From: a virus
Length of the DNA stretch: 64,000 bases
IMG/VR virus record: IMGVR_UViG_3300020478_000007
Location: 1-64,000 of that record
Strand: one strand, 5' to 3'
Shown: positions 1 to 64,000 of the stretch, piece after piece
Position numbering within the stretch: position 1 is the first letter of the stretch
How the letters are laid out: the number at the start of each line of letters is the position of its first letter
The notes under the pieces: generated by a model
What the model saw: only the letters and a program-made list of their open reading frames with translations
Database searches by the model: none
What the model was told of the DNA's origin: nothing
Made by a program: the position numbers and the translations under genes

Positions 1-1
1 C

Positions 2-637
2 ATCGATCTCGCCAGTGGCAAGAGTGTTTACATTAATGGTGTCATCCAGTTGTCGCAGAATTCACTCGCAGCAACTGTCGTCCTCGCAGACGGAATTACT
101 GCTACGACACAATCGGCTAGTGACAACTCCACGAAAGTGGCGACCACTGCTTATGTAGATACTGCCACTGGCAATATTGACACGACAATTATTCAAGACG
201 CTGATAGTGACACCAAGGTTCAAGTTGAGGAATCTTCAGATGAGGACAAAATCCGGTTTGACGTTGGTGGAACAGAAACAGCAGTTCTTGATAGTGACGG
301 TTTTGACGTCACAGGTAACGTTCGTTACAGCCTCGATCTGAATGCCCAGTCGGGGACTGCGTATACCCTGGTGATTGGGGACCGAGGCAAGTTGGTTACT
401 ACCAGCAACGCTTCCGCTCAATCAATAACAGTTCCACCTAACAGCAGTGTTGCTTTCGCTGTTGGGGATTCTGTACAGGTCGCGCAAGTGGGTAGCGCCC
501 AAGCAACAATAGTGGCAGGGTCTGGTGTGACTCTACGTTCAACTCCGGGGCTCAAATTGCGAGCCCAATATTCGTCTTGCACAATCACAAAAATCGCCAC
601 AGATGAGTGGCTTGTGACAGGTGACTTGGACGACTAG
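2..637 (+). CDS. tail fibre / virion surface protein, C-terminal part (5' end outside window)
   Basis: The frame is open to the left edge, so this is the C-terminal 211 residues of a longer protein; the TTG at 50 is not a convincing start. The visible part is rich in Thr, Ser, Asp and Val. It has the A-(S)TTAYVDTA pattern common in phage tail fibres, followed by a beta-rich segment (SITVPPNSSVAFAVGDSVQVAQVG) typical of fibre tip or receptor-binding domains. It precedes the PASTA/FFPP protein and the oxygenase operon. The virion role is inferred from composition and motif; the exact family is not identified. Confidence 0.7.
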   Translation: MDLASGKSVYINGVIQLSQNSLAATVVLADGITATTQSASDNSTKVATTAYVDTATGNIDTTIIQDADSDTKVQVEESSDEDKIRFDVGGTETAVLDSDGFDVTGNVRYSLDLNAQSGTAYTLVIGDRGKLVTTSNASAQSITVPPNSSVAFAVGDSVQVAQVGSAQATIVAGSGVTLRSTPGLKLRAQYSSCTITKIATDEWLVTGDLDD

Positions 638-659
638 TAAGAAAAGGTAGGATAGAGAT

Positions 660-1103
660 ATGGCGCAGTCAGGTTCAGAACAAGATCTCCCACGTAAAGA
701 CGAGATCCCCAACATTGTTGGGCAGACGACCACTAACGCTGACTCTCAAATCGTTTCCGCTGGGATGGTTGTAGGTACTAAAAGCACAACCAATACCGAC
801 AACAGCAGCCTTGAAAACACGGTCGCTAGTCAGGTAGATACTGCTGGGGATATCAAGTTGTTGGGGCATTCAATGGACTACACATATTACAGTCCGTTCT
901 TCCCACCGTTTTTCCCGCCGTTCTTTCCACCGTTCTTTCCACCATTTTTCCCTCCTCACTTCCCGCCGTTTTTCCCACCGTTCTTCCCACCTCATTTCCC
1001 GCCATTTTTCCCGCCATTTTTCCCTCCTCACTTCCCACCGTCCTTTATTCATTATCAGGATCCTGGGTATGCGATGGAAGAAAAGGATACTGAAGAAGAG
1101 TAA
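660..1103 (+). CDS. PASTA-like domain protein with twelve (F/H)FPP repeats
   Basis: 147 aa, start supported by AAGGTAGGA upstream. Residues about 15-75 resemble a PASTA domain (IPNIVGQ..., SAGMVVGT), a fold that binds peptidoglycan stem peptides or beta-lactams in bacterial kinases and penicillin-binding proteins. Residues 80-127 are twelve tandem (F/H)FPP units (five FFPP, HFPP, two FFPP, HFPP, two FFPP, HFPP). An acidic tail ends in EEE. No signal peptide is visible. Placed between a fibre-like gene and seven oxygenase-like genes, it is probably a virion protein that touches the cell wall. Its diproline repeats are plausible prolyl-hydroxylase substrates. PASTA call moderate, repeat certain, function inferred. 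Confidence 0.7.
   Translation: MAQSGSEQDLPRKDEIPNIVGQTTTNADSQIVSAGMVVGTKSTTNTDNSSLENTVASQVDTAGDIKLLGHSMDYTYYSPFFPPFFPPFFPPFFPPFFPPHFPPFFPPFFPPHFPPFFPPFFPPHFPPSFIHYQDPGYAMEEKDTEEE
897..1040 (+). repeat. in-frame 12-bp tandem repeat encoding (F/H)FPP
   Basis: Twelve imperfect 12-base units of the type TTYTTYCCNCCN, differing mainly at third positions, so selection acts on the peptide. A tract like this could expand or contract by recombination. Confidence 0.85.
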
Positions 1104-1123
1104 CCAGGTGTACACTTGGCCAT

Positions 1124-1753
1124 ATGGAAGAATCCCTGATAGAACCCGGCCATTTTGGGGACTCATCTGACAACATTCTTGTTCTCTATGATTTCGTAGA
1201 CCCTGTCGATCTCAGAATCATTCAAAGGTTTTTACCTACGATCAACGAATGGGATAACCCACGGGAGACCGAATACAACGAAGATGGTGAATGCATTTAC
1301 GATGCTTCTTATTGGTGGGATCGCATGTGCAGCGCTTCAATTCTTGAAGAGATCAACCCTGAGATTTTCAAGTTGATTGATAAATACATTTTAAAAATGC
1401 AGTTCGCTATTGAAGATAAGTTCAATCTCGCAGTTCATAAACGACCGCCGGTGCTTGTCCGTTGGCTACCAGGGAATGAGCAATTGCCGCATGCTGACAA
1501 ACAGTTGAATGATGGCACCCCTAACCCGTTTCCCACTTACGACATAAATTCGATTATCTATTGGAATGAAGATTTCGAAGGCGGCGATTTTTATTATCCC
1601 GAGCATGGCATGGTTTTACCAATCGAAGAAGGAATGGCTGTAGCCCACCCAGGGGACATCCACTATTTGCATGGGGTTCGCCCTGTTACTGATGGTGTCA
1701 GATGGACAACACCATCTTTCTACACAATCACCCAATTAGGAGGGGAAGAATGA
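1124..1753 (+). CDS. 2OG-Fe(II) oxygenase, P4H-like (1)
   Basis: 209 aa. Iron ligands of the double-stranded beta-helix are visible: H123 and D125 in LPHADK and H183 in YLHGV, with R193 as likely 2OG-binding residue. The stretch FEGGDFYYPE and the AHPGDIHYLHGV segment match prolyl-4-hydroxylase-like oxygenases. Such enzymes use O2 and 2-oxoglutarate to hydroxylate protein or small-molecule substrates. No Shine-Dalgarno is seen; TACACT lies 7 bases before ATG, suggesting a leaderless message. First gene of the overlapped oxygenase operon; ATG of the next gene overlaps its stop. Substrate unknown; the neighbouring (F/H)FPP protein is a candidate. Confidence 0.85.
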   Translation: MEESLIEPGHFGDSSDNILVLYDFVDPVDLRIIQRFLPTINEWDNPRETEYNEDGECIYDASYWWDRMCSASILEEINPEIFKLIDKYILKMQFAIEDKFNLAVHKRPPVLVRWLPGNEQLPHADKQLNDGTPNPFPTYDINSIIYWNEDFEGGDFYYPEHGMVLPIEEGMAVAHPGDIHYLHGVRPVTDGVRWTTPSFYTITQLGGEE

Positions 1754-2475
1754 AAGACATTGAGGCTTATCAAATAGGGCAACCAGGTGCTTGTATGACT
1801 CTTTACAAGAATCTTTTCCCAAGTGACCAAACATACCCACAGCGGTTAGAAGCGATCTTGACTGAAGACGACCCGTTTTTCAGATGGAACAATGCCAGAG
1901 TTGGTTTCGTGGAGGAGATGCTGGATTACAGGGACTGCTCTGACTTCAAATACGGTGGCACTAAAGGGATTAAGTTTGAACAGTTCACGAACCCTCCTGA
2001 AGAATTCGCTGACGCTCGAGAAATCTACGACGAAGTTATGGGACCAGTCCATGCTTGCGTGGAACATTATTGCGAAAACCTAAATCTTGGGACTTTGGAA
2101 TACTTTGAAGCGCCTAATTTCGTTAGATACAAAGAAGGCCAACATTTTCAGGTTCATCCTGATTGCGGGTTCTCATACACTTGCACGACTTCTGTCGTGG
2201 CTTTCTTCAATACCTGTGGCGAAGACTACACAGGCGGCGAATTGGTGTTCCCTTACCAAGACATAAAATTCACGCCACATGCGGGGGACATGGTTGTCTT
2301 CCCATCTAATTACCCTTACGTCCACCAATCTTTGCCGATCGAGACAGGCACCAAATATTCCTTAGTGGTGATGTATGACTACAACGATTTAAATCACCGC
2401 TCAGACAACTTGACTCTTGAAACCCAAATAGGCATCGAAGACGCAACTGGACAGGTACAGTCAGCGAGTTCATGA
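1750..2475 (+). CDS. 2OG-Fe(II) oxygenase, P4H-like (2)
   Basis: 241 aa from the ATG at 1750, chosen because AGGAGGGG lies just upstream and the ATG overlaps the previous stop by 4 bases. Ligands H136 and D138 (QVHPDCG) and H192 (VHQSLP) are present, with K202 or a nearby basic residue for 2OG. TGGELVFPY and AGDMVVFPSNYPYVHQ are hallmarks of the prolyl-4-hydroxylase alpha-subunit-like (P4Hc) fold. Probably active. Substrate unknown; translationally coupled to its neighbours. Confidence 0.87.
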   Translation: MKDIEAYQIGQPGACMTLYKNLFPSDQTYPQRLEAILTEDDPFFRWNNARVGFVEEMLDYRDCSDFKYGGTKGIKFEQFTNPPEEFADAREIYDEVMGPVHACVEHYCENLNLGTLEYFEAPNFVRYKEGQHFQVHPDCGFSYTCTTSVVAFFNTCGEDYTGGELVFPYQDIKFTPHAGDMVVFPSNYPYVHQSLPIETGTKYSLVVMYDYNDLNHRSDNLTLETQIGIEDATGQVQSASS

Positions 2476-3191
2476 AAGTAACACTGACTCGGACCCACCA
2501 GAACCCTCCTCAAATAACTCAATGTCGCCCGCGACGAGAGTGGATGGACGCGACATATAAAAAACATGCCTACAAGTGTCTGCCCTTAACCGCCGCCAAT
2601 GTCAATGGTTGGGAGTTAAGACTCCAACAAGATGTAGTAGTTAAATGGGATGGAGGGAACACGGTCCCTAAAGTCTTAAGCGGTGAAAAGATCACACACA
2701 CGTTAGAGAACGGCCACGAGTACGAACGCGATGTTGTTGTCCCGAGCATTATTAGCATCATGTCTTTCACTGTCGGGTGGGCCATAAACACACCACCAGG
2801 GCACAGTGTTCTGCTATCAGGCCCTCCTAATTATTTTATTGATGGCGCCGTTCCGTTAACTGCGATGGTTCCTGGTTGGTGGCCAGACGAAGTGAATATG
2901 AATTGGATGATGACCACTCCTGGCAAAGAAGTTGTCTTCCCTGAGGGTATGCCATTTATGTTTTTTCAGATCGTTGAAGACGATTTTCAGTGCAATGTGG
3001 AATTAGATGTTAAGAACATTTGGGATGACGATCAATTGATGGCCTCCCGCCAATCGTATGGGAATGCTAAAACGGCTAAAATGAGAGAACAGCCATGGTC
3101 ATGGATGGGGAGTGTCAGAACTGGCCTAAACGAAAAGGGTGAGCAGATAGGCCCCAAACATGAGGGGCACCCAACGCTTCAGGAGCCATAA
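2472..3191 (+). CDS. DUF6065-like protein
   Basis: 239 aa, overlapping the previous stop (ATGA). The N-terminal CRPRREWMDAT..KHAYKCLPLTAANVNGWE and central SFTVGWAINTPPGHSVLLSGPPN fit the DUF6065 family, found in phages and beside oxygenases; its biochemical role is not known to me. Rich in Pro and Trp. No obvious signal peptide or membrane segment. Its place inside the oxygenase operon suggests a part in the same pathway. Family assignment is from memory of the motif and should be treated as probable. Confidence 0.6.
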   Translation: MKVTLTRTHQNPPQITQCRPRREWMDATYKKHAYKCLPLTAANVNGWELRLQQDVVVKWDGGNTVPKVLSGEKITHTLENGHEYERDVVVPSIISIMSFTVGWAINTPPGHSVLLSGPPNYFIDGAVPLTAMVPGWWPDEVNMNWMMTTPGKEVVFPEGMPFMFFQIVEDDFQCNVELDVKNIWDDDQLMASRQSYGNAKTAKMREQPWSWMGSVRTGLNEKGEQIGPKHEGHPTLQEP

Positions 3192-4261
3192 TGATCCGTG
3201 TTCTAGACAACGTGACACTTGATGATCTGACTAGATACCCTGAGGATTTTGAAGGCATACTTAATCAGCACCCTCTTGTGCTTTTCCCGAAGTTGAATGC
3301 TACCGAAGAAGAAAAAGATGTTGTGGCTGACGTCTTTGGTTTGGTTTTGCCTAATGATCATGTTTCACGATATGAAGTTACTTACAACCACATGTTCAAA
3401 GTCATGGAAGACATGGGTAAAACCTCATTGAAAGATGCTCTTCTAGAGTCAAGAGGTCCTAGCGGAGTTGACCCTCATTCATCTCCCAAAATGAATCCGT
3501 GGCACTACGAAAACAATGAGATGTTAAATCCACCCGTGCACGGGTTGTGGTCGATGGACAAGTTCCCTAAAAAAAGAGGGGTTGGGAGGACTGGTTTCAT
3601 TGACGGCGGGTTGATTTATGACAGGATGCCTGATCGTTTCCACGAGTTTTCCCACAAAGTGCAAACTGTAAGTGTCCCAGGGTTTATGCCAGTGGACATG
3701 GACTGGTTTCGTAGTCAGGCTTACAGAACAGTTGCCGCAGGGGAACCGTTTTGGATCCCGGTTCCTGAAACATCTGATGCGATAGTGGTGGATCCTAAAC
3801 CATTGGCAATGGGACACCCTGTCACGGGGCGATATGTGATTCGTTCGGTGACACCCTTTCCCCCAGAAGATCCCGGTAAACGCCCTAAAGAGATGTGGCG
3901 TTTATGGCAAGAGTCAGAGATCACGAAAAGTAATACATGGGGAGAAACTTATGGGGCGGTTTATGAACACGATTTCGATATTTATGCCAACGGAGGGCAA
4001 CAATTCCTAGAAGAAGAGTGTGATCCGCGACTTCTTTTTGATTTCAAAACGTGGTTGTATGAATACATAGAAACTGAAACAAATCAGTTTTGGTTGCAAT
4101 GGAATGAGGGGGATTTGTTGGCTCTAGACATATTTTCTTTAATGCATGCAGTCGAAGGTGGGTTTAATAAAAATGAGAGGCTTCTAAGAGGGCGGTATTA
4201 CTTCGGTATGGGTTTCAGAGGCGATCCACACGGGAAGCGCCCAGTCACGGAGTTCTTATGA
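3191..4261 (+). CDS. TauD/TfdA-like 2OG dioxygenase with HxE iron site
   Basis: 356 aa, one-base overlap with the gene before. The PWHYENN motif places H105 and E107 where TauD-family enzymes have HxD; HxE is known from clavaminate synthase, so activity is plausible. The distal His lies in DIFSLMHAVEGGF, followed by an Arg-rich RLLRGRYY that should bind 2OG. WNEGDLLALD matches the TauD motif W.pGDl...D. Length is somewhat above the 280-300 aa usual for TauD. Substrate unknown. The next gene is a related protein with a degenerate site, so the two may form a complex. Confidence 0.75.
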   Translation: MIRVLDNVTLDDLTRYPEDFEGILNQHPLVLFPKLNATEEEKDVVADVFGLVLPNDHVSRYEVTYNHMFKVMEDMGKTSLKDALLESRGPSGVDPHSSPKMNPWHYENNEMLNPPVHGLWSMDKFPKKRGVGRTGFIDGGLIYDRMPDRFHEFSHKVQTVSVPGFMPVDMDWFRSQAYRTVAAGEPFWIPVPETSDAIVVDPKPLAMGHPVTGRYVIRSVTPFPPEDPGKRPKEMWRLWQESEITKSNTWGETYGAVYEHDFDIYANGGQQFLEEECDPRLLFDFKTWLYEYIETETNQFWLQWNEGDLLALDIFSLMHAVEGGFNKNERLLRGRYYFGMGFRGDPHGKRPVTEFL

Positions 4262-5310
4262 AAATCCAAAACTTTTCGTATCTCCGAGTGGAAGACATTC
4301 TTGATGGTGCGGATGAATTCAGAGCGCTCCTATTTAAAGAAGGAGTTTTGGCGTTCAGGGGCTTAAACCTGACAGTTCAAGACTTTGCAGACATAACCCA
4401 AGCACTTTCTATATCTGAGAAGCCGCTAGAGGATTGGTCACGGGGTAAAGCCACAACAGAAGCCTTTCTTACAGCCGACCGACGTTTTGGCCAACCGATG
4501 TATGACCTTGAAGAACTAGACCGTGGGGATCTGACTAAAACTACGCCTGTGGAAAGAGCCGGTATAGATGAATACACATTGAGTGGTTCATTCATTCGTA
4601 GAAACGAAAATTTTGCCACACGGTTCGAACAAATGGCTAAGGGTGTGGGGACAGGCGGTGAACCACCCGGTAAAGGAGATGTTCTTTACCCTGGGCAAGA
4701 AAAAGCGTCACGGCAAACAATGATTTTTTGGAATATGGATGATGCCTATAAACAGCACTTGTTGAGAACAAATGCCATCCACATGCATACCTTCACTGCT
4801 CCGAAAGGGGCGGGTGGTTTGGGTTTTGTCGACATGTCTGAAGCATTTAAGGCTCTTCCATCTTCATGGGTTGATCCTTTAAAGAAAGCACACAAAAAAG
4901 AAACTCAAGTCTCTTACATGCCAGATGGGGTTACCCAATATCCTCACCCTGTTATTAAGTTGCATTGGTATGCCTCGTACCCTGTTTTGCATTCCACGGG
5001 AACCAACCTTGGCAACCCTCAACTCCCATTTGAGTTTGAGGAAGAATGTATTGAACCTATGGAATTTTTTAAATGGGTGTTCGATTATGTTGTCGATCCT
5101 GATAACCAGCAGTGGTGGGATTGGGAACAAGGAGATCTTGTTATTTACGACGCCTACCGTTTGCAAACAGCGTGGGGTGCTGGGTTTGGTTTAGATGAAC
5201 TTGTTTTTGATCACATCAAGTATCACGGAGGGAACCAATATGCTGTCCAAACTTTACCCCCACGAGATCAGCAGTACATAGTACCTGAAGGGCATTCATA
5301 TCATGGTTGA
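4258..5310 (+). CDS. TauD-like protein with degenerate iron site
   Basis: 350 aa, ATGA overlap with the gene before. The fold is readable: FWNMDDAY aligns with the TauD WHTD region, KGAGGLGFVDM with the loop after it, and WEQGDLVIYDAYRLQTAWGAGFG with the distal-His region. The first His is Asn (N159) and the distal His is Gln, so two of three iron ligands are missing. It may be a non-catalytic partner of the preceding TauD-like protein, or it may have lost iron chemistry. The intact 1 kb frame argues against a pseudogene. Confidence 0.65.
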   Translation: MKIQNFSYLRVEDILDGADEFRALLFKEGVLAFRGLNLTVQDFADITQALSISEKPLEDWSRGKATTEAFLTADRRFGQPMYDLEELDRGDLTKTTPVERAGIDEYTLSGSFIRRNENFATRFEQMAKGVGTGGEPPGKGDVLYPGQEKASRQTMIFWNMDDAYKQHLLRTNAIHMHTFTAPKGAGGLGFVDMSEAFKALPSSWVDPLKKAHKKETQVSYMPDGVTQYPHPVIKLHWYASYPVLHSTGTNLGNPQLPFEFEEECIEPMEFFKWVFDYVVDPDNQQWWDWEQGDLVIYDAYRLQTAWGAGFGLDELVFDHIKYHGGNQYAVQTLPPRDQQYIVPEGHSYHG

Positions 5311-6154
5311 ACACTACGGGAACGGGGTTTCTCATTATAAGAACATGATTGATGTCCCTCAGTCGATCATTGATGAGTTGCTGTATTTACGGGATGCTGA
5401 ATTTGACGCTCAATATAAAAAAGATGGGGATCGACTTATCAGCACACACACAGGGATAGTTGACAATATTGATGTGGTGCTCCAAAAGCCTGTTCGTGTA
5501 CAAGTCCACCAACCCCCTGTTGAGGCTAGTGACGAACATCATGAATGGTGGAAGTATGCTTCTGATGTCTGTTGGAGTGTCTTACTTAAATATCTTGAGC
5601 GTTACCCACATTTAATGTCACAGATTTGGTGGTGTAGTCGGGGGCACTCATTGGTTTATGAACCTGGGGCACGGTTACTAGCCCATCATGACAATGATGT
5701 TGGTTATGCATGGCAAGTAAATGAAAAGATTGCAGGTTTCACAGAAGTTTCCGCACAGAATGTTGTAAGCACCACGATGCATCTTTGTGATTCGGAAGGG
5801 GGCAGTATGGTTTTCCCTTACTTAGACAATCTAGAAATAGAAACAAAGGCAGGGGATGTTTTAGTTTTCCCCGCTAATTATTTAGCCACTCACGGAATAA
5901 CGCCTGTCCAGGAAGGCAGCAGAAGGATCTCATATCTAACGTTTTGGGGGCAGGGCTCGCATTTAATAGGTGGCGGGAACGTTCTCCCAATTAGAGATCG
6001 TGACCATCGTGTAGATAATTCATTAACGTGGGTCAAAACCCTCCATCAAGACTTCCTTGAATCGTCGGGGTGGGATCTTCAAACATTTTATGATCGTCAT
6101 CCACAATGGCTATCAAGTAGAAACATCCCTGATCATTGGGGTGGCCATGTCTGA
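5303..6154 (+). CDS. 2OG-Fe(II) oxygenase, P4H-like (3)
   Basis: 283 aa, start overlaps the previous gene by 8 bases. Iron ligands H128 and D130 (LAHHDND) and H197 (ATHGI) are present, with R207/R208 for 2OG. GGSMVFPYLDN and AGDVLVFPANYLATHG are P4H-like. About a third of residues align by eye with the product of the next gene (start 6147), including RVQVHxPPV, SQxWWCxRGHxLVY and HHDND, so the two arose by tandem duplication. A C-terminal extension (TW..TLHQDFLESSGW) is shared too. Substrate unknown. Confidence 0.87.
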   Translation: MVEHYGNGVSHYKNMIDVPQSIIDELLYLRDAEFDAQYKKDGDRLISTHTGIVDNIDVVLQKPVRVQVHQPPVEASDEHHEWWKYASDVCWSVLLKYLERYPHLMSQIWWCSRGHSLVYEPGARLLAHHDNDVGYAWQVNEKIAGFTEVSAQNVVSTTMHLCDSEGGSMVFPYLDNLEIETKAGDVLVFPANYLATHGITPVQEGSRRISYLTFWGQGSHLIGGGNVLPIRDRDHRVDNSLTWVKTLHQDFLESSGWDLQTFYDRHPQWLSSRNIPDHWGGHV

Positions 6155-7016
6155 GATTCAGCATTTCCAAAACGGGATTGCTCTTATTCGGGATGCTATG
6201 GAAATCCCTAAAGAGATAATTGATGAGTTGTTGGTTATTAGCAAAGGTCAATGGGAGCATCAGTATGTGGTTGAAGGGGATGAGGTTGTTAACAAAGCAA
6301 CCGGTACCCGAACTCCTATCGAGTTCCATGGGCAGGATCCAATCAGAGTCCAGGTCCATGCTCCCCCAGTAACCCCACAAGTGGAATTCTGGGATGACTT
6401 TTGGCGACAAGCCGCAGATGTTTGTTATGCAGCACTTTTGCGGTACATCGAAAAATACCCGATGATTCTTTCTCAACTTTGGTGGTGCAACCGTGGGCAT
6501 GCGCTTGTTTATGATGCCCCTATGGGGCACCTCTTTGGGCATCATGACAATGATTGTGGGTATTCATTCGCTGCATGGGATGAAATCGTCGGGAAGTCAG
6601 AATTAACTACTCACAACGTGGTTAGTACAACCCTGCATTTGGTAGACACCCCCGACGGAGGGGGAGTGACTTTTCCTTATGCCGATAATCTTCATTTCCC
6701 TTGCAGGGCTGGTGACATTTTGTTGTTCCCCGCTAATTATTTAGGGGCGCATGAAATTGAATACGTTAATGAAGGACACCGTATGTCTTACTTGACGTTT
6801 TATTGCCAAGGTTCCAATGAACCTCTTCGGATACCTCCAAACGCTGACCAAGCAGAGATTTTTTTCAGAGAACATCAGACTGAGGCTTCTCTCACCTGGT
6901 GTGACACAATCGACACTGACTTTATGGAGTCATCCGGTTGGTCATTGGAGCGGTTAGATAAAGAGCATCCAAATTGGTTACAACGAGGACCAGGTGAGCC
7001 GTGGGGTCATGATTAA
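6147..7016 (+). CDS. 2OG-Fe(II) oxygenase, P4H-like (4), tandem paralogue
   Basis: 289 aa from ATG 6147, which overlaps the previous stop by 8 bases like the other operon junctions; an upstream in-frame ATG at 6057 would overlap far more and was not used. H132 and D134 (GHHDND), H202 (GAHEI) and R212 form the expected metal and 2OG site. Closely resembles the product of 5303-6154. VTFPYADN and AGDILLFPANYLGAHE mark the beta-helix strands. Probably active; substrate unknown. Confidence 0.87.
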   Translation: MSEIQHFQNGIALIRDAMEIPKEIIDELLVISKGQWEHQYVVEGDEVVNKATGTRTPIEFHGQDPIRVQVHAPPVTPQVEFWDDFWRQAADVCYAALLRYIEKYPMILSQLWWCNRGHALVYDAPMGHLFGHHDNDCGYSFAAWDEIVGKSELTTHNVVSTTLHLVDTPDGGGVTFPYADNLHFPCRAGDILLFPANYLGAHEIEYVNEGHRMSYLTFYCQGSNEPLRIPPNADQAEIFFREHQTEASLTWCDTIDTDFMESSGWSLERLDKEHPNWLQRGPGEPWGHD

Positions 7017-7863
7017 GGAGTATTTAGGTGGCGGTGTTGTTCTTTATAAAAATGTTCTTGATCTTGATTTTGATCGTTTGCGTTCTTTCGCTTTAGAACA
7101 AGCAGAAGCCGAGATGGCTGAAATGTACACGCCAGGGAAAGACCCACGTACAGGTGAAGAGGGTTACCTAAACAGAAACGGATATTTCTTTGATGCTAAA
7201 GGAATAGAGTGCATGCCTCGGCATTGCGCTTTTGTTTACTCCGACCCTGATCCAGATATTAAAGAAATTTTAGAAACCATTGAAACGACAACTGACAAAT
7301 GTGTGACTGATTACATTGATCAGTTCTCTATAGCCGCAATGTCAGTATGGTGGAAAATAAGAGGACATATTCTCGTCTATCCTCCTGATTCGTTTCTTGG
7401 GCTTCATGCTGATACCAGTACTGATTACGCTTATGGCTCACCTCACCCGCCAAATCAAATAGCAACTCGAACGGTCGTTAGCACCATCACATTCTTTAAT
7501 GATTCCGTAGATGATATGTCACAACTCGATGGCACAAATTTTATGGGTGGGTGGTTAGCGTTTAAGTATCTCGATATTAGGTATAAGCCACGCAAAGGTG
7601 ATTTGATTGTGTTCCCCTCAAATTACATGGGGGCTCATGCTTGCGAGATGGTTAAAGGTGGCACAAGGTTTAGCCATGTCGGGTGGTATTGCCAAGGGAC
7701 CCCAAATCCAGAAGTAGGAGAGAATGTAATTGACCCGACAGAAGCCACGGAAGAAATGTTGGGACGATCAACCAACGTCTATTTAACTAAGCCGTTAGGT
7801 CGAGCGATGACAGAAGTCTGGGCAGGTCAACAACCTGAACGTTGGGGTTACGGAGAAGACTAA
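7009..7863 (+). CDS. 2OG-Fe(II) oxygenase, P4H-like (5)
   Basis: 284 aa from ATG 7009 (8-base overlap with previous stop; GTG 6994 is the alternative). H133 and D135 (GLHADTS), H210 (GAHACE) and R220 (GTRFSH) form the catalytic set. GGWLAFKYLDI and KGDLIVFPSNYMGAH match the family. Same overall layout as the two genes before it and as the minus-strand gene at 37677-38768 (SVWWKIRGHILVY compared with NQLWWRTRGHFMRY). Last gene of the operon; it converges with the minus-strand gene at 7860-8633, overlapping it by 4 bases. Confidence 0.86.
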   Translation: MIKEYLGGGVVLYKNVLDLDFDRLRSFALEQAEAEMAEMYTPGKDPRTGEEGYLNRNGYFFDAKGIECMPRHCAFVYSDPDPDIKEILETIETTTDKCVTDYIDQFSIAAMSVWWKIRGHILVYPPDSFLGLHADTSTDYAYGSPHPPNQIATRTVVSTITFFNDSVDDMSQLDGTNFMGGWLAFKYLDIRYKPRKGDLIVFPSNYMGAHACEMVKGGTRFSHVGWYCQGTPNPEVGENVIDPTEATEEMLGRSTNVYLTKPLGRAMTEVWAGQQPERWGYGED

Positions 7864-8633
7864 GCAGTCTTTATAAGAATTGTGTAGCCAGCGTCGATTG
7901 GGTAGTGAACCACTTCAGCATTAGGGAGGTCTTTTAAATCCCAATTGGGTTCTACATATTCATGTTGCAACATGACCGTGTTCCGGTACATCCCTTTGTT
8001 TGCCCCGGTGTTAATGACAACCATCACACCACCTGTATCGACCATGTCCCACAAAGCAGTTATCCATTTGCTGTCAGCACCGAAAAGTAACGCTGCTTGT
8101 GTCTCGACGTAATCAAATTTCTCGCTACTCGTGCCTTCGAAGATATCTAATTGGTCGATAACTTTGTATTGAGGGTTAGTTGCTTTCCACTCGTCATTGC
8201 CCGCTATAAAACGTTCCATGATGTTGAAATCAAGACCGTTTATAAACGTGACTTCTTTAGAACCATCGGCCATTAACTCTTGAAGCCATTTGTTTGGGTC
8301 TGCGAAATGCAGCAATGTCTTTGTCGGGTTAAAGAGTTTATGGAGCAAGATTCTTAATTCCATGTGCACCCATAAGTAGGCTTCCCATTCTGGGTGCCTG
8401 TTCCCTAAAAGTTCATACATATGGAAGTAAACGTCGTGCCCTCCTGCAATAGCGCGAAGGTCGGGGTTCCGTGCTTTTATGTAGTCAGAACCTGACTTGT
8501 AAAAATCATCACGGACACCTTCAGTGAAACCGTTTTCCATATCGGTGTAACCGGTTTTAGAAAGTGCTTTAGCGACAATGTTCTTACGAAAAAGATCTGT
8601 TACGCCGAAAGGCATGTATTTGATAGTTGCCAT
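7860..8633 (-). CDS. hypothetical protein, possible methyltransferase-like fold
   Basis: 257 aa, last gene of a five-gene minus-strand operon. No clear motif I of a SAM methyltransferase. However, KFDYVETQAALLFGADSKWITALWDMVDTGGVMVVINTG resembles the late strands of a Rossmann-like methyltransferase, where 'the product is displayed, then GG.m.v' is typical. N-terminal half helical and aromatic. Start overlaps the stop of the upstream gene. Function not established; the fold suggestion is weak. Confidence 0.6.
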   Translation of the reverse strand: MATIKYMPFGVTDLFRKNIVAKALSKTGYTDMENGFTEGVRDDFYKSGSDYIKARNPDLRAIAGGHDVYFHMYELLGNRHPEWEAYLWVHMELRILLHKLFNPTKTLLHFADPNKWLQELMADGSKEVTFINGLDFNIMERFIAGNDEWKATNPQYKVIDQLDIFEGTSSEKFDYVETQAALLFGADSKWITALWDMVDTGGVMVVINTGANKGMYRNTVMLQHEYVEPNWDLKDLPNAEVVHYPIDAGYTILIKTA

Positions 8634-9001
8634 TATGCTGCCTCCGCTAGTTTCAATAGTCTGAAGTGGCGTCGGACTGCCTCTTGCAGCATTTCGCGCT
8701 TGTTGTTAAGCATCATTTCGGCAGCGCTATGGTAAGCCCTTCCGACTCGTAGATCAGGGTTATCTCTCAGAACTATGGACCCATCTTTGTTGACCATAGG
8801 GCTTAATACTTGCGTTAATGATGTAAAAGGGAACATGTCCCGAGTGGCGCTTACGATGTCATCAACTGTGGTGGAGTCAAATGAATCTAAATCCATGCCT
8901 AGTATTGCCATCACATAAGCGACTTCGCCTTCGAGATATGCAATATCAGCGGCTGCATCGTAAATGTTGCCTTCGGAACCGGTAAAAGATCGAGTACTCA
9001 T
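8633..9001 (-). CDS. hypothetical protein, acidic helical
   Basis: 122 aa, one base shared with the gene downstream and 4 with the gene upstream, so coupled in a minus-strand operon. Predominantly helical, no membrane segment or metal motif. Contains VTMVNKDGS-type loop and an Arg-rich C-terminal helix (MLQEAVRRHFRLLKL). I do not recognise the family. Confidence 0.65.
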   Translation of the reverse strand: MSTRSFTGSEGNIYDAAADIAYLEGEVAYVMAILGMDLDSFDSTTVDDIVSATRDMFPFTSLTQVLSPMVNKDGSIVLRDNPDLRVGRAYHSAAEMMLNNKREMLQEAVRRHFRLLKLAEAA

Positions 9002-9615
9002 TCTCCTAAATCATCCCATTCTGCGGACATGTCTACTTTTATATACCCGGCATGTCCTGCTTCTGTAGTGGAGGGGTTCATAGGAGTAATCCCACCTAAA
9101 CGGATACACCCCCAATAAAGAGAGTCGTGGCTTTCAGGCATATCTGGATCACCAACTGTGACTCCACCTGTTTTTGCTACACGCCCAATAAGTTCGGGGA
9201 TCCATTCGATTGGATCATTATCATGTAACTCATTGTCCCATTCTCGTCTTCCGACTTGGGCTTCTTTCCATTTTAATGGTGGGGTAACCCCATACCCTTT
9301 AACAGCGACGCGATCTTGGACATCCCCATCTACGGTTGTTTTGGCAGTGTCAGGGGCATCACCTTTGACCGCTTCAGATATCGTTCCGAGAGAGGAGAGT
9401 GTTTCATCGGTTATGGGTCGGACTCCTGAGAATCTGCCTTTAAGAGTATTTGTTGCTTCAAGGAGAGTATCTGACTGTCTTGCGTACTTATGTGGCTCGG
9501 CTCCTCCAAACATTTCTTTAAGGGCCTCGGAAGGTTCAGTATCTTGTTCCACACCCAAGAGAGTCCCAGGTTGTGGCTTTGGTGTTGGGGCAGAGTCCTT
9601 ATAATCGAACTTCAT
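8998..9615 (-). CDS. hypothetical protein, disordered N-terminus
   Basis: 205 aa. The first 110 residues are polar, rich in Thr, Pro, Asp and Gly and probably unfolded; the C-terminal 95 residues (WIPELIGRVAKTGGVTVGDPDMPESHDSLYWGCIRLGG...) look folded. Overlaps the next gene by 4 bases. Might be a minor virion or scaffold-type protein, but nothing in the sequence proves it. Confidence 0.65.
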   Translation of the reverse strand: MKFDYKDSAPTPKPQPGTLLGVEQDTEPSEALKEMFGGAEPHKYARQSDTLLEATNTLKGRFSGVRPITDETLSSLGTISEAVKGDAPDTAKTTVDGDVQDRVAVKGYGVTPPLKWKEAQVGRREWDNELHDNDPIEWIPELIGRVAKTGGVTVGDPDMPESHDSLYWGCIRLGGITPMNPSTTEAGHAGYIKVDMSAEWDDLGE

Positions 9616-9618
9616 TGG

Positions 9619-9828
9619 TTACCCCAATGCTTCGTGAGCGGCGACCTGCTTCTTTAAACAGTCGTAGGCGTTATACAAGGCGTGATCTGAATCGACAGGG
9701 ATAACGAAGGAACTATCAATGTCTTCAGGAGCCTCGGGCAGAGCGAGACAGAGTGTGTAAATGCAATACTCTAAATACTCTTTAGCCCGCGCTTTGGCGG
9801 TTGTTTTCTGAGCGTCGGTCAAGGCCAT
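9619..9828 (-). CDS. hypothetical small helical protein
   Basis: 69 aa, 3 bases upstream of the next gene in the minus-strand operon. N-terminal helix (DAQKTTAKARAKEYLEYCIYTLCLALP), then a short acidic segment and a second helix. No family recognised. Confidence 0.6.
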   Translation of the reverse strand: MALTDAQKTTAKARAKEYLEYCIYTLCLALPEAPEDIDSSFVIPVDSDHALYNAYDCLKKQVAAHEALG

Positions 9829-9840
9829 GTCTACAGCCTA

Positions 9841-10080
9841 TTACAGTGAATCGAGTTTTGCTTTAGCGGCAGACCACTTTGAGAGTGTTCCTTCTAAGGC
9901 AACCTCATTCAGGTTCTTGTTACCGTACTCATCAGCGACTGCTTTAAAATCCACTGAAAGATCATCGGGGTCAATACCTATACGCCATGATGCTTCGTGA
10001 ATTTCGTTCTCGATAGCAGCAAGTGCTCGTTGCAGCATTGACCTTTTGTCTGCGTTACTAAATGTTGTTGAGAAATCCAT
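9841..10080 (-). CDS. hypothetical small protein, first gene of minus-strand operon
   Basis: 79 aa, helical, charged (MLQRALAAIENEIHEASWRIGIDPDDL). Begins the minus-strand operon and faces the tail operon across a 169-bp divergent intergenic region that holds two inverted repeats. No family recognised. Confidence 0.6.
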   Translation of the reverse strand: MDFSTTFSNADKRSMLQRALAAIENEIHEASWRIGIDPDDLSVDFKAVADEYGNKNLNEVALEGTLSKWSAAKAKLDSL

Positions 10081-10249
10081 TCCTCATCCTTCGGCCAAAT
10101 CGGGGTTTCTAACGGCTACGTTATCAGCGACTATTTAGTTTAGTTTAGAGGCTAAACGTATAGTCACTCTTTACCCTCTCTCACCCTTTACATATGGTGA
10201 GACAGAATAGTAATAACTAACAGGCCGACTATCCCGCAAGGAGTTACAC
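10081..10249. promoter_or_regulatory. divergent regulatory region with two inverted repeats
   Basis: Lies between oppositely oriented operons. It holds GTTTAGAGGCTAAAC (10143-10157, perfect 6-base arms, preceded by tandem TTTAG) and TCTCACC-N10-GGTGAGA (10179-10202, perfect 7-base arms). Both look like operators. A plausible -10 for the tail operon (TAGTAA near 10209) and an AGGAG ribosome site before 10250 are present. No terminator between the operons. Confidence 0.5.
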
Positions 10250-10816
10250 ATGGCCGCTTCACAAAGCGCAATTACCTTCGACGTGAAGGACTGCAAGGTC
10301 TACGAGATCACCGCTGACGCAAGCGGTAGTGCAACGACCTTCGGTACTGGCGTCGATGTCCCCGGTATCCAGGAAGTATCCCTGGAGCCAAACTTTATAA
10401 CCAATGAGTTGAAAGGTGACGGCGGTGTTGTTCTTGCCAAGAAGGGTAAGATCGACCGTCTCAACTTCTCATGTACATACAGCGAACTTTCCATGACAGT
10501 TCTTTCTGTTCTACTTGGACAGACAATAACTGAGGCTGGAACAGGCACATCAGAAACAGCACTTTTGCCTATCGATGACACCTCGCTTCCGTACTTCAAG
10601 GTTGGTTTCCTGATTGACGATCTACAGACATCTGGAGATTCTCTTGCCACCGTTTTGGTGACATTGCAGAAATGCCAGTTGACTGGTGGTTCGTTGGTAT
10701 CAGGTTCTACTGACACCTTCAACACTCCGAACTTCACCGCTGAGGCTATTAAGCCTGCCGGTACACCAGTTCGGTACGGAGCAATATCATTCGCTGAAAC
10801 AGCAGAATCGCTCTAA
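10250..10816 (+). CDS. major tail (tube) protein
   Basis: 188 aa, strong start with AAGGAG 8 bases before ATG. The beta-rich sequence with VPGIQEVSLEPNFITNELKGDGGVVLAKKGKIDRLNFSCTYSELSMTVLSVLLGQ is typical of siphovirus tail-tube monomers (lambda gpV / HK97 gp6 type fold). Gene order supports it: followed by a tail assembly chaperone pair and tape measure. It forms the hexameric rings of the tail tube. A strong hairpin follows the gene, consistent with high separate expression. Confidence 0.75.
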   Translation: MAASQSAITFDVKDCKVYEITADASGSATTFGTGVDVPGIQEVSLEPNFITNELKGDGGVVLAKKGKIDRLNFSCTYSELSMTVLSVLLGQTITEAGTGTSETALLPIDDTSLPYFKVGFLIDDLQTSGDSLATVLVTLQKCQLTGGSLVSGSTDTFNTPNFTAEAIKPAGTPVRYGAISFAETAESL

Positions 10817-10850
10817 ATAACTAAAAAACCGAATTAAAAGCGGGATTTTA

Positions 10851-10884
10851 AGAGGACGACAGCCTGTGAGGGCTGTCGTCCTCT
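10851..10884 (+). terminator. 14-bp perfect hairpin after tail tube gene
   Basis: Arms 10851-10864 and 10871-10884 (AGAGGACGACAGCC and its complement) with a 6-base loop. No T-run follows, so it may be a leaky terminator or an mRNA-stabilising end rather than a classic intrinsic terminator. Confidence 0.65.
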
Positions 10885-10908
10885 CGCGCTTGCGGTACAT
10901 TAGTAAGT

Positions 10909-11448
10909 ATGGAATACACCGCTGAAATACTCAGGAATAAAGGTGTTCCCATTGAGGTAGCCGATGTAATCCACATCGATGGCGACTGGCCGCTCCAGTA
11001 CACACCTGAAGGGGAACTAAAAACAGAAACCATCTACGTTAGATTCACACACAATGTCATTGCTGATATTGAAGAATTATGGGGTGGGTTAGATAAATGG
11101 CAGGCACAAATGGAGACAAAGCCTGTTTCTACGTTACGGAGGATCCTTTCTCTTATAGAGAATGAGCCTTTAGAGGTAACTGGTGCCCGAATGATAGAAG
11201 GTCGTTTGCCCGAATACAGTAATGCGATTGGAGTAGCCTGGGCTATGGCAAACGGCGTGGACCCCGAGATAGCGAGCCAACTTCTGGTAGAAGCGGAGAT
11301 AGGGGTGGGCTCGCAGATACAGATGCTGAACGAGGAACTGAAGGAAAATCTCGTTGGGAATACCCTTGGGCAAGAGCCATCGCAGCCTGGTGCCAAACAG
11401 GACAAAGATACGGAGACTTCTGGGACGCCAGCCCAGCCCAAGTCATAG
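10909..11448 (+). CDS. tail assembly chaperone, gpG-like
   Basis: 179 aa. Position between tube protein and tape measure, acidic helical composition, and the overlapping extension in the -1 frame identify the gpG-type tail chaperone, which coats the tape measure during tail assembly. No ribosome site is seen; TACATT ends 7 bases before ATG, as in leaderless messages. The C-terminal residues after the presumed slip point (EPSQPGAKQDKDTETSGTPAQPKS) are low-complexity. Confidence 0.75.
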   Translation: MEYTAEILRNKGVPIEVADVIHIDGDWPLQYTPEGELKTETIYVRFTHNVIADIEELWGGLDKWQAQMETKPVSTLRRILSLIENEPLEVTGARMIEGRLPEYSNAIGVAWAMANGVDPEIASQLLVEAEIGVGSQIQMLNEELKENLVGNTLGQEPSQPGAKQDKDTETSGTPAQPKS

Positions 11449-11579
11449 CCGCTGTTTCTGTTGAGGACAGTAAGACTAAAAAAACCAAGGATGTCACTGA
11501 GGTACAGAGATTCGCTGCCTCATTGGGCGGAGGATTGGTAAAAGACACGTTTGACCCCAGCAACCCGTTTGGAGATTAG
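11340..11579 (+). CDS. tail assembly chaperone frameshift extension (gpGT), -1 frame
   Basis: An open -1 frame continues the chaperone. From about 11350 it encodes EYPWARAIAAWCQTGQ... and ends at the TAG at 11577-11579 with FAASLGGGLVKDTFDPSNPFGD. The coding character and overlap are what is expected of gpGT made by programmed -1 frameshifting, conserved in siphophages. The slip site is not a canonical heptamer; GGAAAAT near 11341-11347 is the best candidate. The start given is the approximate slip region. Confidence 0.7.
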   Translation, partial: EGKSRWEYPWARAIAAWCQTGQRYGDFWDASPAQVIAAVSVEDSKTKKTKDVTEVQRFAASLGGGLVKDTFDPSNPFGD

Positions 11580-11603
11580 CGAAATCAGTAGAAGAATGGT
11601 GTA

Positions 11604-14600
11604 ATGGCCGTCCAGTTACCACCTCTTGTGCAAACTATTGTCCTTGACCCCACTGGGGTTAAGGCAGGTGCTGGCGCATTCGCTAAATCGATGGGCAGTG
11701 TTAATAAAGCAACCGATGCCGCTAACACTGGCATGCTTGGTTTAGGGAACAACTTAAGTACTGTTGCTTTCCGTGCCCAAACTGCGGGTAGAGCCCTCCG
11801 TAACAAATTAGGGTTGCCTCTCGTCGCGATAGGTGCTCTTGCGGCTAAGTCGTTTGCCGATTTTGAAGCGACTATGACTCGCATTGAGTCTTTGGTGGGC
11901 ATTTCTGCTGCGGGTGTTTCTAAATTCGCTGACTCTGTTCAAGAGGTTTCACGGGAAACTGGTCGAGGCCCTAAAGAATTAGCAGAAGCCATGTTCTTTA
12001 TTTCATCTGCTGGTTTGCGTGGTGCTGCGGCAACAGACGTTTTAAATAACTCTGCGAGAGCAGCGGCCCTCGGGCTTGGCCAAACAAAAGTAGTTGCTGA
12101 TGCTGCTACTTCAGCGATTAACGCTTATGGCATTGAAAACTTAGGGGCTTCACAAGCCACGGATGTTCTTGTTGCTGCTGTACGTGAAGGTAAAGTCGAA
12201 GCCGACCGTTTAGCGCCTGCTATTGGTAAAGCAATCCCGGTTGCTTCTGCTATGGGAATCGAATTCCACGAAGTCGCAGCGGCTATTGCTTCTATGACCC
12301 GTACTGGTACTGACGCTAGAACGTCAGCCATTCAGTTGCGGCAGATTATGCAGTCACTTTTAGATCCTTCTAGGCAAGCAACAAAAGCCCTAAAAGAAAT
12401 GGGTGTCGCTGAAGGCGAGTTGCGTAGACAAGCAGACGAAGAAGGTCTTTTAGCGGTTCTTAAACGGTTAAGAGATCTTTCAATAGAAAACGCTGATGCT
12501 TTCGCTGATGTGTTCCCTAACGTTCGTGCTTTGGCTGGTGCTTTGGATATCACGGGTGCGAACTTGGAGGAAAACGAAGGCATTTTCCGTGCTTTGGCTA
12601 ACTCCACTGGTGACACCGCAGAGGGTTATGCGAAAGTACAGAAAACCATAAGGCAACAGGTCCTTGAAGCGTTTGCCAAACTGCAAAACGCGATGATTGA
12701 CCTTGGTAAAAGCATGGGGCCTTTGGTTGATGTGTTTGTTTTCTTCGTTGAAAAAGCCGCTGCGTTGATTCAGTTCTTCGCTGATAACAAATGGGCGACT
12801 GCGACAGTTGCTGTTTTTGCTGCTTTAGCAGTAACCGTAGGAACATTGGCTACTGGTTTTGCTGTTGCGGCGCAAATGGTCATTGGGTTCAAAACAGTTA
12901 TGACGTCGACAATCGCTACGGCTACCGTTTTGGGCACACAATTAACTGCTTTGAAACTTGCGATGATCTCAACTGGTATCGGGGCTTTGATTGTAGGACT
13001 TGGAACCGCTCTTGCTTTCGTTATGAAATTTGGGAAGGGTTCTAAATCTGCTGCTAAAGAAGCGGCTGAACTTCGGCTGGCGATAGATGACATCAGGATG
13101 GTCGCTGGTAGAGCAGTTAAACCTCTGATCGAGATGGGCGGTGCGTTACAAGGTCTTTCTAGTCACGCTGATCCGACTGTCAAAGCGTTCTTTGACACCT
13201 ACGCAGATGCAATAAACGATGCTAAAAGTTTAGGCGACGACATTGCCCGACTCCAGGCTGAAGATTCACTTTTACAAATGTTCTTTGGCTCTGGGGACAC
13301 TGAAGAGAATAGAAAAGCGTTGGACACGATTGTTAAGAATCTTCAATTGTCACTGCGGGATTTCGAGTTATTCGACCGCTTGTTCGAAGGCGGAGATGTC
13401 AGTTTTGAGGAAGCCTTTACGGCTTTCCTTATTGGTGAAGATACAGCGGCGCAAACGAGGCGTGCTATAAGAACGATGACAGATCGTGTAATAGCAACAA
13501 CAGATGATGTTTTCAAAGAAATGGGCGAGTCCCTTGCATTTGAGAGAGAAAAGAATCCTGCTTTTGATTCTGTAGAGTGGCTTAATTTACCTTCAGAAGA
13601 AGAGTTAGGTCAGGAACTCGCTGGGCTCAATGCCTTTATGGATAACGACCTTACAGATGCGTTAGAAGTGCCAGCCAGAATATTGGATCAGGCTATGCGT
13701 TCAGGTAGAACTCAAGAGTTTTCGTCACTTTGGGAATCAATCATGACGCAAGCCGGTCAGCATGCTCACCTGTTTGGGTTGACCACAGAAGAGATGCGAA
13801 TGATGGTCGAAACCAATCTGATGTCGGCAATCCATTTAATGGATGACTTCACGGAAGACACAGGTCGCGGTTTAGACACTCTTCAAGGCATGCTTTTAGC
13901 CATCGCTGGCTCAGACGCTGATACCCGTGACTTTTTATTAGCCAAATTTGATGAAAGTGGCGCCGAGTGGTGGACGCACATGGCCGAGGCTTACGAAAAA
14001 AGTCTAAGAATGTTAGAACGTGAAAGACATGAACATGAAGGCATGCTCGACCCTCTGAATAGACACAACGAGGCTTTGCGTTTAGCGGGTTGGGAAGTCG
14101 AGGGTGTGGCTAAAAAACAACAGGGGTTGAATAACGTCACAGAAAAGTACGAAGAGATAATGCAAGATGTTCTTGACGACATGGCTACCGGTTTCGAAAC
14201 CGCCAACAAAAACATTAAAGAGTTCCAAAGACGATGGGACATGCTTATTGGGACTTCAACCGATTTCAATGCTTTGCAAAGAGAATTTCGTCAAGGTCAA
14301 ACAGATCTCAAAGAAGCATTTGACGCCCTCGGTGGGGCTTCTCTGTTCAACCAATCTCCTGCTGCTGATGCAGCGAATGAGGCTTTAGAAGATCAAATTA
14401 ACTTGGCTGGCGAATTCGCCGCTGAAGTTTTTGGTGCTACTAATGACATGGAACAAGCCGAAGCAGCACTAATGAGTTACCTTGATGCAATTGCTCGTGT
14501 CGCTGCTGGCACTGGTGTGAACATGGATGAGTTCACTGAGATGATGGCTGGGCTTCAACTAACGCCTGAAAGTCTCCAAGTCATAACAGCAGATGCTAAT

Positions 14601-15926
14601 GATCCTGCTACAGCGGCTCTCATTGAGAGAGCCAGTAATATGAAAAAACTTGGTGTTTCTCATTTCGGGCCAGCAGGTGAAGTTCTTGGTGAAGCACTGG
14701 GTGACGGTGTCTCGATGGGGATTTTCAATTCTGATGGGGAGTTGATTGACTCGGGTATCGGGTTGATGAACCGTCTAATCACACGTTTGATGGAATTCGC
14801 TGGTATATCTAGCCCCTCTCAATTGACTAAAAAAGAAATCGGTGAACCGATTGTTACTGGCATCATTCTTGGGATAGAAGAAAAACGACAAGATCTTGTT
14901 AATGCGACAAGAGAAGCAGTTGAGTTGGCTCTAAACGGGGCGAAACGTCGGGTGACGGCTGTGATGGCTGCTATCCGTGCTGAACTTGACATGCAAGACG
15001 CTCAAGCCAGAATTAACAAATTGACACGAGACACGGCTGGTTCAGGAATATCTAGGCGTGAAGAACTCATGGGCAAAATATTGGGTCGCCGTGTTAAAGA
15101 AGCGAAACGTGCGATGCGTTTAGGCCAAGGCCATTTAGATGAACTTCAATTGGCTGTTTTAGATGCCGAAAATGCTCAAGAAGACTTTGATCAAGAAGCA
15201 CGTTCAGGTTCTGAACTCCAAAGAGCGCAGGTTGCGTTAATGCAATCTGGGTTTGATGCTGCGGAAGCCCAAGCGAAAATGAGGATGGAAGGCGAATCCG
15301 CTATAGGCATGTTTAAAGAGTTGGCTACCACTATGGGAATAGCGGTAGGTGGGATCAACCAATTGTTAGATACTGGTTCTGACCCTAACGACATGTTGTC
15401 AAAGATTTTCAGTGAAGACATGATTGAAAAAATTGAATTCGCTGCGACAGAAATGGCTTGGATCAAAGAAAAAGCAGAAGAACTTTCTAATGTGACACCG
15501 CCGTGGGCGAAATGGGCTTTCCCTGATTTCGCTTTCGAACTGGGCCAAGCAAATGCACCAACTAATGTAAATAGCGGTGGGACTGGGCTGACTCAATCAG
15601 ACTTACTAGGGGTAAACCCTGGTCAATCTTTAGCAATGACCGGCAGTGTAGATTTCGCTGGGATGAGCGCTGGCACCGCAGGTCAGTACACGACACTGCC
15701 AGTTAATTCACAAACATCAAATGATGTAATTGTCCAAGGTGACCTCGTTAACAACTTTGGCAGCGCTCCTGAAGATCCTGATGCCTGGGCATCGTCAATT
15801 AAGAACAAGGTAAGAGAGGGACACTTTAGCGACAGCCCAGAAGTACGAAGTGCTGTTGGCGCTGCTACCGGTGCTCAGGTTAGTAACCAGTGGGGTTGGG
15901 TTGATGGATTTGGAGGTTATGGATAA
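11604..15926 (+). CDS. tape measure protein
   Basis: 1440 aa, implying a tail of roughly 200 nm at about 1.5 angstrom per residue. The N-terminal 300 residues match the phage tail tape measure domain (TIGR01760 type): ADFEATMTRIESLVGIS, SRETGRGPKELAEAMFFISSAG, LAPAIGKAIPVASAMG, ASMTRTGTDARTSAIQLRQI. Residues about 395-470 are hydrophobic helices (ATATVAVFAALAVTVGTLATGF and a second) that may enter the host membrane. The rest is helical and coiled-coil, ending in a Gly/Pro-rich segment near the baseplate end. It sets tail length and is ejected with DNA. Start ATG lacks a strong ribosome site. Confidence 0.95.
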   Translation: MAVQLPPLVQTIVLDPTGVKAGAGAFAKSMGSVNKATDAANTGMLGLGNNLSTVAFRAQTAGRALRNKLGLPLVAIGALAAKSFADFEATMTRIESLVGISAAGVSKFADSVQEVSRETGRGPKELAEAMFFISSAGLRGAAATDVLNNSARAAALGLGQTKVVADAATSAINAYGIENLGASQATDVLVAAVREGKVEADRLAPAIGKAIPVASAMGIEFHEVAAAIASMTRTGTDARTSAIQLRQIMQSLLDPSRQATKALKEMGVAEGELRRQADEEGLLAVLKRLRDLSIENADAFADVFPNVRALAGALDITGANLEENEGIFRALANSTGDTAEGYAKVQKTIRQQVLEAFAKLQNAMIDLGKSMGPLVDVFVFFVEKAAALIQFFADNKWATATVAVFAALAVTVGTLATGFAVAAQMVIGFKTVMTSTIATATVLGTQLTALKLAMISTGIGALIVGLGTALAFVMKFGKGSKSAAKEAAELRLAIDDIRMVAGRAVKPLIEMGGALQGLSSHADPTVKAFFDTYADAINDAKSLGDDIARLQAEDSLLQMFFGSGDTEENRKALDTIVKNLQLSLRDFELFDRLFEGGDVSFEEAFTAFLIGEDTAAQTRRAIRTMTDRVIATTDDVFKEMGESLAFEREKNPAFDSVEWLNLPSEEELGQELAGLNAFMDNDLTDALEVPARILDQAMRSGRTQEFSSLWESIMTQAGQHAHLFGLTTEEMRMMVETNLMSAIHLMDDFTEDTGRGLDTLQGMLLAIAGSDADTRDFLLAKFDESGAEWWTHMAEAYEKSLRMLERERHEHEGMLDPLNRHNEALRLAGWEVEGVAKKQQGLNNVTEKYEEIMQDVLDDMATGFETANKNIKEFQRRWDMLIGTSTDFNALQREFRQGQTDLKEAFDALGGASLFNQSPAADAANEALEDQINLAGEFAAEVFGATNDMEQAEAALMSYLDAIARVAAGTGVNMDEFTEMMAGLQLTPESLQVITADANDPATAALIERASNMKKLGVSHFGPAGEVLGEALGDGVSMGIFNSDGELIDSGIGLMNRLITRLMEFAGISSPSQLTKKEIGEPIVTGIILGIEEKRQDLVNATREAVELALNGAKRRVTAVMAAIRAELDMQDAQARINKLTRDTAGSGISRREELMGKILGRRVKEAKRAMRLGQGHLDELQLAVLDAENAQEDFDQEARSGSELQRAQVALMQSGFDAAEAQAKMRMEGESAIGMFKELATTMGIAVGGINQLLDTGSDPNDMLSKIFSEDMIEKIEFAATEMAWIKEKAEELSNVTPPWAKWAFPDFAFELGQANAPTNVNSGGTGLTQSDLLGVNPGQSLAMTGSVDFAGMSAGTAGQYTTLPVNSQTSNDVIVQGDLVNNFGSAPEDPDAWASSIKNKVREGHFSDSPEVRSAVGAATGAQVSNQWGWVDGFGGYG

Positions 15927-16795
15927 TGCCTTTTAACGCGAACGGATATGTCGAGGCATACATGGTCAATGGCCAATCTATGGACACTTCACAATTCGCT
16001 ATAGAAACAGTTCAAGAGTCACTACCTGTGATGCGGGGAGATAATGTCATCCCAGCAATGGATCACGGTGTTAGATGGCGTAGCAAAAGACTCGGCCCTC
16101 GAAGCGAAAATTGGGGTCTGTGGATTTGTGATGCAGAAACATCTAGTGGGCTACCGCCATCTACAGAAGAAGGCAAACGGGCCCAATTCCACGCAAATTG
16201 GGATACCGTTATGGAAATCCTATTTACAACACATTTAGCCACAGGTTACGACGCCCCTCTGCAAGTCGTTCGGAAAATGAAGAAGGATACGTCAACACCT
16301 ACGAATGCTTCTTACATGGTTAATTATGGTGAAGTGTTGGGCAGTATAAGCGTTGATGATTACCGTCCATGGGCTTGGGCTCGTTTTAACGTGAATGTCG
16401 GTTATATGGATCCCCGTTGGTATGAATGCAATTCGACTGGAACAAAAACTGACACTGCGATAAATGCTGGTACTACCAATGTGGGTGGAACAGCGTTGAT
16501 GACAAAAATGACAATAAGATTGACAGCCGATAGTGGCGCAGTGACAGGTGCCTATGCGGAGAACCAAACAACTGGAAGCAAAATAGGTATTGGGGATCTT
16601 GCTAGTGGGGAATATGTAGATATAAACACATCTACTTTTGTGGCTACTTCAAGCACTAATGGTGATGTCACAGGAAAGGTTGATCGAACGGGCTCAACGA
16701 CCAGCGACTGGTTCCAGTTAAGGCCGAACGTAGATAACGTATTGGCCACTAACGCAGGGACTCTTACGGTTACATATACCAAGGCGTTTATGTAA
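15926..16795 (+). CDS. distal tail protein (Dit-like)
   Basis: 289 aa, one-base overlap with the tape measure stop. Beta-rich; N-terminal MVNGQSMDTSQFAIETVQESLPVMRGDNVIPAMDHGVRW is like actinophage minor tail proteins placed immediately after the tape measure. By position this is the distal tail protein that joins tube and hub. C-terminal half (TDSGAVTGAYAENQTTGSKIG) resembles a jelly-roll. Family call from position and pattern. Confidence 0.7.
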   Translation: MPFNANGYVEAYMVNGQSMDTSQFAIETVQESLPVMRGDNVIPAMDHGVRWRSKRLGPRSENWGLWICDAETSSGLPPSTEEGKRAQFHANWDTVMEILFTTHLATGYDAPLQVVRKMKKDTSTPTNASYMVNYGEVLGSISVDDYRPWAWARFNVNVGYMDPRWYECNSTGTKTDTAINAGTTNVGGTALMTKMTIRLTADSGAVTGAYAENQTTGSKIGIGDLASGEYVDINTSTFVATSSTNGDVTGKVDRTGSTTSDWFQLRPNVDNVLATNAGTLTVTYTKAFM

Positions 16796-19700
16796 TGGCT
16801 GTCGACACACCGTGGGATATACGGATTGTCAACATAACAGATCTCACAACAGTTGCTTATGTCCCAGTTTGGGAGCAATGCAGTTGGAGTGACCTGGTTG
16901 ATAACTTCGGAAGTGGGTCAATAACTTTCGACTTTGATGAGGATTGGGTCACTGCTTTTAAAACGGCGAATGGTGCTTACCCTTGGGAAAAGAATTACGG
17001 CGTTCAAATTCTTCGCAACGGCTCAGTAATTTTCACTTTCATAATCGAAGAATCAGAAATCGAATATGCGGGTTTGAATAGACGCCGCGCAATCATGGGA
17101 GGCCGTTCTTTAGCGGCTTGCCTTGAATGGGCGATCGTTTTACCAGATGGTTTCGATGAATCTCTTTCGGATCCTGACGCAGATACTACGGCCATTGTTC
17201 TCAACCGTGGCTTCGGCGATGTTGGAACTGACGCAGAAATAGACGCAGGCGCAACTATCGATAACCCGACTCACAAGGGTTATGGCGGTGGTGCTTTTGT
17301 TTACTTGTTCAATGAGGCAGACACAGGCAACGCTCAAACATGGACGGATGTCGCCACAGACACTGCAAGCCGTAACGGCTCTGCTGTCACATGGCCTCTT
17401 TCGCTTAATTCAAATCTGTCTCATACAAATGATTCGAATGGTAATGCGTGGAGTCACACGGGGATTTACCCGTCAATTGACACGACGTTTTTGTTCACCA
17501 TCCCCGCTGGCCAACACATGTTGGATGTTCTCAAAGCATGTGCGGGTTTGCAGGCCAATTGCCAATGGTATGTTGGCCCAACTGGCGAAATCACTCTCGC
17601 TAAGTCGATTGGGACTGACAGAACAAGCACTGTTTTCTTAAGTATCCCGAATGCCGTTCGTTCCTCTAACTCTTTGAATCGCAATGATCTCCGCAGTCGT
17701 TTATATGCGTCTAATGGGTATCTTTTCGAACCAAGGACTGATTCAACAGCGAATTCGACTTATGGCCGTCGCGAAGGCTACCTTCAAACTGATCAAAGCC
17801 AAGGGGAAACAGTTGGGGAAGCCGCTGGTCATGCTTTAAGCGAGGTCGCTAGCCAACTTGATGAATATTCCTTCGCTTATGTAGAGAGCGACAACACACA
17901 AGCATGGATCGATTTTCAAATTTCTGACACTGTTCGGATCGAATACGAACCAGGTGTCGCACAGAACAGGCAAATTACGGGCCTGTCAGGGCAAATCAGC
18001 CCTACTTCTCAAAGCATAGAAGTAACAGTCGGTGACATTATCGAGAACAAGATCGGTCAGTTGGAACGAGAGCAGCAAAACAATGCTTTCTCTGATCGGA
18101 TAACAAACACTGTCGCTGGGATGCTCTCTAAAGATAAGTCAAAGAAACCGAAGCCTGACACGCCTCGGAATCTGACTGCCACACCATTTGTTGAAGGCAC
18201 CACTCGTGGTGTTTCGTTGGCATGGAAGCGTCCTCTTACTTGGGAAAACACGGTTACTGGCTATGAGGCTCGTGTTTGGAACACAACAACTAACAAAGTT
18301 TTTGTTGAAAGTCCGAATAATGACCCCTCTACTGAAAATCAGGGTGTTGATGTTCTTGGGTTAGGTATTAAGGGGGGCACCTATAAAGCCAAGGTTCGTT
18401 CTGTTGGCGAGAATGGTGTCAGTGATTGGACTGCTGAAGTTCAATTCACAATGACCGCCGCTGATGAAGGCACTGCTACAGACCCTGAAAAGCCAGCAAC
18501 GGTTACTGGGGTAACACTCCACGGGATGTTGAACGCAATTTATTTGACGTTCAACGATGAAACTCTCGGCACTAAACAGTCGATGAGTGGTAACCGAGGC
18601 AAGTATGAGATCCAAGTCTCGAACGCTTCAGGTGGTTTCAATGAGACTACAGGCAACGAATGGTCTAAAAACATTGACAGTAACGGTGTCGCAGGTAACA
18701 CGAGCACCGCTGCTCTAAAATTTATTGTCCCAACTGGGCAAGGGTTTATATGTACGGGACTCCGGTCTGAAAGTGGGGGACGCACCCACTATGTGAGAGT
18801 TCGAGGTATCAACTGGGATGGCACTGAAGGCGATTGGTCTTCAACCATGTCAATATCACTCGACACGGACAACAAGTCTCAGGTTGGTGTTTGGATTGGC
18901 GAAGAAGCCATTCACGCTAACCACATCAAGTCGGGCACGATCGAAACGACACAAATCAAAGCAGGAACGCTTCTTGCTAGCGATATTGACGCCGGTCAGG
19001 TCATGTCTTCCTCTATCAGGCTTCCTCAGCCCGCTGCGGCGGAAGCAGGTGATGAGGTAGAGAGCGTTTGGTCTTTAAATATTGACCGTGAAGGCAACAT
19101 TTGGGGCGGGGATTTCGCCACTTACGCTGACGCTGTTAGTGGAACACTTCGTTCTGGCGGTGCATCTGCTGATAACTGGCAGTTGCGTATCAAAGGCGAT
19201 GGCACAGAATTCTTTGTTGGTCATCGGGATACTACGACTCCAGCCAATGAACATTACCTGTGGTATGAAGGCAACGTTTATAACGCCACTGCCATTAAAG
19301 GTTCGTTGAGTCTTACTAACACTTCCCACTCCTTCACTGGCGGCGGTATGGAGTCAACAGACACCTACACGGCCTTCGGTAATGTCAACAAGATTGTTGT
19401 AACTTCCGCAGCAGACTCGAACATGGGTTACTCAGGTCACTCATTCCAGTTTGGTACTGCGACCAGTGGCGCAAGCGTGAACAGGTTCGGGGTCATTAAA
19501 GGTGGAAGCACCAGTATCGATATTGGCTTTGGTGCGATCACACGAGATGAACTTAGAATCGGTAGTCAAGACGCCAGCAACTATCTCGCGATTTACTCGG
19601 CTGCAAGCGGCGGCGCACCTAAATATGGTGCTCTGCTAATAGCAAAATCCTCATCGTCTGCCTTAAACAGTATTGCGATAGAAGCCACAACTGATGTGGA

Positions 19701-20979
19701 CATAAAAGCGACTGATGGCGAAGTCAAGATTGACGCCGATCAGGGCATTGAGGTTGTCGCTACAACAACTCCGTCCACAACTACGAACAAACTGTGGAAC
19801 AACAGTGGGACTCTCACTTGGGGTACGACTGCTGTGGGTGGGGGTTCTGGCGCTAGTTGGTATTTCAAAGTCCAAAGCGATTCCGGCGAAGAGATCGCTG
19901 AAGCCGCTAACGATTTCATTGATTTGCAGTACCCAACTGCTAGCAGTACGAAATCAATAACGATTACAAGATCTGGTAACACTGCGGTGTTCAGAAACGA
20001 CGTTGCTAATCACACTGCTGCGAACTTGAACGCATTCTCTGGGGCTCCTTACATGATTTGGGGTCTTGAATCTGGTGGCACTAACTACAACTGGAAAACC
20101 ACAGTTAGTGCGATGATCACCTACATGACTGGGCTGGGTAACGGTGGCCTTATGACTCAAAGCGGTGTTTATAACACTGCGAGTCTTGTAAACTACACCA
20201 CTACTCCAAACATCTCGACCGTCGCTCACCCTGATAGTTACGCTGGTAGTTCTAACAATTCAGGTCAGACATTTATTCAAAGTTTGACGATTAACGGTCA
20301 TGGACACGTAACAGGTATCAGCACCGGCGTAGCGTCTGGCGGCAGTTCGGGCATAACATCAGTCACCGCTTCTAGTTCCTTTGGTTTATTCGCGACTACA
20401 ACTGGCACGGCTGTGTCAATAGGTATCAACTGGGGCAGCATAAGCACGGCTGCTCCTGATTACACCAAAACCGTGCTGTACGACTATGGGTATGGGCTTA
20501 CCTATAAATGTTCAATGCCCCAAGCCACAAGCGCAGGTATTTCTGCCAACTTAACTATGGGAAGCACTACCTCATTCCCTTACTACATTACTTTTACTTC
20601 TGGCTCAATAAGGTATTACACCTCTCGTCTAGCCACGAAAGACCATATTACGACGGTCGGCAAGGATGATGCCCTGGCACGTGTCAAAGCCTTGCGCCCT
20701 GTGAATTTTTTCTTTAATGATTCAATCGAGCCCGACAATGAAATGGCTAGATTCCATGCTCAACGAGGGTTTGTTGCAGAAGAAGTAGCGGCTGTTGACA
20801 AATCACTTGCTTCTTACGATTGGATTGACAGTAATGGTGAATCAATCAATGACCCAGAAAAAGCCGGTAAAACACTCGATGATGCTGTCCCTGTTATGTA
20901 TCAAATGCACGCGATATTGGCTGACGTAGTAGCAGCCTTACAACAAATGGAAAGCAGAATTGCTGCTTTGGAAGGATAG
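16795..20979 (+). CDS. tail hub/fibre protein with FnIII-like domains and S74 chaperone
   Basis: 1394 aa. Residues 1-430 look like a siphophage baseplate hub (virion adaptor with a gp27-like fold in related phages). Residues about 455-560 and 570-690 resemble fibronectin type III domains (DTPRNLTATP..VSLAWKRP; KPATVTGVTLHG..YLTFND). Then follow beta-rich fibre repeats. Residues about 1275-1394 are an intramolecular chaperone of endosialidase/peptidase S74 type (ALARVKALRPVNFFF, RGFVAEEVAAVDKSL, then a coiled coil VVAALQQMESRIAALEG). The chaperone trimerises the fibre and usually cuts itself off. Likely host-recognition protein. Immediately follows the Dit-like gene. Confidence 0.88.
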   Translation: MAVDTPWDIRIVNITDLTTVAYVPVWEQCSWSDLVDNFGSGSITFDFDEDWVTAFKTANGAYPWEKNYGVQILRNGSVIFTFIIEESEIEYAGLNRRRAIMGGRSLAACLEWAIVLPDGFDESLSDPDADTTAIVLNRGFGDVGTDAEIDAGATIDNPTHKGYGGGAFVYLFNEADTGNAQTWTDVATDTASRNGSAVTWPLSLNSNLSHTNDSNGNAWSHTGIYPSIDTTFLFTIPAGQHMLDVLKACAGLQANCQWYVGPTGEITLAKSIGTDRTSTVFLSIPNAVRSSNSLNRNDLRSRLYASNGYLFEPRTDSTANSTYGRREGYLQTDQSQGETVGEAAGHALSEVASQLDEYSFAYVESDNTQAWIDFQISDTVRIEYEPGVAQNRQITGLSGQISPTSQSIEVTVGDIIENKIGQLEREQQNNAFSDRITNTVAGMLSKDKSKKPKPDTPRNLTATPFVEGTTRGVSLAWKRPLTWENTVTGYEARVWNTTTNKVFVESPNNDPSTENQGVDVLGLGIKGGTYKAKVRSVGENGVSDWTAEVQFTMTAADEGTATDPEKPATVTGVTLHGMLNAIYLTFNDETLGTKQSMSGNRGKYEIQVSNASGGFNETTGNEWSKNIDSNGVAGNTSTAALKFIVPTGQGFICTGLRSESGGRTHYVRVRGINWDGTEGDWSSTMSISLDTDNKSQVGVWIGEEAIHANHIKSGTIETTQIKAGTLLASDIDAGQVMSSSIRLPQPAAAEAGDEVESVWSLNIDREGNIWGGDFATYADAVSGTLRSGGASADNWQLRIKGDGTEFFVGHRDTTTPANEHYLWYEGNVYNATAIKGSLSLTNTSHSFTGGGMESTDTYTAFGNVNKIVVTSAADSNMGYSGHSFQFGTATSGASVNRFGVIKGGSTSIDIGFGAITRDELRIGSQDASNYLAIYSAASGGAPKYGALLIAKSSSSALNSIAIEATTDVDIKATDGEVKIDADQGIEVVATTTPSTTTNKLWNNSGTLTWGTTAVGGGSGASWYFKVQSDSGEEIAEAANDFIDLQYPTASSTKSITITRSGNTAVFRNDVANHTAANLNAFSGAPYMIWGLESGGTNYNWKTTVSAMITYMTGLGNGGLMTQSGVYNTASLVNYTTTPNISTVAHPDSYAGSSNNSGQTFIQSLTINGHGHVTGISTGVASGGSSGITSVTASSSFGLFATTTGTAVSIGINWGSISTAAPDYTKTVLYDYGYGLTYKCSMPQATSAGISANLTMGSTTSFPYYITFTSGSIRYYTSRLATKDHITTVGKDDALARVKALRPVNFFFNDSIEPDNEMARFHAQRGFVAEEVAAVDKSLASYDWIDSNGESINDPEKAGKTLDDAVPVMYQMHAILADVVAALQQMESRIAALEG

Positions 20980-20995
20980 GAGGTAGGATTTAACT

Positions 20996-21196
20996 ATGGC
21001 CGTAGATATGACAATCAGCATCCCTGATGCTCAACTAACAAACTTTGAGAAATTTGTTAACCCCGCTGGTGGGAATGATTCCGATGCGGATAAAGAAGCG
21101 GCTATCAAAACATGGATTCAAAATTGGGTTAATGAACAACTCTGGATCATGGCTAGAAACAACGCCGTGGCTGCTGTTGATGATCCCACCGTGTAA
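20996..21196 (+). CDS. hypothetical small tail-region protein
   Basis: 66 aa with an AGGAGG site just before the ATG. Begins AVDMTISIPDAQLTNFEKFVNP and has helices with KEAAIKTWIQNWVNEQLW. Possibly a small tail or fibre-associated protein; family not recognised. Confidence 0.6.
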   Translation: MAVDMTISIPDAQLTNFEKFVNPAGGNDSDADKEAAIKTWIQNWVNEQLWIMARNNAVAAVDDPTV

Positions 21197-21205
21197 CCTG
21201 TACAT

Positions 21206-21385
21206 ATGGAAGAAACACAAATAGACATACAGGTAGTCATCAATAAACTGACGAACACTATCGCTCAATTAACAGCCGACCTCGCCGTAAAAGACGCTCT
21301 GATAGAAGCCCTCCAAAAGAGTGATGAGGCCCCATCCTTAAGCGTGGTTGGCAATGCGGAGGATACAGAAGAAGACGGGGCTTAA
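21206..21385 (+). CDS. hypothetical 59-aa coiled-coil protein
   Basis: Begins MEETQIDIQVVINKLTNTIA; residues 8-40 form an amphipathic helix (QVVINKLTNTIAQLTADLAVK), and the tail is acidic (DTEEDGA). TAA at 21383. It sits 9 bases after the gene before it. Similar small helical proteins follow phage fibres. No family recognised. Confidence 0.55.
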   Translation: MEETQIDIQVVINKLTNTIAQLTADLAVKDALIEALQKSDEAPSLSVVGNAEDTEEDGA

Positions 21386-21418
21386 TCCGGTTCTCGCCGT
21401 TTTAGGCAAGAATAGATT

Positions 21419-21661
21419 ATGTCTTCTTTCTCTTACAGGTTGGGTTGTGCGGTTCCTTCGTATGACAACGCCCAAGCATTAGCGGAAGGCATACGCCTCT
21501 TTGATGAAGATGCTTTCGTGCATATTAAAGAGTCCCAGGACGATGACTTTTGGGAGATCATCGCTCTCTTCAATCTCGTTAACGGAGGGAAGTTGCAGTT
21601 CGCAATAATATCCTTACTGTTTGCCAATTCTGTAAAAGAAATAGGTGGGCGAGAATTATAA
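21419..21661 (+). CDS. hypothetical 80-aa protein
   Basis: Helical protein with YDNAQALAEGIRLFDEDAF and NGGKLQFAIISLLFANSVKE; the second segment is moderately hydrophobic. Weak ribosome site. No family recognised. Confidence 0.5.
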   Translation: MSSFSYRLGCAVPSYDNAQALAEGIRLFDEDAFVHIKESQDDDFWEIIALFNLVNGGKLQFAIISLLFANSVKEIGGREL

Positions 21662-21729
21662 GGTTGCAGTGGACGGAATACGGGTGTATAGTCGTCCTTG
21701 ACGAAACAATTATTTAAGGAGTGGAAGAA

Positions 21730-22434
21730 ATGCCACAGATAGCAGAAGACTATGTATCTCCATCTGTGCGCTGGGGCTTGCTGAAGCAAGACTACCCAGA
21801 CGCCGTGGTGGAATTCACACACTCTCTTGGGGTTGACATTGGAATCCCTGAGAACTTCGGAGGGAAAGACGAATATTGCGTCGCGCAAATTCTCCTACGC
21901 CCAACCGATGAACTACCTATTGTCGGGTATAAACCTGTATCCGATGCTCGGTCTAATAAGAACGACCATCCAAGTGATGCTTGGAATGTTCTCTGCACTA
22001 AAGCCTTGGGGCGTGCAGTTAAGCGAGCAGGGTACGACGACACAGCCAGCAATTTGAAAATATTGGTTACCTACCAGCAACGCAAAGCCGAGCATGATGC
22101 AATATCAGGTGGGGGAAACCCAACCCCTGATGGTGATTATTTACACCGTGTTCAGGAGACTTCAAATGTGGTTGCCACTGAATCAGAAGAAGAGCAAGTC
22201 ATTATCGAAGAAGATGACGAGTGGGATACAACAGAGCATCGCACAGAGGCTCATTCTCTACTTAAGAATGCAGTCGCCGCATTGCCTACTGATTTACAAG
22301 ATGAAGCACGTGCGATACATCAGAAACTCAACGGTCGCCAATGGCCGATAGAAAGCGTGAGCCAATATAACCATATGGTGAATGCAGTTGATGCTCTCCA
22401 TGAGAAATGGCAAGAGCAAGAAGAGGAAGAGTGA
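21730..22434 (+). CDS. conserved phage DNA-metabolism protein, possible annealing protein
   Basis: 234 aa from ATG 21730, 8 bases after AAGGAG (GTG 21721 overlaps that site). The motif WNVLCTKALGRAVKRAGYDDTASNLKILVTYQQR occurs in actinophage proteins encoded with exonucleases and SSB, some of which are suspected single-strand annealing proteins; I could not confirm the family. The C-terminal third is acidic. It heads the DNA-metabolism operon with HIRAN and wHTH genes. Role in recombination is inferred. Confidence 0.6.
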   Translation: MPQIAEDYVSPSVRWGLLKQDYPDAVVEFTHSLGVDIGIPENFGGKDEYCVAQILLRPTDELPIVGYKPVSDARSNKNDHPSDAWNVLCTKALGRAVKRAGYDDTASNLKILVTYQQRKAEHDAISGGGNPTPDGDYLHRVQETSNVVATESEEEQVIIEEDDEWDTTEHRTEAHSLLKNAVAALPTDLQDEARAIHQKLNGRQWPIESVSQYNHMVNAVDALHEKWQEQEEEE

Positions 22435-22778
22435 GATCTCCGTTTGAGGTTTCTGTAGCAGGCGTCACATTTCGTTCTGACTACCCATCCAATGTTTGGG
22501 CTTTGAGTGCCCAATTAGTGATGGGGCCAGTGCCAGTGACTTTGGTTAGGGAACCCGATAACGAGTTTGACAACAACGCAATCAAGGTTGTTGTTCGTGA
22601 TGAGCAGGTAGGTTACATACCCTCCTCTGTCTCAAAACAATTGGCTAAAGAAATAGATAGTGGGGGGAGATGGCATGGGGTTGTTGACCGTGTGCTTATG
22701 TCTCCTAACAACCCCGAACAACCAGGAATAAGGATAAAGGTGTTTGAAATTGAACAACTTGAAAGACAAAGTTGCTGA
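22431..22778 (+). CDS. HIRAN-domain protein
   Basis: 115 aa from GTG 22431, which overlaps the previous stop (GTGA). SPFEVSVAGVTFRSDYP, VTLVREPDNEFDNNAIKVVV and VGYIPSSVSKQLAKEI are the three conserved HIRAN segments. The HIRAN fold binds 3' ends of single-stranded DNA in eukaryotic HLTF, and stand-alone copies are common in phages. Likely acts in DNA repair or recombination with neighbours. Confidence 0.8.
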   Translation: MRSPFEVSVAGVTFRSDYPSNVWALSAQLVMGPVPVTLVREPDNEFDNNAIKVVVRDEQVGYIPSSVSKQLAKEIDSGGRWHGVVDRVLMSPNNPEQPGIRIKVFEIEQLERQSC

Positions 22779-23322
22779 AATAGAAGAGAAGAGATCAGAG
22801 TTAAGAGGTCTCATATCGTCGACAATCTCTGAGGCTCAAGATCTAGCCGAAGGCGGAGAGTTTGAAGACAGCGCTAATGGGCTTGTGGATTTACTTCAAG
22901 TCATTGCATGGGCGAAAGCAGATATCAGAGAGTTAGACAATGAGGCTAACCCCAGTCTTGTAACCGTCATGGATCAAATGGGCACAAGAAAATTCGATAG
23001 GGGCTCTTTAGAAATCGAGAGAAAAGTTTCTAATTACAGATCCAATTGGCAAAACGACGTGCTGATTCGTTCAGTTGTCAATACCTGTTTAGATGAAATA
23101 GAACAACGCACTTATGTGGATCAGGACACAGGAGAAGTTGTAAAAGAGCGATCAATTGTTGGTCCATGGATGGAAGCAGTCATTGAACGCTTGCTGGAGT
23201 GTGCCGCATTTAGAGATTGGAGAGTAACCGCTCTAAGGGCCCATGTCCCAGGTTTGAATCCTGATGATTTTTGTGACGTGAAAAGGTCGACCAAGGCCGT
23301 TCTGTCTAGAAAGAAGGGCTGA
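22744..23322 (+). CDS. conserved hypothetical protein in replication operon
   Basis: 192 aa, TTG start preceded by AAAGG and overlapping the HIRAN gene by 35 bases. N-terminal coiled coil (LKDKVAEIEEKRSELRGLISSTISEAQDL), C-terminal AAFRDWRVTALRAHVPGLNPDDFCDVKRSTKAV. The last motif recurs in actinophage proteins next to recombination genes. Function unknown. A later start is possible. Confidence 0.6.
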   Translation: MKLNNLKDKVAEIEEKRSELRGLISSTISEAQDLAEGGEFEDSANGLVDLLQVIAWAKADIRELDNEANPSLVTVMDQMGTRKFDRGSLEIERKVSNYRSNWQNDVLIRSVVNTCLDEIEQRTYVDQDTGEVVKERSIVGPWMEAVIERLLECAAFRDWRVTALRAHVPGLNPDDFCDVKRSTKAVLSRKKG

Positions 23323-23504
23323 TGATTCATCGAGTGCACATTCACCAGCAACGCCTTCGTAAGGGGTTACCTGCTGTGATCCATCGCACATATAAGGGGA
23401 GTGAGTACCACATGGAATTCGAAATCCCTAAAGGTGCGAAAGTGATCCAGTCAGACAAGCCTCTTTCTTGTGGTGCACGTGCGTGGATCGAATGGAGTGA
23501 CTAA
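23322..23504 (+). CDS. hypothetical 60-aa basic protein
   Basis: Overlaps the previous stop and the next start by one base each, so it is inside a coupled operon. Basic, beta-rich (GSEYHMEFEIPKGAKVIQSDKPL). No family recognised. Confidence 0.6.
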   Translation: MIHRVHIHQQRLRKGLPAVIHRTYKGSEYHMEFEIPKGAKVIQSDKPLSCGARAWIEWSD

Positions 23505-24268
23505 TGGCTATTGAATGCATGGTGTGGGTTTTAGATTTAACAGGGGACATAAATACCAATGAGAAGTTTGTCTTGTTGGGGATTGCGAATCATTCGAGTC
23601 CTGATGGGACTGGTTCATGGCCTTCAGTAGACACGTTATGCCGCTACACGAGGCTCTCACGTTCGACAGTACAAAGGTGCATAAAGAGTCTTGTTGAAAA
23701 GGGTTATTTAAGTAAAGAAGAAGGCGGTGGGCGACGTTCAAATCGGTACACATTGCTTATGGAAAAGGAATTAGCAGAGGTTGTTGAACTAACCCTGGTC
23801 ACAGAGGACCTGCCTCAGAGTGACACCCCTGATGGTGCAGAGGGACACCCCTCCAGCCTCCCAGTGCTACCCCAGCAGTCTCAAGCCTTGACACAGGAAC
23901 CGTCATATAACCGTAATAGAAACGAAATAGAAACACGCGACAAAAAACGCAAACAAGATCTCGTATGGGATTCCATTATGGAGGCTTGTGGTGTTAACAG
24001 CACCAAACTCAATTCCAATGAGCGAGGACGCTATAACAAAGCAGTCAAACTTCTAAAAGAGTCGGGCGCTACGCCAGCCGAAATTCACGCGAGGGTTCAA
24101 GTCTATAGACGTAAATTCAAAGGGGCGGCTTGCACGCCGATCGCTGTTGCCAATCATTGGTCAGAGTTAGATCCGAACACTGTTCCCCTTGAAGAAGTTC
24201 ATTCAGTGCCTAAAGGTTTTGATGCCATTAGGCAAGCGAGGGAGGAAAGAGGCGATGGTCCAAATTAA
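23504..24268 (+). CDS. replication initiator-like wHTH protein
   Basis: 254 aa. Residues 15-90 form a winged helix (HTH_36 / DnaD N-terminal type): NEKFVLLGIANHSSPDGTGSWPSVDTLCRYTRLSRSTVQRCIKSLVEKGYL. A disordered Pro/Ser linker follows. The C-terminal domain (VWDSIMEACGVNSTKLNSNERGRYNKAVKLLKESGATPAEI) is like those in phage replication initiators. It probably binds the origin and recruits host helicase with the G39P-like protein encoded 115 bases downstream. No primase or polymerase is visible nearby. Confidence 0.75.
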   Translation: MAIECMVWVLDLTGDINTNEKFVLLGIANHSSPDGTGSWPSVDTLCRYTRLSRSTVQRCIKSLVEKGYLSKEEGGGRRSNRYTLLMEKELAEVVELTLVTEDLPQSDTPDGAEGHPSSLPVLPQQSQALTQEPSYNRNRNEIETRDKKRKQDLVWDSIMEACGVNSTKLNSNERGRYNKAVKLLKESGATPAEIHARVQVYRRKFKGAACTPIAVANHWSELDPNTVPLEEVHSVPKGFDAIRQAREERGDGPN

Positions 24269-24386
24269 AGACTGGAGCCATGACCAGCCCACTCGTGGGG
24301 AGTTGGAGAAGATCAGGGGGAAAGATTTGAAACCAGTTAAGACAAAAGCAAAGTGGGCTTTTCTGAAGAAGGCGCAAGGTCAATGA
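24255..24386 (+). CDS. hypothetical 43-aa basic peptide
   Basis: ATG 24255 follows GAGGAAAGAGG; the frame ends at TGA 24384-24386, overlapping the next ATG (ATGA). Basic (MVQIKDWSHDQPTRGELEKI). The upstream in-frame start at 24189 lies inside the preceding gene and is less likely. Confidence 0.45.
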   Translation: MVQIKDWSHDQPTRGELEKIRGKDLKPVKTKAKWAFLKKAQGQ

Positions 24387-24727
24387 CTCCTGATCAAGCG
24401 GATTATGTGTTGGCTCAGATGTCTGTCTGTTGGCCAGGTAAACCTTTGAGTGTGCCAGAGGTTAAGTTTTGGGTTTCCAAATTGGAGGCTTACGAATTTG
24501 ATGATGCTCATACTGCATTAACGAAGATCGCCGATCGGGCAAAGTTCTGGCCTTCTTGGGCAGAGTTCAAAGAGTTTGTTGATATCGAAAAAAGAAACAA
24601 TATGCCAGCCTTAACGAGGGCTCCAGAAGCGCCGCCTTTGTCAGATGAGGAGTTCAAGCAGCGCATACAGGAATGTCGAGACGCTCTAAATGAAAAAAGG
24701 GCAGGGGAGAAAGTGGAAGAGGTATAG
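24383..24727 (+). CDS. helicase loader-like protein (G39P/Loader and inhibitor type)
   Basis: 114 aa from ATG 24383. MTPDQADYVLAQMSVCWPGKPLS..VKFWVSKLEAYEFDDAHTALTKIADRAKFWPSWAEFKEF matches the helical N-terminal domain of SPP1 G39P-like helicase loaders. Such proteins bind the replicative helicase and deliver it to the initiator-bound origin. Encoded next to the initiator-like gene. Confidence 0.7.
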   Translation: MTPDQADYVLAQMSVCWPGKPLSVPEVKFWVSKLEAYEFDDAHTALTKIADRAKFWPSWAEFKEFVDIEKRNNMPALTRAPEAPPLSDEEFKQRIQECRDALNEKRAGEKVEEV

Positions 24728-24736
24728 GATGGGTAT

Positions 24737-25114
24737 GTGCCTAATAGAACGTGGACTCTCAGCATCTCAGGGAAACTATTTACTCTCAACACCGAGAGAG
24801 GTTGGCATCACCACAAACGAGCAAAGTTTGTCAAGGAGTGGAGACAAGCGGCATATGAAGAAGCAATTAAAGCAAAGGTTCCAAAGATGAGATCGCTAGA
24901 GGTTATCTTTGTCCCGTGTCGTAAGGACCGACGACACATGGCGGACACGGGTGGCCATTTTCCTGTAGCCAAGGCGTGCATAGACGGGTTGGTAGATGCA
25001 GGGGTAATACCAGATGACGGTCCAGAGTTCGTAACGTCGTTAACTTTTAAGGCGCCGCAAGTAGATGGTGGTGTTGATAGAGCCTTATTAGTTATCAACG
25101 AAACGGGGAAGTGA
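24737..25114 (+). CDS. RusA-like Holliday junction resolvase
   Basis: 125 aa, GTG start after AGGATGGG. Residues 60-110 (CRKDRRHMADTGGHFPVAKACIDGLVDAGVIPDDGPEFVTSL) match the RusA fold: an Asp in the D-x-D/N region and the AGVIPDD motif that supplies catalytic acidic residues. RusA dimers cut Holliday junctions made in phage recombination and replication. Length is typical (about 120 aa). Confidence 0.75.
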   Translation: MPNRTWTLSISGKLFTLNTERGWHHHKRAKFVKEWRQAAYEEAIKAKVPKMRSLEVIFVPCRKDRRHMADTGGHFPVAKACIDGLVDAGVIPDDGPEFVTSLTFKAPQVDGGVDRALLVINETGK

Positions 25115-25117
25115 GAG

Positions 25118-25405
25118 ATGGCAGAAGTGCAACAGTTATTGAGCCAAGCATTGGCTACGGAGGATCCGTTAGAAAGAGCGCGCATTCTTAATGAGGACGT
25201 TCTCCCGGCGGTGACAGAATTAAGGCAAACGATTATTAAGCAAAGAGCATTGTCAGTTAAAGAGGCATGCGACTTTGGGGCTGGGGGAGACGGGCTTACC
25301 TATTCTCAAGTGGCAAACGAGTTGGGTGTTTCGAAACCGCTGATACAGCAAATGGTTGCTTTGGCAAGAGAGATCCACAGCATGAGGGTGGCTAAGAATA
25401 ATTGA
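25118..25405 (+). CDS. HTH DNA-binding protein
   Basis: 95 aa, 3 bases after the RusA-like gene. N-terminal helix, then DGLTYSQVANELGVSKPLIQQMVALAREI, a clear helix-turn-helix. Similar to small phage DNA-binding regulators; paralogue-like to the product of 28937-29188 (LADALNVSKQWIHKW). Target unknown. Confidence 0.7.
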   Translation: MAEVQQLLSQALATEDPLERARILNEDVLPAVTELRQTIIKQRALSVKEACDFGAGGDGLTYSQVANELGVSKPLIQQMVALAREIHSMRVAKNN

Positions 25406-25425
25406 TAGAAACATATGATCGGTTA

Positions 25426-25539
25426 ATGGTCGGTGGGGTGAGTGGTCTTATTGGATTAGAGCACCTTGGGTTTTTCAGTCTCTTTCTGATTTCTTGTGTG
25501 TGTATGGTTTTTTATAAGAACATGATAAAAAAAAGATGA
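25426..25539 (+). CDS. 37-aa single-span membrane peptide
   Basis: Frame from ATG 25426 to TGA 25537. After a glycine-rich start comes one hydrophobic span (residues about 13-30: HLGFFSLFLISCVCMVFY), then a basic tail (KNMIKKR), which predicts the C-terminus in the cytoplasm. Ribosome site weak, so the gene is uncertain, but codon pattern and topology are coherent. Fills an otherwise empty 170-bp gap. Confidence 0.4.
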   Translation: MVGGVSGLIGLEHLGFFSLFLISCVCMVFYKNMIKKR

Positions 25540-25541
25540 GG

Positions 25542-25578
25542 TTGTCATAACGTCAAGTGGGGGTATACTGAAATCATG
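25542..25578 (+). promoter_or_regulatory. leaderless promoter for 25576 gene
   Basis: TTGTCA (25542-25547), 16-base spacer, TATACT (25564-25569), then 6 bases to ATG 25576, with no ribosome site. The block GTCAAGTG-N4-GGTANACT is shared with the promoter at 43950. Confidence 0.65.
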
Positions 25579-25764
25579 TTAAGAAATCTTCCATTGATGA
25601 ATGACAAACAAGTTCCGAAAGGTGGGGACATCAGGCGCCTCGGCAGTGGCCGCGATTATGTGGTCAATGCCGAGGGCCTTGTTGTTGGACGCTACGACCC
25701 TTGGATGGAATACATCGGGATGGAAATTCACATAGAGCCCCGAGATCCGAGGGACTACCTATAA
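25576..25764 (+). CDS. hypothetical 62-aa protein
   Basis: Starts 6 bases after a TATACT -10 box, so probably translated from a leaderless message. Contains GGDIRRLGSGRDYVVNAEGLVVGRYDPW, a short beta-rich domain. No family recognised. Confidence 0.55.
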   Translation: MLRNLPLMNDKQVPKGGDIRRLGSGRDYVVNAEGLVVGRYDPWMEYIGMEIHIEPRDPRDYL

Positions 25765-25779
25765 AGAAAGAAGCAAGCC

Positions 25780-26223
25780 ATGAAGACAGTTACGCAAGTA
25801 GAGATATACCACGAAGCATTTAAAGATTACGGCCCTGCATACGAGACCCTGGTTGAAGTATTTGGTGATCCAACAAGGGACGGCCCTGCATACACATACT
25901 TATTGGAGGACCTCCCTGAGTCATATCGCTGGCTTGAGGAACACGAACCACACAGTGGTTGTTTCCGTGTGAACAATGCGGTGGATGGAACTGGCGGTTG
26001 GGAAGGCGGTTGGGAATATCCAATGGTCTTTAAGACTCGTTCGCTCTCTGTTGGAGATGTGGTTGTAGTGAAGATATATAAGGCAGAAGATCTCCTTGGG
26101 TTCGACCCAGGTGAAGGTGAACATCTATTTGATGGGTATCCATTGCGATCCGTTGCATGGAGATGTTGCCCAATAGGTTGGGAAACTATTGATCATAATG
26201 TTCGTGTGGTAGTTGATTTCTAG
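25780..26223 (+). CDS. hypothetical 147-aa protein
   Basis: Acidic with many Gly and Trp (GTGGWEGGWEYPMVFKTRSLSVGDVVVVKI). The SLSVGDVVVV segment is like the small beta-domain seen in phage-encoded proteins that accompany helicases. The gene sits just upstream of the SNF2 helicase. Function unknown. Confidence 0.55.
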   Translation: MKTVTQVEIYHEAFKDYGPAYETLVEVFGDPTRDGPAYTYLLEDLPESYRWLEEHEPHSGCFRVNNAVDGTGGWEGGWEYPMVFKTRSLSVGDVVVVKIYKAEDLLGFDPGEGEHLFDGYPLRSVAWRCCPIGWETIDHNVRVVVDF

Positions 26224-26267
26224 TCAACTGGCTGTAGAATACTAATATACGGATTAAGGAAAGACCT

Positions 26268-28493
26268 ATGAGCACAAAGACTTACTCAGAACAAGAAACC
26301 AAAGAAGCCATCCACGCAGCAGTCGCATCTATTGCGGCACGCTGTGACGGAGCCAACACTGAAGATGGAATCGGCTTCAACGGTTCAGACACAAAGTTCG
26401 GCAGGCGAGCGGCAATGCTACCTCCCGAAGACTGGACTGATGGCATCACTTGGGCGGCATACAAGATGCTCGTTAAGTATCAAGGCCAGTTGGAATCTTA
26501 TGGGCACCCCTACGAAAACTTGCCAACACCTGTAGAGGTTGCTGACGACGGACGTGACGAAGCACGGCAAAAAGCACGTGAAGCCGAAGCCCTTCTTTCA
26601 CGGGTCATCACATGGAACAATGATCACTACGAAGTTCGGTTCACTTATGATGCACAACTAGTTTCAGCAGTCCGCAAATTCAGTGGGGCTAAATGGAACG
26701 CAGAAGACAAGTTCTGGAGTTTCGATGAAGCAGCGGCAAAGCAACTAGAAGACTTCGCTGCTCGATATGGGTTCACCACAGAATGCACATTCAAGACCAA
26801 CGGCCCAGTTGAAGAAGTAATCGAGGAGGGAGCCACAAAGCGTGTCCTCTTCCGTGAAGGCAACACTTTGGTCTTTGACTTTGAATTCGATGAGTACCTA
26901 CTGCAAGCGGTAAAGCAAATCAGGGGACGCAAATGGGATTCGAAACGCAAAGTATGGATCGCCCCACAAACATCTTTGGAGGAAGCAGTTGATCTTGCTT
27001 ACGCATGGGATTTCACTTTCAACGAAGACATGATTCGCGAAATCGACGCTGTTGTAGATGACGGTTATCGCCGAGAAGATCTTTCGTCTGCTCAGGAAGC
27101 AGTTTTGGAAATCCCAGGGTTAGCGACAGAGCACCCTGAAAGTGGGGCATCTCTTGAATTACGCCCATTCCAAAAAGCAGGTGTCGCTTACGCAGTAGAC
27201 ACGAAGCGATGCTTTATCGCCGATGAGATGGGTCTTGGTAAAACAGTTCAAGCATTAGCGGCGGTTCAACATCAGAAGGCGTATCCCTCATTAGTTGTTT
27301 GCCCTGCTTCCCTGAAGACAAACTGGCAACGTGAAGTGCGGACATGGCTCCCAGGTAAGACAACCCACATTGTCGATAATCAAATCGGAGTCAAGAATGC
27401 TGATGTTGTCATTATCAATTACGACATTTTGAACAAGCAAAAAGATGCTTTAGCCAAAGTCGGTTTCCAGTCTCTAGTTTTCGATGAGAGCCACTATGCA
27501 AAAAACGGAAACGCACAGCGCACTAAGGCACTCAAGTCTTTAGCAGCCACGATCCCTGAGTCAGGAATGGTGTTGGCTTTGACTGGAACCCCAGTCTTGA
27601 ACAGACCAATTGAACTTGTCTCACAGTTAGAGATAATCGATCGCATAGAAGAATTCGGTGGCTCATGGAGTTTCCGTAAGCGCTACTGCGATGCCAATTA
27701 CAACGGTTATGGATGGGACTTTAACGGTTGCTCAAATGCAGAGGAACTAAACGAGTTGCTGCGTAGGACTTGTTATGTTCGACGCAACAAAGAAGACGTT
27801 CTTAAAGAACTCCCTGAAAAGGGTCGGTATCGTATCGAAACTGAATTGTCAGGTCAGTCTTTGAAGAACTATCGCACAGCGGAAGCAGACATGCTTGCGT
27901 GGCTACAGAGCGAGGGTAAGGGGAGCACATCCGCAGAGCACCTCTCTCGGATCACCGTGCTTAAGCGTTTGGCAGGCGAAGGCAAATTAGAAGCGGCTAC
28001 GGAATGGATTGAAACATTCCTTGATAGTACTGGTCGCAAATTAGTTGTTTTCGCTCACCACATTTCAGTGGTTGATGCCCTCGCTGAAAGATTCGGTGGT
28101 CTGAGGGTGGCAGGAAAGGACTCTGCGGAAGCACGTCAGGCGGCGGTTGATAAGTTTCAAAACGATCCTGATGCCAAGGTCATCGTGTTAAACATGAAGG
28201 CAGGTGGCGTCGGGCTCACACTTACAGCCGCCTCTGATGTGCTGTTCGTTGAACAAGGTTGGACACCAGCAGAACACAGTCAGGCAGAAGACAGGTGCCA
28301 CCGTATTGGTCAAGACGCAGACAATGTCTCAGCGTGGTATCTCCTAGCCGAGAAGACAATCGATGACGATATTTACGATCTCATTGAAAAGAAAAGAATC
28401 ACTGTTGATGCAGTGACAGAGGGTGAAGACGATTCGCAGGACAGTGTCTTAAAAGACCTTGTTAAAACATTGATAGAGAGAACAAATGTCTGA
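26268..28493 (+). CDS. SNF2-family DNA helicase/translocase with HARP-like repeats
   Basis: 741 aa. Two HARP-like modules (residues about 112-170 and 200-255: VRFTYDAQLVSAVRKFSGAKW.., FDEYLLQAVKQIRGRKW..) precede a SNF2 motor with DEMGLGKT (319-326), DESH (406-409), ALTGTP and the C-terminal SF2 motifs (AGGVGLTLTAASDVLFVEQGW, QAEDRCHRIGQ). Layout resembles SMARCAL1, which anneals single strands and reverses forks. Probable role in phage fork repair or recombination. Good ribosome site (AAGGAAAG). Confidence 0.9.
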   Translation: MSTKTYSEQETKEAIHAAVASIAARCDGANTEDGIGFNGSDTKFGRRAAMLPPEDWTDGITWAAYKMLVKYQGQLESYGHPYENLPTPVEVADDGRDEARQKAREAEALLSRVITWNNDHYEVRFTYDAQLVSAVRKFSGAKWNAEDKFWSFDEAAAKQLEDFAARYGFTTECTFKTNGPVEEVIEEGATKRVLFREGNTLVFDFEFDEYLLQAVKQIRGRKWDSKRKVWIAPQTSLEEAVDLAYAWDFTFNEDMIREIDAVVDDGYRREDLSSAQEAVLEIPGLATEHPESGASLELRPFQKAGVAYAVDTKRCFIADEMGLGKTVQALAAVQHQKAYPSLVVCPASLKTNWQREVRTWLPGKTTHIVDNQIGVKNADVVIINYDILNKQKDALAKVGFQSLVFDESHYAKNGNAQRTKALKSLAATIPESGMVLALTGTPVLNRPIELVSQLEIIDRIEEFGGSWSFRKRYCDANYNGYGWDFNGCSNAEELNELLRRTCYVRRNKEDVLKELPEKGRYRIETELSGQSLKNYRTAEADMLAWLQSEGKGSTSAEHLSRITVLKRLAGEGKLEAATEWIETFLDSTGRKLVVFAHHISVVDALAERFGGLRVAGKDSAEARQAAVDKFQNDPDAKVIVLNMKAGGVGLTLTAASDVLFVEQGWTPAEHSQAEDRCHRIGQDADNVSAWYLLAEKTIDDDIYDLIEKKRITVDAVTEGEDDSQDSVLKDLVKTLIERTNV

Positions 28494-28923
28494 TGTAGTT
28501 AGAGGTTTCAAAAGTTGGACTAAGGAGAGTAGTGAATTCTCTACTGTTTATCCCTGGGCTGATTGGTTTGATGGTCAGCAACATCGGATAAGTAAAGAAG
28601 ATCTTTCTGATATGCCATTCGATGATTTAGCCAGGTATGCCCATGCGAAAGCACGGCGCGAAGGTATCTCGGTAAAGACAAAACGTATCGAGAGAGATCG
28701 TAGAACAGGTAAATATAAGTACTTAATTCTTGAAGCGACTTGCCCACTTTGCAAAGCAATACATAGTGATTTGGCAATAAGCGACAAAGCAAATAAGGGG
28801 GAGGATTGTTTTTTAAATGGGTTCTCTCCCCGTTACGAGGACGAAGATTTCGTTGCTCAAAGAAAAGAATATTTAGCAAGAGCAATTACCGGCTTTGGCT
28901 ATAAACTAGTGGTTGACCACTGA
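28486..28923 (+). CDS. hypothetical 145-aa protein with single CxxC
   Basis: Overlaps the helicase stop by 8 bases. Contains LEATCPLCKAIHSDLAI, a possible half zinc knuckle; otherwise basic and helical. Could assist the helicase; no family recognised. Confidence 0.55.
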   Translation: MSDVVRGFKSWTKESSEFSTVYPWADWFDGQQHRISKEDLSDMPFDDLARYAHAKARREGISVKTKRIERDRRTGKYKYLILEATCPLCKAIHSDLAISDKANKGEDCFLNGFSPRYEDEDFVAQRKEYLARAITGFGYKLVVDH

Positions 28924-28936
28924 GAGAGGAAATAAA

Positions 28937-29188
28937 ATGCCCAGAAGGCGAACACCTGCACAAGATGCAGTAATACAAAGAGTTCTTGACTCTGACAAAC
29001 TAATGAAGGAAGCACACAAGACATACAAGGAAGCACAAGATGCTCACCTGTCTGCATTGCGTGAAGCACGTAATGAAGGCGAGACGCTAGAAAATCTCGC
29101 TGATGCTTTGAACGTGTCGAAACAGTGGATCCACAAGTGGACTACTTTCGGTCATGAGCACAACAAAGTTGGTCGTATAACAGTATGA
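28937..29188 (+). CDS. HTH DNA-binding protein
   Basis: 83 aa, ATG 28937 after GAGAGGAAA. N-terminal basic PRRRTPAQDAV, then a long helix, then LENLADALNVSKQWIHKW, a helix-turn-helix. Precedes a tandem ParB gene by 4-base overlap. Possibly a transcription regulator or partition-type adaptor. Confidence 0.65.
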   Translation: MPRRRTPAQDAVIQRVLDSDKLMKEAHKTYKEAQDAHLSALREARNEGETLENLADALNVSKQWIHKWTTFGHEHNKVGRITV

Positions 29189-30501
29189 CCAACATTGCCG
29201 TAGATCTTCAGGATTCGGCAATCCCAATTGATGAAATCCAATCTCATCCGAATAACCCTCGGAAGGGAGACATCCAAGGCATCGCAGATAGCCTTAGGGT
29301 GAACGGGCAGTACTCACCTATTGTTGTTGATTCTCGCAATGGAAACATCCTTGCAGGGAACCACACATGGAGGGCCGCTAAATCACTCGGTTGGGAAAAG
29401 ATCGCCGTGGTTCATGTGGACGTCGATGATCAGCAGGCTAAACGCATCTTGTTGTCTGACAACAGGACTTCTGATCTCGCTACATATGACAGACCGAACT
29501 TGATTGCCTTAATAGAAACATTGCGACCAGATCTTGATGGTTCTGGTTGGGATGTTCGTTCATTGGAAAAGTTGCACCAACTCGAAGATGAAGACGGCGA
29601 CATTTTCGGAGGCGGGGATACTGACACTGGGAGTGGCACCACAACAACGTCAACAAAGAAAATCCATGTCGGTAAAAATCTTTTACTGGTAAACGGATCG
29701 TATTTTGATGAATGGCTTGAATCACTGGGGGAAACAAAAGAAGCCCTCTTGAAGATAAGAGCCATGTTGGGTTTAACGGATGACCCGGCACCTAAGCCTG
29801 TTAAGGGCGGTAAGAAATGGGAGCACATATCAGGGGAGACTCCGGTTCACTCTGGTTTGGATTCCTGCATCTGGGTGCCTGTTGATGCGATTGAACCGCA
29901 TCCAGAAAACGCTCGTCAGGGTGATATCGGAGTGATATCAGAATCGCTGAGGGTTAATGGGGTTTACAGGCCACTTATTGTTCAGGAGTCAAGCAATTTG
30001 ATTCTTAAAGGGAACAACACGTGGCAAGCGATCAAATCACTCGGGTGGGATACATGCCCTGTTGTGTTTTTGGATGTTGATGATGAGGAAGCCCGACGAG
30101 TCATGCTGGCAGATAATCGGCTTGCAGACAAAGCGGGTTACTACAACGCCGTTCTAGCAGAGGTTCTTTTAGATCTTGATAGTTTAGATGGCACAGGGTT
30201 TACCCCAACAGACATAGATGATGTCTTAAAAGACTTACCGCAAGAGCGTGACCCCTCAGCAGTGATTGGCGCTCCAGGTGATGTGAAGAGAGTCGCCACA
30301 GTAAAGATAGGACCGTTGAGGGTTTCGACCTGTGGCAAGCAATACGCCGACTGGGAACAAGGTCTTATCGCAGACGGTTATATGACTAAAGAAGAAAGAG
30401 GGTTACGGATCGGTGAGTTACTTCAACTTGAATCATCACAGTTTGAGGTTTGGGCGTCGGTCGCTGACCCAACGACAGGAAACAAGGAGTTCGGTGGATG
30501 A
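29185..30501 (+). CDS. tandem ParB-like nuclease-domain protein
   Basis: 438 aa with two ParB/sulfiredoxin-like domains. The first is residues about 10-120 (IPIDEIQSHPNNPRKGDI, GNILAGNHTWRAAKSLGW, LSDNRTSD); the second about 225-350 (VDAIEPHPENARQGDI, LILKGNNTWQAIKSLGW, LADNRLADKAG). The pattern NxxN/R..GNH/N..A..LGW is the CTP-binding patch in ParB. In phages these act as CTP-driven DNA clamps or nucleases/regulators. Not preceded by a ParA, so chromosome-style partition is not implied. Confidence 0.8.
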   Translation: MTNIAVDLQDSAIPIDEIQSHPNNPRKGDIQGIADSLRVNGQYSPIVVDSRNGNILAGNHTWRAAKSLGWEKIAVVHVDVDDQQAKRILLSDNRTSDLATYDRPNLIALIETLRPDLDGSGWDVRSLEKLHQLEDEDGDIFGGGDTDTGSGTTTTSTKKIHVGKNLLLVNGSYFDEWLESLGETKEALLKIRAMLGLTDDPAPKPVKGGKKWEHISGETPVHSGLDSCIWVPVDAIEPHPENARQGDIGVISESLRVNGVYRPLIVQESSNLILKGNNTWQAIKSLGWDTCPVVFLDVDDEEARRVMLADNRLADKAGYYNAVLAEVLLDLDSLDGTGFTPTDIDDVLKDLPQERDPSAVIGAPGDVKRVATVKIGPLRVSTCGKQYADWEQGLIADGYMTKEERGLRIGELLQLESSQFEVWASVADPTTGNKEFGG

Positions 30502-31343
30502 AATTATTAGTAGCAGCGGCTGTAATGGGAGGGGTTTTAGCGGCGGCTCCTGCTAATGCTCATCATGACAAGATATACACGCCATGTGACACGACAACAG
30601 GTCACGTTCACATGTCGTTCGAGGAAGTGTCGGCTCGTGTTTCGATAATGGAACAAGAAGGCGTAATCCCTCCTGGGATGATTTCTCGGTATGTCGAAGC
30701 ACGTGATGGGGGTAAGGGCAACGAAGATCCTCGGTTTGTTTGGGCACGAAACCTACAAGAAGGGCAAATACTTTCTTTGGGTAACTGGGCAAACGGAGAG
30801 CATCCTGAGTTAGAGCAGTTGATGTTCAACTCTGGGTTAGTTGCTGAATGGCAATTAGATGCCAACAAACAAGTGCGGCGGTTTGATGATCCTTATTGGC
30901 GACAAGCCAATCCGCTATCGCCAGCATTCACAGTGTGGCAATCGTTGTGCATGGCGAACCTTGGTTATTCAATTCCAATGTTCGAAGTAGACGGTGAAGG
31001 CCAATGGGTTTCGAATGTTCCAAGCACTACGACTACAACACCACCAGTGACTACAACTACTCAATTAGAAGAAGAGGTACAAAGTGATCCTGTTAGGGAG
31101 CCCGAAGAGGCATTGCCTGTATTCAGTGGCGAAACAAAAGATGTGGGATCGACACCAAAGGGCAGTTACGATCTTTTCGATGCCGAGTGGGATGGATACC
31201 CGTTCGAAGCCACGGTTAGACTCTTAGAAGATAGATATCCGCCTGGGACACCAGGGAAGAACCATTTCCGTTTGTCAGCGGCAGTGGAGTTTCTAAGAGG
31301 AGGCGGAATGATTAGAGGGTTAGATAATTTGTGGCATGAGTGA
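30498..31343 (+). CDS. secreted protein of unknown function, signal peptide and Thr-rich linker
   Basis: 281 aa. Residues 1-22 (MKLLVAAAVMGGVLAAAPANA) are a classical Sec signal peptide with A-N-A cleavage before HHDK. The mature domain (about 23-172) has two Cys (TPC; QSLCMANLGY). A Thr/Pro linker (about 175-190, STTTTTPPVTTTT) precedes a C-terminal domain rich in acidic residues. Overlaps the ParB stop (ATGA). A phage secreting its own protein through host Sec could target the envelope or neighbouring cells. Unknown family. Confidence 0.65.
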   Translation: MKLLVAAAVMGGVLAAAPANAHHDKIYTPCDTTTGHVHMSFEEVSARVSIMEQEGVIPPGMISRYVEARDGGKGNEDPRFVWARNLQEGQILSLGNWANGEHPELEQLMFNSGLVAEWQLDANKQVRRFDDPYWRQANPLSPAFTVWQSLCMANLGYSIPMFEVDGEGQWVSNVPSTTTTTPPVTTTTQLEEEVQSDPVREPEEALPVFSGETKDVGSTPKGSYDLFDAEWDGYPFEATVRLLEDRYPPGTPGKNHFRLSAAVEFLRGGGMIRGLDNLWHE

Positions 31344-32919
31344 TAGGAAACCTAAGTTTGTAAGCGTTCAGTTGATGGGGATCAATGAATTACAAGGAGC
31401 CCCTTACAACCCTCGGAAGAGAGACCCTGAGCGTTTCAAACTTGTTACTACCTCACTCAAGAAACTTGGGTGGTTGCTACCCATGTATGTTACGGATAGA
31501 GGCGAGATACTATCCGGCCACCAAAGATTCGATGCCGCTAAGAAATTAGGGGCAGAACAAGTACCTGTAGTCGTTCTTAAAGATTTAGATCTCGAAAGAA
31601 GACGAGGCGCAAACATCGTTTTTAACAGGGCTACCAATGACATGCATAAAACTGATTCGGGAGGGGAATTGGTTCAAAAGATGCCGATGAGTATCGTGCA
31701 AGAAGCCGCAGACGGTTTGCCTGATGTAGAAGTTAAGTCCAACAACTTTTTCCCGTGTTTAAAAATGGAAGAAGTCGATACTCGTGAACTTATGGGTAAG
31801 AACATCACTTCCTTTCTCTCACATGCAATCAGACAAGCGGAGAGTCTCTACCACTGGGCTAACACTTCGATACCGATAGTCGCGACGACTAGCGACAAGG
31901 TCGTCAATGGCATTGGGAGACTCCAACATGCTTCCGAGGTGGGCATCCCGAAAGTTCAAGTTCTTCGTGTCGAGGACGAGAAAGCAGAGTTCGCAAAGAT
32001 AATGCTGAACCAATTGTCAATGGATTTTGATTTAGAAGACAAGTATGCGGACGTTCTTAGGTACAACTCTTTTAGAAGGGCATCTAACCGACAAGAGTTT
32101 CTTATGCCGACGATGTGTTGTGATCTGATTATGGCTACATCTAAATCCGGTAAGACTCAACGCCCAGCATCGACGTTTAATCCTGAGAACCAAAAGCATG
32201 TCATGGCTTGGAAACGTTGGTACGGGGAAACCGTTTTAGATTTTGGGGCGGGGCTTTTAGACAAGTCAATCATTATGCGCGACGTGATGAATGTAGATTG
32301 CGTTGCCTTTGAGCCGTACTACACAGGTGGGAAGGACTCTGGATTTGATGTAGAGGCAGCGAGGTATATTACTGATGTCTTTCTTCAAAGGGTCGCTGAA
32401 GGCACTGAATTCGATGCGATTTTCCTTGCGTCTGTTTTAAACTCAGTTCCTTTTTCAACTGATAGAGAACATATAGTGAGGCTCGTAAGCGCTTTGTCGT
32501 CCCCTGGCACAGTGGTATACGCAGGAGCCATATCGAGGGCCTCAGATCGCTTCCTTGCGGCTACAGGGGCGAAAGACAACGTATCTAACCATGAAACACA
32601 GTTTGATTCCTCATTTTCGGCTGGTTATGAGGACGGAGTGGTTGTTTCTGACCTAATGAAGCACCCGAAGGCTCAAAAATATTTCACTGTGGATGAATGG
32701 CAAGAGTTGTGGAGTTTAGGTTTCTCTCATGTGGAGTCATATCTTTATAAACCAAATCAGTTGGTTCAGATGATCGCCCGTGATCCATTGCCCATTGATT
32801 CATTGAAATTGGTAGAAGCGATCAAGTTCGAATTTGATCTTCCATACCCTGAAGGGTCATTGGATCGAGTCGAGCAGGCATTGGATGCCTTCTCAGCCAG
32901 ACTTGAAATGGCGCTCTAG
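31336..32919 (+). CDS. ParB-like domain fused to SAM-methyltransferase-like domain
   Basis: 527 aa. Residues about 10-130 are ParB-like (NPRKRDPERF, GEILSGHQRFDAAKKLG, NIVFNRATNDMHK). From about 300 to 470 is a Rossmann methyltransferase-like domain: VLDFGAGLLDKSIIMRD (motif I), an acidic strand end VAFEPY, FDAIFLASVLNSV (motif IV region) and a late SPGTVVYAG. ParB-methyltransferase fusions occur in phages and may methylate DNA or be DNA-guided. No clear DPPY/NPPY target motif is seen, so the target is open. Upstream of the CmoA-like gene in the same operon. Confidence 0.7.
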   Translation: MSDRKPKFVSVQLMGINELQGAPYNPRKRDPERFKLVTTSLKKLGWLLPMYVTDRGEILSGHQRFDAAKKLGAEQVPVVVLKDLDLERRRGANIVFNRATNDMHKTDSGGELVQKMPMSIVQEAADGLPDVEVKSNNFFPCLKMEEVDTRELMGKNITSFLSHAIRQAESLYHWANTSIPIVATTSDKVVNGIGRLQHASEVGIPKVQVLRVEDEKAEFAKIMLNQLSMDFDLEDKYADVLRYNSFRRASNRQEFLMPTMCCDLIMATSKSGKTQRPASTFNPENQKHVMAWKRWYGETVLDFGAGLLDKSIIMRDVMNVDCVAFEPYYTGGKDSGFDVEAARYITDVFLQRVAEGTEFDAIFLASVLNSVPFSTDREHIVRLVSALSSPGTVVYAGAISRASDRFLAATGAKDNVSNHETQFDSSFSAGYEDGVVVSDLMKHPKAQKYFTVDEWQELWSLGFSHVESYLYKPNQLVQMIARDPLPIDSLKLVEAIKFEFDLPYPEGSLDRVEQALDAFSARLEMAL

Positions 32920-32928
32920 GATAAGGGT

Positions 32929-33567
32929 ATGCCTTACCGAATAACAGAAAGCCATCCGAAGTGTTCGGGTTATGCCGTCGTGAAGAAAGACGGCGGTCGT
33001 TTAATGGGCTGCCATAAGACAAAGAAGAAAGCGCAAGCACAATTAACAGCGCTTAATCTCAATGAAGGTGGCCCAGGGTATAAAGGTGAAGTCGTGTTCG
33101 GACCTAGTGGTCGGATAATTCTTCAAGATCTCAATGTCGCTTTGTCTAGCAATTTCAAAGAGATGCAAAAGAACCGGCCAATGTCGAATTTCGTGCAGAA
33201 CGTCGAAGAATACCGCCCGTGGATCGTTGACCTTTTGAAAAACGAGCATGTGGTTCTAGTCACAGCACGCTCTATTGCTTATGAAGACATGACTTTAGAG
33301 CGCATTAAAAGCCAGACAGGCTGGATGCCAGATGATTGGTGTTTTAACCCATGGGAAGACCCAGGTGGTAAAGGCGCATTAAGGGCACACCGTGCAAAAG
33401 CCAAATATTTGAAGGAAATAATTTTCCCGAAATATGGAGACGACCCGTCAATGTATTTCGCTATTGAGTCAAACAAGTTCTCTCGGGCAATGTACAAAGC
33501 AAATGGGATTGAGTGTCGTGACGCAAATCGTGACGATTCGCAACCCTGGAAGACTTTATTGCCGTAA
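32929..33567 (+). CDS. HAD-like protein with degenerate active site and N-terminal peptide module
   Basis: 212 aa, ribosome site AGGATAAGGG. The N-terminal 48 residues (SHPKCSGYAVVKKDGGRLMGCHKTKKKAQAQLTALN) are a small module seen in actinophage proteins. The rest looks HAD-like: ILQDLNVALSSNF at the DxDxT position reads D-L-N, VLVTARS matches motif II, and MYFAIESN stands for the D-D motif IV. Two key Asp are absent, so phosphatase activity is doubtful. May bind rather than hydrolyse a phosphorylated ligand. Confidence 0.55.
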   Translation: MPYRITESHPKCSGYAVVKKDGGRLMGCHKTKKKAQAQLTALNLNEGGPGYKGEVVFGPSGRIILQDLNVALSSNFKEMQKNRPMSNFVQNVEEYRPWIVDLLKNEHVVLVTARSIAYEDMTLERIKSQTGWMPDDWCFNPWEDPGGKGALRAHRAKAKYLKEIIFPKYGDDPSMYFAIESNKFSRAMYKANGIECRDANRDDSQPWKTLLP

Positions 33568-33576
33568 ACTCGTCCT

Positions 33577-34287
33577 ATGCGGGATGAGACAATGCCAGAG
33601 GGGCCGTGGGAATTTGATAAGGGGGTTACTGAAGTGTTTGAGGACATGCTCGAACGCAGCATTCCTGACTATGAGAAGATGCGGAATGCGTCGTCGGCTT
33701 TAGCGTTTGCTTCGGGCCCTGTTGACCGTGTCTTAGATATTGGTTGTTCTAATGGCTTGGCTTTAAGGCGACTAGACAAGTATGCAGAGGTGGAAGGGCA
33801 CAAGATAAACCGTTTGATAGGGCTAGATGTATCAGAGCCGATGCTTGAAAAAGCGGCAGAAGAGTGTCCCGATAATAACCGTTATTATTTTCTTAACCAT
33901 GATTTGAGAGAACACTTTCCTTTCCCGCATGATTCTTTTGACGTGGTTTTAAGCGTTTTAACGCTCCAGTTTGTGCCGATTGTTCATAGGTTGAGGATCA
34001 TGGATGAGGTGCACAGGATTTTGACACCTGGCGGAAGACTGATATTTGTAGAGAAGGTGCTCGGGAACGGGGTATTGCAAGACAACATGGTAGAGGTGTA
34101 CCACGACCATAAAAGAGAGATGGGGTACACAGAGGAACAAATAGAGCGGAAAAAGTTAAGTTTGGAAGGCGTCATGGTCCCAATAACATCCTCATGGAAT
34201 GAAGAATTACTGGATAAGGCGGGCTTTGCTGTCCGTGATTGTTTCTGGCGGTGGATGAACTTCTCTGGATGGGTGGCAATAAAGTGA
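33577..34287 (+). CDS. CmoA-like carboxy-SAM synthase family protein
   Basis: 236 aa, close in length to bacterial CmoA (about 247). N-terminal WEFDKGVTEVFEDMLERSIPDYEKM matches CmoA's FDERVAEVFPDMI-RSxPGY. RVLDIGCSNGLALRRL (51-66) is SAM motif I, LTLQFVP (129-134) the CmoA-specific segment, and YHDHKREMGYTEEQIERKKLSLEGVM (175-200) and FWRWMNFSGWVAIK near the C-terminus align well with CmoA. CmoA makes carboxy-SAM from SAM and prephenate for tRNA wobble uridine modification. No CmoB partner is visible. TAAACT lies 6 bases before ATG (leaderless-type start). Confidence 0.82.
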   Translation: MRDETMPEGPWEFDKGVTEVFEDMLERSIPDYEKMRNASSALAFASGPVDRVLDIGCSNGLALRRLDKYAEVEGHKINRLIGLDVSEPMLEKAAEECPDNNRYYFLNHDLREHFPFPHDSFDVVLSVLTLQFVPIVHRLRIMDEVHRILTPGGRLIFVEKVLGNGVLQDNMVEVYHDHKREMGYTEEQIERKKLSLEGVMVPITSSWNEELLDKAGFAVRDCFWRWMNFSGWVAIK

Positions 34288-34931
34288 AAGATCCAGCACG
34301 TCCAGCAGGCAAATTGATATTGCCTAAAGAAAAACGAGAGATGCTTCTCAAATTGATTTCAGCAGGGAATTACCAACGGACTGCTTGTCGAGCAGCAGGG
34401 GTTTCTGAATGGACGTTTAACGATTGGCGTAAAAAGGGGGAACAGGCACGTGAAGACAAAGACAATGGGATTGCGCTCTCAGAAACGCAAGAAGAATTAC
34501 TCTGGTTCGTTGACGAACTTGACGAAGCCCGTGCAAAAGCCGAAGCAGCACTCGTTGCACGTTGGTATAACGAAGCCGCAGACGGAGACTGGAGGGCGGC
34601 TGAAAGGTTCTTGGCAAAAGCATTCCCAGAAAGATGGGCAGATCCTGCGACTCGTTTGGAAGTTACAGGCGCACAAGGAGGGCCAGTAGCGCAACTTTCT
34701 GCCCATATGCATGTTCTTACTGAAGCAGATGGTGAGAAACAGCGTAAAGTATTAGAAGCGCTAGTTGAATCAGGCGATTTGCCAGAAAATGTTTTGGAGG
34801 CATGGGATGGAGAAGACGGAGACGAGGGACAAATTATCGACGCTGATGTCGTACAAGACCCCGTGCAATCTCCTGATTCCGCACACTCCTCACCCGAAAC
34901 AGCAAGCCTTCCTGACGTGGAACACGACTAG
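34284..34931 (+). CDS. terminase small subunit-like HTH protein
   Basis: 215 aa from GTG 34284, overlapping the previous stop (GTGA). LISAGNYQRTACRAAGVSEWTFNDWRKKGEQ is a helix-turn-helix typical of TerS DNA-binding domains. The C-terminal tail is acidic (DGEDGDEGQIIDADVVQD). Sits directly upstream of the large terminase and overlaps its start. It recognises the packaging site and regulates TerL. Confidence 0.72.
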   Translation: MKDPARPAGKLILPKEKREMLLKLISAGNYQRTACRAAGVSEWTFNDWRKKGEQAREDKDNGIALSETQEELLWFVDELDEARAKAEAALVARWYNEAADGDWRAAERFLAKAFPERWADPATRLEVTGAQGGPVAQLSAHMHVLTEADGEKQRKVLEALVESGDLPENVLEAWDGEDGDEGQIIDADVVQDPVQSPDSAHSSPETASLPDVEHD

Positions 34932-36141
34932 GGAAGCACTATTTGGGGGAGCGGCAGGTGGTGGAAAATCTGACACGCTACTATTCGCTGCTCTCCAGTA
35001 CGTTTGTGTTCCTGGTTACTCAGCCCTCCTCCTTAGGCAGACGTTTCCTCAACTTTCCGGTCCTGATGGTTTTATCGACAGAACTACAGAGTGGTTAAAG
35101 TCAGTATCTGATTACAACGTAACTAACAAACGGTGGACATTCGATTCTGGGGCCACGCTGACATTAGGGCACTGCGAAAGAGACGAAGATAGGTATAACT
35201 TCCAGTCTTTCGCTTATCAATTTGTTGGCGTTGACGAGTTAACTCAGTGGGGAACAGACCGAGTGTATTTGTATGTCGGGTTCTCTCGTGTGCGTAAACC
35301 TAATCCCGATCCTTCTTTAAGAGCATGCCCGCATTGTGGGATGACACTTGCGGACGTCCCATTAAGAGTTAGGGCTGCTACGAACCCTGGAGGTAGAGGA
35401 AACGATTGGGTCTATGACCGTTTTGTTTTGAACAACACGAACGACAGAAAGTTCATGCCAGCAAGGATCACGGATAACCCCTCATTAGACAGAGAAGCCT
35501 ACGAAGCAAGCCTTATGGAGTTAGACGCTGTGGAGCGTGCACGCTTATTGGAAGGCAATTGGGAGGTATCTGAAAAAGGAGGCATGTTTGAGCATGACTG
35601 GTTTGAAACTGTTGACAGAGTGCCAGAACTAGATGACATGAAAAAAATTCGTTTCTGGGATTTAGCAGCAACAGCAAACGCTAAAGGCAAAGACCCTGAC
35701 TGGACAGTTGGTGCACTAGTCGGCATATCCGATGGAAGGTATTACGTTCTAGACATACAGCGGTTAAGGGGAACCCCAGCAGAGGTAGAGCGACGAATTC
35801 TTATGACAGCGCAACAAGACGATACGAAAACAGATATTTGGATGGAGCAAGAACCAGGGGCGAGTGGCGTGAACACGATTGATTATTACGCAAGAAGAGT
35901 GCTCGTTGGTTACCCGTTTAAAGGGATTAGGTCGTCTGGTAGCAAAGAAGAACGTGCCCGAGTGTTTTCGACCGCATGCGAAATGGGCAATGTTAAACTG
36001 TTGAGAGGACGTTGGACAAAAACGCTTATAGATGAGTGTGTCCAATTTCCGAAGGGGAGTCATGACGATCAGGTTGATGCCGTATCAGGGGCGATCAATC
36101 ATTTGTCAAAGAGGAAAGCCAAAGTGAGATTGATTTTATGA
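34846..36141 (+). CDS. terL: terminase large subunit
   Basis: 431 aa from ATG 34846, the last Met before the conserved PHPKQQAFLTW; it overlaps TerS by 86 bases. Walker A GGAAGGGKS (34-42), Walker B FVGVDELTQWG, nuclease residues in RFWDLAATAN..DPDWTVG and HDDQVDAVSGAI near the C-terminus. A Cys pair (RACPHCGMTLADVP) forms a zinc-knuckle insert seen in this TerL group. Drives ATP-dependent DNA packaging and cuts the concatemer. No portal gene follows, so head genes are elsewhere. Confidence 0.93.
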   Translation: MSYKTPCNLLIPHTPHPKQQAFLTWNTTREALFGGAAGGGKSDTLLFAALQYVCVPGYSALLLRQTFPQLSGPDGFIDRTTEWLKSVSDYNVTNKRWTFDSGATLTLGHCERDEDRYNFQSFAYQFVGVDELTQWGTDRVYLYVGFSRVRKPNPDPSLRACPHCGMTLADVPLRVRAATNPGGRGNDWVYDRFVLNNTNDRKFMPARITDNPSLDREAYEASLMELDAVERARLLEGNWEVSEKGGMFEHDWFETVDRVPELDDMKKIRFWDLAATANAKGKDPDWTVGALVGISDGRYYVLDIQRLRGTPAEVERRILMTAQQDDTKTDIWMEQEPGASGVNTIDYYARRVLVGYPFKGIRSSGSKEERARVFSTACEMGNVKLLRGRWTKTLIDECVQFPKGSHDDQVDAVSGAINHLSKRKAKVRLIL

Positions 36142-36578
36142 ACCCATATGAAATACAAAGACGGATGGTTAAAGCATGTGCTTTGGTGGACAAAGCAGAG
36201 GAACTCGGATTTTTGCCAGATGAGTTAGCGAAAGAACATCCTAAAGCCAGAGAAACATTAGCCAAGATGTGTGGCGTTAAACCACCTTCGTTGGAAACGT
36301 GGGAGATGGTCGTAGATCTATTGGATAAACGTGTCTCTTATGAAGGGGAAGGCGGTTTAGATGATCCTCGGTTTATCCAACATCTGGGCTCTATGGCTGT
36401 TGAGATAACTGAAACACTTATCAAGCACAACGTTGACAGCGGTGAAGCAGCGAACCTTTCAAAGAGCGAAAAACGCCGTGTAGCGAGGATGTCGAAGGCT
36501 AGCGATGATGAAAGAACATTTGAGTTGGGGCAGAAGTTCTTAGAGATGCGTGAAGAGCATAGGCTTAAAGGGACATGA
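36138..36578 (+). CDS. hypothetical 146-aa helical protein
   Basis: Overlaps TerL by 4 bases (ATGA) and the next gene by 4. Helical throughout with DEERTFELGQKFLEMREEH at the C-terminus. Encoded where a portal might be expected but far too short. Function unknown; may assist packaging. Confidence 0.55.
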   Translation: MNPYEIQRRMVKACALVDKAEELGFLPDELAKEHPKARETLAKMCGVKPPSLETWEMVVDLLDKRVSYEGEGGLDDPRFIQHLGSMAVEITETLIKHNVDSGEAANLSKSEKRRVARMSKASDDERTFELGQKFLEMREEHRLKGT

Positions 36579-37108
36579 ATACTTTCGTTTCGGTTCCCTT
36601 TTGGTCTGCTGAGAAATGTGATGCGATTGTGGAGCGGGTAGGGAAAACCGCTGGGCATGAAGTGTTGACTAGCGTTAAAGGGGAAGCCCCTGTAGTTGAT
36701 AAGTCGGTGCGTCAAGCCGATATGCATGGGATGAATGATCCATCAATAAACGACGAAATATTGGAGTGGGTGTTAAGTAACAACGAATGGGGATTCGAGT
36801 TAGGTGGAGGGTTGCCTTCTGTCGAAGTCCTCCATTATGTAGAGGGCGGTTTCCAACAAGCGCACACCGACTGGGGTGGCACTCATAATAAAAGAAAATT
36901 GTCCTTTTCTATCCAATTGTCGCCGCCTGCCAGTTATGAAGGTGGGGAGTTGATCCTGCATGATGGTCCTCGGCCTTGGATGGCTGATATGACGCAGGGT
37001 TCTATCACTTTGTTTCCTTCGTGGACATTGCATTCAGTTCAAGAGGTAACGGCAGGTGAGAGATGGTCTGCTGTTGGGTGGCTTCTTGGTGGGAGTTCTT
37101 ATGTCTAG
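36575..37108 (+). CDS. 2OG-Fe(II) oxygenase, PiuC/PHD-type
   Basis: 177 aa. H97 and D99 (QQAHTDWG), H153 (TLHSVQEV) and R163 (GERWSAVGW) form the metal/2OG site. YEGGELILHD and GSITLFPSWTLHSV match the PKHD/PiuC-type oxygenases that hydroxylate protein side chains or small molecules. It pairs with the next gene, a related copy, and the two genes overlap by 8 bases. Not part of the left operon, so it may be a separate acquisition. Confidence 0.85.
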   Translation: MNTFVSVPFWSAEKCDAIVERVGKTAGHEVLTSVKGEAPVVDKSVRQADMHGMNDPSINDEILEWVLSNNEWGFELGGGLPSVEVLHYVEGGFQQAHTDWGGTHNKRKLSFSIQLSPPASYEGGELILHDGPRPWMADMTQGSITLFPSWTLHSVQEVTAGERWSAVGWLLGGSSYV

Positions 37109-37688
37109 TGTTTTTGTGACAGAACCAATATTCTCACCTAGCGAGTGCAACGAAATTATTGAGTCAGTTAATAAGAAAAAAAACATTGAGTTTCAAAATT
37201 GCTGTCCTCCTGGTGTTTGCCGTTACGCAGAAACAGAGGGGTTAGAAGAGTTCCACGGTCAATGTGGTTACAACCTGAGACAGTCTCTTAGTTTGCAATA
37301 TGATCAATTCCCTTTTGTGTTCCAAAAGTTTTACGACGTTGCAGAGTATTACAACGACAAGTATTACGGTTTTGAAATTGAGAGCGTGTCAGAAATCCAT
37401 ATAAATAAGTACGCAGCAAGTGACAGACAATTAGAGGCTCATATTGATTGGGGACATGTTTTACCAACTAAACGGAAAATCACGGTCTCTATGTCACTGT
37501 CGCCTTTAAGCGCTTATGAAGGTGGCATTCTAAGTTGTTATGAAACTGATCAACCTGTCATAGGTGCTATCGAGCAAGGTGCTGCGACGGTATTCCCTTC
37601 TTGGACACTCCATGAGTTGTCTCGGATTACCTCAGGCGAACGTTATTCCGCTGTGGGATGGATTGTTGGGACTAACTCATTTAGATAG
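37101..37688 (+). CDS. 2OG-Fe(II) oxygenase, PiuC/PHD-type paralogue
   Basis: 195 aa from ATG 37101 (8-base overlap with the gene before). H114 and D116 (EAHIDWGHV), H171 (TLHELSRI) and R181 (GERYSAVGW) are in register with the previous gene product. Cys pair GQCGYN and CCPPGVC near residues 34-55 is unusual. The gene ends 12 bases into the convergent minus-strand oxygenase gene. Confidence 0.85.
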   Translation: MSSVFVTEPIFSPSECNEIIESVNKKKNIEFQNCCPPGVCRYAETEGLEEFHGQCGYNLRQSLSLQYDQFPFVFQKFYDVAEYYNDKYYGFEIESVSEIHINKYAASDRQLEAHIDWGHVLPTKRKITVSMSLSPLSAYEGGILSCYETDQPVIGAIEQGAATVFPSWTLHELSRITSGERYSAVGWIVGTNSFR

Positions 37689-38768
37689 CGAGTAGCCTTG
37701 TTTCTCGAACACTTCGTCGCCTTCTTTAAACCTGTCGCCGCCTGATTTGTTTAATCCTTCACCTTCTAAGGGCCGGTTTTGGGCTATTGGGTTGTAATAA
37801 AAAGGCTGGTTGTCCCATTGGGGGGATTTTTTGAAGACTTCAGTGTAGTCATCGTGGAGGGTGTTTAACCAAACTGGTTGCGTCCATGAGTTGGTCATGT
37901 GTGGTTCTGCAACGTCGGGATCTGGGAGGCCATTGGTGCCTTGCCCGAAAGCACATAGGTAGGCGTGACGGTCCCCACTTTCGACTGTTGTAATTTCGTG
38001 CATTCCCATAAAGTTCGCAGGAAAGATTATGACGTCCCCAGCGTCTAGATCGAGATCTAGGTCAAAGTACGGGAATTTGAAAACACCGCCTGTGTAATCT
38101 CGGCCTGATTGACTTAAGTTGCAAGTAACGGAGATTGTCTGTCTGGAGGGGAATTCACTCATTGGGTGGTACCGTTTCCCGTTTACAGTTCGGTAGTTGG
38201 TGTCGCAATCAGCGTGTGCGCCTATGTGTCCTGTCGTCCTGTAGCGCATGAAGTGTCCACGTGTACGCCACCAGAGTTGGTTGACGATATAAGGGTACTT
38301 ATCGATGTAAAGCATTAAACACTTGTACACCGTGTCTTCCCAGTCATGGAATATGTCTGTAAATTCTTTTGGTGTCCCGTCGTGCCCTTCTCTGGCTATG
38401 TCAGTGATGCAGTGCAGCATCCGTATCGGGGCAGTTTCAACTTGCTCAGGAGTGAACTTGTTGTCGTCTTCATTAAGGGCATAGGGTTTCCCGGCTTCGT
38501 CTTCGAAGTATCGCCAGCGTCTACCGTGCGCTATTTCTGATTGTTCGTTAAGCCATGGTTCCAAAGCGTCCCATTTGCTCATGTCGAGAGCCCCGTGGAA
38601 TACGGAGATACCGCCTACATGGTGGGTGGAAGGCCATTGAAGTATGTCTTCGGCTATCTCAGCGGTTATTTGGGGGGTGCGCCCATAAAAAAAATTATGC
38701 GTGTTCCCATCCTGGGCCTGCTTTCCAGCCTCTGGCCCGTTTAAGTTCGGCGAGGGTGAAAGTGTCAT
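37677..38768 (-). CDS. 2OG-Fe(II) oxygenase, P4H-like, minus strand
   Basis: 363 aa with a polar N-terminal extension of about 45 residues. H185 and D187 (GAHADCDT), H257 (GMHEITT) and R267 (GDRHAY) are the expected ligands. SRQTISVTCNLS, YTGGVFKFPYFDL and AGDVIIFPANFMGMHE resemble the oxygenases at 5303-7863, so it belongs to the same subfamily. The start overlaps the upstream gene by 74 bases; a shorter start could apply, but no in-frame Met occurs before residue 63. Confidence 0.8.
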   Translation of the reverse strand: MTLSPSPNLNGPEAGKQAQDGNTHNFFYGRTPQITAEIAEDILQWPSTHHVGGISVFHGALDMSKWDALEPWLNEQSEIAHGRRWRYFEDEAGKPYALNEDDNKFTPEQVETAPIRMLHCITDIAREGHDGTPKEFTDIFHDWEDTVYKCLMLYIDKYPYIVNQLWWRTRGHFMRYRTTGHIGAHADCDTNYRTVNGKRYHPMSEFPSRQTISVTCNLSQSGRDYTGGVFKFPYFDLDLDLDAGDVIIFPANFMGMHEITTVESGDRHAYLCAFGQGTNGLPDPDVAEPHMTNSWTQPVWLNTLHDDYTEVFKKSPQWDNQPFYYNPIAQNRPLEGEGLNKSGGDRFKEGDEVFEKQGYSLSK

Positions 38769-38952
38769 GTTCTGATCTTACCTTCCCTCTGACGGCATTC
38801 TTGAAATTCTCTGTTTTAGTCTCGATCGTTTGTTCTTCGGCGCGCTTTTTCTTACGGCGCATCCTCTCATTGAACGAATGTGCGGCTTTGCAGTCAACGC
38901 ATCTACAGCCGCGCATATACGACGATTCAGTCCCTGTACATTTGATTGTCAA
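38695..38952 (-). CDS. small zinc-ribbon/HNH-like actinophage protein
   Basis: 85 aa. MTIKCTGTESSYMRGCRCVDCKAAHSFNERMRRKKKR fits the G-T-x-S-x-Y-x-R-G-C-R-C-x-x-C pattern common in small actinophage proteins, a likely Cys-bound zinc knuckle. The basic stretch after it may bind nucleic acid. First gene of the minus-strand pair with the oxygenase. Confidence 0.65.
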   Translation of the reverse strand: MTIKCTGTESSYMRGCRCVDCKAAHSFNERMRRKKKRAEEQTIETKTENFKNAVRGKVRSEHDTFTLAELKRARGWKAGPGWEHA

Positions 38953-38960
38953 TTCTTCCC

Positions 38961-39227
38961 CTAGAGCATTCGGGCTATGGACTCTGCCTTTGCAGCAAGT
39001 TCGAACATACCATGCTCTTCGAAAGTAGTGCTGATATTTCCCAGTAAATCTTTCAAGTTTTTGATGGTTGTCTTGGGAACGGTTACGAATTCTGGGGCGA
39101 CTGGTTTGTCGGGTGTACGACGAGGGGTGGCGAAAGCGAATGGTGTGTTTATCGGGTTGTTGCTGTCAGCGGGGTTGTTCATTCTCCCACCTTGTTCGCT
39201 TCCAGGGCTAAAAGGGTTGTTTCGCAT
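38961..39227 (-). CDS. hypothetical 88-aa protein
   Basis: N-terminal 45 residues are Asn/Pro-rich and probably unfolded; C-terminal KTTIKNLKDLLGNISTTFEEHGMFELAAKAESIARML is an amphipathic helical hairpin. AAAAGG lies upstream of the ATG. No family recognised. Confidence 0.5.
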   Translation of the reverse strand: MRNNPFSPGSEQGGRMNNPADSNNPINTPFAFATPRRTPDKPVAPEFVTVPKTTIKNLKDLLGNISTTFEEHGMFELAAKAESIARML

Positions 39228-39229
39228 AT

Positions 39230-39586
39230 TTAAATGGCCTTTTCGAGTTCTAAAGTAATCACTTGGGCTACTTGCCCAGTGTTTGTATATAAAGAATTGT
39301 GGTGGATGGTCCCGACTCGGAGAAGTTCTAGTTGTTCCTTGGTGGTTATTTCAACTATTTTGCCTTTCCAAGCAATCACGGGGGAGCCAGGGCGAGTGCT
39401 GAACGTCGCGTATTCTGGTTGTTCTCCCCACGAGTTATGTGAGTAACGCCCGAACATTGCCGCTGTTTTTCGGGTGGCGTTGGGTAGGTGAAGCAGGCGA
39501 GCGACTTTCACTATGCGACGTCTGCCGTCTGCCTCTCTAAGCGAAGCGTGGATTGCCACAGCCTCGGGTTCGATCGTATATTTCAT
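39230..39586 (-). CDS. hypothetical 118-aa protein
   Basis: Start at 39586 chosen for GGAGG 6 bases upstream. Mixed helix and strand (MKYTIEPEAVAIHASLREA...). VIAWKGKIVEITTKEQLELL resembles the small beta-barrel seen in phage enzymes. The gene ends 3 bases before the previous minus-strand gene. No family recognised. Confidence 0.5.
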   Translation of the reverse strand: MKYTIEPEAVAIHASLREADGRRRIVKVARLLHLPNATRKTAAMFGRYSHNSWGEQPEYATFSTRPGSPVIAWKGKIVEITTKEQLELLRVGTIHHNSLYTNTGQVAQVITLELEKAI

Positions 39587-39715
39587 TGTGACCTCCGTAT
39601 AGGATGTCTTCACCTTTAAGTATAAGCGAAAATTTTAGTTTGCAAGCGATGGTTAAGTCTTCATATCCGAAAAAGTGTGGGAATCTATTAAACCGGCGAG
39701 TGTCCAGGGGGCTAC

Positions 39716-39826
39716 ATGTCTGACGTAAAAGAAGGTAAATGTGACTACTGTCAATGCGAATCCTGTCCTTGTGACTGCAACCACTGCGACTGTTGCGGAC
39801 ATCGAGACGGCCATCAAGCGGTTTGA
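39716..39826 (+). CDS. Cys-rich 36-aa peptide, metallothionein-like
   Basis: ATG 39716 is preceded by a good ribosome site (CCAGGGGGGC). Between residues 9 and 27 there are nine Cys (9, 12, 14, 17, 19, 21, 24, 26, 27), in CxxC, CxC and CC spacing, with His at 23, 29 and 33. This Cys density (25% of residues) and spacing suggest zinc, copper or other metal binding, like short metallothioneins. The frame is open to TGA 39824. A second ORF in another frame (39741-39944) overlaps it, so one of the two may be spurious. Confidence 0.45.
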   Translation: MSDVKEGKCDYCQCESCPCDCNHCDCCGHRDGHQAV

Positions 39827-39944
39827 ATCTCTGTTAAACGATATCGAAGCAGAGTTAGAAATTCGGGAACCCATAGAGCCTGAAAAAACAGCGGTTAGTC
39901 AACATATTCGCCGTGCTCCCTCATTACGCCGCCGATTCGAGTAG
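39741..39944 (+). CDS. hypothetical 67-aa helical protein
   Basis: GTG start, weak ribosome site (AAGGTAAAT). Beta-like N-terminus, then TVADIETAIKRFESLLNDIEAELEIREPIEP, an amphipathic helix. The first 86 bases overlap the Cys-rich ORF in another frame. A later internal GTG at 39771 would reduce the overlap. Confidence 0.45.
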   Translation: MTTVNANPVLVTATTATVADIETAIKRFESLLNDIEAELEIREPIEPEKTAVSQHIRRAPSLRRRFE

Positions 39945-39993
39945 GCTAACTCTTACGGCCCTAGTGGCCATTAAATCGATATAGGAGCAGGGG

Positions 39994-40854
39994 ATGGCAG
40001 ACGAACTCTGGATAGTAAGCGATGAGGAATCTCACGCATGGGGCGTGGATGCGAAAGGGAAAGTTACTACCAACGACGATTACCCGATTGACGGCGAAAG
40101 AGTCGTTATCGGTGTCGCTGACAGTCCCCTAACACAGAAACAAGCCGACGGTATTCGTGGTTTGATTTGTGATCTCCGAAAGGACGGGGTTTTAGATTTT
40201 AACCCTGCTGTAGGCGTTCAATACCCCCAAAGAACAACGGTTTTGAATGTTGAACAAGCGATGCGTTACCTCCACGCTTGGCCAGATGATTGTGACGAAG
40301 AATGGCACACATCTGCTGACGCAGGGCTTTGTAGTGAAATACCTTGGGAGGACGGCGAAGTGGTTGAACCACCCGACCAGTCCATTCACCAACAGCAAGT
40401 AACTGATGATCTCACAAGTAGTGCCGAAGTTAAGCGGGAAAGAGCCCGCAACGAAAAAGGGCACTTTATAGCCGATGACCCTGACACCCCTGAAAATGAA
40501 GCATGGGTGGAGGTGGACGGTGTACCTCAAGCAATTGAGGAGAAGCCCGCCGCAGGCGATTCACAAGAACAACAGGGGGGAGAAGCAACACATGGGGGGG
40601 ATAGCACAGAAGACAGGCCAGTTATGCAGATTTTGTGTGCCCCTGGGGAGAAGAACCAGGCAGTAGAGACGTGGCAGGCGGTTTGTAATGAGATCGTGAT
40701 GGCTAATGACTCTATTGACATGGAACCTATTGGTGTTGACGGATCTTTCGGTGAGCAAACAGAAGCGCTCACTAGGGTTGTTCAGGAGGCTCTTGGTGTC
40801 CCAGTTACTGGTGTTTGTGACCAGGCAACTTGGGACGCTGTAGCAAATGGTTAA
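39994..40854 (+). CDS. peptidoglycan-binding-domain protein, possible lysin-related
   Basis: 286 aa, AGGAG before ATG. N-terminal 90 residues look globular, residues 95-200 are polar and disordered, and the C-terminal part (about 207-285: VDGSFGEQTEALTRVVQEALGVPVTGVCDQATWDAV) resembles a PG_binding_1 repeat. No catalytic motif is visible. It may be a wall-anchoring or lysis accessory protein. Overlaps the next gene by 8 bases. Confidence 0.6.
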   Translation: MADELWIVSDEESHAWGVDAKGKVTTNDDYPIDGERVVIGVADSPLTQKQADGIRGLICDLRKDGVLDFNPAVGVQYPQRTTVLNVEQAMRYLHAWPDDCDEEWHTSADAGLCSEIPWEDGEVVEPPDQSIHQQQVTDDLTSSAEVKRERARNEKGHFIADDPDTPENEAWVEVDGVPQAIEEKPAAGDSQEQQGGEATHGGDSTEDRPVMQILCAPGEKNQAVETWQAVCNEIVMANDSIDMEPIGVDGSFGEQTEALTRVVQEALGVPVTGVCDQATWDAVANG

Positions 40855-41119
40855 TCCAGGGCCCGGTGACGAGCAGGTACTACAGGTAGGTAGCGAGGAT
40901 TCGAATGTTCCAGGCGGTGTGGATTGGGTTACACGCTGGCAGGAATTAGCGAACGACATGTTGAACTCTGAGGGGCATGTTTTGCGTTTGAAAATAGACG
41001 GGGTGTACGGCCCTTACACAGAACAAGCAACCTGTGAGGTACAACAGTTAATTGGAGTTCCCGTAACAGGGATAGTAAACGGACACCTTTGGGCGGAATG
41101 CTATGGCAGAACAATCTAA
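40847..41119 (+). CDS. peptidoglycan-binding-like small protein
   Basis: 90 aa. KIDGVYGPYTEQATCEVQQLIGVPVTGIVNGHLWAECYG is a PG_binding_1-like repeat with the DGxYGPxT signature. Overlaps the gene before it by 8 bases and the next by 17. No catalytic domain, so likely helps bind wall polymers. Confidence 0.6.
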   Translation: MVNPGPGDEQVLQVGSEDSNVPGGVDWVTRWQELANDMLNSEGHVLRLKIDGVYGPYTEQATCEVQQLIGVPVTGIVNGHLWAECYGRTI

Positions 41120-41351
41120 TGAAAACCCTTGGACAGCGGCAGGTAGTCAAGTGGCTATAACGCTCGCTGTTTTAAACGAACGGTTAGAAGGAATCGAAGA
41201 GAAACTGGACGCCATAGTTTTAACCCAAGGGCGTAAAACTGATGATCTAGAACAAAGAATAAGAATGGTTGAAAGATGGATGTATGCGGTTCCAGCGTCG
41301 ATAGTGACTGCTGTGGTGGCAGTAGTGGTAACAATCACTAATAACACCTAA
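41103..41351 (+). CDS. holin-like small membrane protein with coiled coil
   Basis: 82 aa. Residues 20-60 form a coiled coil (LNERLEGIEEKLDAIVL, DDLEQRIRMVERWM), and 61-78 a hydrophobic segment (YAVPASIVTAVVAVVVTI). Single-span holin-like topology. It lies between wall-binding proteins and the r1t-type holin gene, so it belongs to the lysis module. Confidence 0.6.
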   Translation: MAEQSNENPWTAAGSQVAITLAVLNERLEGIEEKLDAIVLTQGRKTDDLEQRIRMVERWMYAVPASIVTAVVAVVVTITNNT

Positions 41352-41507
41352 CAGTAGACGCTTCTACCAGGGACTTCACAAAGACCACAAACAGAACACC
41401 TATACGAAAAGAAGCAACATACAGGAGACAAAACACACAAAAGAGCCCACTCACGTGCCTGCTGGCGCTGGAGTTTTTTTAACGTCAACCTTAGGAGGAT
41501 GACTATT

Positions 41508-41714
41508 ATGATAACCAAGGATCTGGTTGAGCGAGTAGTAGCAACTTTCGTTCAAGCAGCAATCGGAGCCATGTCTTCGAACTCGATGTTCGATCTCGGC
41601 GTGGACCAATGGAAGATGATGGCCGGTGCTGGTGTTGCCGCAGCCGTCTCAGTAATAAAGGGTGCCCTTGCAACAAAGATCGGCACACCTGGTACAGCAT
41701 CTCTGGCTGACTAA
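41508..41714 (+). CDS. r1t-type holin
   Basis: 68 aa from ATG 41508, 9 bases after AGGAGG. DLVERVVATFVQAAIGAM and WKMMAGAGVAAAVSVIKGALATKIGTPGTASL match the Phage_r1t_holin family with two short membrane segments. Forms pores that release the endolysins. The upstream 150 bases (41352-41507) hold a polar, unread leader with no gene. Confidence 0.75.
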   Translation: MITKDLVERVVATFVQAAIGAMSSNSMFDLGVDQWKMMAGAGVAAAVSVIKGALATKIGTPGTASLAD

Positions 41715-41734
41715 TCCCCTGTCTTGCCAGTAGC

Positions 41735-41990
41735 CGGGGGGCAGATTCACACTTGTGGTCTGTCTCCCGGTTGCATACCAGATTCACACTCACCCCAAAT
41801 TCACACACTGTGTCACAGATTCGGTTGTCTCCCAGATTCACACACCGGAGGCAAATTCACACTGTGTCCCAGATTCACACACCGGGAGCACCGGAGCGTT
41901 GTCTCCCAGATTTTTGACCGGGTGTCTTTACCGGAGAGCGCTGACCGGAGACCGGAGTGCACCGGAGTTTGCCGGACAGTTTTGCCTTTT
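41735..41990 (+). repeat. repeat island 1: RATTCACAC and CCGGAG motifs
   Basis: At least six same-orientation copies of RATTCACAC (for example at 41752, 41779, 41797), often preceded by GTCTCCCAG, then a run of CCGGAG/CCGGGAG. No ORF with coding character. The island lies between the holin gene and the accessory region. Confidence 0.7.
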
Positions 41991-42031
41991 TGGGGTGTGA
42001 CAAAAGTCACAAAGATATCGTCAATTGGGTG

Positions 42032-42059
42032 TTGACTTTTGCTGTCAAAGTCCTAGAAT
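42032..42059 (+). promoter_or_regulatory. promoter TTGACT-N16-TAGAAT
   Basis: -35 42032-42037, 16-base spacer, -10 TAGAAT 42054-42059. A GTG at 42067 and ATG at 42070 lie at leaderless distance, and the transcript then has a 10-bp hairpin (42100-42152). Drives the accessory operon. Confidence 0.6.
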
Positions 42060-42180
42060 TGTTCTTGTGATGAAGAAGACACCCCTATTAACGGAGGGGG
42101 AGTGCAAAGGGTTACCGTTATCGCCGAGCAATCGGATGCTTTCCCTGCACTCACTAACACTAAAGAAAGAAGTAATCCCT

Positions 42181-42381
42181 ATGAGATTAGAACAGTCAAT
42201 AAGAGAATCGGTTTTCCTCCTCGGAGAAGTTCACCGAACTCTTTCAACCCATCCTTACAAAGATCACGACATTGATCTTTTCGAGGACATGCTCTTGGAG
42301 GTCGAGATGCAAATCGATCGCCTCAAGTTGGAAGCCAAAACCCTTGCGGATGGCACTCACCCAATAATGGTGCAGCCATGA
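42181..42381 (+). CDS. hypothetical helical protein, first gene of accessory operon
   Basis: 66 aa from ATG 42181 (MRLEQSIRESVFLLGEVHRTL), with alternative in-frame starts at 42067/42070 that would add about 38 residues and suit a leaderless message. Helical, charged; no family recognised. Overlaps the next ATG by 4 bases. Confidence 0.5.
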   Translation: MRLEQSIRESVFLLGEVHRTLSTHPYKDHDIDLFEDMLLEVEMQIDRLKLEAKTLADGTHPIMVQP

Positions 42382-42572
42382 CCGAGCCTAACGAGACAAC
42401 AGTTGAGTACTGGAACGAGATGATCTGCAACGACTCTCTTAGTAGAGGCGACTCACCGGAGCAGTTCACCGCTGACTGCCAGTCATTGATAAGCATGCTT
42501 GAAGCACACATCGATTCGACTAGGAAATTTAAAAAAGCCCTACTTGACGATATTTCAGGGAGGGAACTGTGA
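42378..42572 (+). CDS. hypothetical 64-aa acidic protein
   Basis: Coupled to both neighbours by ATGA-type overlaps. Helical and acidic (NDSLSRGDSPEQFTADCQSLISMLEAHIDSTRKFKKAL). Family unknown. Confidence 0.5.
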   Translation: MTEPNETTVEYWNEMICNDSLSRGDSPEQFTADCQSLISMLEAHIDSTRKFKKALLDDISGREL

Positions 42573-42799
42573 GCCGGACAGATGAACTAATTGACTTTGT
42601 TAAGTCTTGCGCTCTGTACCATCCTGACGAAACCCCTGAATGGTTTCTTGAGGAATTGAAACACGACGGCGACGACATGGACGATGCTTACGACTCGTTT
42701 AGAGTTAGATACGGTTCTGACGCTGACATGGACACCATTAGAGCAGTCTGCGAAGAAGCAAGGCGACTACTTAAAGACTTGGGGGAAAGTAAATGTTAA
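42569..42799 (+). CDS. hypothetical 76-aa acidic protein
   Basis: GTG start overlapping the previous stop. Rich in Asp and Glu (DDMDDAYDSFRVRYGSDADMDTIRAVCEEARRLLKD). Family unknown. Confidence 0.5.
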   Translation: MSRTDELIDFVKSCALYHPDETPEWFLEELKHDGDDMDDAYDSFRVRYGSDADMDTIRAVCEEARRLLKDLGESKC

Positions 42800-42978
42800 A
42801 AGACCATTGGGAAGAGTACGAAGACACGGAAAGCCGTGGGGACATTTTTGTAGAAGGTGAATTACCTGACGGAACAAAAGTCGAGTTTCACTTCTATCAC
42901 GAGATGGGATCTGAAAAGTACGATGTTGACGTTTATGACCCCACCAGCAACCGAATTATTGGACGACTCGCAGAGTAA
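42793..42978 (+). CDS. hypothetical 61-aa beta-rich protein
   Basis: EGELPDGTKVEFHFYHEMGSEKYDVDVYDPTSNRIIG is a strand-loop-strand pattern. Overlaps the gene before by 7 bases and the next by 1. Family unknown. Confidence 0.5.
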   Translation: MLKDHWEEYEDTESRGDIFVEGELPDGTKVEFHFYHEMGSEKYDVDVYDPTSNRIIGRLAE

Positions 42979-43355
42979 TGAAGTCTTACGTTATTAAAGA
43001 CGCCATGACGATCATCGATCCTTGCGTTCATTGCGGAGAGTCAACTGCATTCGGTTATGGCAAGTTTGTTAACAGGCTTGGTTGGGATGACGGTTGGTCA
43101 TGCGCTGAGTGTGCCAGTTTCGACTGCGACATCTGTGACGAGAAGATAACTCTTGACGAGGAACGAAGGTGGAACGAGAGCCTATTTGCTTGCCATGAGG
43201 AATGTCTCACCGAAGATCAGAACACGATCTATGAGTTGTGGTTTGAACACGACGGCGCACCGGATTATCCCGAACGTTGGTTTACCGAAGTTATGAAGGC
43301 AGTTAACGATAAAGAGATGAGAGATGGATACTTTCTACTCGGAGAGGGGTTCTAA
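42978..43355 (+). CDS. hypothetical zinc-finger protein, 125 aa
   Basis: Cys/His clusters CVHCGE, CAECASFDCDICDE and CHEEC form at least one zinc site (residues about 16-70). The C-terminal half is helical and ends MRDGYFLLGEGF. The similar cysteine layout to phage-encoded zinc ribbon proteins suggests nucleic acid or protein binding. No family recognised. Confidence 0.55.
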   Translation: MKSYVIKDAMTIIDPCVHCGESTAFGYGKFVNRLGWDDGWSCAECASFDCDICDEKITLDEERRWNESLFACHEECLTEDQNTIYELWFEHDGAPDYPERWFTEVMKAVNDKEMRDGYFLLGEGF

Positions 43356-43534
43356 TGCCTGAGTTGAAAATAGGTGACCGTGTGAAGGTCATCGATCAAG
43401 ATATATGGGGCGTGATTGTCAGAATGGATGGGGTTAAAGCCGTTGTCCTTGACGATGATCGTGCCGACTGGATAGAAGAAGACGAAGAAGGGACATTGAT
43501 CTTCCCTCCGTCTGAACTAGCAAAGGAGGGCTAA
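43355..43534 (+). CDS. hypothetical 59-aa protein
   Basis: TAATG overlaps on both sides (stop of previous gene, start of next). Beta-rich with a Glu/Asp-rich centre: IGDRVKVIDQDIWGVIVRMDG resembles a small KOW/SH3-like fold. Function unknown. Confidence 0.5.
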   Translation: MPELKIGDRVKVIDQDIWGVIVRMDGVKAVVLDDDRADWIEEDEEGTLIFPPSELAKEG

Positions 43535-43764
43535 TGCCGGACATAGAGACACGTTGGACAGAAACGGCTTGGACAGTTCTGAAAGGTAGGACTATCGAAG
43601 ACGTTCGCTACATGACACAAGCGGAAGCAGATGCTGAAGGGTGGAGTAAACGCCCACTCGTCATGTTCCTCGATAGTGGGGACTGGATTGTCCCAATGCA
43701 AGATGACGAAGGTAACAACGGAGGTTCGTTGGCTCACCTTAGTGGAGTCCTGCCAGTCATATAG
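43534..43764 (+). CDS. hypothetical 76-aa protein
   Basis: Last gene of the operon begun at 42067/42181. RPLVMFLDSGDWIVPMQDDEGNNGGSL is a beta-rich segment shared with small phage proteins of unknown role. Followed by a repeat island. Confidence 0.5.
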   Translation: MPDIETRWTETAWTVLKGRTIEDVRYMTQAEADAEGWSKRPLVMFLDSGDWIVPMQDDEGNNGGSLAHLSGVLPVI

Positions 43765-43794
43765 ATCGTCATGGGGATGACACGCCGGAGGGGT

Positions 43795-43935
43795 TAACGC
43801 TCCTCCGGCGAAATTCACACACCCAAATTCACACGCCGTTGTGTTCCCAGATTTGTGTTCCCAGATTTACCGGGAGCACTTTTCTTTTTTTCGCCAGGGA
43901 CCGGGAGCCGGAGGTGCCGGAGCCCTTTCGGAATA
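43795..43935 (+). repeat. repeat island 2: RATTCACAC and CCGGAG motifs
   Basis: Two RATTCACAC copies, two GTTCCCAGATTT variants and several CCGGAG/CCGGGAG words; no coding frame. Same orientation as the other five islands. Confidence 0.7.
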
Positions 43936-43949
43936 GTTCAAATAGGTCG

Positions 43950-43987
43950 TTGTGTTTAGGGTCAAGTGACGGTAGACTCTAGTCATG
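43950..43987 (+). promoter_or_regulatory. leaderless promoter for GP88-like gene
   Basis: TTGTGT (43950-43955), 17-base spacer, TAGACT (43973-43978), 6 bases, ATG 43985. Shares the spacer block GTCAAGTG with the promoter at 25542. Confidence 0.65.
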
Positions 43988-44785
43988 ATTGAAATTAAAC
44001 GTAAGCCATCCCTATCCCAATACCTAAAGAGCCAGACACCGGACCTTGTCGATTACGACACCGCCCGCCAAGCATGGTATGACCACCGACCGGACGTCGG
44101 CAAACAGCCCTATCTCTCTTTACCCAATAAGAAGATCAAGAAGAATGAGATCTATACAGTTTCGTTTACCGGAGCGCCTCATCGGCTCGGCGAATTCAAC
44201 GCATGTACAGCATCGACGCCGGAGTGTAGACGTGTTTGCATAAGACACACCGGACGCCTACAGATGCCCACTCAAATGAAAGTAGGGCTTGACCGGATGG
44301 AGTTCATGCGACTCTTCCCATCTGAGGCTCTATCTCTCATTCATTGGGAAACCATCAAGATGTCTAAGAAGTTCGACCGGATCGCTCGTCGGCTCAATGT
44401 TGTGACTGATCTCCATTTCGAAAATTTCGCACCTTGGTTATTTGAGGAAGCGCCGGAGAACTGCATCACCTACGACTACACGAAGCACTGGAACCGGGCG
44501 GAGTTTCCTGCTGATCGGTACCGTCTCACCTACTCGGCAACCGAGAACCACAACTATGACCGAATCAAAGAACAGGTAGCCGGGGGCGTTAACGTCGCTG
44601 TCATCTTCCCGAATGAACACAAGGACACCGGGTACTCTCCACGCTGGCATGGTATGCCTGTAATCGATGGGGACATAACTGATCTCCGCTATAACGACCC
44701 TGCCGGACATGTTGTGGCTCTGTATGCAAAAGGTCAGGCGAGGAAGATCACACCGGGGGAAAACGCTTTCGTAAAGGTTTTCTAG
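43985..44785 (+). CDS. GP88-like phage protein
   Basis: 266 aa. SFTGAPHRLGEFNACTASTPECRRVCIRHTGRLQMPTQMKVGLDRM has the Cys-x-STPECR-x-C pattern of the GP88 family (named for a mycobacteriophage gene), which I link to a Cys-containing site of unknown chemistry. NVVTDLHFENFAPWLFEEAP and the C-terminal GHVVALYAKGQARKI also fit. Translated without a ribosome site. No known reaction. Codons include many CCGG words. Confidence 0.6.
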   Translation: MIEIKRKPSLSQYLKSQTPDLVDYDTARQAWYDHRPDVGKQPYLSLPNKKIKKNEIYTVSFTGAPHRLGEFNACTASTPECRRVCIRHTGRLQMPTQMKVGLDRMEFMRLFPSEALSLIHWETIKMSKKFDRIARRLNVVTDLHFENFAPWLFEEAPENCITYDYTKHWNRAEFPADRYRLTYSATENHNYDRIKEQVAGGVNVAVIFPNEHKDTGYSPRWHGMPVIDGDITDLRYNDPAGHVVALYAKGQARKITPGENAFVKVF

Positions 44786-44823
44786 TGCGGGCCGGGGGCC
44801 CAAACAAATCTGGGTTAAATCCG

Positions 44824-44872
44824 TTGAAAGACATCAAAACCTGGTACACTAGCAGTAGACGGAAATACCGTC
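44824..44872 (+). promoter_or_regulatory. promoter and leader hairpin for 44890 gene
   Basis: TTGAAA (44824), 15-base spacer, TACACT (44845-44850). A GACGG-AAATA-CCGTC hairpin follows at the start of the transcript (44858-44872). Similar TANACT-N3-6-GTAGAC leaders occur at 57844. Confidence 0.55.
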
Positions 44873-44889
44873 GGAAAGGGGATCCAGAA

Positions 44890-45294
44890 GTGGATTCAAT
44901 AACCAACCTCCTTAAGGCACTGGCGGAAGCCATCAAGCCTTACCTAGGACTGCCGGAGGAAGATGAGCAGTTCAACCCCAATGACATCCGTGCTGAAGTA
45001 GAGACAGCGTTAGAAGAAATTGATCTTCATGATGCAGTCCACGATGCGCTTGACCGACTTGACTACCCAAACGAAGACCGGGTGAATCGCATGATCCAAG
45101 ATTATGTCGACTTCGAAACCGACTTCATAACCAACGATGACTTCGACCCATCATCTCACTACTTGGTGACCCATGATGAACTTGACGAAGCCGTCACTGA
45201 CACCATTGATCGCCTACTAACAACCGAGTTCCTCATTGAGAAACTTGCTGGCGACGGGTACACAGTCACCCGCAAATCTGCGGAGGCAGCATAG
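44890..45294 (+). CDS. hypothetical acidic protein
   Basis: 134 aa from GTG 44890, since a promoter lies inside the upstream in-frame extension (from 44785). Ribosome site GGAAAGGGG. Acidic and helical with repeats LNEVETALEEIDLHDAVHDALDRL-like and LDEAVTDTIDRLLTTEF. No family recognised. Confidence 0.5.
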   Translation: MDSITNLLKALAEAIKPYLGLPEEDEQFNPNDIRAEVETALEEIDLHDAVHDALDRLDYPNEDRVNRMIQDYVDFETDFITNDDFDPSSHYLVTHDELDEAVTDTIDRLLTTEFLIEKLAGDGYTVTRKSAEAA

Positions 45295-45371
45295 CCTCCC
45301 GGAGGGGTTGGGTTATCCAATCTCAGATCACGGTCCCTCACTGGTTCACAACAAAATCAGTTGAGGGATTC

Positions 45372-45596
45372 GTGGTCCGAGATTCGGATCTTCCCTTTTG
45401 CCCCCACCCATACTTTCGGATCGCCCCCAGGATTTACTTAACGCCGGAGCGTCAGTTTGCCAGCGTTTGGATTTATGAAAAGGCAGTATTGACCTTTCTG
45501 ACTAAATCACAAATCAATGGGATCATTCTGGGAGTGGAAGCATTACCAACACATAGAACTACTAACGATGGCCGGACACTGTATGTCGCGGCTTAG
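45372..45596 (+). CDS. hypothetical 74-aa protein
   Basis: GTG start, weak ribosome site. Beta-rich with RIYLTPERQFASVWIYEKAVLTFLTKSQINGIILGVE. Contains CCGGAG in the coding sequence as do neighbours. No family recognised. Confidence 0.45.
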   Translation: MVRDSDLPFCPHPYFRIAPRIYLTPERQFASVWIYEKAVLTFLTKSQINGIILGVEALPTHRTTNDGRTLYVAA

Positions 45597-45607
45597 AAAG
45601 AAATGAT

Positions 45608-45970
45608 ATGAAATACAGCAAGATGCAGGCGCTCTATGATGACCGTCAGCAATTAGCAGCAGCATTCCGAGACTTACGCCGGAAGGGCTGGTGGGCACGC
45701 ATGAACTATATGTGCTGCCAGAGTTGCGCTACAGCAATGACCGATGACGATAAGCCGTATATCGGTTTCCATAATCAGGACAACGACAATATCGAGTGGT
45801 ATGGGTACACGTACCTGTTTCACGGCCCTCCAGAAGGGAAGCGTGAAGAAGGACAGGCGTTGTCAAAAGAGGCGGTGGCTGTTATTGAGTCACATGGCCT
45901 CAATGTCGAATGGGATGGCGACATGGGTTCCCGTATCAAAGTGTTGATGGGGCCACAAGACTCTGATTAG
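45608..45970 (+). CDS. DUF6891-like protein
   Basis: 120 aa. RRKGWWARMNYMCCQSCATAMT and IGFHNQDNDN resemble DUF6891, whose Cys pairs occur in small proteins of unknown function. Pattern WYGYTYLFHGPP follows. An intrinsic terminator ends the transcript 28 bases on. Family call is tentative. Confidence 0.5.
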   Translation: MKYSKMQALYDDRQQLAAAFRDLRRKGWWARMNYMCCQSCATAMTDDDKPYIGFHNQDNDNIEWYGYTYLFHGPPEGKREEGQALSKEAVAVIESHGLNVEWDGDMGSRIKVLMGPQDSD

Positions 45971-45998
45971 CATCTAGTCAACCCTCCCTAGGTTATGA

Positions 45999-46028
45999 AG
46001 CCCCGTCAGGAAACTGGCGGGGTTTCTC
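45999..46028 (+). terminator. intrinsic terminator
   Basis: CCCCGTCAG-GAAA-CTGGCGGGG stem with tetraloop GAAA (about 46001-46021), followed by TTTCTCT. Confidence 0.8.
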
Positions 46029-46029
46029 T

Positions 46030-46200
46030 ATTCAGATTCACACTCCCAGATTCACACTCCGCTGTGGATTCACACCTGTGCCGGAGAAGGCGGTTGTGCC
46101 GGAGGGCCGGGGGCTCTGGGATGGGGACACCGGGGGACCGGGGGCTAACCGGAGGCTGGGAGAAACCGGGGGTCGCCGGAGAAATCGGGTGCCGGGAGGC
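46030..46200 (+). repeat. repeat island 3: RATTCACAC and CCGGG/CCGGAG motifs
   Basis: Three RATTCACAC-like copies near 46034-46070, then many CCGGAG, CCGGGG and GGGG words up to 46200. No coding frame. Promoter-like TATACA at 46271 lies before the ArdC-like gene. Confidence 0.7.
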
Positions 46201-46284
46201 GTTGAAATATTTCTGAAGAAATCGGTGCTAAATGCGTATGAAGTCAACTATTAGGTGATATCGTGAAGGGTATACATAAACGAG

Positions 46285-46300
46285 TGGAAGTGAGGTTCCA
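46285..46300 (+). promoter_or_regulatory. hairpin presenting the ribosome site (copy 1)
   Basis: TGGAA-GTGAGG-TTCCA: 5-bp stem with the Shine-Dalgarno GAGG in the loop, 2 bases before ATG 46303. An exact copy is at 47404. Confidence 0.6.
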
Positions 46301-46302
46301 TA

Positions 46303-47208
46303 ATGAGTAAGCCGGACGCAATCATCACCAAGATGACTGAAGCCATAGTTAAAGCCATGAAGGACGAGCCGGAGGCTTGGACAAAGCCTTGGGCTGGAAA
46401 TTCAGAATTACCAAACAACCCTGCTACCGGGACAATCTATTCAGGTGGCAATGCATTCATGCTGATGTTGTTCTCGCCGGACGCATCTGATCCACGCTGG
46501 TCAACATATAAAGGGTGGGAGAAGTTAGGCGCACAAGTTAGGAAAGGTGAGAAGGGTACCGGGATACTCTTCTTCAATCCTTCTTGGAAGAATGACAAAA
46601 CTGGCAAATGGTCAAAGACCATGCCGGAGGGTCCTATTAACGTGATCAAAGAAGAGGGATGGAGCCAAGTAGGTGTGCTCCGGGGGTACGCAGTATTCCA
46701 CGCTTCCCAATGTGATGGTGTTGAGCCATTCGAACAGCCGGAGGTGTCTGACTTCAATGTTGACGATCATCGTGAATGGTTCCAAAGCGCCGGAGCGGAT
46801 TGGGAAGAGAAGCCATCGGACATGGCTTACTACTCCCCTAGCGTGGACAAGATAGTGACGCCGGAGGCTTCTCAATTCCACACTCTTGAAGGATGGTTTG
46901 GGACTGTCGCTCATGAGTTCACACACTGGACCGGACACAGTTCACGTCTAGATCGTGCCCAGTACAACATGTTCGACCGGAGCGGTTATGCGTTCGAAGA
47001 ATTGGTTGCGGAACTAGGCGCTACTTTCCTATGCAAGATGCGAGGAGTAGAGATAGAGACCAGACCGGACCACGTTCGCTATATCAAATCTTGGTTGAAG
47101 GCTCTTGACAATGATCCCAAGTTTATATGGGACGCCGCCGGGAAAGCCTCTAAAGCCATGAACTACATACTAGATAACACAACTGACCGGAAGGAGGTCA
47201 AGGTATGA
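46303..47208 (+). CDS. ArdC-like antirestriction protein
   Basis: 301 aa. N-terminal DUF1738-type ssDNA-binding region (MTEAIVKAMKDEPEAWTKPW.., YSGGNAFMLML, RWSTYKGWEKLGAQVRKGEKGTGI). C-terminal zincin domain with HEFTH at 204-208 and FEELVAELGA supplying the third Glu. ArdC-type proteins protect incoming DNA from restriction. The gene opens a new transcript with a hairpin around its ribosome site. Many CCGGA words lie inside the coding sequence. Confidence 0.85.
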   Translation: MSKPDAIITKMTEAIVKAMKDEPEAWTKPWAGNSELPNNPATGTIYSGGNAFMLMLFSPDASDPRWSTYKGWEKLGAQVRKGEKGTGILFFNPSWKNDKTGKWSKTMPEGPINVIKEEGWSQVGVLRGYAVFHASQCDGVEPFEQPEVSDFNVDDHREWFQSAGADWEEKPSDMAYYSPSVDKIVTPEASQFHTLEGWFGTVAHEFTHWTGHSSRLDRAQYNMFDRSGYAFEELVAELGATFLCKMRGVEIETRPDHVRYIKSWLKALDNDPKFIWDAAGKASKAMNYILDNTTDRKEVKV

Positions 47209-47342
47209 GGGAGATAGTGAAGAACGACGCCGGAGAAGTCATCGGTGTTGAATATACATATGAGCGCTCCCCCGGAGACATTGCGGATGACTGGTACTCA
47301 TCTTGGGAAGACGAAGAAGTAATGGATCTACCGGAGGACTGA
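47205..47342 (+). CDS. hypothetical 45-aa acidic peptide
   Basis: ATG 47205 overlaps the ArdC stop (ATGA), AAGGAGG upstream. GVEYTYERSPGDIADDWYSSW and an acidic tail (EDEEVMDLPED). No family recognised. Confidence 0.55.
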   Translation: MREIVKNDAGEVIGVEYTYERSPGDIADDWYSSWEDEEVMDLPED

Positions 47343-47403
47343 GAAATAGTGCCCCTATGCGTGTGATTGTTGTATAGGGGCGCTATACTCATATATAAGC
47401 AAA

Positions 47404-47419
47404 TGGAAGTGAGGTTCCA
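47404..47419 (+). promoter_or_regulatory. hairpin presenting the ribosome site (copy 2)
   Basis: Exact repeat of the 16 bases at 46285-46300, two bases apart from ATG 47421, after a TATACT-like -10 (about 47385). Confidence 0.6.
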
Positions 47420-47420
47420 A

Positions 47421-47636
47421 ATGAAAGATACAAACCGGAGGGCTCTAACCCTCGAAGAAGCCATAGCCAAATTGGATGACTCTATTAGAGAACTCAATGA
47501 GGCAACTAGGGAGTACCGGAGCGCTAATCCGTTCTTGGATTGGTCTGCTTGGGATGCTTTGGAAGAACAACGAGCATTAAACCAACTGCCGGACCCCATG
47601 GACGAAGCCAAATACAACAATGAGGAGGTTCTATAA
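47421..47636 (+). CDS. hypothetical 71-aa helical protein
   Basis: Start placed at 47421 because of the ribosome-site hairpin. EEAIAKLDDSIRELNEATREYRS is a coiled-coil helix, with an acidic C-terminus. Function unknown. Confidence 0.5.
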   Translation: MKDTNRRALTLEEAIAKLDDSIRELNEATREYRSANPFLDWSAWDALEEQRALNQLPDPMDEAKYNNEEVL

Positions 47637-47803
47637 TGAGTATGGATCCCTACTACGTGCCGGACCAAGGCTTAGAGCCACCGGACTTTGAACCCTGCCC
47701 TGAATGCGGTGGGGAGTGCCCGGACGCCATCAGGTGGGACGACCTTGATTATGTCTGTGCCGAGTTGAAACAGAAACTCGGCTGGGACATCCTCACGGTA
47801 TGA
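47636..47803 (+). CDS. hypothetical 55-aa zinc-knuckle peptide
   Basis: ATG overlaps the previous stop (TAATG). CPECGGEC motif (residues 21-28) plus one more Cys at 41. Acidic; ends DILTV. No family recognised. Confidence 0.5.
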   Translation: MSMDPYYVPDQGLEPPDFEPCPECGGECPDAIRWDDLDYVCAELKQKLGWDILTV

Positions 47804-47852
47804 CAACCTAGCGATGGGTAACATAGGTTTGCCGGAGCCTCACATCCGGTAA

Positions 47853-47909
47853 GAGACTCTGGGAGGGTGGGTACTTTCCCTCCTTTCGACTCAACCCTCT
47901 CAGGGTCTC
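47853..47909. other. long imperfect hairpin after accessory operon
   Basis: Arms 47853-47868 and 47894-47909 pair at 14 of 16 positions with a 25-base loop. No T-run follows. Could end transcription of 46303-47803 or stabilise the mRNA. Confidence 0.5.
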
Positions 47910-48010
47910 GCTAAATTCACACTCCTAGATTCACACGCTATTGTGCCGGAGCCATTGTACCGGAGCACCGGGGGCTGCCCGGAGACACCTGGTACCGGGG
48001 AAAGCCCGGA
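47910..48010 (+). repeat. repeat island 4: RATTCACAC and CCGGAG motifs
   Basis: Two RATTCACAC copies near 47913-47935, then GCCGGAGCC, ACCGGAGC, CCCGGAGA and CCCGGAGG words. No ORF. Followed by a GGGGCC-CGAA-GGCCCC hairpin (48019-48034). Confidence 0.7.
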
Positions 48011-48018
48011 GGGGTTTT

Positions 48019-48034
48019 GGGGCCCGAAGGCCCC
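48019..48034. terminator. GGGGCC-CGAA-GGCCCC hairpin
   Basis: Six GC pairs with a tetraloop, just past the stop of the minus-strand gene 48041-48283. No U-run on either side, so termination is plausible but not proven. Confidence 0.45.
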
Positions 48035-48040
48035 GCTGCC

Positions 48041-48283
48041 CTAGAAAGCGTGGTTAATCGCAAACTCTAACTCGACATCACAGGCTTCGAAAAACTCGTG
48101 AAAGTCGAAGTTGTCATTCGCTTCCCAGCAGATCTTCGCTAGATGCCCCGCTAGTTGATTCTTCACAAATGAAATATCAACTACTGCCAACTCGTTCTTA
48201 TGTAGAACTTTTGCGCTCACAGTCTCGGGGAATTCTGCAACAACCTCCGCTAGTTGGTTGAAGTGTTTTTTTGAAAGTGCCAT
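48041..48283 (-). CDS. conserved hypothetical 80-aa phage protein
   Basis: MALSKKHFNQLAEVVAEFPETVSA and the C-terminal FDFHEFFEACDVE resemble a small protein found in many unrelated phages. Ribosome site AAAGGAG just upstream. Function unknown. Confidence 0.65.
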   Translation of the reverse strand: MALSKKHFNQLAEVVAEFPETVSAKVLHKNELAVVDISFVKNQLAGHLAKICWEANDNFDFHEFFEACDVELEFAINHAF

Positions 48284-48359
48284 TTTAATCTCCTTTGCGG
48301 CATCTGGTAATAGTTAACTATACCACTAGTAGTGGACGTTTCCTCACTTTTATTCAAAA

Positions 48360-48510
48360 AAATCCACACCCAGATTCACACGCCAAAATTCACACAGCGC
48401 TGTCCCGGAGGCATTGTCCCGGAGGGCGCCTGGGACCGGGGGACCGGAGGCCAAATTCACACCTATAAGGTCGATACGGTTTGTACCGGAGGACCGGAGG
48501 AGACCGGAGG
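48360..48510 (+). repeat. repeat island 5: RATTCACAC and CCGGAG motifs
   Basis: Three RATTCACAC copies (about 48370, 48384, 48453) with CCCGGAGG, ACCGGAGG, ACCGGGGG words. It adjoins two overlapping LexA boxes. No coding frame. The minus-strand gene 48041-48283 is upstream-facing. Confidence 0.7.
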
Positions 48511-48534
48511 CTGTATCTGGGCGAAAAAAATGGA

Positions 48535-48565
48535 TCGAACGTTTGTTCGACGAACGTTTGTTCGA
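48535..48565. promoter_or_regulatory. two overlapping LexA-type (SOS) boxes
   Basis: TCGAACGTTTGTTCGA at 48535-48550 is a perfect actinobacterial LexA box; a second (ACGAACGTTTGTTCGA, 48550-48565) overlaps it by one base. No gene start is within 200 bases on the plus strand; the minus-strand start 48283 is 250 bases away. Confidence 0.7.
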
Positions 48566-48638
48566 CCCTTGGAGGGTGGCGGATTCTGTTGCCAAGTTCC
48601 GCCGAACTCCGAGTCTTACTCGCTATGCCATGGGCTGG

Positions 48639-49019
48639 CTAGTCCTTGAGTGGCTCGACATCTACCGAGTTTCGATTCTCGATATCTGCCAAGTAGGCGC
48701 CTAGGTCCTCAGCGCATCGTACCGTCACTTGACGTTCGACAACTTGAGTACCTTCAGCCTCACCGGTGCGACCCTTCGGGCGATGCCATGAAACTCGATA
48801 CAAATCGTTTCCGAGTTTGGCAACGTGGATCAAAGTTTTGCCACCAGCCCAAGCGACATGCCATCCACTAGTACGAGTTTCGACTAGTGGGGACAACCCT
48901 TCGACTGCCGTACCTTTGACTGCATCGCCAAAGTACTTCAAGAATGAAGCACGCTGACCGACTGCACTCATTGGTTTGCCAGTCTTTTTGTTGGCTTTGT
49001 TGTGAGTGATCTCTGCCAT
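48639..49019 (-). CDS. hypothetical protein, paralogue of 52371-52769
   Basis: 126 aa from ATG 49019 (AGGAGG 8 bases before; GTG 49028 is the alternative). Contains RASFLKYFGDAVKGTAVEGLSPLVETR, LGNDLYRVSW and RQVTVRCAEDLGAYLADIENR, all matched in the minus-strand gene at 52371-52769. The family is unknown to me. Promoter and LexA box lie upstream. Confidence 0.6.
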   Translation of the reverse strand: MAEITHNKANKKTGKPMSAVGQRASFLKYFGDAVKGTAVEGLSPLVETRTSGWHVAWAGGKTLIHVAKLGNDLYRVSWHRPKGRTGEAEGTQVVERQVTVRCAEDLGAYLADIENRNSVDVEPLKD

Positions 49020-49058
49020 TTTTTTCACCTCCTTTTTTGCCTCGTTTTGTATACCCTT

Positions 49059-49089
49059 AGTTTACAGTATGGGAGTGACAAAATGACAA
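49059..49089 (-). promoter_or_regulatory. promoter for the 49019 gene
   Basis: On the minus strand, TTGTCA (49084-49089), 19-base spacer, TAAACT (49059-49064), continuing AAGGGTATAC. The -10 context CTGTAAACTAAGGG matches the promoter at 57822 (CTGTATACTAGGGG). Confidence 0.5.
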
Positions 49090-49131
49090 CTTTAGGTGGA
49101 CAATTTGACAAATTTCTTAGATTTTTTTTAG

Positions 49132-49147
49132 TCGAACGTTTGTTCGA
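49132..49147. promoter_or_regulatory. perfect LexA-type box
   Basis: TCGAACGTTTGTTCGA, about 42 bases upstream of the -35 for the 49019 minus-strand gene. It matches the actinobacterial SOS consensus exactly. Confidence 0.75.
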
Positions 49148-49248
49148 TTGCATGAAAATTTTTTCTACTTTGACTTGCAATTAAAGTCAATACCTAGTAG
49201 ACTGTTTACAAACCAGGCTCATCGCCCCGGGGGCCGGAGGCCCCAAAA

Positions 49249-49290
49249 AAGCGAGACCGCCGAGCGAAGCCAACACGCCCGACGGTCTCT
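49249..49290 (-). terminator. intrinsic terminator, minus strand
   Basis: GAGACCGTCG...CGGCGGTCTC stem (9 of 10 pairs), then GCTTTTTT when read on the minus strand. It ends transcription of the 49336-49647 gene. Confidence 0.75.
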
Positions 49291-49335
49291 ATAGCCTTGT
49301 GCCTAGGAAAGGAGATAACTAGGTGGCTATTAAAT

Positions 49336-49647
49336 CTATTCTTCTAGTTCTTTTTGTTTGGCTTCGAATTTCTCGGCGAACCTTTTCGCCTTCTCCTTTT
49401 TCGCTTGGTTGTGTCCGTCTATCATTCTCAACTTGTAGGAATCATAATCGGCTTTGTTGAAATTGTCCGGCTTTCTTTTACCGCTGACCCGTACGGCATT
49501 GATTCCGTTACTCCAAATATGGTCTATGCGACCTGAGTGGATGCCATCGAATAAACAATCTTCGGGCGTGTCATGTAAAACGTTTTCATAATCTCCCGTT
49601 CCGTTTGCTTCTTCAATTGTCCAATCTTTCCATTCTCTGTCTTCCAT
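49336..49647 (-). CDS. hypothetical 103-aa protein
   Basis: AGGAG before ATG. Acidic N-terminal half (TEEANGTGDYENVLHDTPEDCLF), then IDHIWSNGINAVRVSGKRKP and a long basic helix at the C-terminus (AKKEKAKRFAEKFEAKQKELEE). Might bind nucleic acid; no family recognised. Confidence 0.55.
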   Translation of the reverse strand: MEDREWKDWTIEEANGTGDYENVLHDTPEDCLFDGIHSGRIDHIWSNGINAVRVSGKRKPDNFNKADYDSYKLRMIDGHNQAKKEKAKRFAEKFEAKQKELEE

Positions 49648-49677
49648 TTTTTCTCCTTGTTTGTTTTGACTTTTGGT

Positions 49678-49702
49678 TGGGGGAGAGCCGAAGCCCTCCC
49701 CC
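49678..49702. terminator. strong UUCG-type hairpin after the DUF3846 gene
   Basis: GGGGGAG-x-GC-UUCG-GC-x-CTCCCCC (minus-strand view), a 10-bp stem with one mismatch, directly past the stop of the minus-strand gene. No U-run on minus strand; CGTTATTTT follows on the plus strand. Confidence 0.55.
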
Positions 49703-49708
49703 GTTATT

Positions 49709-50110
49709 TTAAACTGTCGCCCTCATTGCTTGCATCCGTGAGACACAAGTTTCGACGGTCAGTATTTCGCCTTTTCCGAAGACGTCCATATCGGCAGTTT
49801 GCTTTTTGCTCCATGCTTCAGGGACTGGCAAAGTGTTGCCTTCTCCGTCGTGGCTGGTGAACACAACTGGTCCTACCAACTGGTAGCCACCGTGTCCGTT
49901 TTCTCCATTGACGACGAACGTTCCGAGCAAGTTAAAAACAAAGTCGCCTTTGATTAATCCTTCCTCGTTGACCCATGCATCAATCTCTGGAGTGACTCGG
50001 ACACATTCGATGTATCCACCGACGAGTGCTTGAAGATCTGCTAACGAGTTTTCCGTTGGCTTTACTTTGTAGACACTCGCATCGTCATCTATCACTAGAT
50101 AGTGTTCCAT
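49709..50110 (-). CDS. DUF3846-like protein
   Basis: 133 aa from ATG 50110 (AGGAGG 8 bases before; upstream GTG 50119 is the alternative). EHYLVIDDDASVYKVKPTENSLADLQALVGGYIECVRVTPEIDAWVNEEG matches DUF3846, a small domain in phages and conjugative elements. C-terminal half has GDFVFNLLGTFVV and further beta strands. Function unknown. Its promoter is TTGACA-N16-TATACT. Confidence 0.7.
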   Translation of the reverse strand: MEHYLVIDDDASVYKVKPTENSLADLQALVGGYIECVRVTPEIDAWVNEEGLIKGDFVFNLLGTFVVNGENGHGGYQLVGPVVFTSHDGEGNTLPVPEAWSKKQTADMDVFGKGEILTVETCVSRMQAMRATV

Positions 50111-50147
50111 CCTTTTCACCTCCTTTTTTGGCTTATCGGATAGTTCC

Positions 50148-50175
50148 AGTATACAGGTTGGGCATGTGCTGTCAA
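50148..50175 (-). promoter_or_regulatory. promoter TTGACA-N16-TATACT for 50110 gene
   Basis: Minus-strand TTGACA (50170-50175), 16-base spacer, TATACT (50148-50153). A LexA-type box lies 29 bases upstream of its -35. Confidence 0.75.
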
Positions 50176-50203
50176 CTGTTTATTTAAGAAATCTTTTCAC
50201 TCA

Positions 50204-50219
50204 TCGAACGTATGTTCGA
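50204..50219. promoter_or_regulatory. LexA-type box
   Basis: TCGAACGTATGTTCGA, exact consensus. Placed between the divergent promoters of the minus-strand DUF3846 gene and the plus-strand gene at 50338 (TTGCTT-N15-TATACA, 50275-50301). Confidence 0.75.
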
Positions 50220-50337
50220 CTGGCCCGGAGGGAACTACGCTGAGAAATTTCTCGATATTTCTCGGTTTAAATGGTTGCTTTCTACTATTAGTTGATATAC
50301 AATTTTAGGTATAGCCAAAACCGAAAAGGGGATAGAT

Positions 50338-50652
50338 ATGAAAACAGCAATGAAGAACTACTGGGCAAGAGTAAAAGATGCGAAAGATCTTTGCTCAGGT
50401 TGTCAAGTTGACGGGCACGTTGAATGTGGTCGTGAATACTGGACACATCGCCTAACCGAAACCATCACCTGCGAGTGCTGTGTCGAAACAGATTCTTTCA
50501 GCAGAGAAACCGAAAACTACTGGAAAGAAATTCAGCGGGCAGTGTGTCATGAGATAGTTGAGGGCCTGCAAGAAGACCTTGATAGTGATTACTTCTTTGT
50601 CGGGTTCGATACCAAAACCCAAAATTGGGTAGTCGTTAGGAGGGGGGCATGA
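50338..50652 (+). CDS. hypothetical Cys-rich 104-aa protein
   Basis: Ribosome site AAAGGGG. Cys clusters: LCSGCQVDGHVECG and CECCVET (residues about 18-50) suggest a zinc site. Overlaps the next gene by 4 bases. Promoter TTGCTT-N15-TATACA upstream. No family recognised. Confidence 0.55.
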   Translation: MKTAMKNYWARVKDAKDLCSGCQVDGHVECGREYWTHRLTETITCECCVETDSFSRETENYWKEIQRAVCHEIVEGLQEDLDSDYFFVGFDTKTQNWVVVRRGA

Positions 50653-50909
50653 AAAAGATTCTGACCATCCTCCTGATGGTTGGGGTGGGGATCTTATTGA
50701 TCCTTACCCTGGCCCGAAGCAATGAACGAGCCGCACGGTTCGAATGTCATTGGCCAAGTCACATCGTTAAGTCAGGTGACACGATGTGGATGATCGCAGG
50801 GACTTACTGTTCAGGCAATATCGAGAACGCTGTCTATCACATGATCGAACTTAATGGGGGCTCAAGTCTTCAGATCGGTCAGAGGGTGGTGATCCCAAAT
50901 GCCAGTTAA
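50649..50909 (+). CDS. LysM-domain membrane-anchored protein
   Basis: 86 aa. Residues 4-21 are one membrane span or signal anchor (ILTILLMVGVGILLILTL). Then HIVKSGDTMWMIAGTYCSGNIENAVYHMIELNGGSSLQIGQRVVIP is a LysM module, which binds GlcNAc-containing wall polymers. The domain would be outside the membrane. Possibly involved in lysis or superinfection exclusion at the host surface. Confidence 0.75.
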   Translation: MKKILTILLMVGVGILLILTLARSNERAARFECHWPSHIVKSGDTMWMIAGTYCSGNIENAVYHMIELNGGSSLQIGQRVVIPNAS

Positions 50910-51759
50910 GAAAGTGGCTGGAAGTAATCCCTGTGTGGATGGGTGCACCTGTGCCCGACACCCGGAGGGTTATCCATTCGATGCAAGTTTGACTTACGGG
51001 GAGAGAAAGAGAGTCAACGAAACTGAAGAACAGCGGGAACATCGCCTAGCCCGTGGAAAGGAATATTACGAAGCCAACAAAGATTCGCTTAGGAAAAAGG
51101 CCAAGGAGTATCACCATAAGAATAGGGATGCCGTCCTCGCTAGGAACAAGATCAGGTATGACAGTGACCCTGAGCGTTATCGCGAACAAGCGAAAAGATA
51201 CCGCTTAGAGAATCCTGAGGCAAAGAGAGAGTCTGATCGGCGATCACGTTTGAAGCACATAGATAGAGCCAAAAAGCGTGACCGTGAATACAGATTAGAA
51301 AATTTAGAAAAAGTTAAGGCTTACGCTGAGTGGTACAGAAACCAACCAGAGAACCAAAAGAAAAAGAAAGAGTACCAAACTAATTATTACAAGACTAATA
51401 AAGAGCAGTTCAAGGAGAAGGGTCGGCAGTATCGCGAGAACAATTTAGAAAAGGTTAGAGCAAGCGAGAACCTTAAAAACCGACGCAGGAAGGCTGTGGA
51501 ATCTGATGGTCACACCCAAAAGGAGTTACACGATTACTGGAGAGCGATCGGCATAGATCCTAAGCGGTGTACCTACTGCGATGCGTGGCATACCAAATGG
51601 GACAACAACTGGAAAACCTCAGCAGGTGATCATGTGGTTCCGCTTTCAAAGGGAGGCAAAGACTTTTTGGAAAATATCGTGCCATGTTGTTTCTCTTGTA
51701 ACGGATCTAAATCAGCCAAGATTCTTTACGAGGAATGGACACCACCCAATCGACGATGA
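50899..51759 (+). CDS. HNH endonuclease with basic helical repeat region
   Basis: 286 aa. The first 65 residues have Cys pairs (CVDGCTCARHPEGY). Residues about 60-205 are a basic helical repeat region (EYYEANKDSLRKKAKEYHHKNRDAVLARNK). The C-terminal HNH core is CTYCD, GDHVVPLSKGGKDFLENIVPCCFSCNGSK. Overlaps the LysM gene by 11 bases. Could be a homing-type nuclease that cuts host or phage DNA. Confidence 0.8.
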   Translation: MPVKKVAGSNPCVDGCTCARHPEGYPFDASLTYGERKRVNETEEQREHRLARGKEYYEANKDSLRKKAKEYHHKNRDAVLARNKIRYDSDPERYREQAKRYRLENPEAKRESDRRSRLKHIDRAKKRDREYRLENLEKVKAYAEWYRNQPENQKKKKEYQTNYYKTNKEQFKEKGRQYRENNLEKVRASENLKNRRRKAVESDGHTQKELHDYWRAIGIDPKRCTYCDAWHTKWDNNWKTSAGDHVVPLSKGGKDFLENIVPCCFSCNGSKSAKILYEEWTPPNRR

Positions 51760-51777
51760 CCTGTCGCCTAAGTCGTC

Positions 51778-51880
51778 TAAATTCACACGCCAAATTCACA
51801 CCTACCCGGTCACCCGGAGAGCGCCGGGGGCGCTCACGCTGAACTCAACGCCTGGACCGGAGGCAAAATTCACAGGTAAT
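51778..51880 (+). repeat. repeat island 6: RATTCACAC and CCGGAG motifs
   Basis: Three RATTCACAC-like copies (51779, 51792, 51864) with ACCCGGAG, GCCGGGGG and ACCGGAGG words. Same layout as islands 1-5. No ORF. Confidence 0.65.
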
Positions 51881-51938
51881 TTTCGAGTTCCGGCTGTGTG
51901 AGGGTTCGGGGTCGACCATCATCGCTCTCCTCCCTCAA

Positions 51939-51954
51939 TCGAACATATGTTTGC
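51939..51954. promoter_or_regulatory. degenerate LexA-type box
   Basis: TCGAACATATGTTTGC: left half perfect, right half with two mismatches. Not next to a gene start, so its role is doubtful. Confidence 0.4.
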
Positions 51955-51991
51955 CCATGGATACGGGCGTATATGGGCACAAATAAAGAAA

Positions 51992-52026
51992 GCCCCTCAG
52001 ACCGCCACAGCGACGATCTGAGGGGC
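51992..52026. terminator. bidirectional-type terminator hairpin
   Basis: GCCCCTCAGA (51992-52001) pairs perfectly with TCTGAGGGGC (52017-52026). Lies between the convergent plus-strand HNH and minus-strand 52034-52279 genes. Confidence 0.7.
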
Positions 52027-52033
52027 GTTCGCC

Positions 52034-52279
52034 CTATTCAGGTAGTACTACACCTAGAGCGGTGAGTTCTGCGTCTCTCTCGGCTCTCTCGGCTGCGAGA
52101 CGGGCGACCCTTTCGGCTCTCTCTTTCTTCTCAATCCTTGCGAACGCTATCCCCTCGGTTACGTGTACCAGTATGGCGTGAAGTGTCAGACCGATCGCCA
52201 TTGCTGCAAGAACCACCACCACCATGGTGGTGGTCTCGTGGTGAAGTATTCCATAAAGTGTTTCTGCTATTGCTTCCAT
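52034..52279 (-). CDS. hypothetical single-span membrane protein
   Basis: 81 aa from ATG 52279 (AAAGGA before it). One hydrophobic span (about residues 17-39: MVVVVLAAMAIGLTLHAILV), then a highly charged Arg/Glu helix (IEKKERAERVARLAAERAERDAEL). Holin-like topology, no family recognised. Confidence 0.55.
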   Translation of the reverse strand: MEAIAETLYGILHHETTTMVVVVLAAMAIGLTLHAILVHVTEGIAFARIEKKERAERVARLAAERAERDAELTALGVVLPE

Positions 52280-52370
52280 TGATTCATTCCTTTCTGTTGG
52301 CTTATTGAATCGTGGGCGCTGTGAGCCTTGCACTCACTCGGTGGCTTGGGTACCACTTGCGCCCGACCTG

Positions 52371-52769
52371 TTAGACAGGCTGCACCGTGAGAGTCTGACC
52401 GACTCGGTTATCGATGTTGGCTAGGAACTCGGCTGGATCCTCTGGGCACCTGACGGTTACCTGTCGGGCTACTGCTGTAGTTGCTTCTGCCTCGTGGTAA
52501 GAGTTAGTCCGCTTCTCAGGTCGTAGCCATGAGATGCGATATAGATCGTTGCCTAGAGCGTGGATCCAAACTTCAACAGGTGCGCCGGCGAATACTGTGA
52601 ACTTCCCGCCCTTGCGTATCTCGGTTAATGGTGAGACACCCTCAACGCTGTGACCCTTAACGGCATCTCCGAGGTACTTAAGGAATGATCCTTGCATTCC
52701 TTTCTTCCCCATCTCTTTACCGTCTTTCACTCGGTGAGTGTTGAACTTAACCTCGTGTGATTCATTCAT
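52371..52769 (-). CDS. hypothetical protein, paralogue of 48639-49019
   Basis: 132 aa from ATG 52769 (AAAGGA before it; in-frame ATG 52817 is less likely). MQGSFLKYLGDAVKGHSVEGVSPLTEIR, LGNDLYRISWLRPEKR and RQVTVRCPEDPAEFLANIDNR align with the 48639-49019 product. Two copies in one genome imply a duplicated function; role unknown. Confidence 0.6.
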   Translation of the reverse strand: MNESHEVKFNTHRVKDGKEMGKKGMQGSFLKYLGDAVKGHSVEGVSPLTEIRKGGKFTVFAGAPVEVWIHALGNDLYRISWLRPEKRTNSYHEAEATTAVARQVTVRCPEDPAEFLANIDNRVGQTLTVQPV

Positions 52770-52817
52770 AATTTCCTTTCGTGTGCCCTGTTGGCTTATG
52801 TTGTGTTTGATGGGCAC

Positions 52818-53163
52818 ATAGTCATCTTATAGGTGACGCAACCCTTTCGTGCGGATACTTGCAAAGAAATTTAAATTTCTCATTACACGAATGTAATTTG
52901 AAATCAGATCATGACGGTAGGCGGTCACCACATGGCGCCATGAGATGGCACACCTAGGCACCCGACCACGTGACCCGACGACCACACCCGACGACCTCAA
53001 CAGGTAGGCGTCACACCCTCGGCAGATCCACACGACCACACGACAGACCCGACCACGTGAGAGACGCTCTCAGACAGGGGTAGGCGTAGGTTCAGAAAGG
53101 GAAAGGGGGGCGGGGTCTCGCTTTGTTAGACAGTTTCTGCATTTTTGTAACACTTTTGTAGGG
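52818..53163. other. intergenic region with CGACCAC-type repeats and skew change
   Basis: About 350 bases without a convincing gene. From 52960 to 53065 the plus strand is A/C-rich with recurring CGACCAC and CACGTGA words. From 53070 it becomes G/T-rich. CGACCACGTGA occurs at about 52971 and 53048. May hold replication or regulatory sites; no promoter or terminator is clear. Confidence 0.4.
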
Positions 53164-53295
53164 TCAACTGCGGATGGACTGTTGCCACCAGTGTGCTAGT
53201 AGTGTGATGTAGCCGACGGCGAGTGCTATCCAGATGTCTGTTCCTAGGTGGAGTGTGATGTCGAGGTTTTCTGGTATGAGGTTTGTTAAGTCCAT
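53164..53295 (-). CDS. 43-aa single-span membrane peptide
   Basis: Minus-strand frame from ATG 53295 to TGA 53164. MDLTNLIPENLDITLHLG precedes a hydrophobic span (TDIWIALAVGYITLLAHWW), then QQSIRS. It is A/C-rich on its coding strand. Ribosome site weak; a real gene is plausible but not certain. Confidence 0.45.
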   Translation of the reverse strand: MDLTNLIPENLDITLHLGTDIWIALAVGYITLLAHWWQQSIRS

Positions 53296-53372
53296 ACCTG
53301 GGAGTGTAGGGGGTAGGGGGTTGTTTTTTACTTTGGTTCGGTTAGGAGTCCCGTGTTTTGTAGGGTGGGGGT

Positions 53373-54554
53373 ATGAGGTATCCGTTGGTGTCGGTTGATT
53401 GTCATGCTGGTTTGTCTATTGATGGGTATAGGGAGTATTTGGATCCTGTGTGGCGGGGTCCTTTTGATGAGTGGCGGGAGGGTTTTGTTAACCGGTCTGC
53501 TCGTTCGGTGGCCGGGGATCGGTCTAGGAATTGGGATAGTGCCCGTAGGGTGGCGGATTTGGATTATGAGGGGGTGGCTGTTGAGGTTGTTTTCCCTAAT
53601 ACGATCACTCCTTTCGCTTTGGGTAACTCGATTACGGGCCGTTTGCCTGTGACTAGGGCTGATTATGCTCGTGGGTTGGCTGGTATACGGGCTCATAACA
53701 GGTGGTTGAAGGAGTTTTGTGATGATTTGCCGGAAAGAAGGTGTGGTTTACCTCTGGTTTTCTTAAATGACCTGGATGACACGTTGGATGACTTGGATTG
53801 GATAGCGGAGAATGGGTTTACGTCGTTCATGTTGCCTCCTGTACCTCCAGACGGGGGTGTACCTGGGCTATACGACCCTATTTATGACCGTATATGGAAG
53901 GTAATCGAAGATTATGACCTCACAATCACCCAACATTCAGGCGCAGGAACCCCAAATTACGGAAATGTGCCCTCCGCGACGATACTTTTCCTCATGGAAT
54001 CCGCATATTTCGCCCACAGGCACCTCTCACACATGATTTTGTCAGGAGTATTCGAAAGATTCCCCCAATTACGGTACGTCATGACCGAACAAGACGTCTC
54101 CTGGGTCATAAAAGAACTCGAATACATGGACGAATACCACCTATGGGCCACAGCAGGCGTAATCCCACAACTAGGAGACTTCCAAAACACCCTCCCCGAC
54201 CAACCATCCGACTACTTCCACCAAAACGTATGGATAGGAGCAAGTTTCCCAACCCCCTCAGAAGCAGACGCCATGCAACAAGTCGGCGTAGACCGAATGA
54301 TGTGGGGAAACGACTACCCACACAAAGAAGGAACCTTCCCCTACACACGCCAACACCTACAACGCACATTCCACAACTGGAAAGAAGCCGATCTCAGAAA
54401 AATTTTTTTCGAAAACGCCTGCGGCGTTTATCGGATTGACATTAACCAAGTAGAGGATGTTGTTGAACGTATAGGCCCCACTGTTAAAGAAGTCGCTACA
54501 CGTTTAAAAGAGATCCCACCAGACACATTGAGCGTCGCCTTCATAAGACCGTAA
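53373..54554 (+). CDS. amidohydrolase-2 family protein, host-derived
   Basis: 393 aa with a strong ribosome site (AGGGTGGGGG). It has the family signs VDCHAGLSIDGY (metal site D-x-H), NWDSARRVADLDYEGVAVEVVFPNT, ITQHSGAGTPNYG, SAYFAHRHLSHMILSGVFERFPQLRYVMTEQ, and WGNDYPHKEG with the metal-binding Asp. This type (Amidohydro_2, ACMSD-like TIM barrel) is frequent in Actinobacteria and unusual in phages. It would hydrolyse or decarboxylate a small aromatic or acid substrate. Codon use flips from G/T-ending to A/C-ending at about 53870 within the gene. Confidence 0.8.
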   Translation: MRYPLVSVDCHAGLSIDGYREYLDPVWRGPFDEWREGFVNRSARSVAGDRSRNWDSARRVADLDYEGVAVEVVFPNTITPFALGNSITGRLPVTRADYARGLAGIRAHNRWLKEFCDDLPERRCGLPLVFLNDLDDTLDDLDWIAENGFTSFMLPPVPPDGGVPGLYDPIYDRIWKVIEDYDLTITQHSGAGTPNYGNVPSATILFLMESAYFAHRHLSHMILSGVFERFPQLRYVMTEQDVSWVIKELEYMDEYHLWATAGVIPQLGDFQNTLPDQPSDYFHQNVWIGASFPTPSEADAMQQVGVDRMMWGNDYPHKEGTFPYTRQHLQRTFHNWKEADLRKIFFENACGVYRIDINQVEDVVERIGPTVKEVATRLKEIPPDTLSVAFIRP

Positions 54555-54650
54555 AATAGTGTCAGAATTCACACCGGTTCTAGGTGTCCTATCCACTTCA
54601 TTCACGTATTGTTGATCCTTGGCCCAATACAAAAATGAAGGTGATAATTA

Positions 54651-54773
54651 ATGTTAAAACGAATTGCAAAGTTGTTCCGTAGGGGAGACCACTACCACTA
54701 CTACTACCACGGACAGCAATTGTCTGACTCTCTCGAAAGAGAGATTCTTAAAACACGTTTTCGCCTGTATTAA
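54651..54773 (+). CDS. 40-aa basic peptide with HYHYYYH tract
   Basis: ATG 54651 with AAGGTGAT upstream; TAA 54771. Basic with GDHYHYYYHGQQ at residues 12-23, a possible metal-binding or charge-patch stretch, and a helical C-terminus (SLEREILKTRFRLY). No family recognised. Confidence 0.45.
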   Translation: MLKRIAKLFRRGDHYHYYYHGQQLSDSLEREILKTRFRLY

Positions 54774-54848
54774 GTCAACCACCGTTGCATGCATTAAAAG
54801 TTGAATATAAAGCCTTTGCGGCTTGACAACACGTGATAACGTTGGGTT

Positions 54849-55598
54849 ATGACCAATCTGCCTACTACTTCTCAATGGGTGGATTTGTCGTTGCTTCATC
54901 CCGAGTTCAAAAGAAGACTCGAAGCGTATTTCGCTGACCCACGGATAAAAGGGAAAGTAAAAATCTGCTCAGGGGGAAGAACGTACAACCAGCAGAAAGA
55001 GTTGTACACGAAATACAAAAACGGGAAAGGCAACCTCGCAGCGAACCCAGATAGACGTTTCGGTCCCAAAGGATTAGACGGAAAAGGGATATGGCGAGGG
55101 TCATGGCACATGCAGCAAGTGGATTCCTATGTTTATGCCGTCGACATCCGGTTAACAGGACGAATCTCATGGGCAGTGGCACACGACGTCGCCGAAGATT
55201 ACGGGATACGCAAAACAGTGCCTTCAGAGAACTGGCACATGCAACCCCGGTACACAAGCGAATGGTTCCCAGCGCCAGCGTTCGACAAAGATTACTCTGC
55301 GCCACCAACCCCACCCGCTGAACCTGTCTTACCTGACTTCAACGCCATATTGATGTACATCAGACAAGTCGGGGACGCTATCTCAATCCGGCCATTGCGT
55401 CGCAAGTCAGAAGGCAGACCAGTAGAGATGCTTCAGCGACGTTTAGCGGACTTAGATTTCAAGGTAGGGAACCCAGATGGCAAATTCGGATGGAAAACAC
55501 TTTTCGCAGTCAGAAACTTCCAACGTGTAGAACGCCTAACCGTAGACGGTGTGGTAGGAAAGAACACCTGGCTAAAAATGTGGGAAGTAGACGACTGA
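54849..55598 (+). CDS. endolysin: M15 (VanY-type) peptidase with peptidoglycan-binding domain
   Basis: 249 aa. Residues 35-135 are a D-Ala-D-Ala carboxypeptidase/L-Ala-D-Glu peptidase-type domain with SGGRTYNQQKELY, H87 (GSWHMQQ), D99 (YAVDIR) and H130 (ENWHMQP) as zinc ligands. Residues about 180-245 are a PG_binding_1 repeat (RPVEMLQRRLADLDFKVGNPDGKFGWKTLFAVRNFQ). It cuts peptide bonds in peptidoglycan at lysis. TTGACA at about 54822 lies upstream. Confidence 0.87.
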   Translation: MTNLPTTSQWVDLSLLHPEFKRRLEAYFADPRIKGKVKICSGGRTYNQQKELYTKYKNGKGNLAANPDRRFGPKGLDGKGIWRGSWHMQQVDSYVYAVDIRLTGRISWAVAHDVAEDYGIRKTVPSENWHMQPRYTSEWFPAPAFDKDYSAPPTPPAEPVLPDFNAILMYIRQVGDAISIRPLRRKSEGRPVEMLQRRLADLDFKVGNPDGKFGWKTLFAVRNFQRVERLTVDGVVGKNTWLKMWEVDD

Positions 55599-55605
55599 GG
55601 TGACC

Positions 55606-55752
55606 ATGCCGACGATGTATCCAGACCGATTGCAAGAATTACCTGAAGAGATGTTGGGTGAACGCCCAGACATAGACCCTTTTCTGGATGACACACCGAT
55701 AGAGGCATCATGCTCACTAGAGAACCCCGAGACTTGCGAGTCTTGCCAGTAG
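55606..55752 (+). CDS. hypothetical 48-aa peptide
   Basis: ATG 55606, GAGGTGA just upstream; TAG 55750. Acidic Pro-rich N-terminal half, C-terminal SLENPETCESCQ with a CxxC. Overlaps the next small gene by 43 bases. Family unknown. Confidence 0.4.
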   Translation: MPTMYPDRLQELPEEMLGERPDIDPFLDDTPIEASCSLENPETCESCQ

Positions 55753-55853
55753 TCGTTTCACTGCTCACAGCGTTAGTGGCAACAGTCGGGTGTATAGGTG
55801 TACTGTTTGGTATGGCCTTTATCCGAGAAATAAAAGAGATGCTCAGGTTATGA
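55710..55853 (+). CDS. 47-aa holin-like membrane peptide
   Basis: ATG 55710 inside the previous gene in another frame; TGA 55851. Hydrophobic span (VLPVVVSLLTALVATVGCIGVLFGMAFI), positive N-terminus (TREPRDLR), basic C-terminal tail (REIKEMLRL). Following the endolysin, it fits a second holin or spanin-like peptide. Tentative. Confidence 0.45.
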   Translation: MLTREPRDLRVLPVVVSLLTALVATVGCIGVLFGMAFIREIKEMLRL

Positions 55854-55856
55854 CCC

Positions 55857-56054
55857 ATGAGTACCACGCTCTCGGATCCTGACGACGAATTCATCCAATA
55901 CCTTCACGATGAATGGGCTATGCGTACAGACGACCCAGACTCCGAAGACGAGTTCGGGAAATTCTTAAAAGCGTTTGTTGACATAGCGGGGGCCTGGGAA
56001 AAAGGAGACGATGAAGAGCCACCCAACGATCCGCTTGGCATAATGGGAGTCTGA
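55857..56054 (+). CDS. hypothetical 65-aa acidic protein
   Basis: ATG 55857, weak ribosome site. Acidic (DPDDEFIQYLHDEWAMRTDDPDSEDEFGKFLKAFV). Overlaps the TauD-like gene by one base. Function unknown. Confidence 0.5.
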   Translation: MSTTLSDPDDEFIQYLHDEWAMRTDDPDSEDEFGKFLKAFVDIAGAWEKGDDEEPPNDPLGIMGV

Positions 56055-56884
56055 TGCTACGGATTAGCCCTTATTCTCATGGCGGCGTAGATCAAATTAT
56101 TGAAGACATGCAAGGATGGGCTTGGGAGTTTGTCCACCACAAAGCAATCGGCTTTGAAGATTTACACCCGAGTAAAACAGAACAGCAAGCAATCATGAGA
56201 GCGCTTTACGACAGGTTCGACACACGGTGCACAGAATGCAACGAAGCGCCTCGTCCGAGCCTGATAACACAGTTAGGGATTCATGACCAAGGGTTCTTCC
56301 ACGGTGAGATTGAAGAAGTCGAAGAACGCAATTGGCATATGGATGACGCTACCTTTGAAAAAACGACAGCGATTATTGGTTTGCATCTAATCGAGTTTGC
56401 TCATCCCCCTGGGCCAGTCGGTAACACCGTGTTCTGTGACATGGAGCGGCTTTTCCAACAAGCCCCTGAAGAGACACAAAGGTATGCACAACAAACACGA
56501 ATGTGGCACACAGAGCCGGAAGGTGCATCTGATGGTGTCGAAGAAAGAGATTACGCAATCTCAGGCGCAGTTCATGACGGTGTCCGTATCCACCCTGCGA
56601 CTAAACAAATGAGTTTCTACGTTCCTAATTTTTGGTTTGAACCAGAAGAAGGGAGCACGCCAGAGTTCGTTGAGTACATCGAATACATAAAAGAACAGGT
56701 TTATGATCCCTCGAATCAAGAAAGATGGATTTGGAACGAAGGCGACTTTCTTATTTGGGACAACAGAAACCTGATGCACACAATGAGCGGAGGGTGGGCT
56801 GCTGGGGAACGAGTTTTTAATCGTTCCTCGATAGGGCACGAAAAACCAATCGGGGTTTCTCAAGATCTGTTACTCTTTCAGTAA
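56054..56884 (+). CDS. TauD/TfdA-like 2OG dioxygenase
   Basis: 276 aa, typical TauD length. Iron ligands H95 and D97 (NWHMDDAT), distal His in WDNRNLMHTMSGG, then R in ERVFNRSSIG for 2OG. WIWNEGDFLIWD matches W.pGDl.iwD. Probably active; substrate unknown (taurine, alpha-keto acid or amino acid derivatives in characterised relatives). Encoded within the lysis region. Confidence 0.82.
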   Translation: MLRISPYSHGGVDQIIEDMQGWAWEFVHHKAIGFEDLHPSKTEQQAIMRALYDRFDTRCTECNEAPRPSLITQLGIHDQGFFHGEIEEVEERNWHMDDATFEKTTAIIGLHLIEFAHPPGPVGNTVFCDMERLFQQAPEETQRYAQQTRMWHTEPEGASDGVEERDYAISGAVHDGVRIHPATKQMSFYVPNFWFEPEEGSTPEFVEYIEYIKEQVYDPSNQERWIWNEGDFLIWDNRNLMHTMSGGWAAGERVFNRSSIGHEKPIGVSQDLLLFQ

Positions 56885-56908
56885 GCCTCACCGCTTTCTG
56901 GAGTTCCC

Positions 56909-57814
56909 ATGCAATCTGTCCCAATCAAGGACGCCCCTAACAAGATCTATTCGGGTAAAACTAATAACGCCCGAGGTATCGTCGTCCACCACACTGCGTC
57001 TTCAAAAAAATCTAAAGACGAGAACGTCATCCAAATGTGTATCCGTGGCGTTAACAAAGTCCCAGGGCCTCTCTACAATTTTCTCATCTCTGGTGATGGG
57101 ACGATCTGGGCTCTCACGGCAGAAAACATAAAAGCCAATCACGCTGGCCGAGGTAACAAGTCGGTTCTTAATGATGTGATGAATGGGGTGCCCGCAAAAG
57201 GTAAAGCGACGACACCAGGAACGATTTCCGCTAACAGCCGTTTCTTCGGCGTGTCGATCATCAATGATGGATTAGGTCAAGAAATCCCCTCGGCTCAATA
57301 CGACGCTTGTGTGGCGGTCTGCGCGTATCTCTGTGACAAGTATGGAATCAATCCCCTCTCAGGGGTGATAGGTCACTCTGAATGGACGTCAAGAAAGGTG
57401 GACCCAACTTTCGATATGGGTCAGTTCCGTCAAGCAGTTGTTTCTCGAACTTCGCAGGTGCCTGAAGTGGCTCGACTAGTAATCGCTGAGAAGCCAGATG
57501 AAGAACCAGCGCTTGTTGCTGCGCTCACTGCTGAGAAACCACCAGAGACAAATATGAGATTCCCTGGCACGATGCGTCGAGGGTCAAGATCCCAAAGTGT
57601 CAAGTTGGTCCAAAGAAGAGTCGGCGCTAAGGCTGACGGCATCTACGGGAGAGGCACCGCTTGGAAAGTGAAACAGTGGCAGCGCAACTACAACAGGCAA
57701 CGCGCTGTGACCACGAACCCTCTTTCAGTTGATGGTGTGGTCGGCCCCCTGACATGGAGGGCAATGGACCTCTTTCCGAAGGATATTGAAGAGACATCAG
57801 CAGGCTTCTTTTAA
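56909..57814 (+). CDS. N-acetylmuramoyl-L-alanine amidase with peptidoglycan-binding domain
   Basis: 301 aa. Residues 1-170 are Amidase_2/PGRP-like: GIVVHHTAS (H27/H28), NHAGRGN (H78), VIGHSEWTSRKVDPTF (H156, D165). Residues about 220-290 are a PG_binding_1 domain (RSQSVKLVQRRVGAKADGIYGRGTAWKVKQWQRN). It cleaves the MurNAc-L-Ala bond. With the M15 endolysin it gives two wall-degrading enzymes. A promoter follows at 57822. Confidence 0.88.
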   Translation: MQSVPIKDAPNKIYSGKTNNARGIVVHHTASSKKSKDENVIQMCIRGVNKVPGPLYNFLISGDGTIWALTAENIKANHAGRGNKSVLNDVMNGVPAKGKATTPGTISANSRFFGVSIINDGLGQEIPSAQYDACVAVCAYLCDKYGINPLSGVIGHSEWTSRKVDPTFDMGQFRQAVVSRTSQVPEVARLVIAEKPDEEPALVAALTAEKPPETNMRFPGTMRRGSRSQSVKLVQRRVGAKADGIYGRGTAWKVKQWQRNYNRQRAVTTNPLSVDGVVGPLTWRAMDLFPKDIEETSAGFF

Positions 57815-57821
57815 ATTAAAG

Positions 57822-57873
57822 TTGCAATTGACTCCTAACCCTGTATACTAGGGGTAGACGATAAGTCATCGTC
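57822..57873 (+). promoter_or_regulatory. promoter and leader hairpin for 57908 gene
   Basis: TTGCAA (57822-57827), 16-base spacer, TATACT (57844-57849), leader GACGAT-AAGTC-ATCGTC hairpin (57857-57873), then TTTAGGAG before ATG 57908. The leader context resembles that at 44845. Confidence 0.6.
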
Positions 57874-57907
57874 TTACATAAGAAATAACAATTTAGGAGC
57901 AAGAAAT

Positions 57908-58285
57908 ATGTCCCCAAGACAGAAATATGCACAACGAATCCACTTAGAGCGTGCGATGAAGTTCGCTCAAAGGTTGGAGGACGGTTGGGAGTACCATGAA
58001 GAACTCCGCCTCGAAGGAAGGCTCCCTTTAATAAAAGGGCGACGCTTTCAATTGCAGGGCGAGTCCGGTTGGTTTATCTTCCACTCCGTTTACTTCGATC
58101 CCCGTCATGGAGAGAACGGCGTAAGAATTATCGAATGCTATGGCCCTCTTACCAAAGCCGGTGATCCGAAGGCAGGTTGCCATCGCCATGACTTCCCAAT
58201 AGACGAAGGATTGGAATGGAACAAAAGAAAACTCGTATACACAGTCAAGCGTGTTGAAGCAAAGAAAGAAAGAGAGGTCAGGTAA
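57908..58285 (+). CDS. hypothetical 125-aa basic protein
   Basis: Basic and helical at the start (QKYAQRIHLERAMKFAQRLEDGW), then a beta-rich middle (FQLQGESGWFIFHSVYF). Overlaps the metallopeptidase gene by one base. Function unknown. Confidence 0.55.
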   Translation: MSPRQKYAQRIHLERAMKFAQRLEDGWEYHEELRLEGRLPLIKGRRFQLQGESGWFIFHSVYFDPRHGENGVRIIECYGPLTKAGDPKAGCHRHDFPIDEGLEWNKRKLVYTVKRVEAKKEREVR

Positions 58286-58947
58286 TGGCCCATACAAAAG
58301 ATTCACAAAAAGGCAGGGTCTATGCTGCCGAACTGGCAATAGAGGAACACAAAGGACGAACCTTTGACTCCATTGAAGAGGTGTACAAGTTTCTTCATGG
58401 CGTGATCGAAAGGGACACCTTCGCACGTTGGTTCCCTAGGGCCTACTCCCAACTGACTTCCCTCAGCGATTGGGAACGCACCCGTCCACCCAAGTGGCGA
58501 TTAAATGATCGCCGATATAAGGAGTGGGCGGCGTATGACCATAAAAAAGTCTTCGGTCGAGAAGAAGGTCTTTGGGTTTCGTGGAACCACAGAAACAACA
58601 ACGGTAGAGGGGGCGGCGCCTATTGGATGCCAGGAGACAAACGTATCCAGATGTCTGACTACCACGCCAATGAAATGATCTGTCTTCACGAACTGGCTCA
58701 CGCCGTCTGCCAATACGAGTTTGGTACTGGGGTGAAGCACCACTGGCAGTTCTGCATGGTCTACCTCAAGTTGGTAGGCAATGTCATGGGTGTCGAGGCT
58801 CGCAACATACTTCGTCAATCCTTCAAGGACCATAAGGTGAAGTACACCAAGCCTCGTGCCAAGAGAGAACTCTCTGAAGAGCAGAAGGAAGTTCTTAGGG
58901 CTCGCATCGCTGTAGCCAGAGCAGCGAAGGAGGCTAAGAATACATGA
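58285..58947 (+). CDS. putative zinc metallopeptidase (HELAH motif)
   Basis: 220 aa. MICLHELAHAVCQYEFGTG contains HELAH at 135-139, with H152/H153 as candidates for the third ligand. This resembles small phage zincins, some related to SprT/ArdC-type domains. Residues 90-125 (WVSWNHRNNNGRGGGAYWMPGDKRIQMSDY) are Gly-rich. Basic C-terminus. Ends 7 bases before the tmRNA-like RNA, so probably cotranscribed with it. Confidence 0.7.
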   Translation: MAHTKDSQKGRVYAAELAIEEHKGRTFDSIEEVYKFLHGVIERDTFARWFPRAYSQLTSLSDWERTRPPKWRLNDRRYKEWAAYDHKKVFGREEGLWVSWNHRNNNGRGGGAYWMPGDKRIQMSDYHANEMICLHELAHAVCQYEFGTGVKHHWQFCMVYLKLVGNVMGVEARNILRQSFKDHKVKYTKPRAKRELSEEQKEVLRARIAVARAAKEAKNT

Positions 58948-58953
58948 GGGGTA

Positions 58954-59035
58954 GGGGGTGGATAGGTTTCGACGTTGGTGAAAGCCGCATGCGGAGCACC
59001 AGCGGACGGGGGTTCAACTCCCCCCACCTCCACAA
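58954..59035 (+). ncRNA. compact tmRNA-like RNA lacking the tag-template domain
   Basis: Seven-bp acceptor stem pairs 58954-58960 (GGGGGTG) with 59025-59031 (CACCTCC), including G58956-T59029 at the 3:70 position. The T arm is 59008-59024 (5-bp GGGGG/CCCCC stem, TTCAACT loop). GGTTTCGAC, the tmRNA signature, is at 58965-58973. Helix 2 (GTTGGTG, 58974-58980, with CACCAGC, 58997-59003) closes directly on a short AAAGCCGCATGCGGAG loop, so the roughly 280 nt of tag reading frame and pseudoknots of normal tmRNA are missing. Discriminator A59032, then CAA, not CCA. A 7-T run follows (59036-59042). SmpB and alanyl-tRNA synthetase binding would be expected from the fold; function is inferred. Confidence 0.75.
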
Positions 59036-59051
59036 TTTTTTTAAAAGGTAC

Positions 59052-59080
59052 TTGTCAAGTGGCACAGGACGACCTATAGT
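59052..59080 (+). promoter_or_regulatory. promoter TTGTCA-N17-TATAGT
   Basis: -35 59052-59057, 17-base spacer, -10 59075-59080, on the plus strand just after the tmRNA-like gene. It would transcribe a 220-base leader before the gene at 59303. Confidence 0.65.
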
Positions 59081-59238
59081 ACAGATGTACGGCAGGGGAT
59101 TAGTTGCTAGTGAGGCTAACTGTCGATTAGATACCTCCGGGTTTCTATATAGATTTTCACTAGTCATGCAGGGGTGATGGCTTACACCCCCGAGGGGGAC
59201 GCCGAGGCCCCCACAAAGATAAGAAAGAAACAATTCAG

Positions 59239-59276
59239 GGGTCTCATAGTCTTCTTGGAGGTGGACTATGAGACCC
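59239..59276 (+). other. 13-bp perfect hairpin in leader of 59303 gene
   Basis: GGGTCTCATAGTC (59239-59251) pairs perfectly with GACTATGAGACCC (59264-59276). The loop TTCTTGGAGGTG carries a Shine-Dalgarno-like GGAGG and a GTG. The rest of 59081-59302 shows no gene. May control translation or termination of the downstream operon. Confidence 0.55.
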
Positions 59277-59302
59277 TCTCACAATAGAGAGGTAAAACTA
59301 AA

Positions 59303-59617
59303 ATGGCAGAAATATTTGCAGACAATGGTCTGATTATTTACATGCCCAGTAACGAGATCCCAACTAACCCTTACTGGAAAGCATTCATGCAGGTCGCAGT
59401 CTTAACCGAGACGATGGACATTGTTGAAGGTGAAGAAGACTTTGTTGTGTTCCGTGATGAGGATGACGACATTTTGGCAATCCAAATGCCAGAACCAGTA
59501 GACGAATACCAAGTCCCTTCAGAACGAATCATCAACATGTTGAGGGCTGTTATCGATGAAGAAGAACTCACGGACCTTTTAGAACACGTCCGTGAGGTTA
59601 AGGCTTCACTCGTATGA
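59303..59617 (+). CDS. hypothetical 104-aa protein
   Basis: Ribosome site GAGAGG. Acidic, mixed helix and strand (VVFRDEDDDILAIQMPEPVDEY, ELTDLLEHVREVKASLV). Overlaps the RecB-like nuclease gene by 4 bases, so likely works with it. No family recognised. Confidence 0.55.
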   Translation: MAEIFADNGLIIYMPSNEIPTNPYWKAFMQVAVLTETMDIVEGEEDFVVFRDEDDDILAIQMPEPVDEYQVPSERIINMLRAVIDEEELTDLLEHVREVKASLV

Positions 59618-60396
59618 CAACCCCCAAGATCCCGACTGTTCATGAGAATGACTCTCGTCTCTATCTTTGGGAAGATGAAAAACACCCAGGGGTGACAAGT
59701 GTCGTTGGCATGCTCCCTAAACCCGGCCTCCAGTTTTGGGCGGCGAAGAAAGCCGCTGAAGCGGCAATCGAAAAAGGGACAGTCACAGAGAGGGATAAAA
59801 ACTTTTTACAAACCGCTCACATGCGAGACAGGGACAACGCTGCTGACATAGGCAGCAATATCCATGATCTCGTTGACAGAAAAATCAACGGAGAAGAACT
59901 CACTCTGGATAACGACGAAGCAAGTTTCATGGATGGCTTCGATCAATTCGTGGAAAGGTTCAGTCCGCATTGGTTACATACTGAAGAGACTGTTTTCGGT
60001 CGTTATGAAGAGTTCACATACGCAGGGTCTTTCGATGCGATTGCGACAATCGATAACTCCAATTGGCTTATCGATTTCAAAACAACTCGTTCAGGCGTTC
60101 ACCCAGAGGTTGCATTACAACTCTCTGCTTACATGAATGCCTCACGAATCATTCACCCTGATGGTTCTTCTGGACCAATCCCAGAGATTGATCACTGCGG
60201 AGTCTTGTGGCTACGACCTGATCAATGGTCATTCCAAGAATTGAAACCAACCCAAATAATGGGAGGTATGGGGGATGACTTTTGGCACCAATTCGGTGCA
60301 CTGCTTAAAACATGGCATTGGGAAAACGGAGGAGGTAGAAAGAAGGCTCTAGGAATGATTCACGCATCCGGTGCGACATTCAACGAGCCGTTCTAA
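59614..60396 (+). CDS. RecB/Cas4-like PD-(D/E)xK exonuclease
   Basis: 260 aa. Conserved segments: SVVGMLPKPGLQFWAAKKAAEAA, ADIGSNIHDLVDRKI, and the nuclease core YAGSFDAIATID..WLIDFKTTRSGVHPEVALQLSAYMNA, giving the D-(x)n-DxK pattern and the following Q motif. Resembles lambda-exonuclease-like/Cas4-like phage nucleases in recombination. Precedes the LexA-like and SSB genes. Confidence 0.82.
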   Translation: MTTPKIPTVHENDSRLYLWEDEKHPGVTSVVGMLPKPGLQFWAAKKAAEAAIEKGTVTERDKNFLQTAHMRDRDNAADIGSNIHDLVDRKINGEELTLDNDEASFMDGFDQFVERFSPHWLHTEETVFGRYEEFTYAGSFDAIATIDNSNWLIDFKTTRSGVHPEVALQLSAYMNASRIIHPDGSSGPIPEIDHCGVLWLRPDQWSFQELKPTQIMGGMGDDFWHQFGALLKTWHWENGGGRKKALGMIHASGATFNEPF

Positions 60397-60405
60397 ACTG
60401 TACTT

Positions 60406-60720
60406 ATGGCCACTTTTACTTATACATTCGCTGGGACAGAGGGTGAAATCACCCCGTCGTGGGCGACGATTGACGACCGTAAGGTCGATATCGACAAAAA
60501 ACAGCAAAGACTCATTAGCACAGCAGCCTTTATCGGTGTCTATTGGCAACAGCACCGTTATGGACCAACACTGCGTGAGATACAAAAGGAAATGAAGACT
60601 GCGTCCTTGACAACAATCAGGGAAGACATAGCAATTCTCGCTGATGATGGGTTTGTTACCTACATCCCGAAACAGGCTCGCACCCTCGTTCCAACTGATA
60701 AACTACTAGAACAGATATAA
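60406..60720 (+). CDS. LexA-like winged-helix DNA-binding protein without protease domain
   Basis: 104 aa. Residues about 28-98 (QQRLISTAAFIGVYWQQHRYGPTLREIQKEMKTASLTTIREDIAILADDGFVTYIPKQARTLVPT) follow the LexA N-terminal domain pattern, including the recognition helix zone TxxSxxTIREDI. No S24 Ser-Lys protease domain follows, as the protein ends at residue 104. ATG follows a GTACTT without a clear ribosome site. The window carries several LexA boxes, so it could occupy SOS sites without being cleaved after DNA damage. Confidence 0.65.
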   Translation: MATFTYTFAGTEGEITPSWATIDDRKVDIDKKQQRLISTAAFIGVYWQQHRYGPTLREIQKEMKTASLTTIREDIAILADDGFVTYIPKQARTLVPTDKLLEQI

Positions 60721-60745
60721 CACCTAGCCAGGAAGGAAAGAAATA

Positions 60746-61171
60746 ATGGCTGTTGATAATAATGTTGCACTTGCAGGCAATCTGGTCGCTGATCCAGAAC
60801 TGCGTTACACCAACAATGGGGCGGCAATCGCTAATTTGCGTATGGCAGTTAACCGGCGTTGGAATAAAGACGGTGAATGGGAAGAGGAAACCTCCTTTTT
60901 CGATGTCACCGCTTGGGCACAGTTAGCCGAAAACTGTGCTGAGACTCTCTCTAAAGGTATGAGAGTTAATGTGATAGGCCGCTTAGAAGAGCAAACATGG
61001 GAAGATAAAGACACCAAAGAGCCACGCCGCAAGGTCGTGATCATTGCTGACGAAGTTTCCCCATCTTTACGCTGGGCTACTGCGGCTATCTCTAAGCAAG
61101 GTAAGGGTGGTGGAGCCCCGTCCTCTTCAGGTGGAGGGAGCAAACCACAAACCGCAGAAGAGCCGTTCTAA
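60746..61171 (+). CDS. ssb: single-stranded DNA-binding protein
   Basis: 141 aa, ribosome site GGAAGGAAA. N-terminal OB fold (VALAGNLVADPELRYTNNGAAIANLRMAVNRRW, FFDVTAWAQLAENCAETLSKGMRVNVIGRLEEQTWEDKDTKEPRRKVVIIADEVSPSLRWAT), a Gly/Ser linker, and an acidic tip ending EEPF, like the bacterial SSB tail that docks repair proteins. Protects ssDNA in replication and recombination. Confidence 0.95.
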   Translation: MAVDNNVALAGNLVADPELRYTNNGAAIANLRMAVNRRWNKDGEWEEETSFFDVTAWAQLAENCAETLSKGMRVNVIGRLEEQTWEDKDTKEPRRKVVIIADEVSPSLRWATAAISKQGKGGGAPSSSGGGSKPQTAEEPF

Positions 61172-61719
61172 TGCAAGGGGCATATGAGACCCCATCTGGC
61201 AGAGTCGTGAGCATGTACCAGCCTTCATTCGAATATGGAGGGTCAACAGGGAGTGCATGGGGGTCAGATACTTCAAAAGCAAACGCTACTTGGCGAGACA
61301 GTGTCGCTAACACTGTTCAAGCCCGAGTAATGAACTGCATCCATTCAGCGGGGTATGACGGTAGAACATGCAAAGAGATTGAAAATCTTTTAGGCATGAC
61401 ACACCAAAGCGTTTCAGCATCAATCCGCAACATGGAACTTGACGGATATGACGAGACAAAGCCTTTTTCTGCTTGGAACTGTGGCAAAGTCGTTAAGTTG
61501 AAAATCACTCGTGGTGGGCAACATGCCTATGTGACCAGAGAATGTTCCCGAACAATGATGAGTAAGGATTTGGAAGCCCCTAATCCTCGTCGTCTATCGT
61601 ATAAAAGCAAATATGACAGTTTAAGAAAAGACATTTCTTCTTTAATGGATGAGATGAGCAACGATTACTCATGGACATGGTACGAAAAACTCAACAAGAT
61701 CTACCAAGAAAATCAATAA
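61171..61719 (+). CDS. winged-helix DNA-binding protein
   Basis: 182 aa, overlaps the SSB stop by one base. Central DGRTCKEIENLLGMTHQSVSASIRNMELDG..VVKLKITRGGQHAYVT is a MarR-type winged helix. N-terminal about 45 residues polar; the C-terminal about 60 helical. Probably a regulator or initiator accessory. Confidence 0.65.
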   Translation: MQGAYETPSGRVVSMYQPSFEYGGSTGSAWGSDTSKANATWRDSVANTVQARVMNCIHSAGYDGRTCKEIENLLGMTHQSVSASIRNMELDGYDETKPFSAWNCGKVVKLKITRGGQHAYVTRECSRTMMSKDLEAPNPRRLSYKSKYDSLRKDISSLMDEMSNDYSWTWYEKLNKIYQENQ

Positions 61720-61835
61720 CCCCTCCTGCCACGGAATATTGCACGTGGTGTGAAGGGATAATGATCGGCGCTGATATAGGCATGTCCCATTGCTCTGATT
61801 GTTACAAAGAGTTAGGTGGTTGGGGGAACGGATGA
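61671..61835 (+). CDS. 54-aa zinc-ribbon protein
   Basis: ATG 61671 overlaps the previous gene by 49 bases in another frame; TGA 61833. Two Cys pairs, CTWCEG and CSDCYK (residues about 28-46), bracket a 14-residue loop typical of a zinc ribbon. ATG 61677 is an alternative start. Overlaps the next gene (ATGA). Confidence 0.5.
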   Translation: MDMVRKTQQDLPRKSITPPATEYCTWCEGIMIGADIGMSHCSDCYKELGGWGNG

Positions 61836-62053
61836 GTTACACCCAGCGGACAAGCAAAGTCGGCAGAAAATATGTTGTCTGGGAAGAAAGTGACTTTGTT
61901 AAGCACGGCTTCATAGCGACTTACGTGTTAGGCAAATGCAGGTGTGATGTGTGCACTGAGCGGTGGGATAAATGGGTTGAAGACGCCCCTATGCCCAGAG
62001 GCCCAGTTCCAGAAGACTGGGACATTATGGATTACACGCCTTACGGCTTATAA
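61832..62053 (+). CDS. small Cys-containing actinophage protein
   Basis: 73 aa from ATG 61832 (ATGA overlap). FIATYVLGKCRCDVCTERWDKW has the G-C-R-C-x-x-C knuckle seen at 38695-38952. Likely zinc-binding; family not named. Confidence 0.55.
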   Translation: MSYTQRTSKVGRKYVVWEESDFVKHGFIATYVLGKCRCDVCTERWDKWVEDAPMPRGPVPEDWDIMDYTPYGL

Positions 62054-62239
62054 ACGGATATCTATATGTTTGATTGCTTTCCTGGTAGGGAGAGCATCGT
62101 TAGATAAGCGGACAGTCCCGAAGTTCTTTTTGACGACACCCCCGCAACCTTCACAAGGTTCGTCGTAAATTTCATCAAACCCATGCTTGACGTCTAATTC
62201 AAGACCGCAGTCAACACAGTTATACAAATAAGTAGGCAT
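62048..62239 (-). CDS. FmdB-like zinc-ribbon protein
   Basis: 63 aa. MPTYLYNCVDCGLELDVKHGFDEIYDEPCEGCGGVVKKNFG is the FmdB-type zinc ribbon (CxxC...CxxC). Such proteins are small regulators or structural zinc modules, frequent in phages. Its start overlaps the stop of the SDR gene by one base. Confidence 0.75.
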   Translation of the reverse strand: MPTYLYNCVDCGLELDVKHGFDEIYDEPCEGCGGVVKKNFGTVRLSNDALPTRKAIKHIDIRL

Positions 62240-63042
62240 TACTCACCTTGCATCATTTCTGCAATCTCACCCCAGTAAGAAGCAGGGGTGCCTGAGTAAC
62301 GCATATCTAAATTCATTTCAGGGAAGTTGATCTTTGGGTGATCTAAAACTACAGAAAAGTGTCGCACTAACGCTCCAGCCGCATCGGTTGTATCGATAGT
62401 ACCCCCAGGCGCTCCTTGTTCTGACCAGCGCCCAAAGGCTTCTCCCATTAATGGCCCTAAACGATTAGCGACTTCGGTGGGGGCAGTCCATCCCATGACT
62501 ACTCGGATGAAGCGGTAATCAGGTTCTTCTACTCTCCAAGTTCGTATGCATTGATCAAGAGCCGCTTTTGAGGCTGTGTATGGAGCCAAGAGAGCCAGTC
62601 GATCGTCAACAGTCCGGGATGATAAGTAAGCAATCGCTCCATCAGGGTTCATGTAGGGCAGAACAGCCGCTGTCGCTAAATTAGCGCCAACCACATTCGT
62701 CCCATACAACTCTTGCCAATTGCTCATTGTGTCTAGATCAATATCGCGGAGTCTTAGTAAACGAGCAAAGCCCGCGCAATAAACAACAAGGTCGAAGCCC
62801 CCAAGATGCTCGTTGGCCTCCATAGCCATGTCCATCATGTCTTCGGCGACTGTCACATCTGCTTCGATTGGTTTAGCGGACATAGAGATTAAAGGACCGT
62901 TGTTGACAGTGAACTCTTCAAGAAGTTTGCGGTAACGACGAGCGACAACAACAACTTGGGCACGGTCAAGAGATGCTTCTTTAGCGATAGCAGCGCCAAT
63001 CCCTGAGGATGCGCCAATCACTAAAACTCTTTTACCCTCCAT
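62239..63042 (-). CDS. SDR-family NAD(P)-dependent oxidoreductase
   Basis: 267 aa. GASSGIG (10-16), DV near 62-63, CAG at the NAG position, N115, S141/S142, Y155 and K159 (YTASK) form the SDR cofactor site and catalytic tetrad. Classical SDR length. Substrate unknown; ferredoxin and nuclease genes precede it in the same minus-strand operon, and RxRxY (ARRYRKL) after the second strand favours NADP. Not usual in phages. Confidence 0.85.
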   Translation of the reverse strand: MEGKRVLVIGASSGIGAAIAKEASLDRAQVVVVARRYRKLLEEFTVNNGPLISMSAKPIEADVTVAEDMMDMAMEANEHLGGFDLVVYCAGFARLLRLRDIDLDTMSNWQELYGTNVVGANLATAAVLPYMNPDGAIAYLSSRTVDDRLALLAPYTASKAALDQCIRTWRVEEPDYRFIRVVMGWTAPTEVANRLGPLMGEAFGRWSEQGAPGGTIDTTDAAGALVRHFSVVLDHPKINFPEMNLDMRYSGTPASYWGEIAEMMQGE

Positions 63043-63055
63043 CTATAAAAGGGTA

Positions 63056-63427
63056 TCAGCGTTTCCCGCCGTCGTAGGGTACTGCGTGTCCTGTTTCGAT
63101 AAGAACGTCGTTTAAGCACACACCTTCTTGGTTAAGGACTTTCCCCAAAACTCGCCCAAACTTTCCTCGTCCATCCAGAGAGGTTTGGATTATCGGGTTC
63201 ATGCCTGCGTGTTCCAGTAGCCAGCGTCCAACAAAGTCTTTAGCGGCTAGGCCACGTTCCTTTTCTTCAAGGTCCCTAGTGCGTGACTCTGGGGTGTTAA
63301 TACCGACGAGGCGGATCCGCACGTGGTATTTGATATCAAACCCAAGATCTAGGTCAACGTCGATTGTGTCGCCATCGACAACTCTTGTCACCGTTGAACG
63401 GTAGTGGAACAGGTTGTCAGCGCTCAT
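63056..63427 (-). CDS. staphylococcal nuclease-like (SNase) protein
   Basis: 123 aa. TRVVDGDTIDVDLDLGFDIKYHVRIRLVGINTPESRTR and RGKFGRVLGKV match thermonuclease (SNase) with catalytic D, E and two R. No signal peptide, so it should act inside the cell, for example on host DNA or RNA. Confidence 0.85.
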   Translation of the reverse strand: MSADNLFHYRSTVTRVVDGDTIDVDLDLGFDIKYHVRIRLVGINTPESRTRDLEEKERGLAAKDFVGRWLLEHAGMNPIIQTSLDGRGKFGRVLGKVLNQEGVCLNDVLIETGHAVPYDGGKR

Positions 63428-63442
63428 AAATTTATGTTAGCC

Positions 63443-63736
63443 CTAATCGCTGACCTCTAGGAAGATGCACTCCCCTGGGCATTCCTCTGCTGCTTCTATA
63501 GCGGCTTGCACATCACTAGCGGGAACATTTGCCATGCCAGTTGACATCTGGAGGATTGGGTCTTCGTAGACGTTTTTCCCGTCGTTGTACACCGTTGGCC
63601 AGTCTGGTTCTTTGACGTAAGCCAAGCCATCTTGAGCCATCCCAAACACCGATGGGCATATCTCTTCACAGAGACCATCCCCGGTGCAGAGATCCTGGTC
63701 AATCCATACTTTTAATTTCACATCCTCATGTTTCAT
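63443..63736 (-). CDS. ferredoxin with C-x2-D-x2-C-x3-CP cluster motif
   Basis: 97 aa. C17-x2-D20-x2-C23-x3-C27-P with a later CPGEC resembles the single-cluster ferredoxin of Pyrococcus furiosus type, where Asp replaces one Cys ligand. VWIDQDLCTGDGLCEEICPSVF is also like actinobacterial P450 redox partners. It would carry electrons; the many 2OG oxygenases do not normally need a ferredoxin, so another host enzyme may use it. Confidence 0.85.
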   Translation of the reverse strand: MKHEDVKLKVWIDQDLCTGDGLCEEICPSVFGMAQDGLAYVKEPDWPTVYNDGKNVYEDPILQMSTGMANVPASDVQAAIEAAEECPGECIFLEVSD

Positions 63737-63999
63737 GCTGAGTTCTCCGAGTTGTTGTCTTCTTCTTCTTCTTCTGGCGGATAAGGCACGTCAGCATCTC
63801 GAATGGTTAGTCGATACCATCCGCTATTAGCGTTGTTATACACCGAAGCCCGTACTACATAGTCTCCCGCAGAAAGTTCTCTTGTTATGCGAGAGTCCCA
63901 TGAATCTGCGACATTTTCGATAACAGGATCACCATTAGAAAGCGTTACGTTCGGTGTCTCGTCAGGATCAGTCGCGGTGCTAGGTGGATTACTGCACGC
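63733..63999 (-). CDS. partial protein with PPC-like domain (5' end outside window)
   Basis: The last 88 residues of a minus-strand gene continuing past the right edge; its TGA overlaps the ferredoxin ATG. SNGDPVIENVADSWDSRITRELSAGDYVVRASVYNNANSGWYRLTIRD is like a pre-peptidase C-terminal (PPC) beta domain, then a Pro/Glu-rich acidic tail. Perhaps a surface or secreted protein. Type uncertain. Confidence 0.55.
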   Translation of the reverse strand, partial: ACSNPPSTATDPDETPNVTLSNGDPVIENVADSWDSRITRELSAGDYVVRASVYNNANSGWYRLTIRDADVPYPPEEEEEDNNSENSA

Positions 64000-64000
64000 A

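What the first reader, a model, noticed from the sequence alone, without database searches (positions are those of the whole stretch)
58954..59042. Compact tmRNA-like RNA that keeps the tRNA-like domain but has no tag template
The sequence shows a full tRNA-like domain in one piece: 7-bp acceptor stem with G3-U70 (the alanine identity pair), tmRNA signature GGTTTCGAC, helix 2 with 7-8 pairs, T arm with TTCAACT loop. Helix 2 is closed by a 16-base loop in place of the tag ORF and pseudoknots. The loop keeps GCATGCGGAG, close to the GCATGCCGAG that follows helix 2 in normal tmRNA, so an internal deletion of a full tmRNA is a likely origin. Known biology: tmRNA is charged with Ala, binds SmpB and rescues stalled ribosomes. 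Inference: this RNA could be charged and delivered to stalled ribosomes but offers no resume codon, so it might block host trans-translation, sequester SmpB or act as a rescue RNA of a new kind. It lies 7 bases after a metallopeptidase gene, before a T-run.
Basis: partly seen in the sequence, partly recalled or inferred. Interest (0 to 1): 0.95.

Follow-up and report, generated by a model that had tools for sequence, protein, structure and literature searches.

The report
Tagless mini-tmRNA carried by phages
This phage carries an 80-base RNA that copies only the tRNA-like head of tmRNA, the bacterial RNA that frees stuck ribosomes and tags their products; one phage was known to have such an RNA and over a hundred turn up here, so many phages probably use it to jam or redirect the host's ribosome rescue.

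Summary
Window 58954-59035 (+) matches Rfam tmRNA (RF00023) at 77 bits (cut-off 47), with about 300 internal positions missing. It is a complete tRNA-like domain whose helix 2 ends in a small hairpin, with no tag frame and no pseudoknots. It is not unique. Pattern scans found 143 distinct compact RNAs of the same plan on about 190 viral loci, plus six Streptomyces phage isolates, where no RNA gene is annotated over it. All four helices covary (16 of 22 pairs change on both sides; 0/500 shuffles). The alanine identity pair G3-U70 and base A73 are kept in 143/143, though neither was required. The same scan of 85,000 cellular genomes found one copy, on a phage contig. None of 41 carrier records encodes SmpB; one also has a full tmRNA. 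This is not a new kind: phage DS6A is reported to carry a 'TLD only' tmRNA, and a similar molecule strongly inhibits tmRNA in E. coli. What is new is breadth, covariation and constraint on charging. Best reading: the RNA is alanylated, takes host SmpB and EF-Tu to stalled ribosomes, and competes with host tmRNA. Tagless rescue is the main rival. Expression and function are untested here.

The parts
58954..59035 (+). compact TLD-only tmRNA gene (whole match; mature RNA probably 58954-59032 plus added CCA)
   Evidence: Rfam RF00023 77 bits; model R1 84 bits without this sequence in training
58954..58960 (+). acceptor stem 5' strand GGGGGUG
   Evidence: 7/7 pairs with 59025-59031; covarying helix in relatives
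58956..58956 (+). G3 of the G3-U70 alanine identity pair (partner U at 59029)
   Evidence: G-U in 143/143 distinct relatives, not required by the filter
58961..58973 (+). D-loop-like segment GATAGGTTTCGAC
   Evidence: tmRNA signature in the Rfam alignment
58974..58980 (+). helix 2, 5' strand GTTGGTG
   Evidence: all 7 helix-2 pairs change on both sides in relatives; anchored test 0/5000 shuffles
58981..58996 (+). apical cap in place of tag frame and pseudoknots: A-rich bulge AAAG, hairpin CCG-CAUG-CGG, AG
   Evidence: hairpin covaries in relatives; no conserved Ala-start/stop frame
58997..59003 (+). helix 2, 3' strand CACCAGC
59004..59007 (+). GGAC between helix 2 and the T arm (first G can pair with the last C of TTCGAC)
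59008..59024 (+). T arm GGGGG-TTCAACT-CCCCC
59025..59032 (+). acceptor 3' strand CACCTCC and discriminator A73; CCA not encoded
59036..59042 (+). T7 run directly after the RNA, possible end of transcription
   Evidence: sequence; not scored as a terminator by the simple scan
58285..58947 (+). gene just upstream: putative zinc metallopeptidase with an HELAH motif (weak SprT-like match)
   Evidence: Pfam PF10263, 16.8 bits, below cut-off; found only in the window's own population

Best explanation
It is a phage-encoded tmRNA reduced to its tRNA-like domain, one member of a widespread phage RNA family. Inferred mechanism: host RNase P and CCA-adding enzyme mature it; host alanyl-tRNA synthetase charges it through G3-U70 and A73; host SmpB and EF-Tu bind it as they bind tmRNA and carry it to ribosomes stalled at mRNA ends. 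Having no resume codon, it cannot support tagging. By holding SmpB and occupying stalled A sites it competes with host tmRNA and damps or redirects trans-translation during infection, sparing phage products from tag-directed proteolysis. Shown here: structure, covariation, alanine identity, absence of a tag frame, phage distribution. Inferred: charging, SmpB binding, ribosome entry, inhibition and its benefit.
For: Identity. Family and selection: 143 distinct relatives; covariation score 0.705 against 0.152 shuffled, 0/500; anchored helix-2 pairing 98-69% over seven positions against a shuffled maximum of 66%, 0/5000. Charging: G3-U70 143/143 and A73 143/143 while acceptor pairs 4-7 covary. 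No template: 7 of 130 hairpin caps hold any in-frame GCN...stop. Host partner needed: no SmpB in 41 carrier records. [quoted passage not shown] a truncated tmRNA without the pseudoknot ring was crystallised with SmpB and EF-Tu on a stalled ribosome (PMC8363625).
Against: The cited inhibition worked whether or not the RNA could be charged, yet alanine identity is invariant in the phage family, so a pure SmpB sponge does not explain everything. One phage (123.6 kb record, G020) carries both a full-length and a compact tmRNA, odd for a plain inhibitor. No expression data. The primary paper (Mao 2009) could not be read.
Confidence: 0.6

Rival explanations
1. Tagless rescue RNA. Alanyl-RNA with SmpB enters the stalled ribosome, accepts the nascent chain onto alanine, and the chain is freed by drop-off and hydrolysis or by another release factor, giving an untagged or Ala-ended protein. 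Repeated entry could add several alanines.
For: Invariant G3-U70 and A73 are expected if the alanine is used. Coexistence with a full tmRNA in G020 suggests a separate job. Mitochondrial tmRNAs also lack a tag frame yet persist with SmpB (PMC11915505).
Against: No known step releases the peptide without a stop codon. The only cited experiment reports inhibition.
Confidence: 0.25
2. Decoy for a host RNA-targeting defence or tRNA-modifying enzyme, unrelated to ribosome rescue.
For: Phages often carry tRNA-like genes; some copies lie in tRNA arrays (LuckySocke, Shaeky).
Against: 134 of 170 loci have no tRNA gene in the stretch held. A general tRNA decoy would not need the tmRNA D-loop motif and alanine pair kept together.
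Confidence: 0.08
3. Remnant of integration at the host ssrA gene (attP or attL piece) or a decaying tmRNA pseudogene.
For: Many prophages integrate at ssrA, and 3' tmRNA ends occur in phages (one search lists attR and pseudogene records).
Against: Both ends of the tRNA-like domain are present and covary; no tyrosine integrase in the window phage and in only 6 of 41 carriers; the Mycobacterium-associated copy differs from the full-length tmRNA in the same assembly outside the invariant motifs.
Confidence: 0.02
4. One piece of a split tmRNA whose tag piece is encoded elsewhere in the phage.
For: Two-piece tmRNAs are common in marine phages (PMC9004378); permuted forms were found here too.
Against: Both strands of the acceptor stem lie on this one RNA and helix 2 is closed by its own hairpin, so there is no end to pair with a second piece; no second tmRNA match in 40 of 41 carriers.
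Confidence: 0.03

Closest known systems
Mycobacteriophage DS6A 'TLD only' tmRNA (tmID 11587; PMC4131195; Mao et al. 2009 as cited there)
   Same: Phage-borne, little more than the tRNA-like domain, no tag frame; a similar molecule inhibits tmRNA in E. coli.
   Different: A single case in the papers read; the DS6A record was not in the collections, so no sequence comparison was possible. Here there are 143 distinct sequences with covariation.
tmRNA, Rfam RF00023
   Same: Acceptor stem with G3-U70, TTCGAC D-loop-like segment, T arm, helix 2.
   Different: No tag reading frame, no pseudoknots, about 300 positions shorter.
Mitochondrial tmRNA (RF02544) and CDS-less plastid tmRNAs (PMC11915505)
   Same: tmRNA without a tag frame; SmpB retained by the mitochondrial carriers' nuclei.
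   Different: Organelle genes from reductive evolution; here phage genes under strong constraint that use the host's SmpB.
Full-length tmRNAs of phages (Streptomyces phages Faust and Daubenski, mycobacteriophage Bxz1) and permuted phage tmRNAs
   Same: Phage-borne tmRNA genes.
   Different: These carry tag templates; the compact form does not. One phage, G020, has both.

Membership tests
tmRNA (RF00023) | tRNA-like domain: 7-bp acceptor stem, D-loop-like TTCGAC segment, T arm | tested here: met
   77 bits, full ends matched; 7/7 acceptor pairs
tmRNA (RF00023) | alanine identity (G3-U70, A73) | tested here: met
   present in the window and in 143/143 relatives
tmRNA (RF00023) | tag reading frame with resume and stop codon | tested here: not met
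   16-nt cap with its own hairpin; no conserved frame in relatives
tmRNA (RF00023) | pseudoknot ring | tested here: not met
   about 300 model positions deleted
tmRNA (RF00023) | SmpB and EF-Tu binding, alanylation in practice | not testable with these tools
   needs biochemistry
phage TLD-only tmRNA (DS6A kind) | phage-borne RNA of little more than the tRNA-like domain | tested here: met
phage TLD-only tmRNA (DS6A kind) | homology to the DS6A sequence itself | not tested
   record absent from the collections
phage TLD-only tmRNA (DS6A kind) | inhibits host tmRNA | not testable with these tools
   reported for a similar molecule in E. coli (PMC4131195)
mitochondrial tmRNA (RF02544) | encoded by a mitochondrial genome | tested here: not met
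   phage record with terminase, tape measure and endolysin
permuted two-piece tmRNA (RF04321) | acceptor strands on two RNA pieces, 3' half first | tested here: not met
   both strands in normal order on one RNA; the window has no RF04321 match
canonical tRNA | D arm and anticodon arm | tested here: not met
   ARAGORN finds no gene; no RF00005 match in the window

The most novel reading that the evidence does not exclude
Phages widely encode a tag-free ribosome-rescue RNA that delivers alanine through host SmpB and frees nonstop chains without the degradation tag, perhaps with Ala ends: a rescue mode distinct from trans-translation and from ArfA or ArfB, and not merely a sponge.
Probability: 0.2. 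Interest if true: 0.88.

Novelty: new member of a known kind. Interest (0 to 1): 0.63.

Why it matters
Trans-translation is nearly universal in bacteria, and how phages deal with it is poorly known. A single TLD-only phage RNA was on record as a curiosity. Finding well over a hundred covarying versions, with the alanine identity never lost and with caps of at least two architectures, says many phages gain from putting a tagless tmRNA into the host. It gives a compact, testable anti-tagging or rescue RNA with culturable Streptomyces carriers, and a natural counterpart of the truncated tmRNAs built for structural work. Annotation tools miss it (ARAGORN finds none in its compact form), so it is probably under-reported.

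Tried and rejected
(1) attP or pseudogene reading: rejected by complete ends, covariation and missing integrase. (2) Split tmRNA: rejected by topology and absence of a second piece. (3) Origin by a recent internal deletion, from the GCATGC likeness: not supported, because that segment is a freely changing hairpin. (4) Conserved partner gene: all-against-all comparison of ORFs within 2 kb of 91 representatives gave only scattered families (capsid, portal, terminase, HNH), none in more than 14 loci. (5) SmpB in the phage: none in 41 records. (6) DS6A sequence: accessions JN698994 and NC_023744 not held. (7) Mao 2009 and Jacob 2004: not in the library. (8) Pseudomonas PA_L9, Alcaligenes and Ruegeria phage hits turned out to be permuted full tmRNAs, not compact ones. 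(9) The first MAFFT alignment, A1, misplaced the acceptor strand because linkers differ in length; the covariation count was therefore made on a subset with equal linkers (A2) and independently with anchored positions in Python.

Full report
What is there. At window 58954-59035 (+) Rfam's tmRNA model matches end to end at 77 bits, E 3.9e-28, with roughly 300 internal positions absent. The RNA has a 7/7 paired acceptor with G3-U70, A73, the tmRNA segment GGTTTCGAC, a 7-bp helix 2, GGAC, a T arm and then T7. ARAGORN reports nothing. The single-strand fold is -38.5 kcal/mol, z -2.8, with 3 of 200 shuffles as stable. The window is all but 53 bases of a 64,053-base virus record with terminase, tape measure, endolysin, exonuclease and SSB genes, no tyrosine integrase and no SmpB.

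Relatives. A BLAST of the neighbourhood against named phages matched only the RNA, at 85% in Streptomyces phages LuckySocke and GiJojo; pSt2308, Shaeky, BRock and Alone3 followed and were confirmed by Rfam or by model R1. In these records no RNA gene is annotated over it; in GiJojo a hypothetical protein is called across it. Requiring a fully paired acceptor leaves 143 distinct RNAs on 197 loci, a few of them the same record held twice. Shuffling the 20 bases upstream leaves 5-12.

Selection on structure. On 32 sequences with equal linkers, 96% of cells pair, 16 of 22 pairs change on both sides, and the covariation score is 0.705 against 0.152 in shuffles (0/500); sliding the partner by 1-3 columns destroys it. 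An alignment-free test on 91 representatives, counting helix-2 positions inward from the two fixed motifs, gives 98, 96, 90, 92, 80, 74 and 69% pairing at positions 1-7 against a shuffled maximum of 66% at any of them (0 of 5000 for each), and nothing beyond. Model R1, trained without the window, scores the window at 84 bits and 18 other compact loci at 52-91 bits; full tmRNA pieces and tRNAs stay at or below 31.

Alanine identity. Position 3-70 is G-U in 143/143 and position 73 is A in 143/143. The filter accepted any standard pair and did not look at position 73. Pairs 4 to 7 of the same helix change freely. G-U to G-C is a single step, so this is strong constraint, most simply for charging by alanyl-tRNA synthetase, which reads this pair (PMC8363625).

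The cap. Most members (130 of 143) have 7 pairs, an A-rich 5' bulge and a 3-bp or longer hairpin. Thirteen have a 12-19 nt cap, several of them bare tetraloop hairpins (ATTAT-TTCG-ATAAT, ATTAC-GCAA-GTAAT, GAGAC-GCGA-GTCTC). Two architectures suggest more than one origin, though 80-nt sequences cannot prove it. Only 7 of 130 caps contain any in-frame GCN...stop, so there is no conserved tag.

Distribution. The same pattern scanned over 85,000 prokaryote genomes (257 Gb) gave 53 hits, of which only one is compact. It lies on a contig with portal and major head protein genes, in a Mycobacterium assembly whose own tmRNA is full length. So the compact form is, at this sensitivity, phage-borne. Apart from one contig of the window's own population and one unrelated weak match, DNA similarity between the window and the other loci is confined to the RNA itself. 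Integrases occur in 6 of 41 carriers. One carrier, G020 (123.6 kb), has both a 392-nt tmRNA and a compact one.

What it most likely does. Established: SmpB with the tRNA-like domain mimics a tRNA, and a truncated tmRNA without the pseudoknot ring was seen with SmpB and EF-Tu on a stalled ribosome (PMC8363625, PMC3968760). Reported: the DS6A tmRNA is 'TLD only', and a similar molecule, chargeable or not, strongly inhibits tmRNA, perhaps by titrating SmpB (PMC4131195; PMC11915505). From this I take competition with host tmRNA as most likely (0.6). The unbroken alanine identity and the double-carrier phage keep a charged, ribosome-entering mode open (0.25). Expression, charging and SmpB binding are all inferred here.

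Verdict. Real and well supported as an RNA. It belongs to a known but barely documented kind, and the new part is that the kind is widespread and constrained in phages.

Noticed in passing
window 59239-59276: Perfect 13-bp inverted repeat GGGTCTCATAGTC...GACTATGAGACCC with a 12-base loop in the long non-coding gap between the RNA and the next gene; possible terminator, operator or second structured RNA.
   Followed up: no
window 1124-7863: Run of 2-oxoglutarate/Fe(II) oxygenase and TauD-type genes: five match Pfam above cut-off and two below, with another weak one at 37677-38768 (-); unusually many for a phage.
   Followed up: partly
window 53373-54554 and 62239-63736: Amidohydrolase gene (Pfam Amidohydro_2) and, by eye, a short-chain dehydrogenase and a ferredoxin on the minus strand near the right end: possible auxiliary metabolic genes.
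   Followed up: partly
L251:189-580 and L252:987-1068 (phage record G020): One 123.6-kb phage carries both a full-length tmRNA and a compact one about 31 kb apart; useful for separating their roles.
   Followed up: partly
   Followed up: partly
L003:2494-2736 (Streptomyces phage GiJojo): Annotated hypothetical protein 44 lies across the compact RNA on the same strand and is probably a spurious gene call.
   Followed up: no
L169:5905-6228 (-): ARAGORN's only tmRNA call among 170 loci stretches the compact RNA to 324 nt with an implausible tag, apparently a false extension.
   Followed up: no
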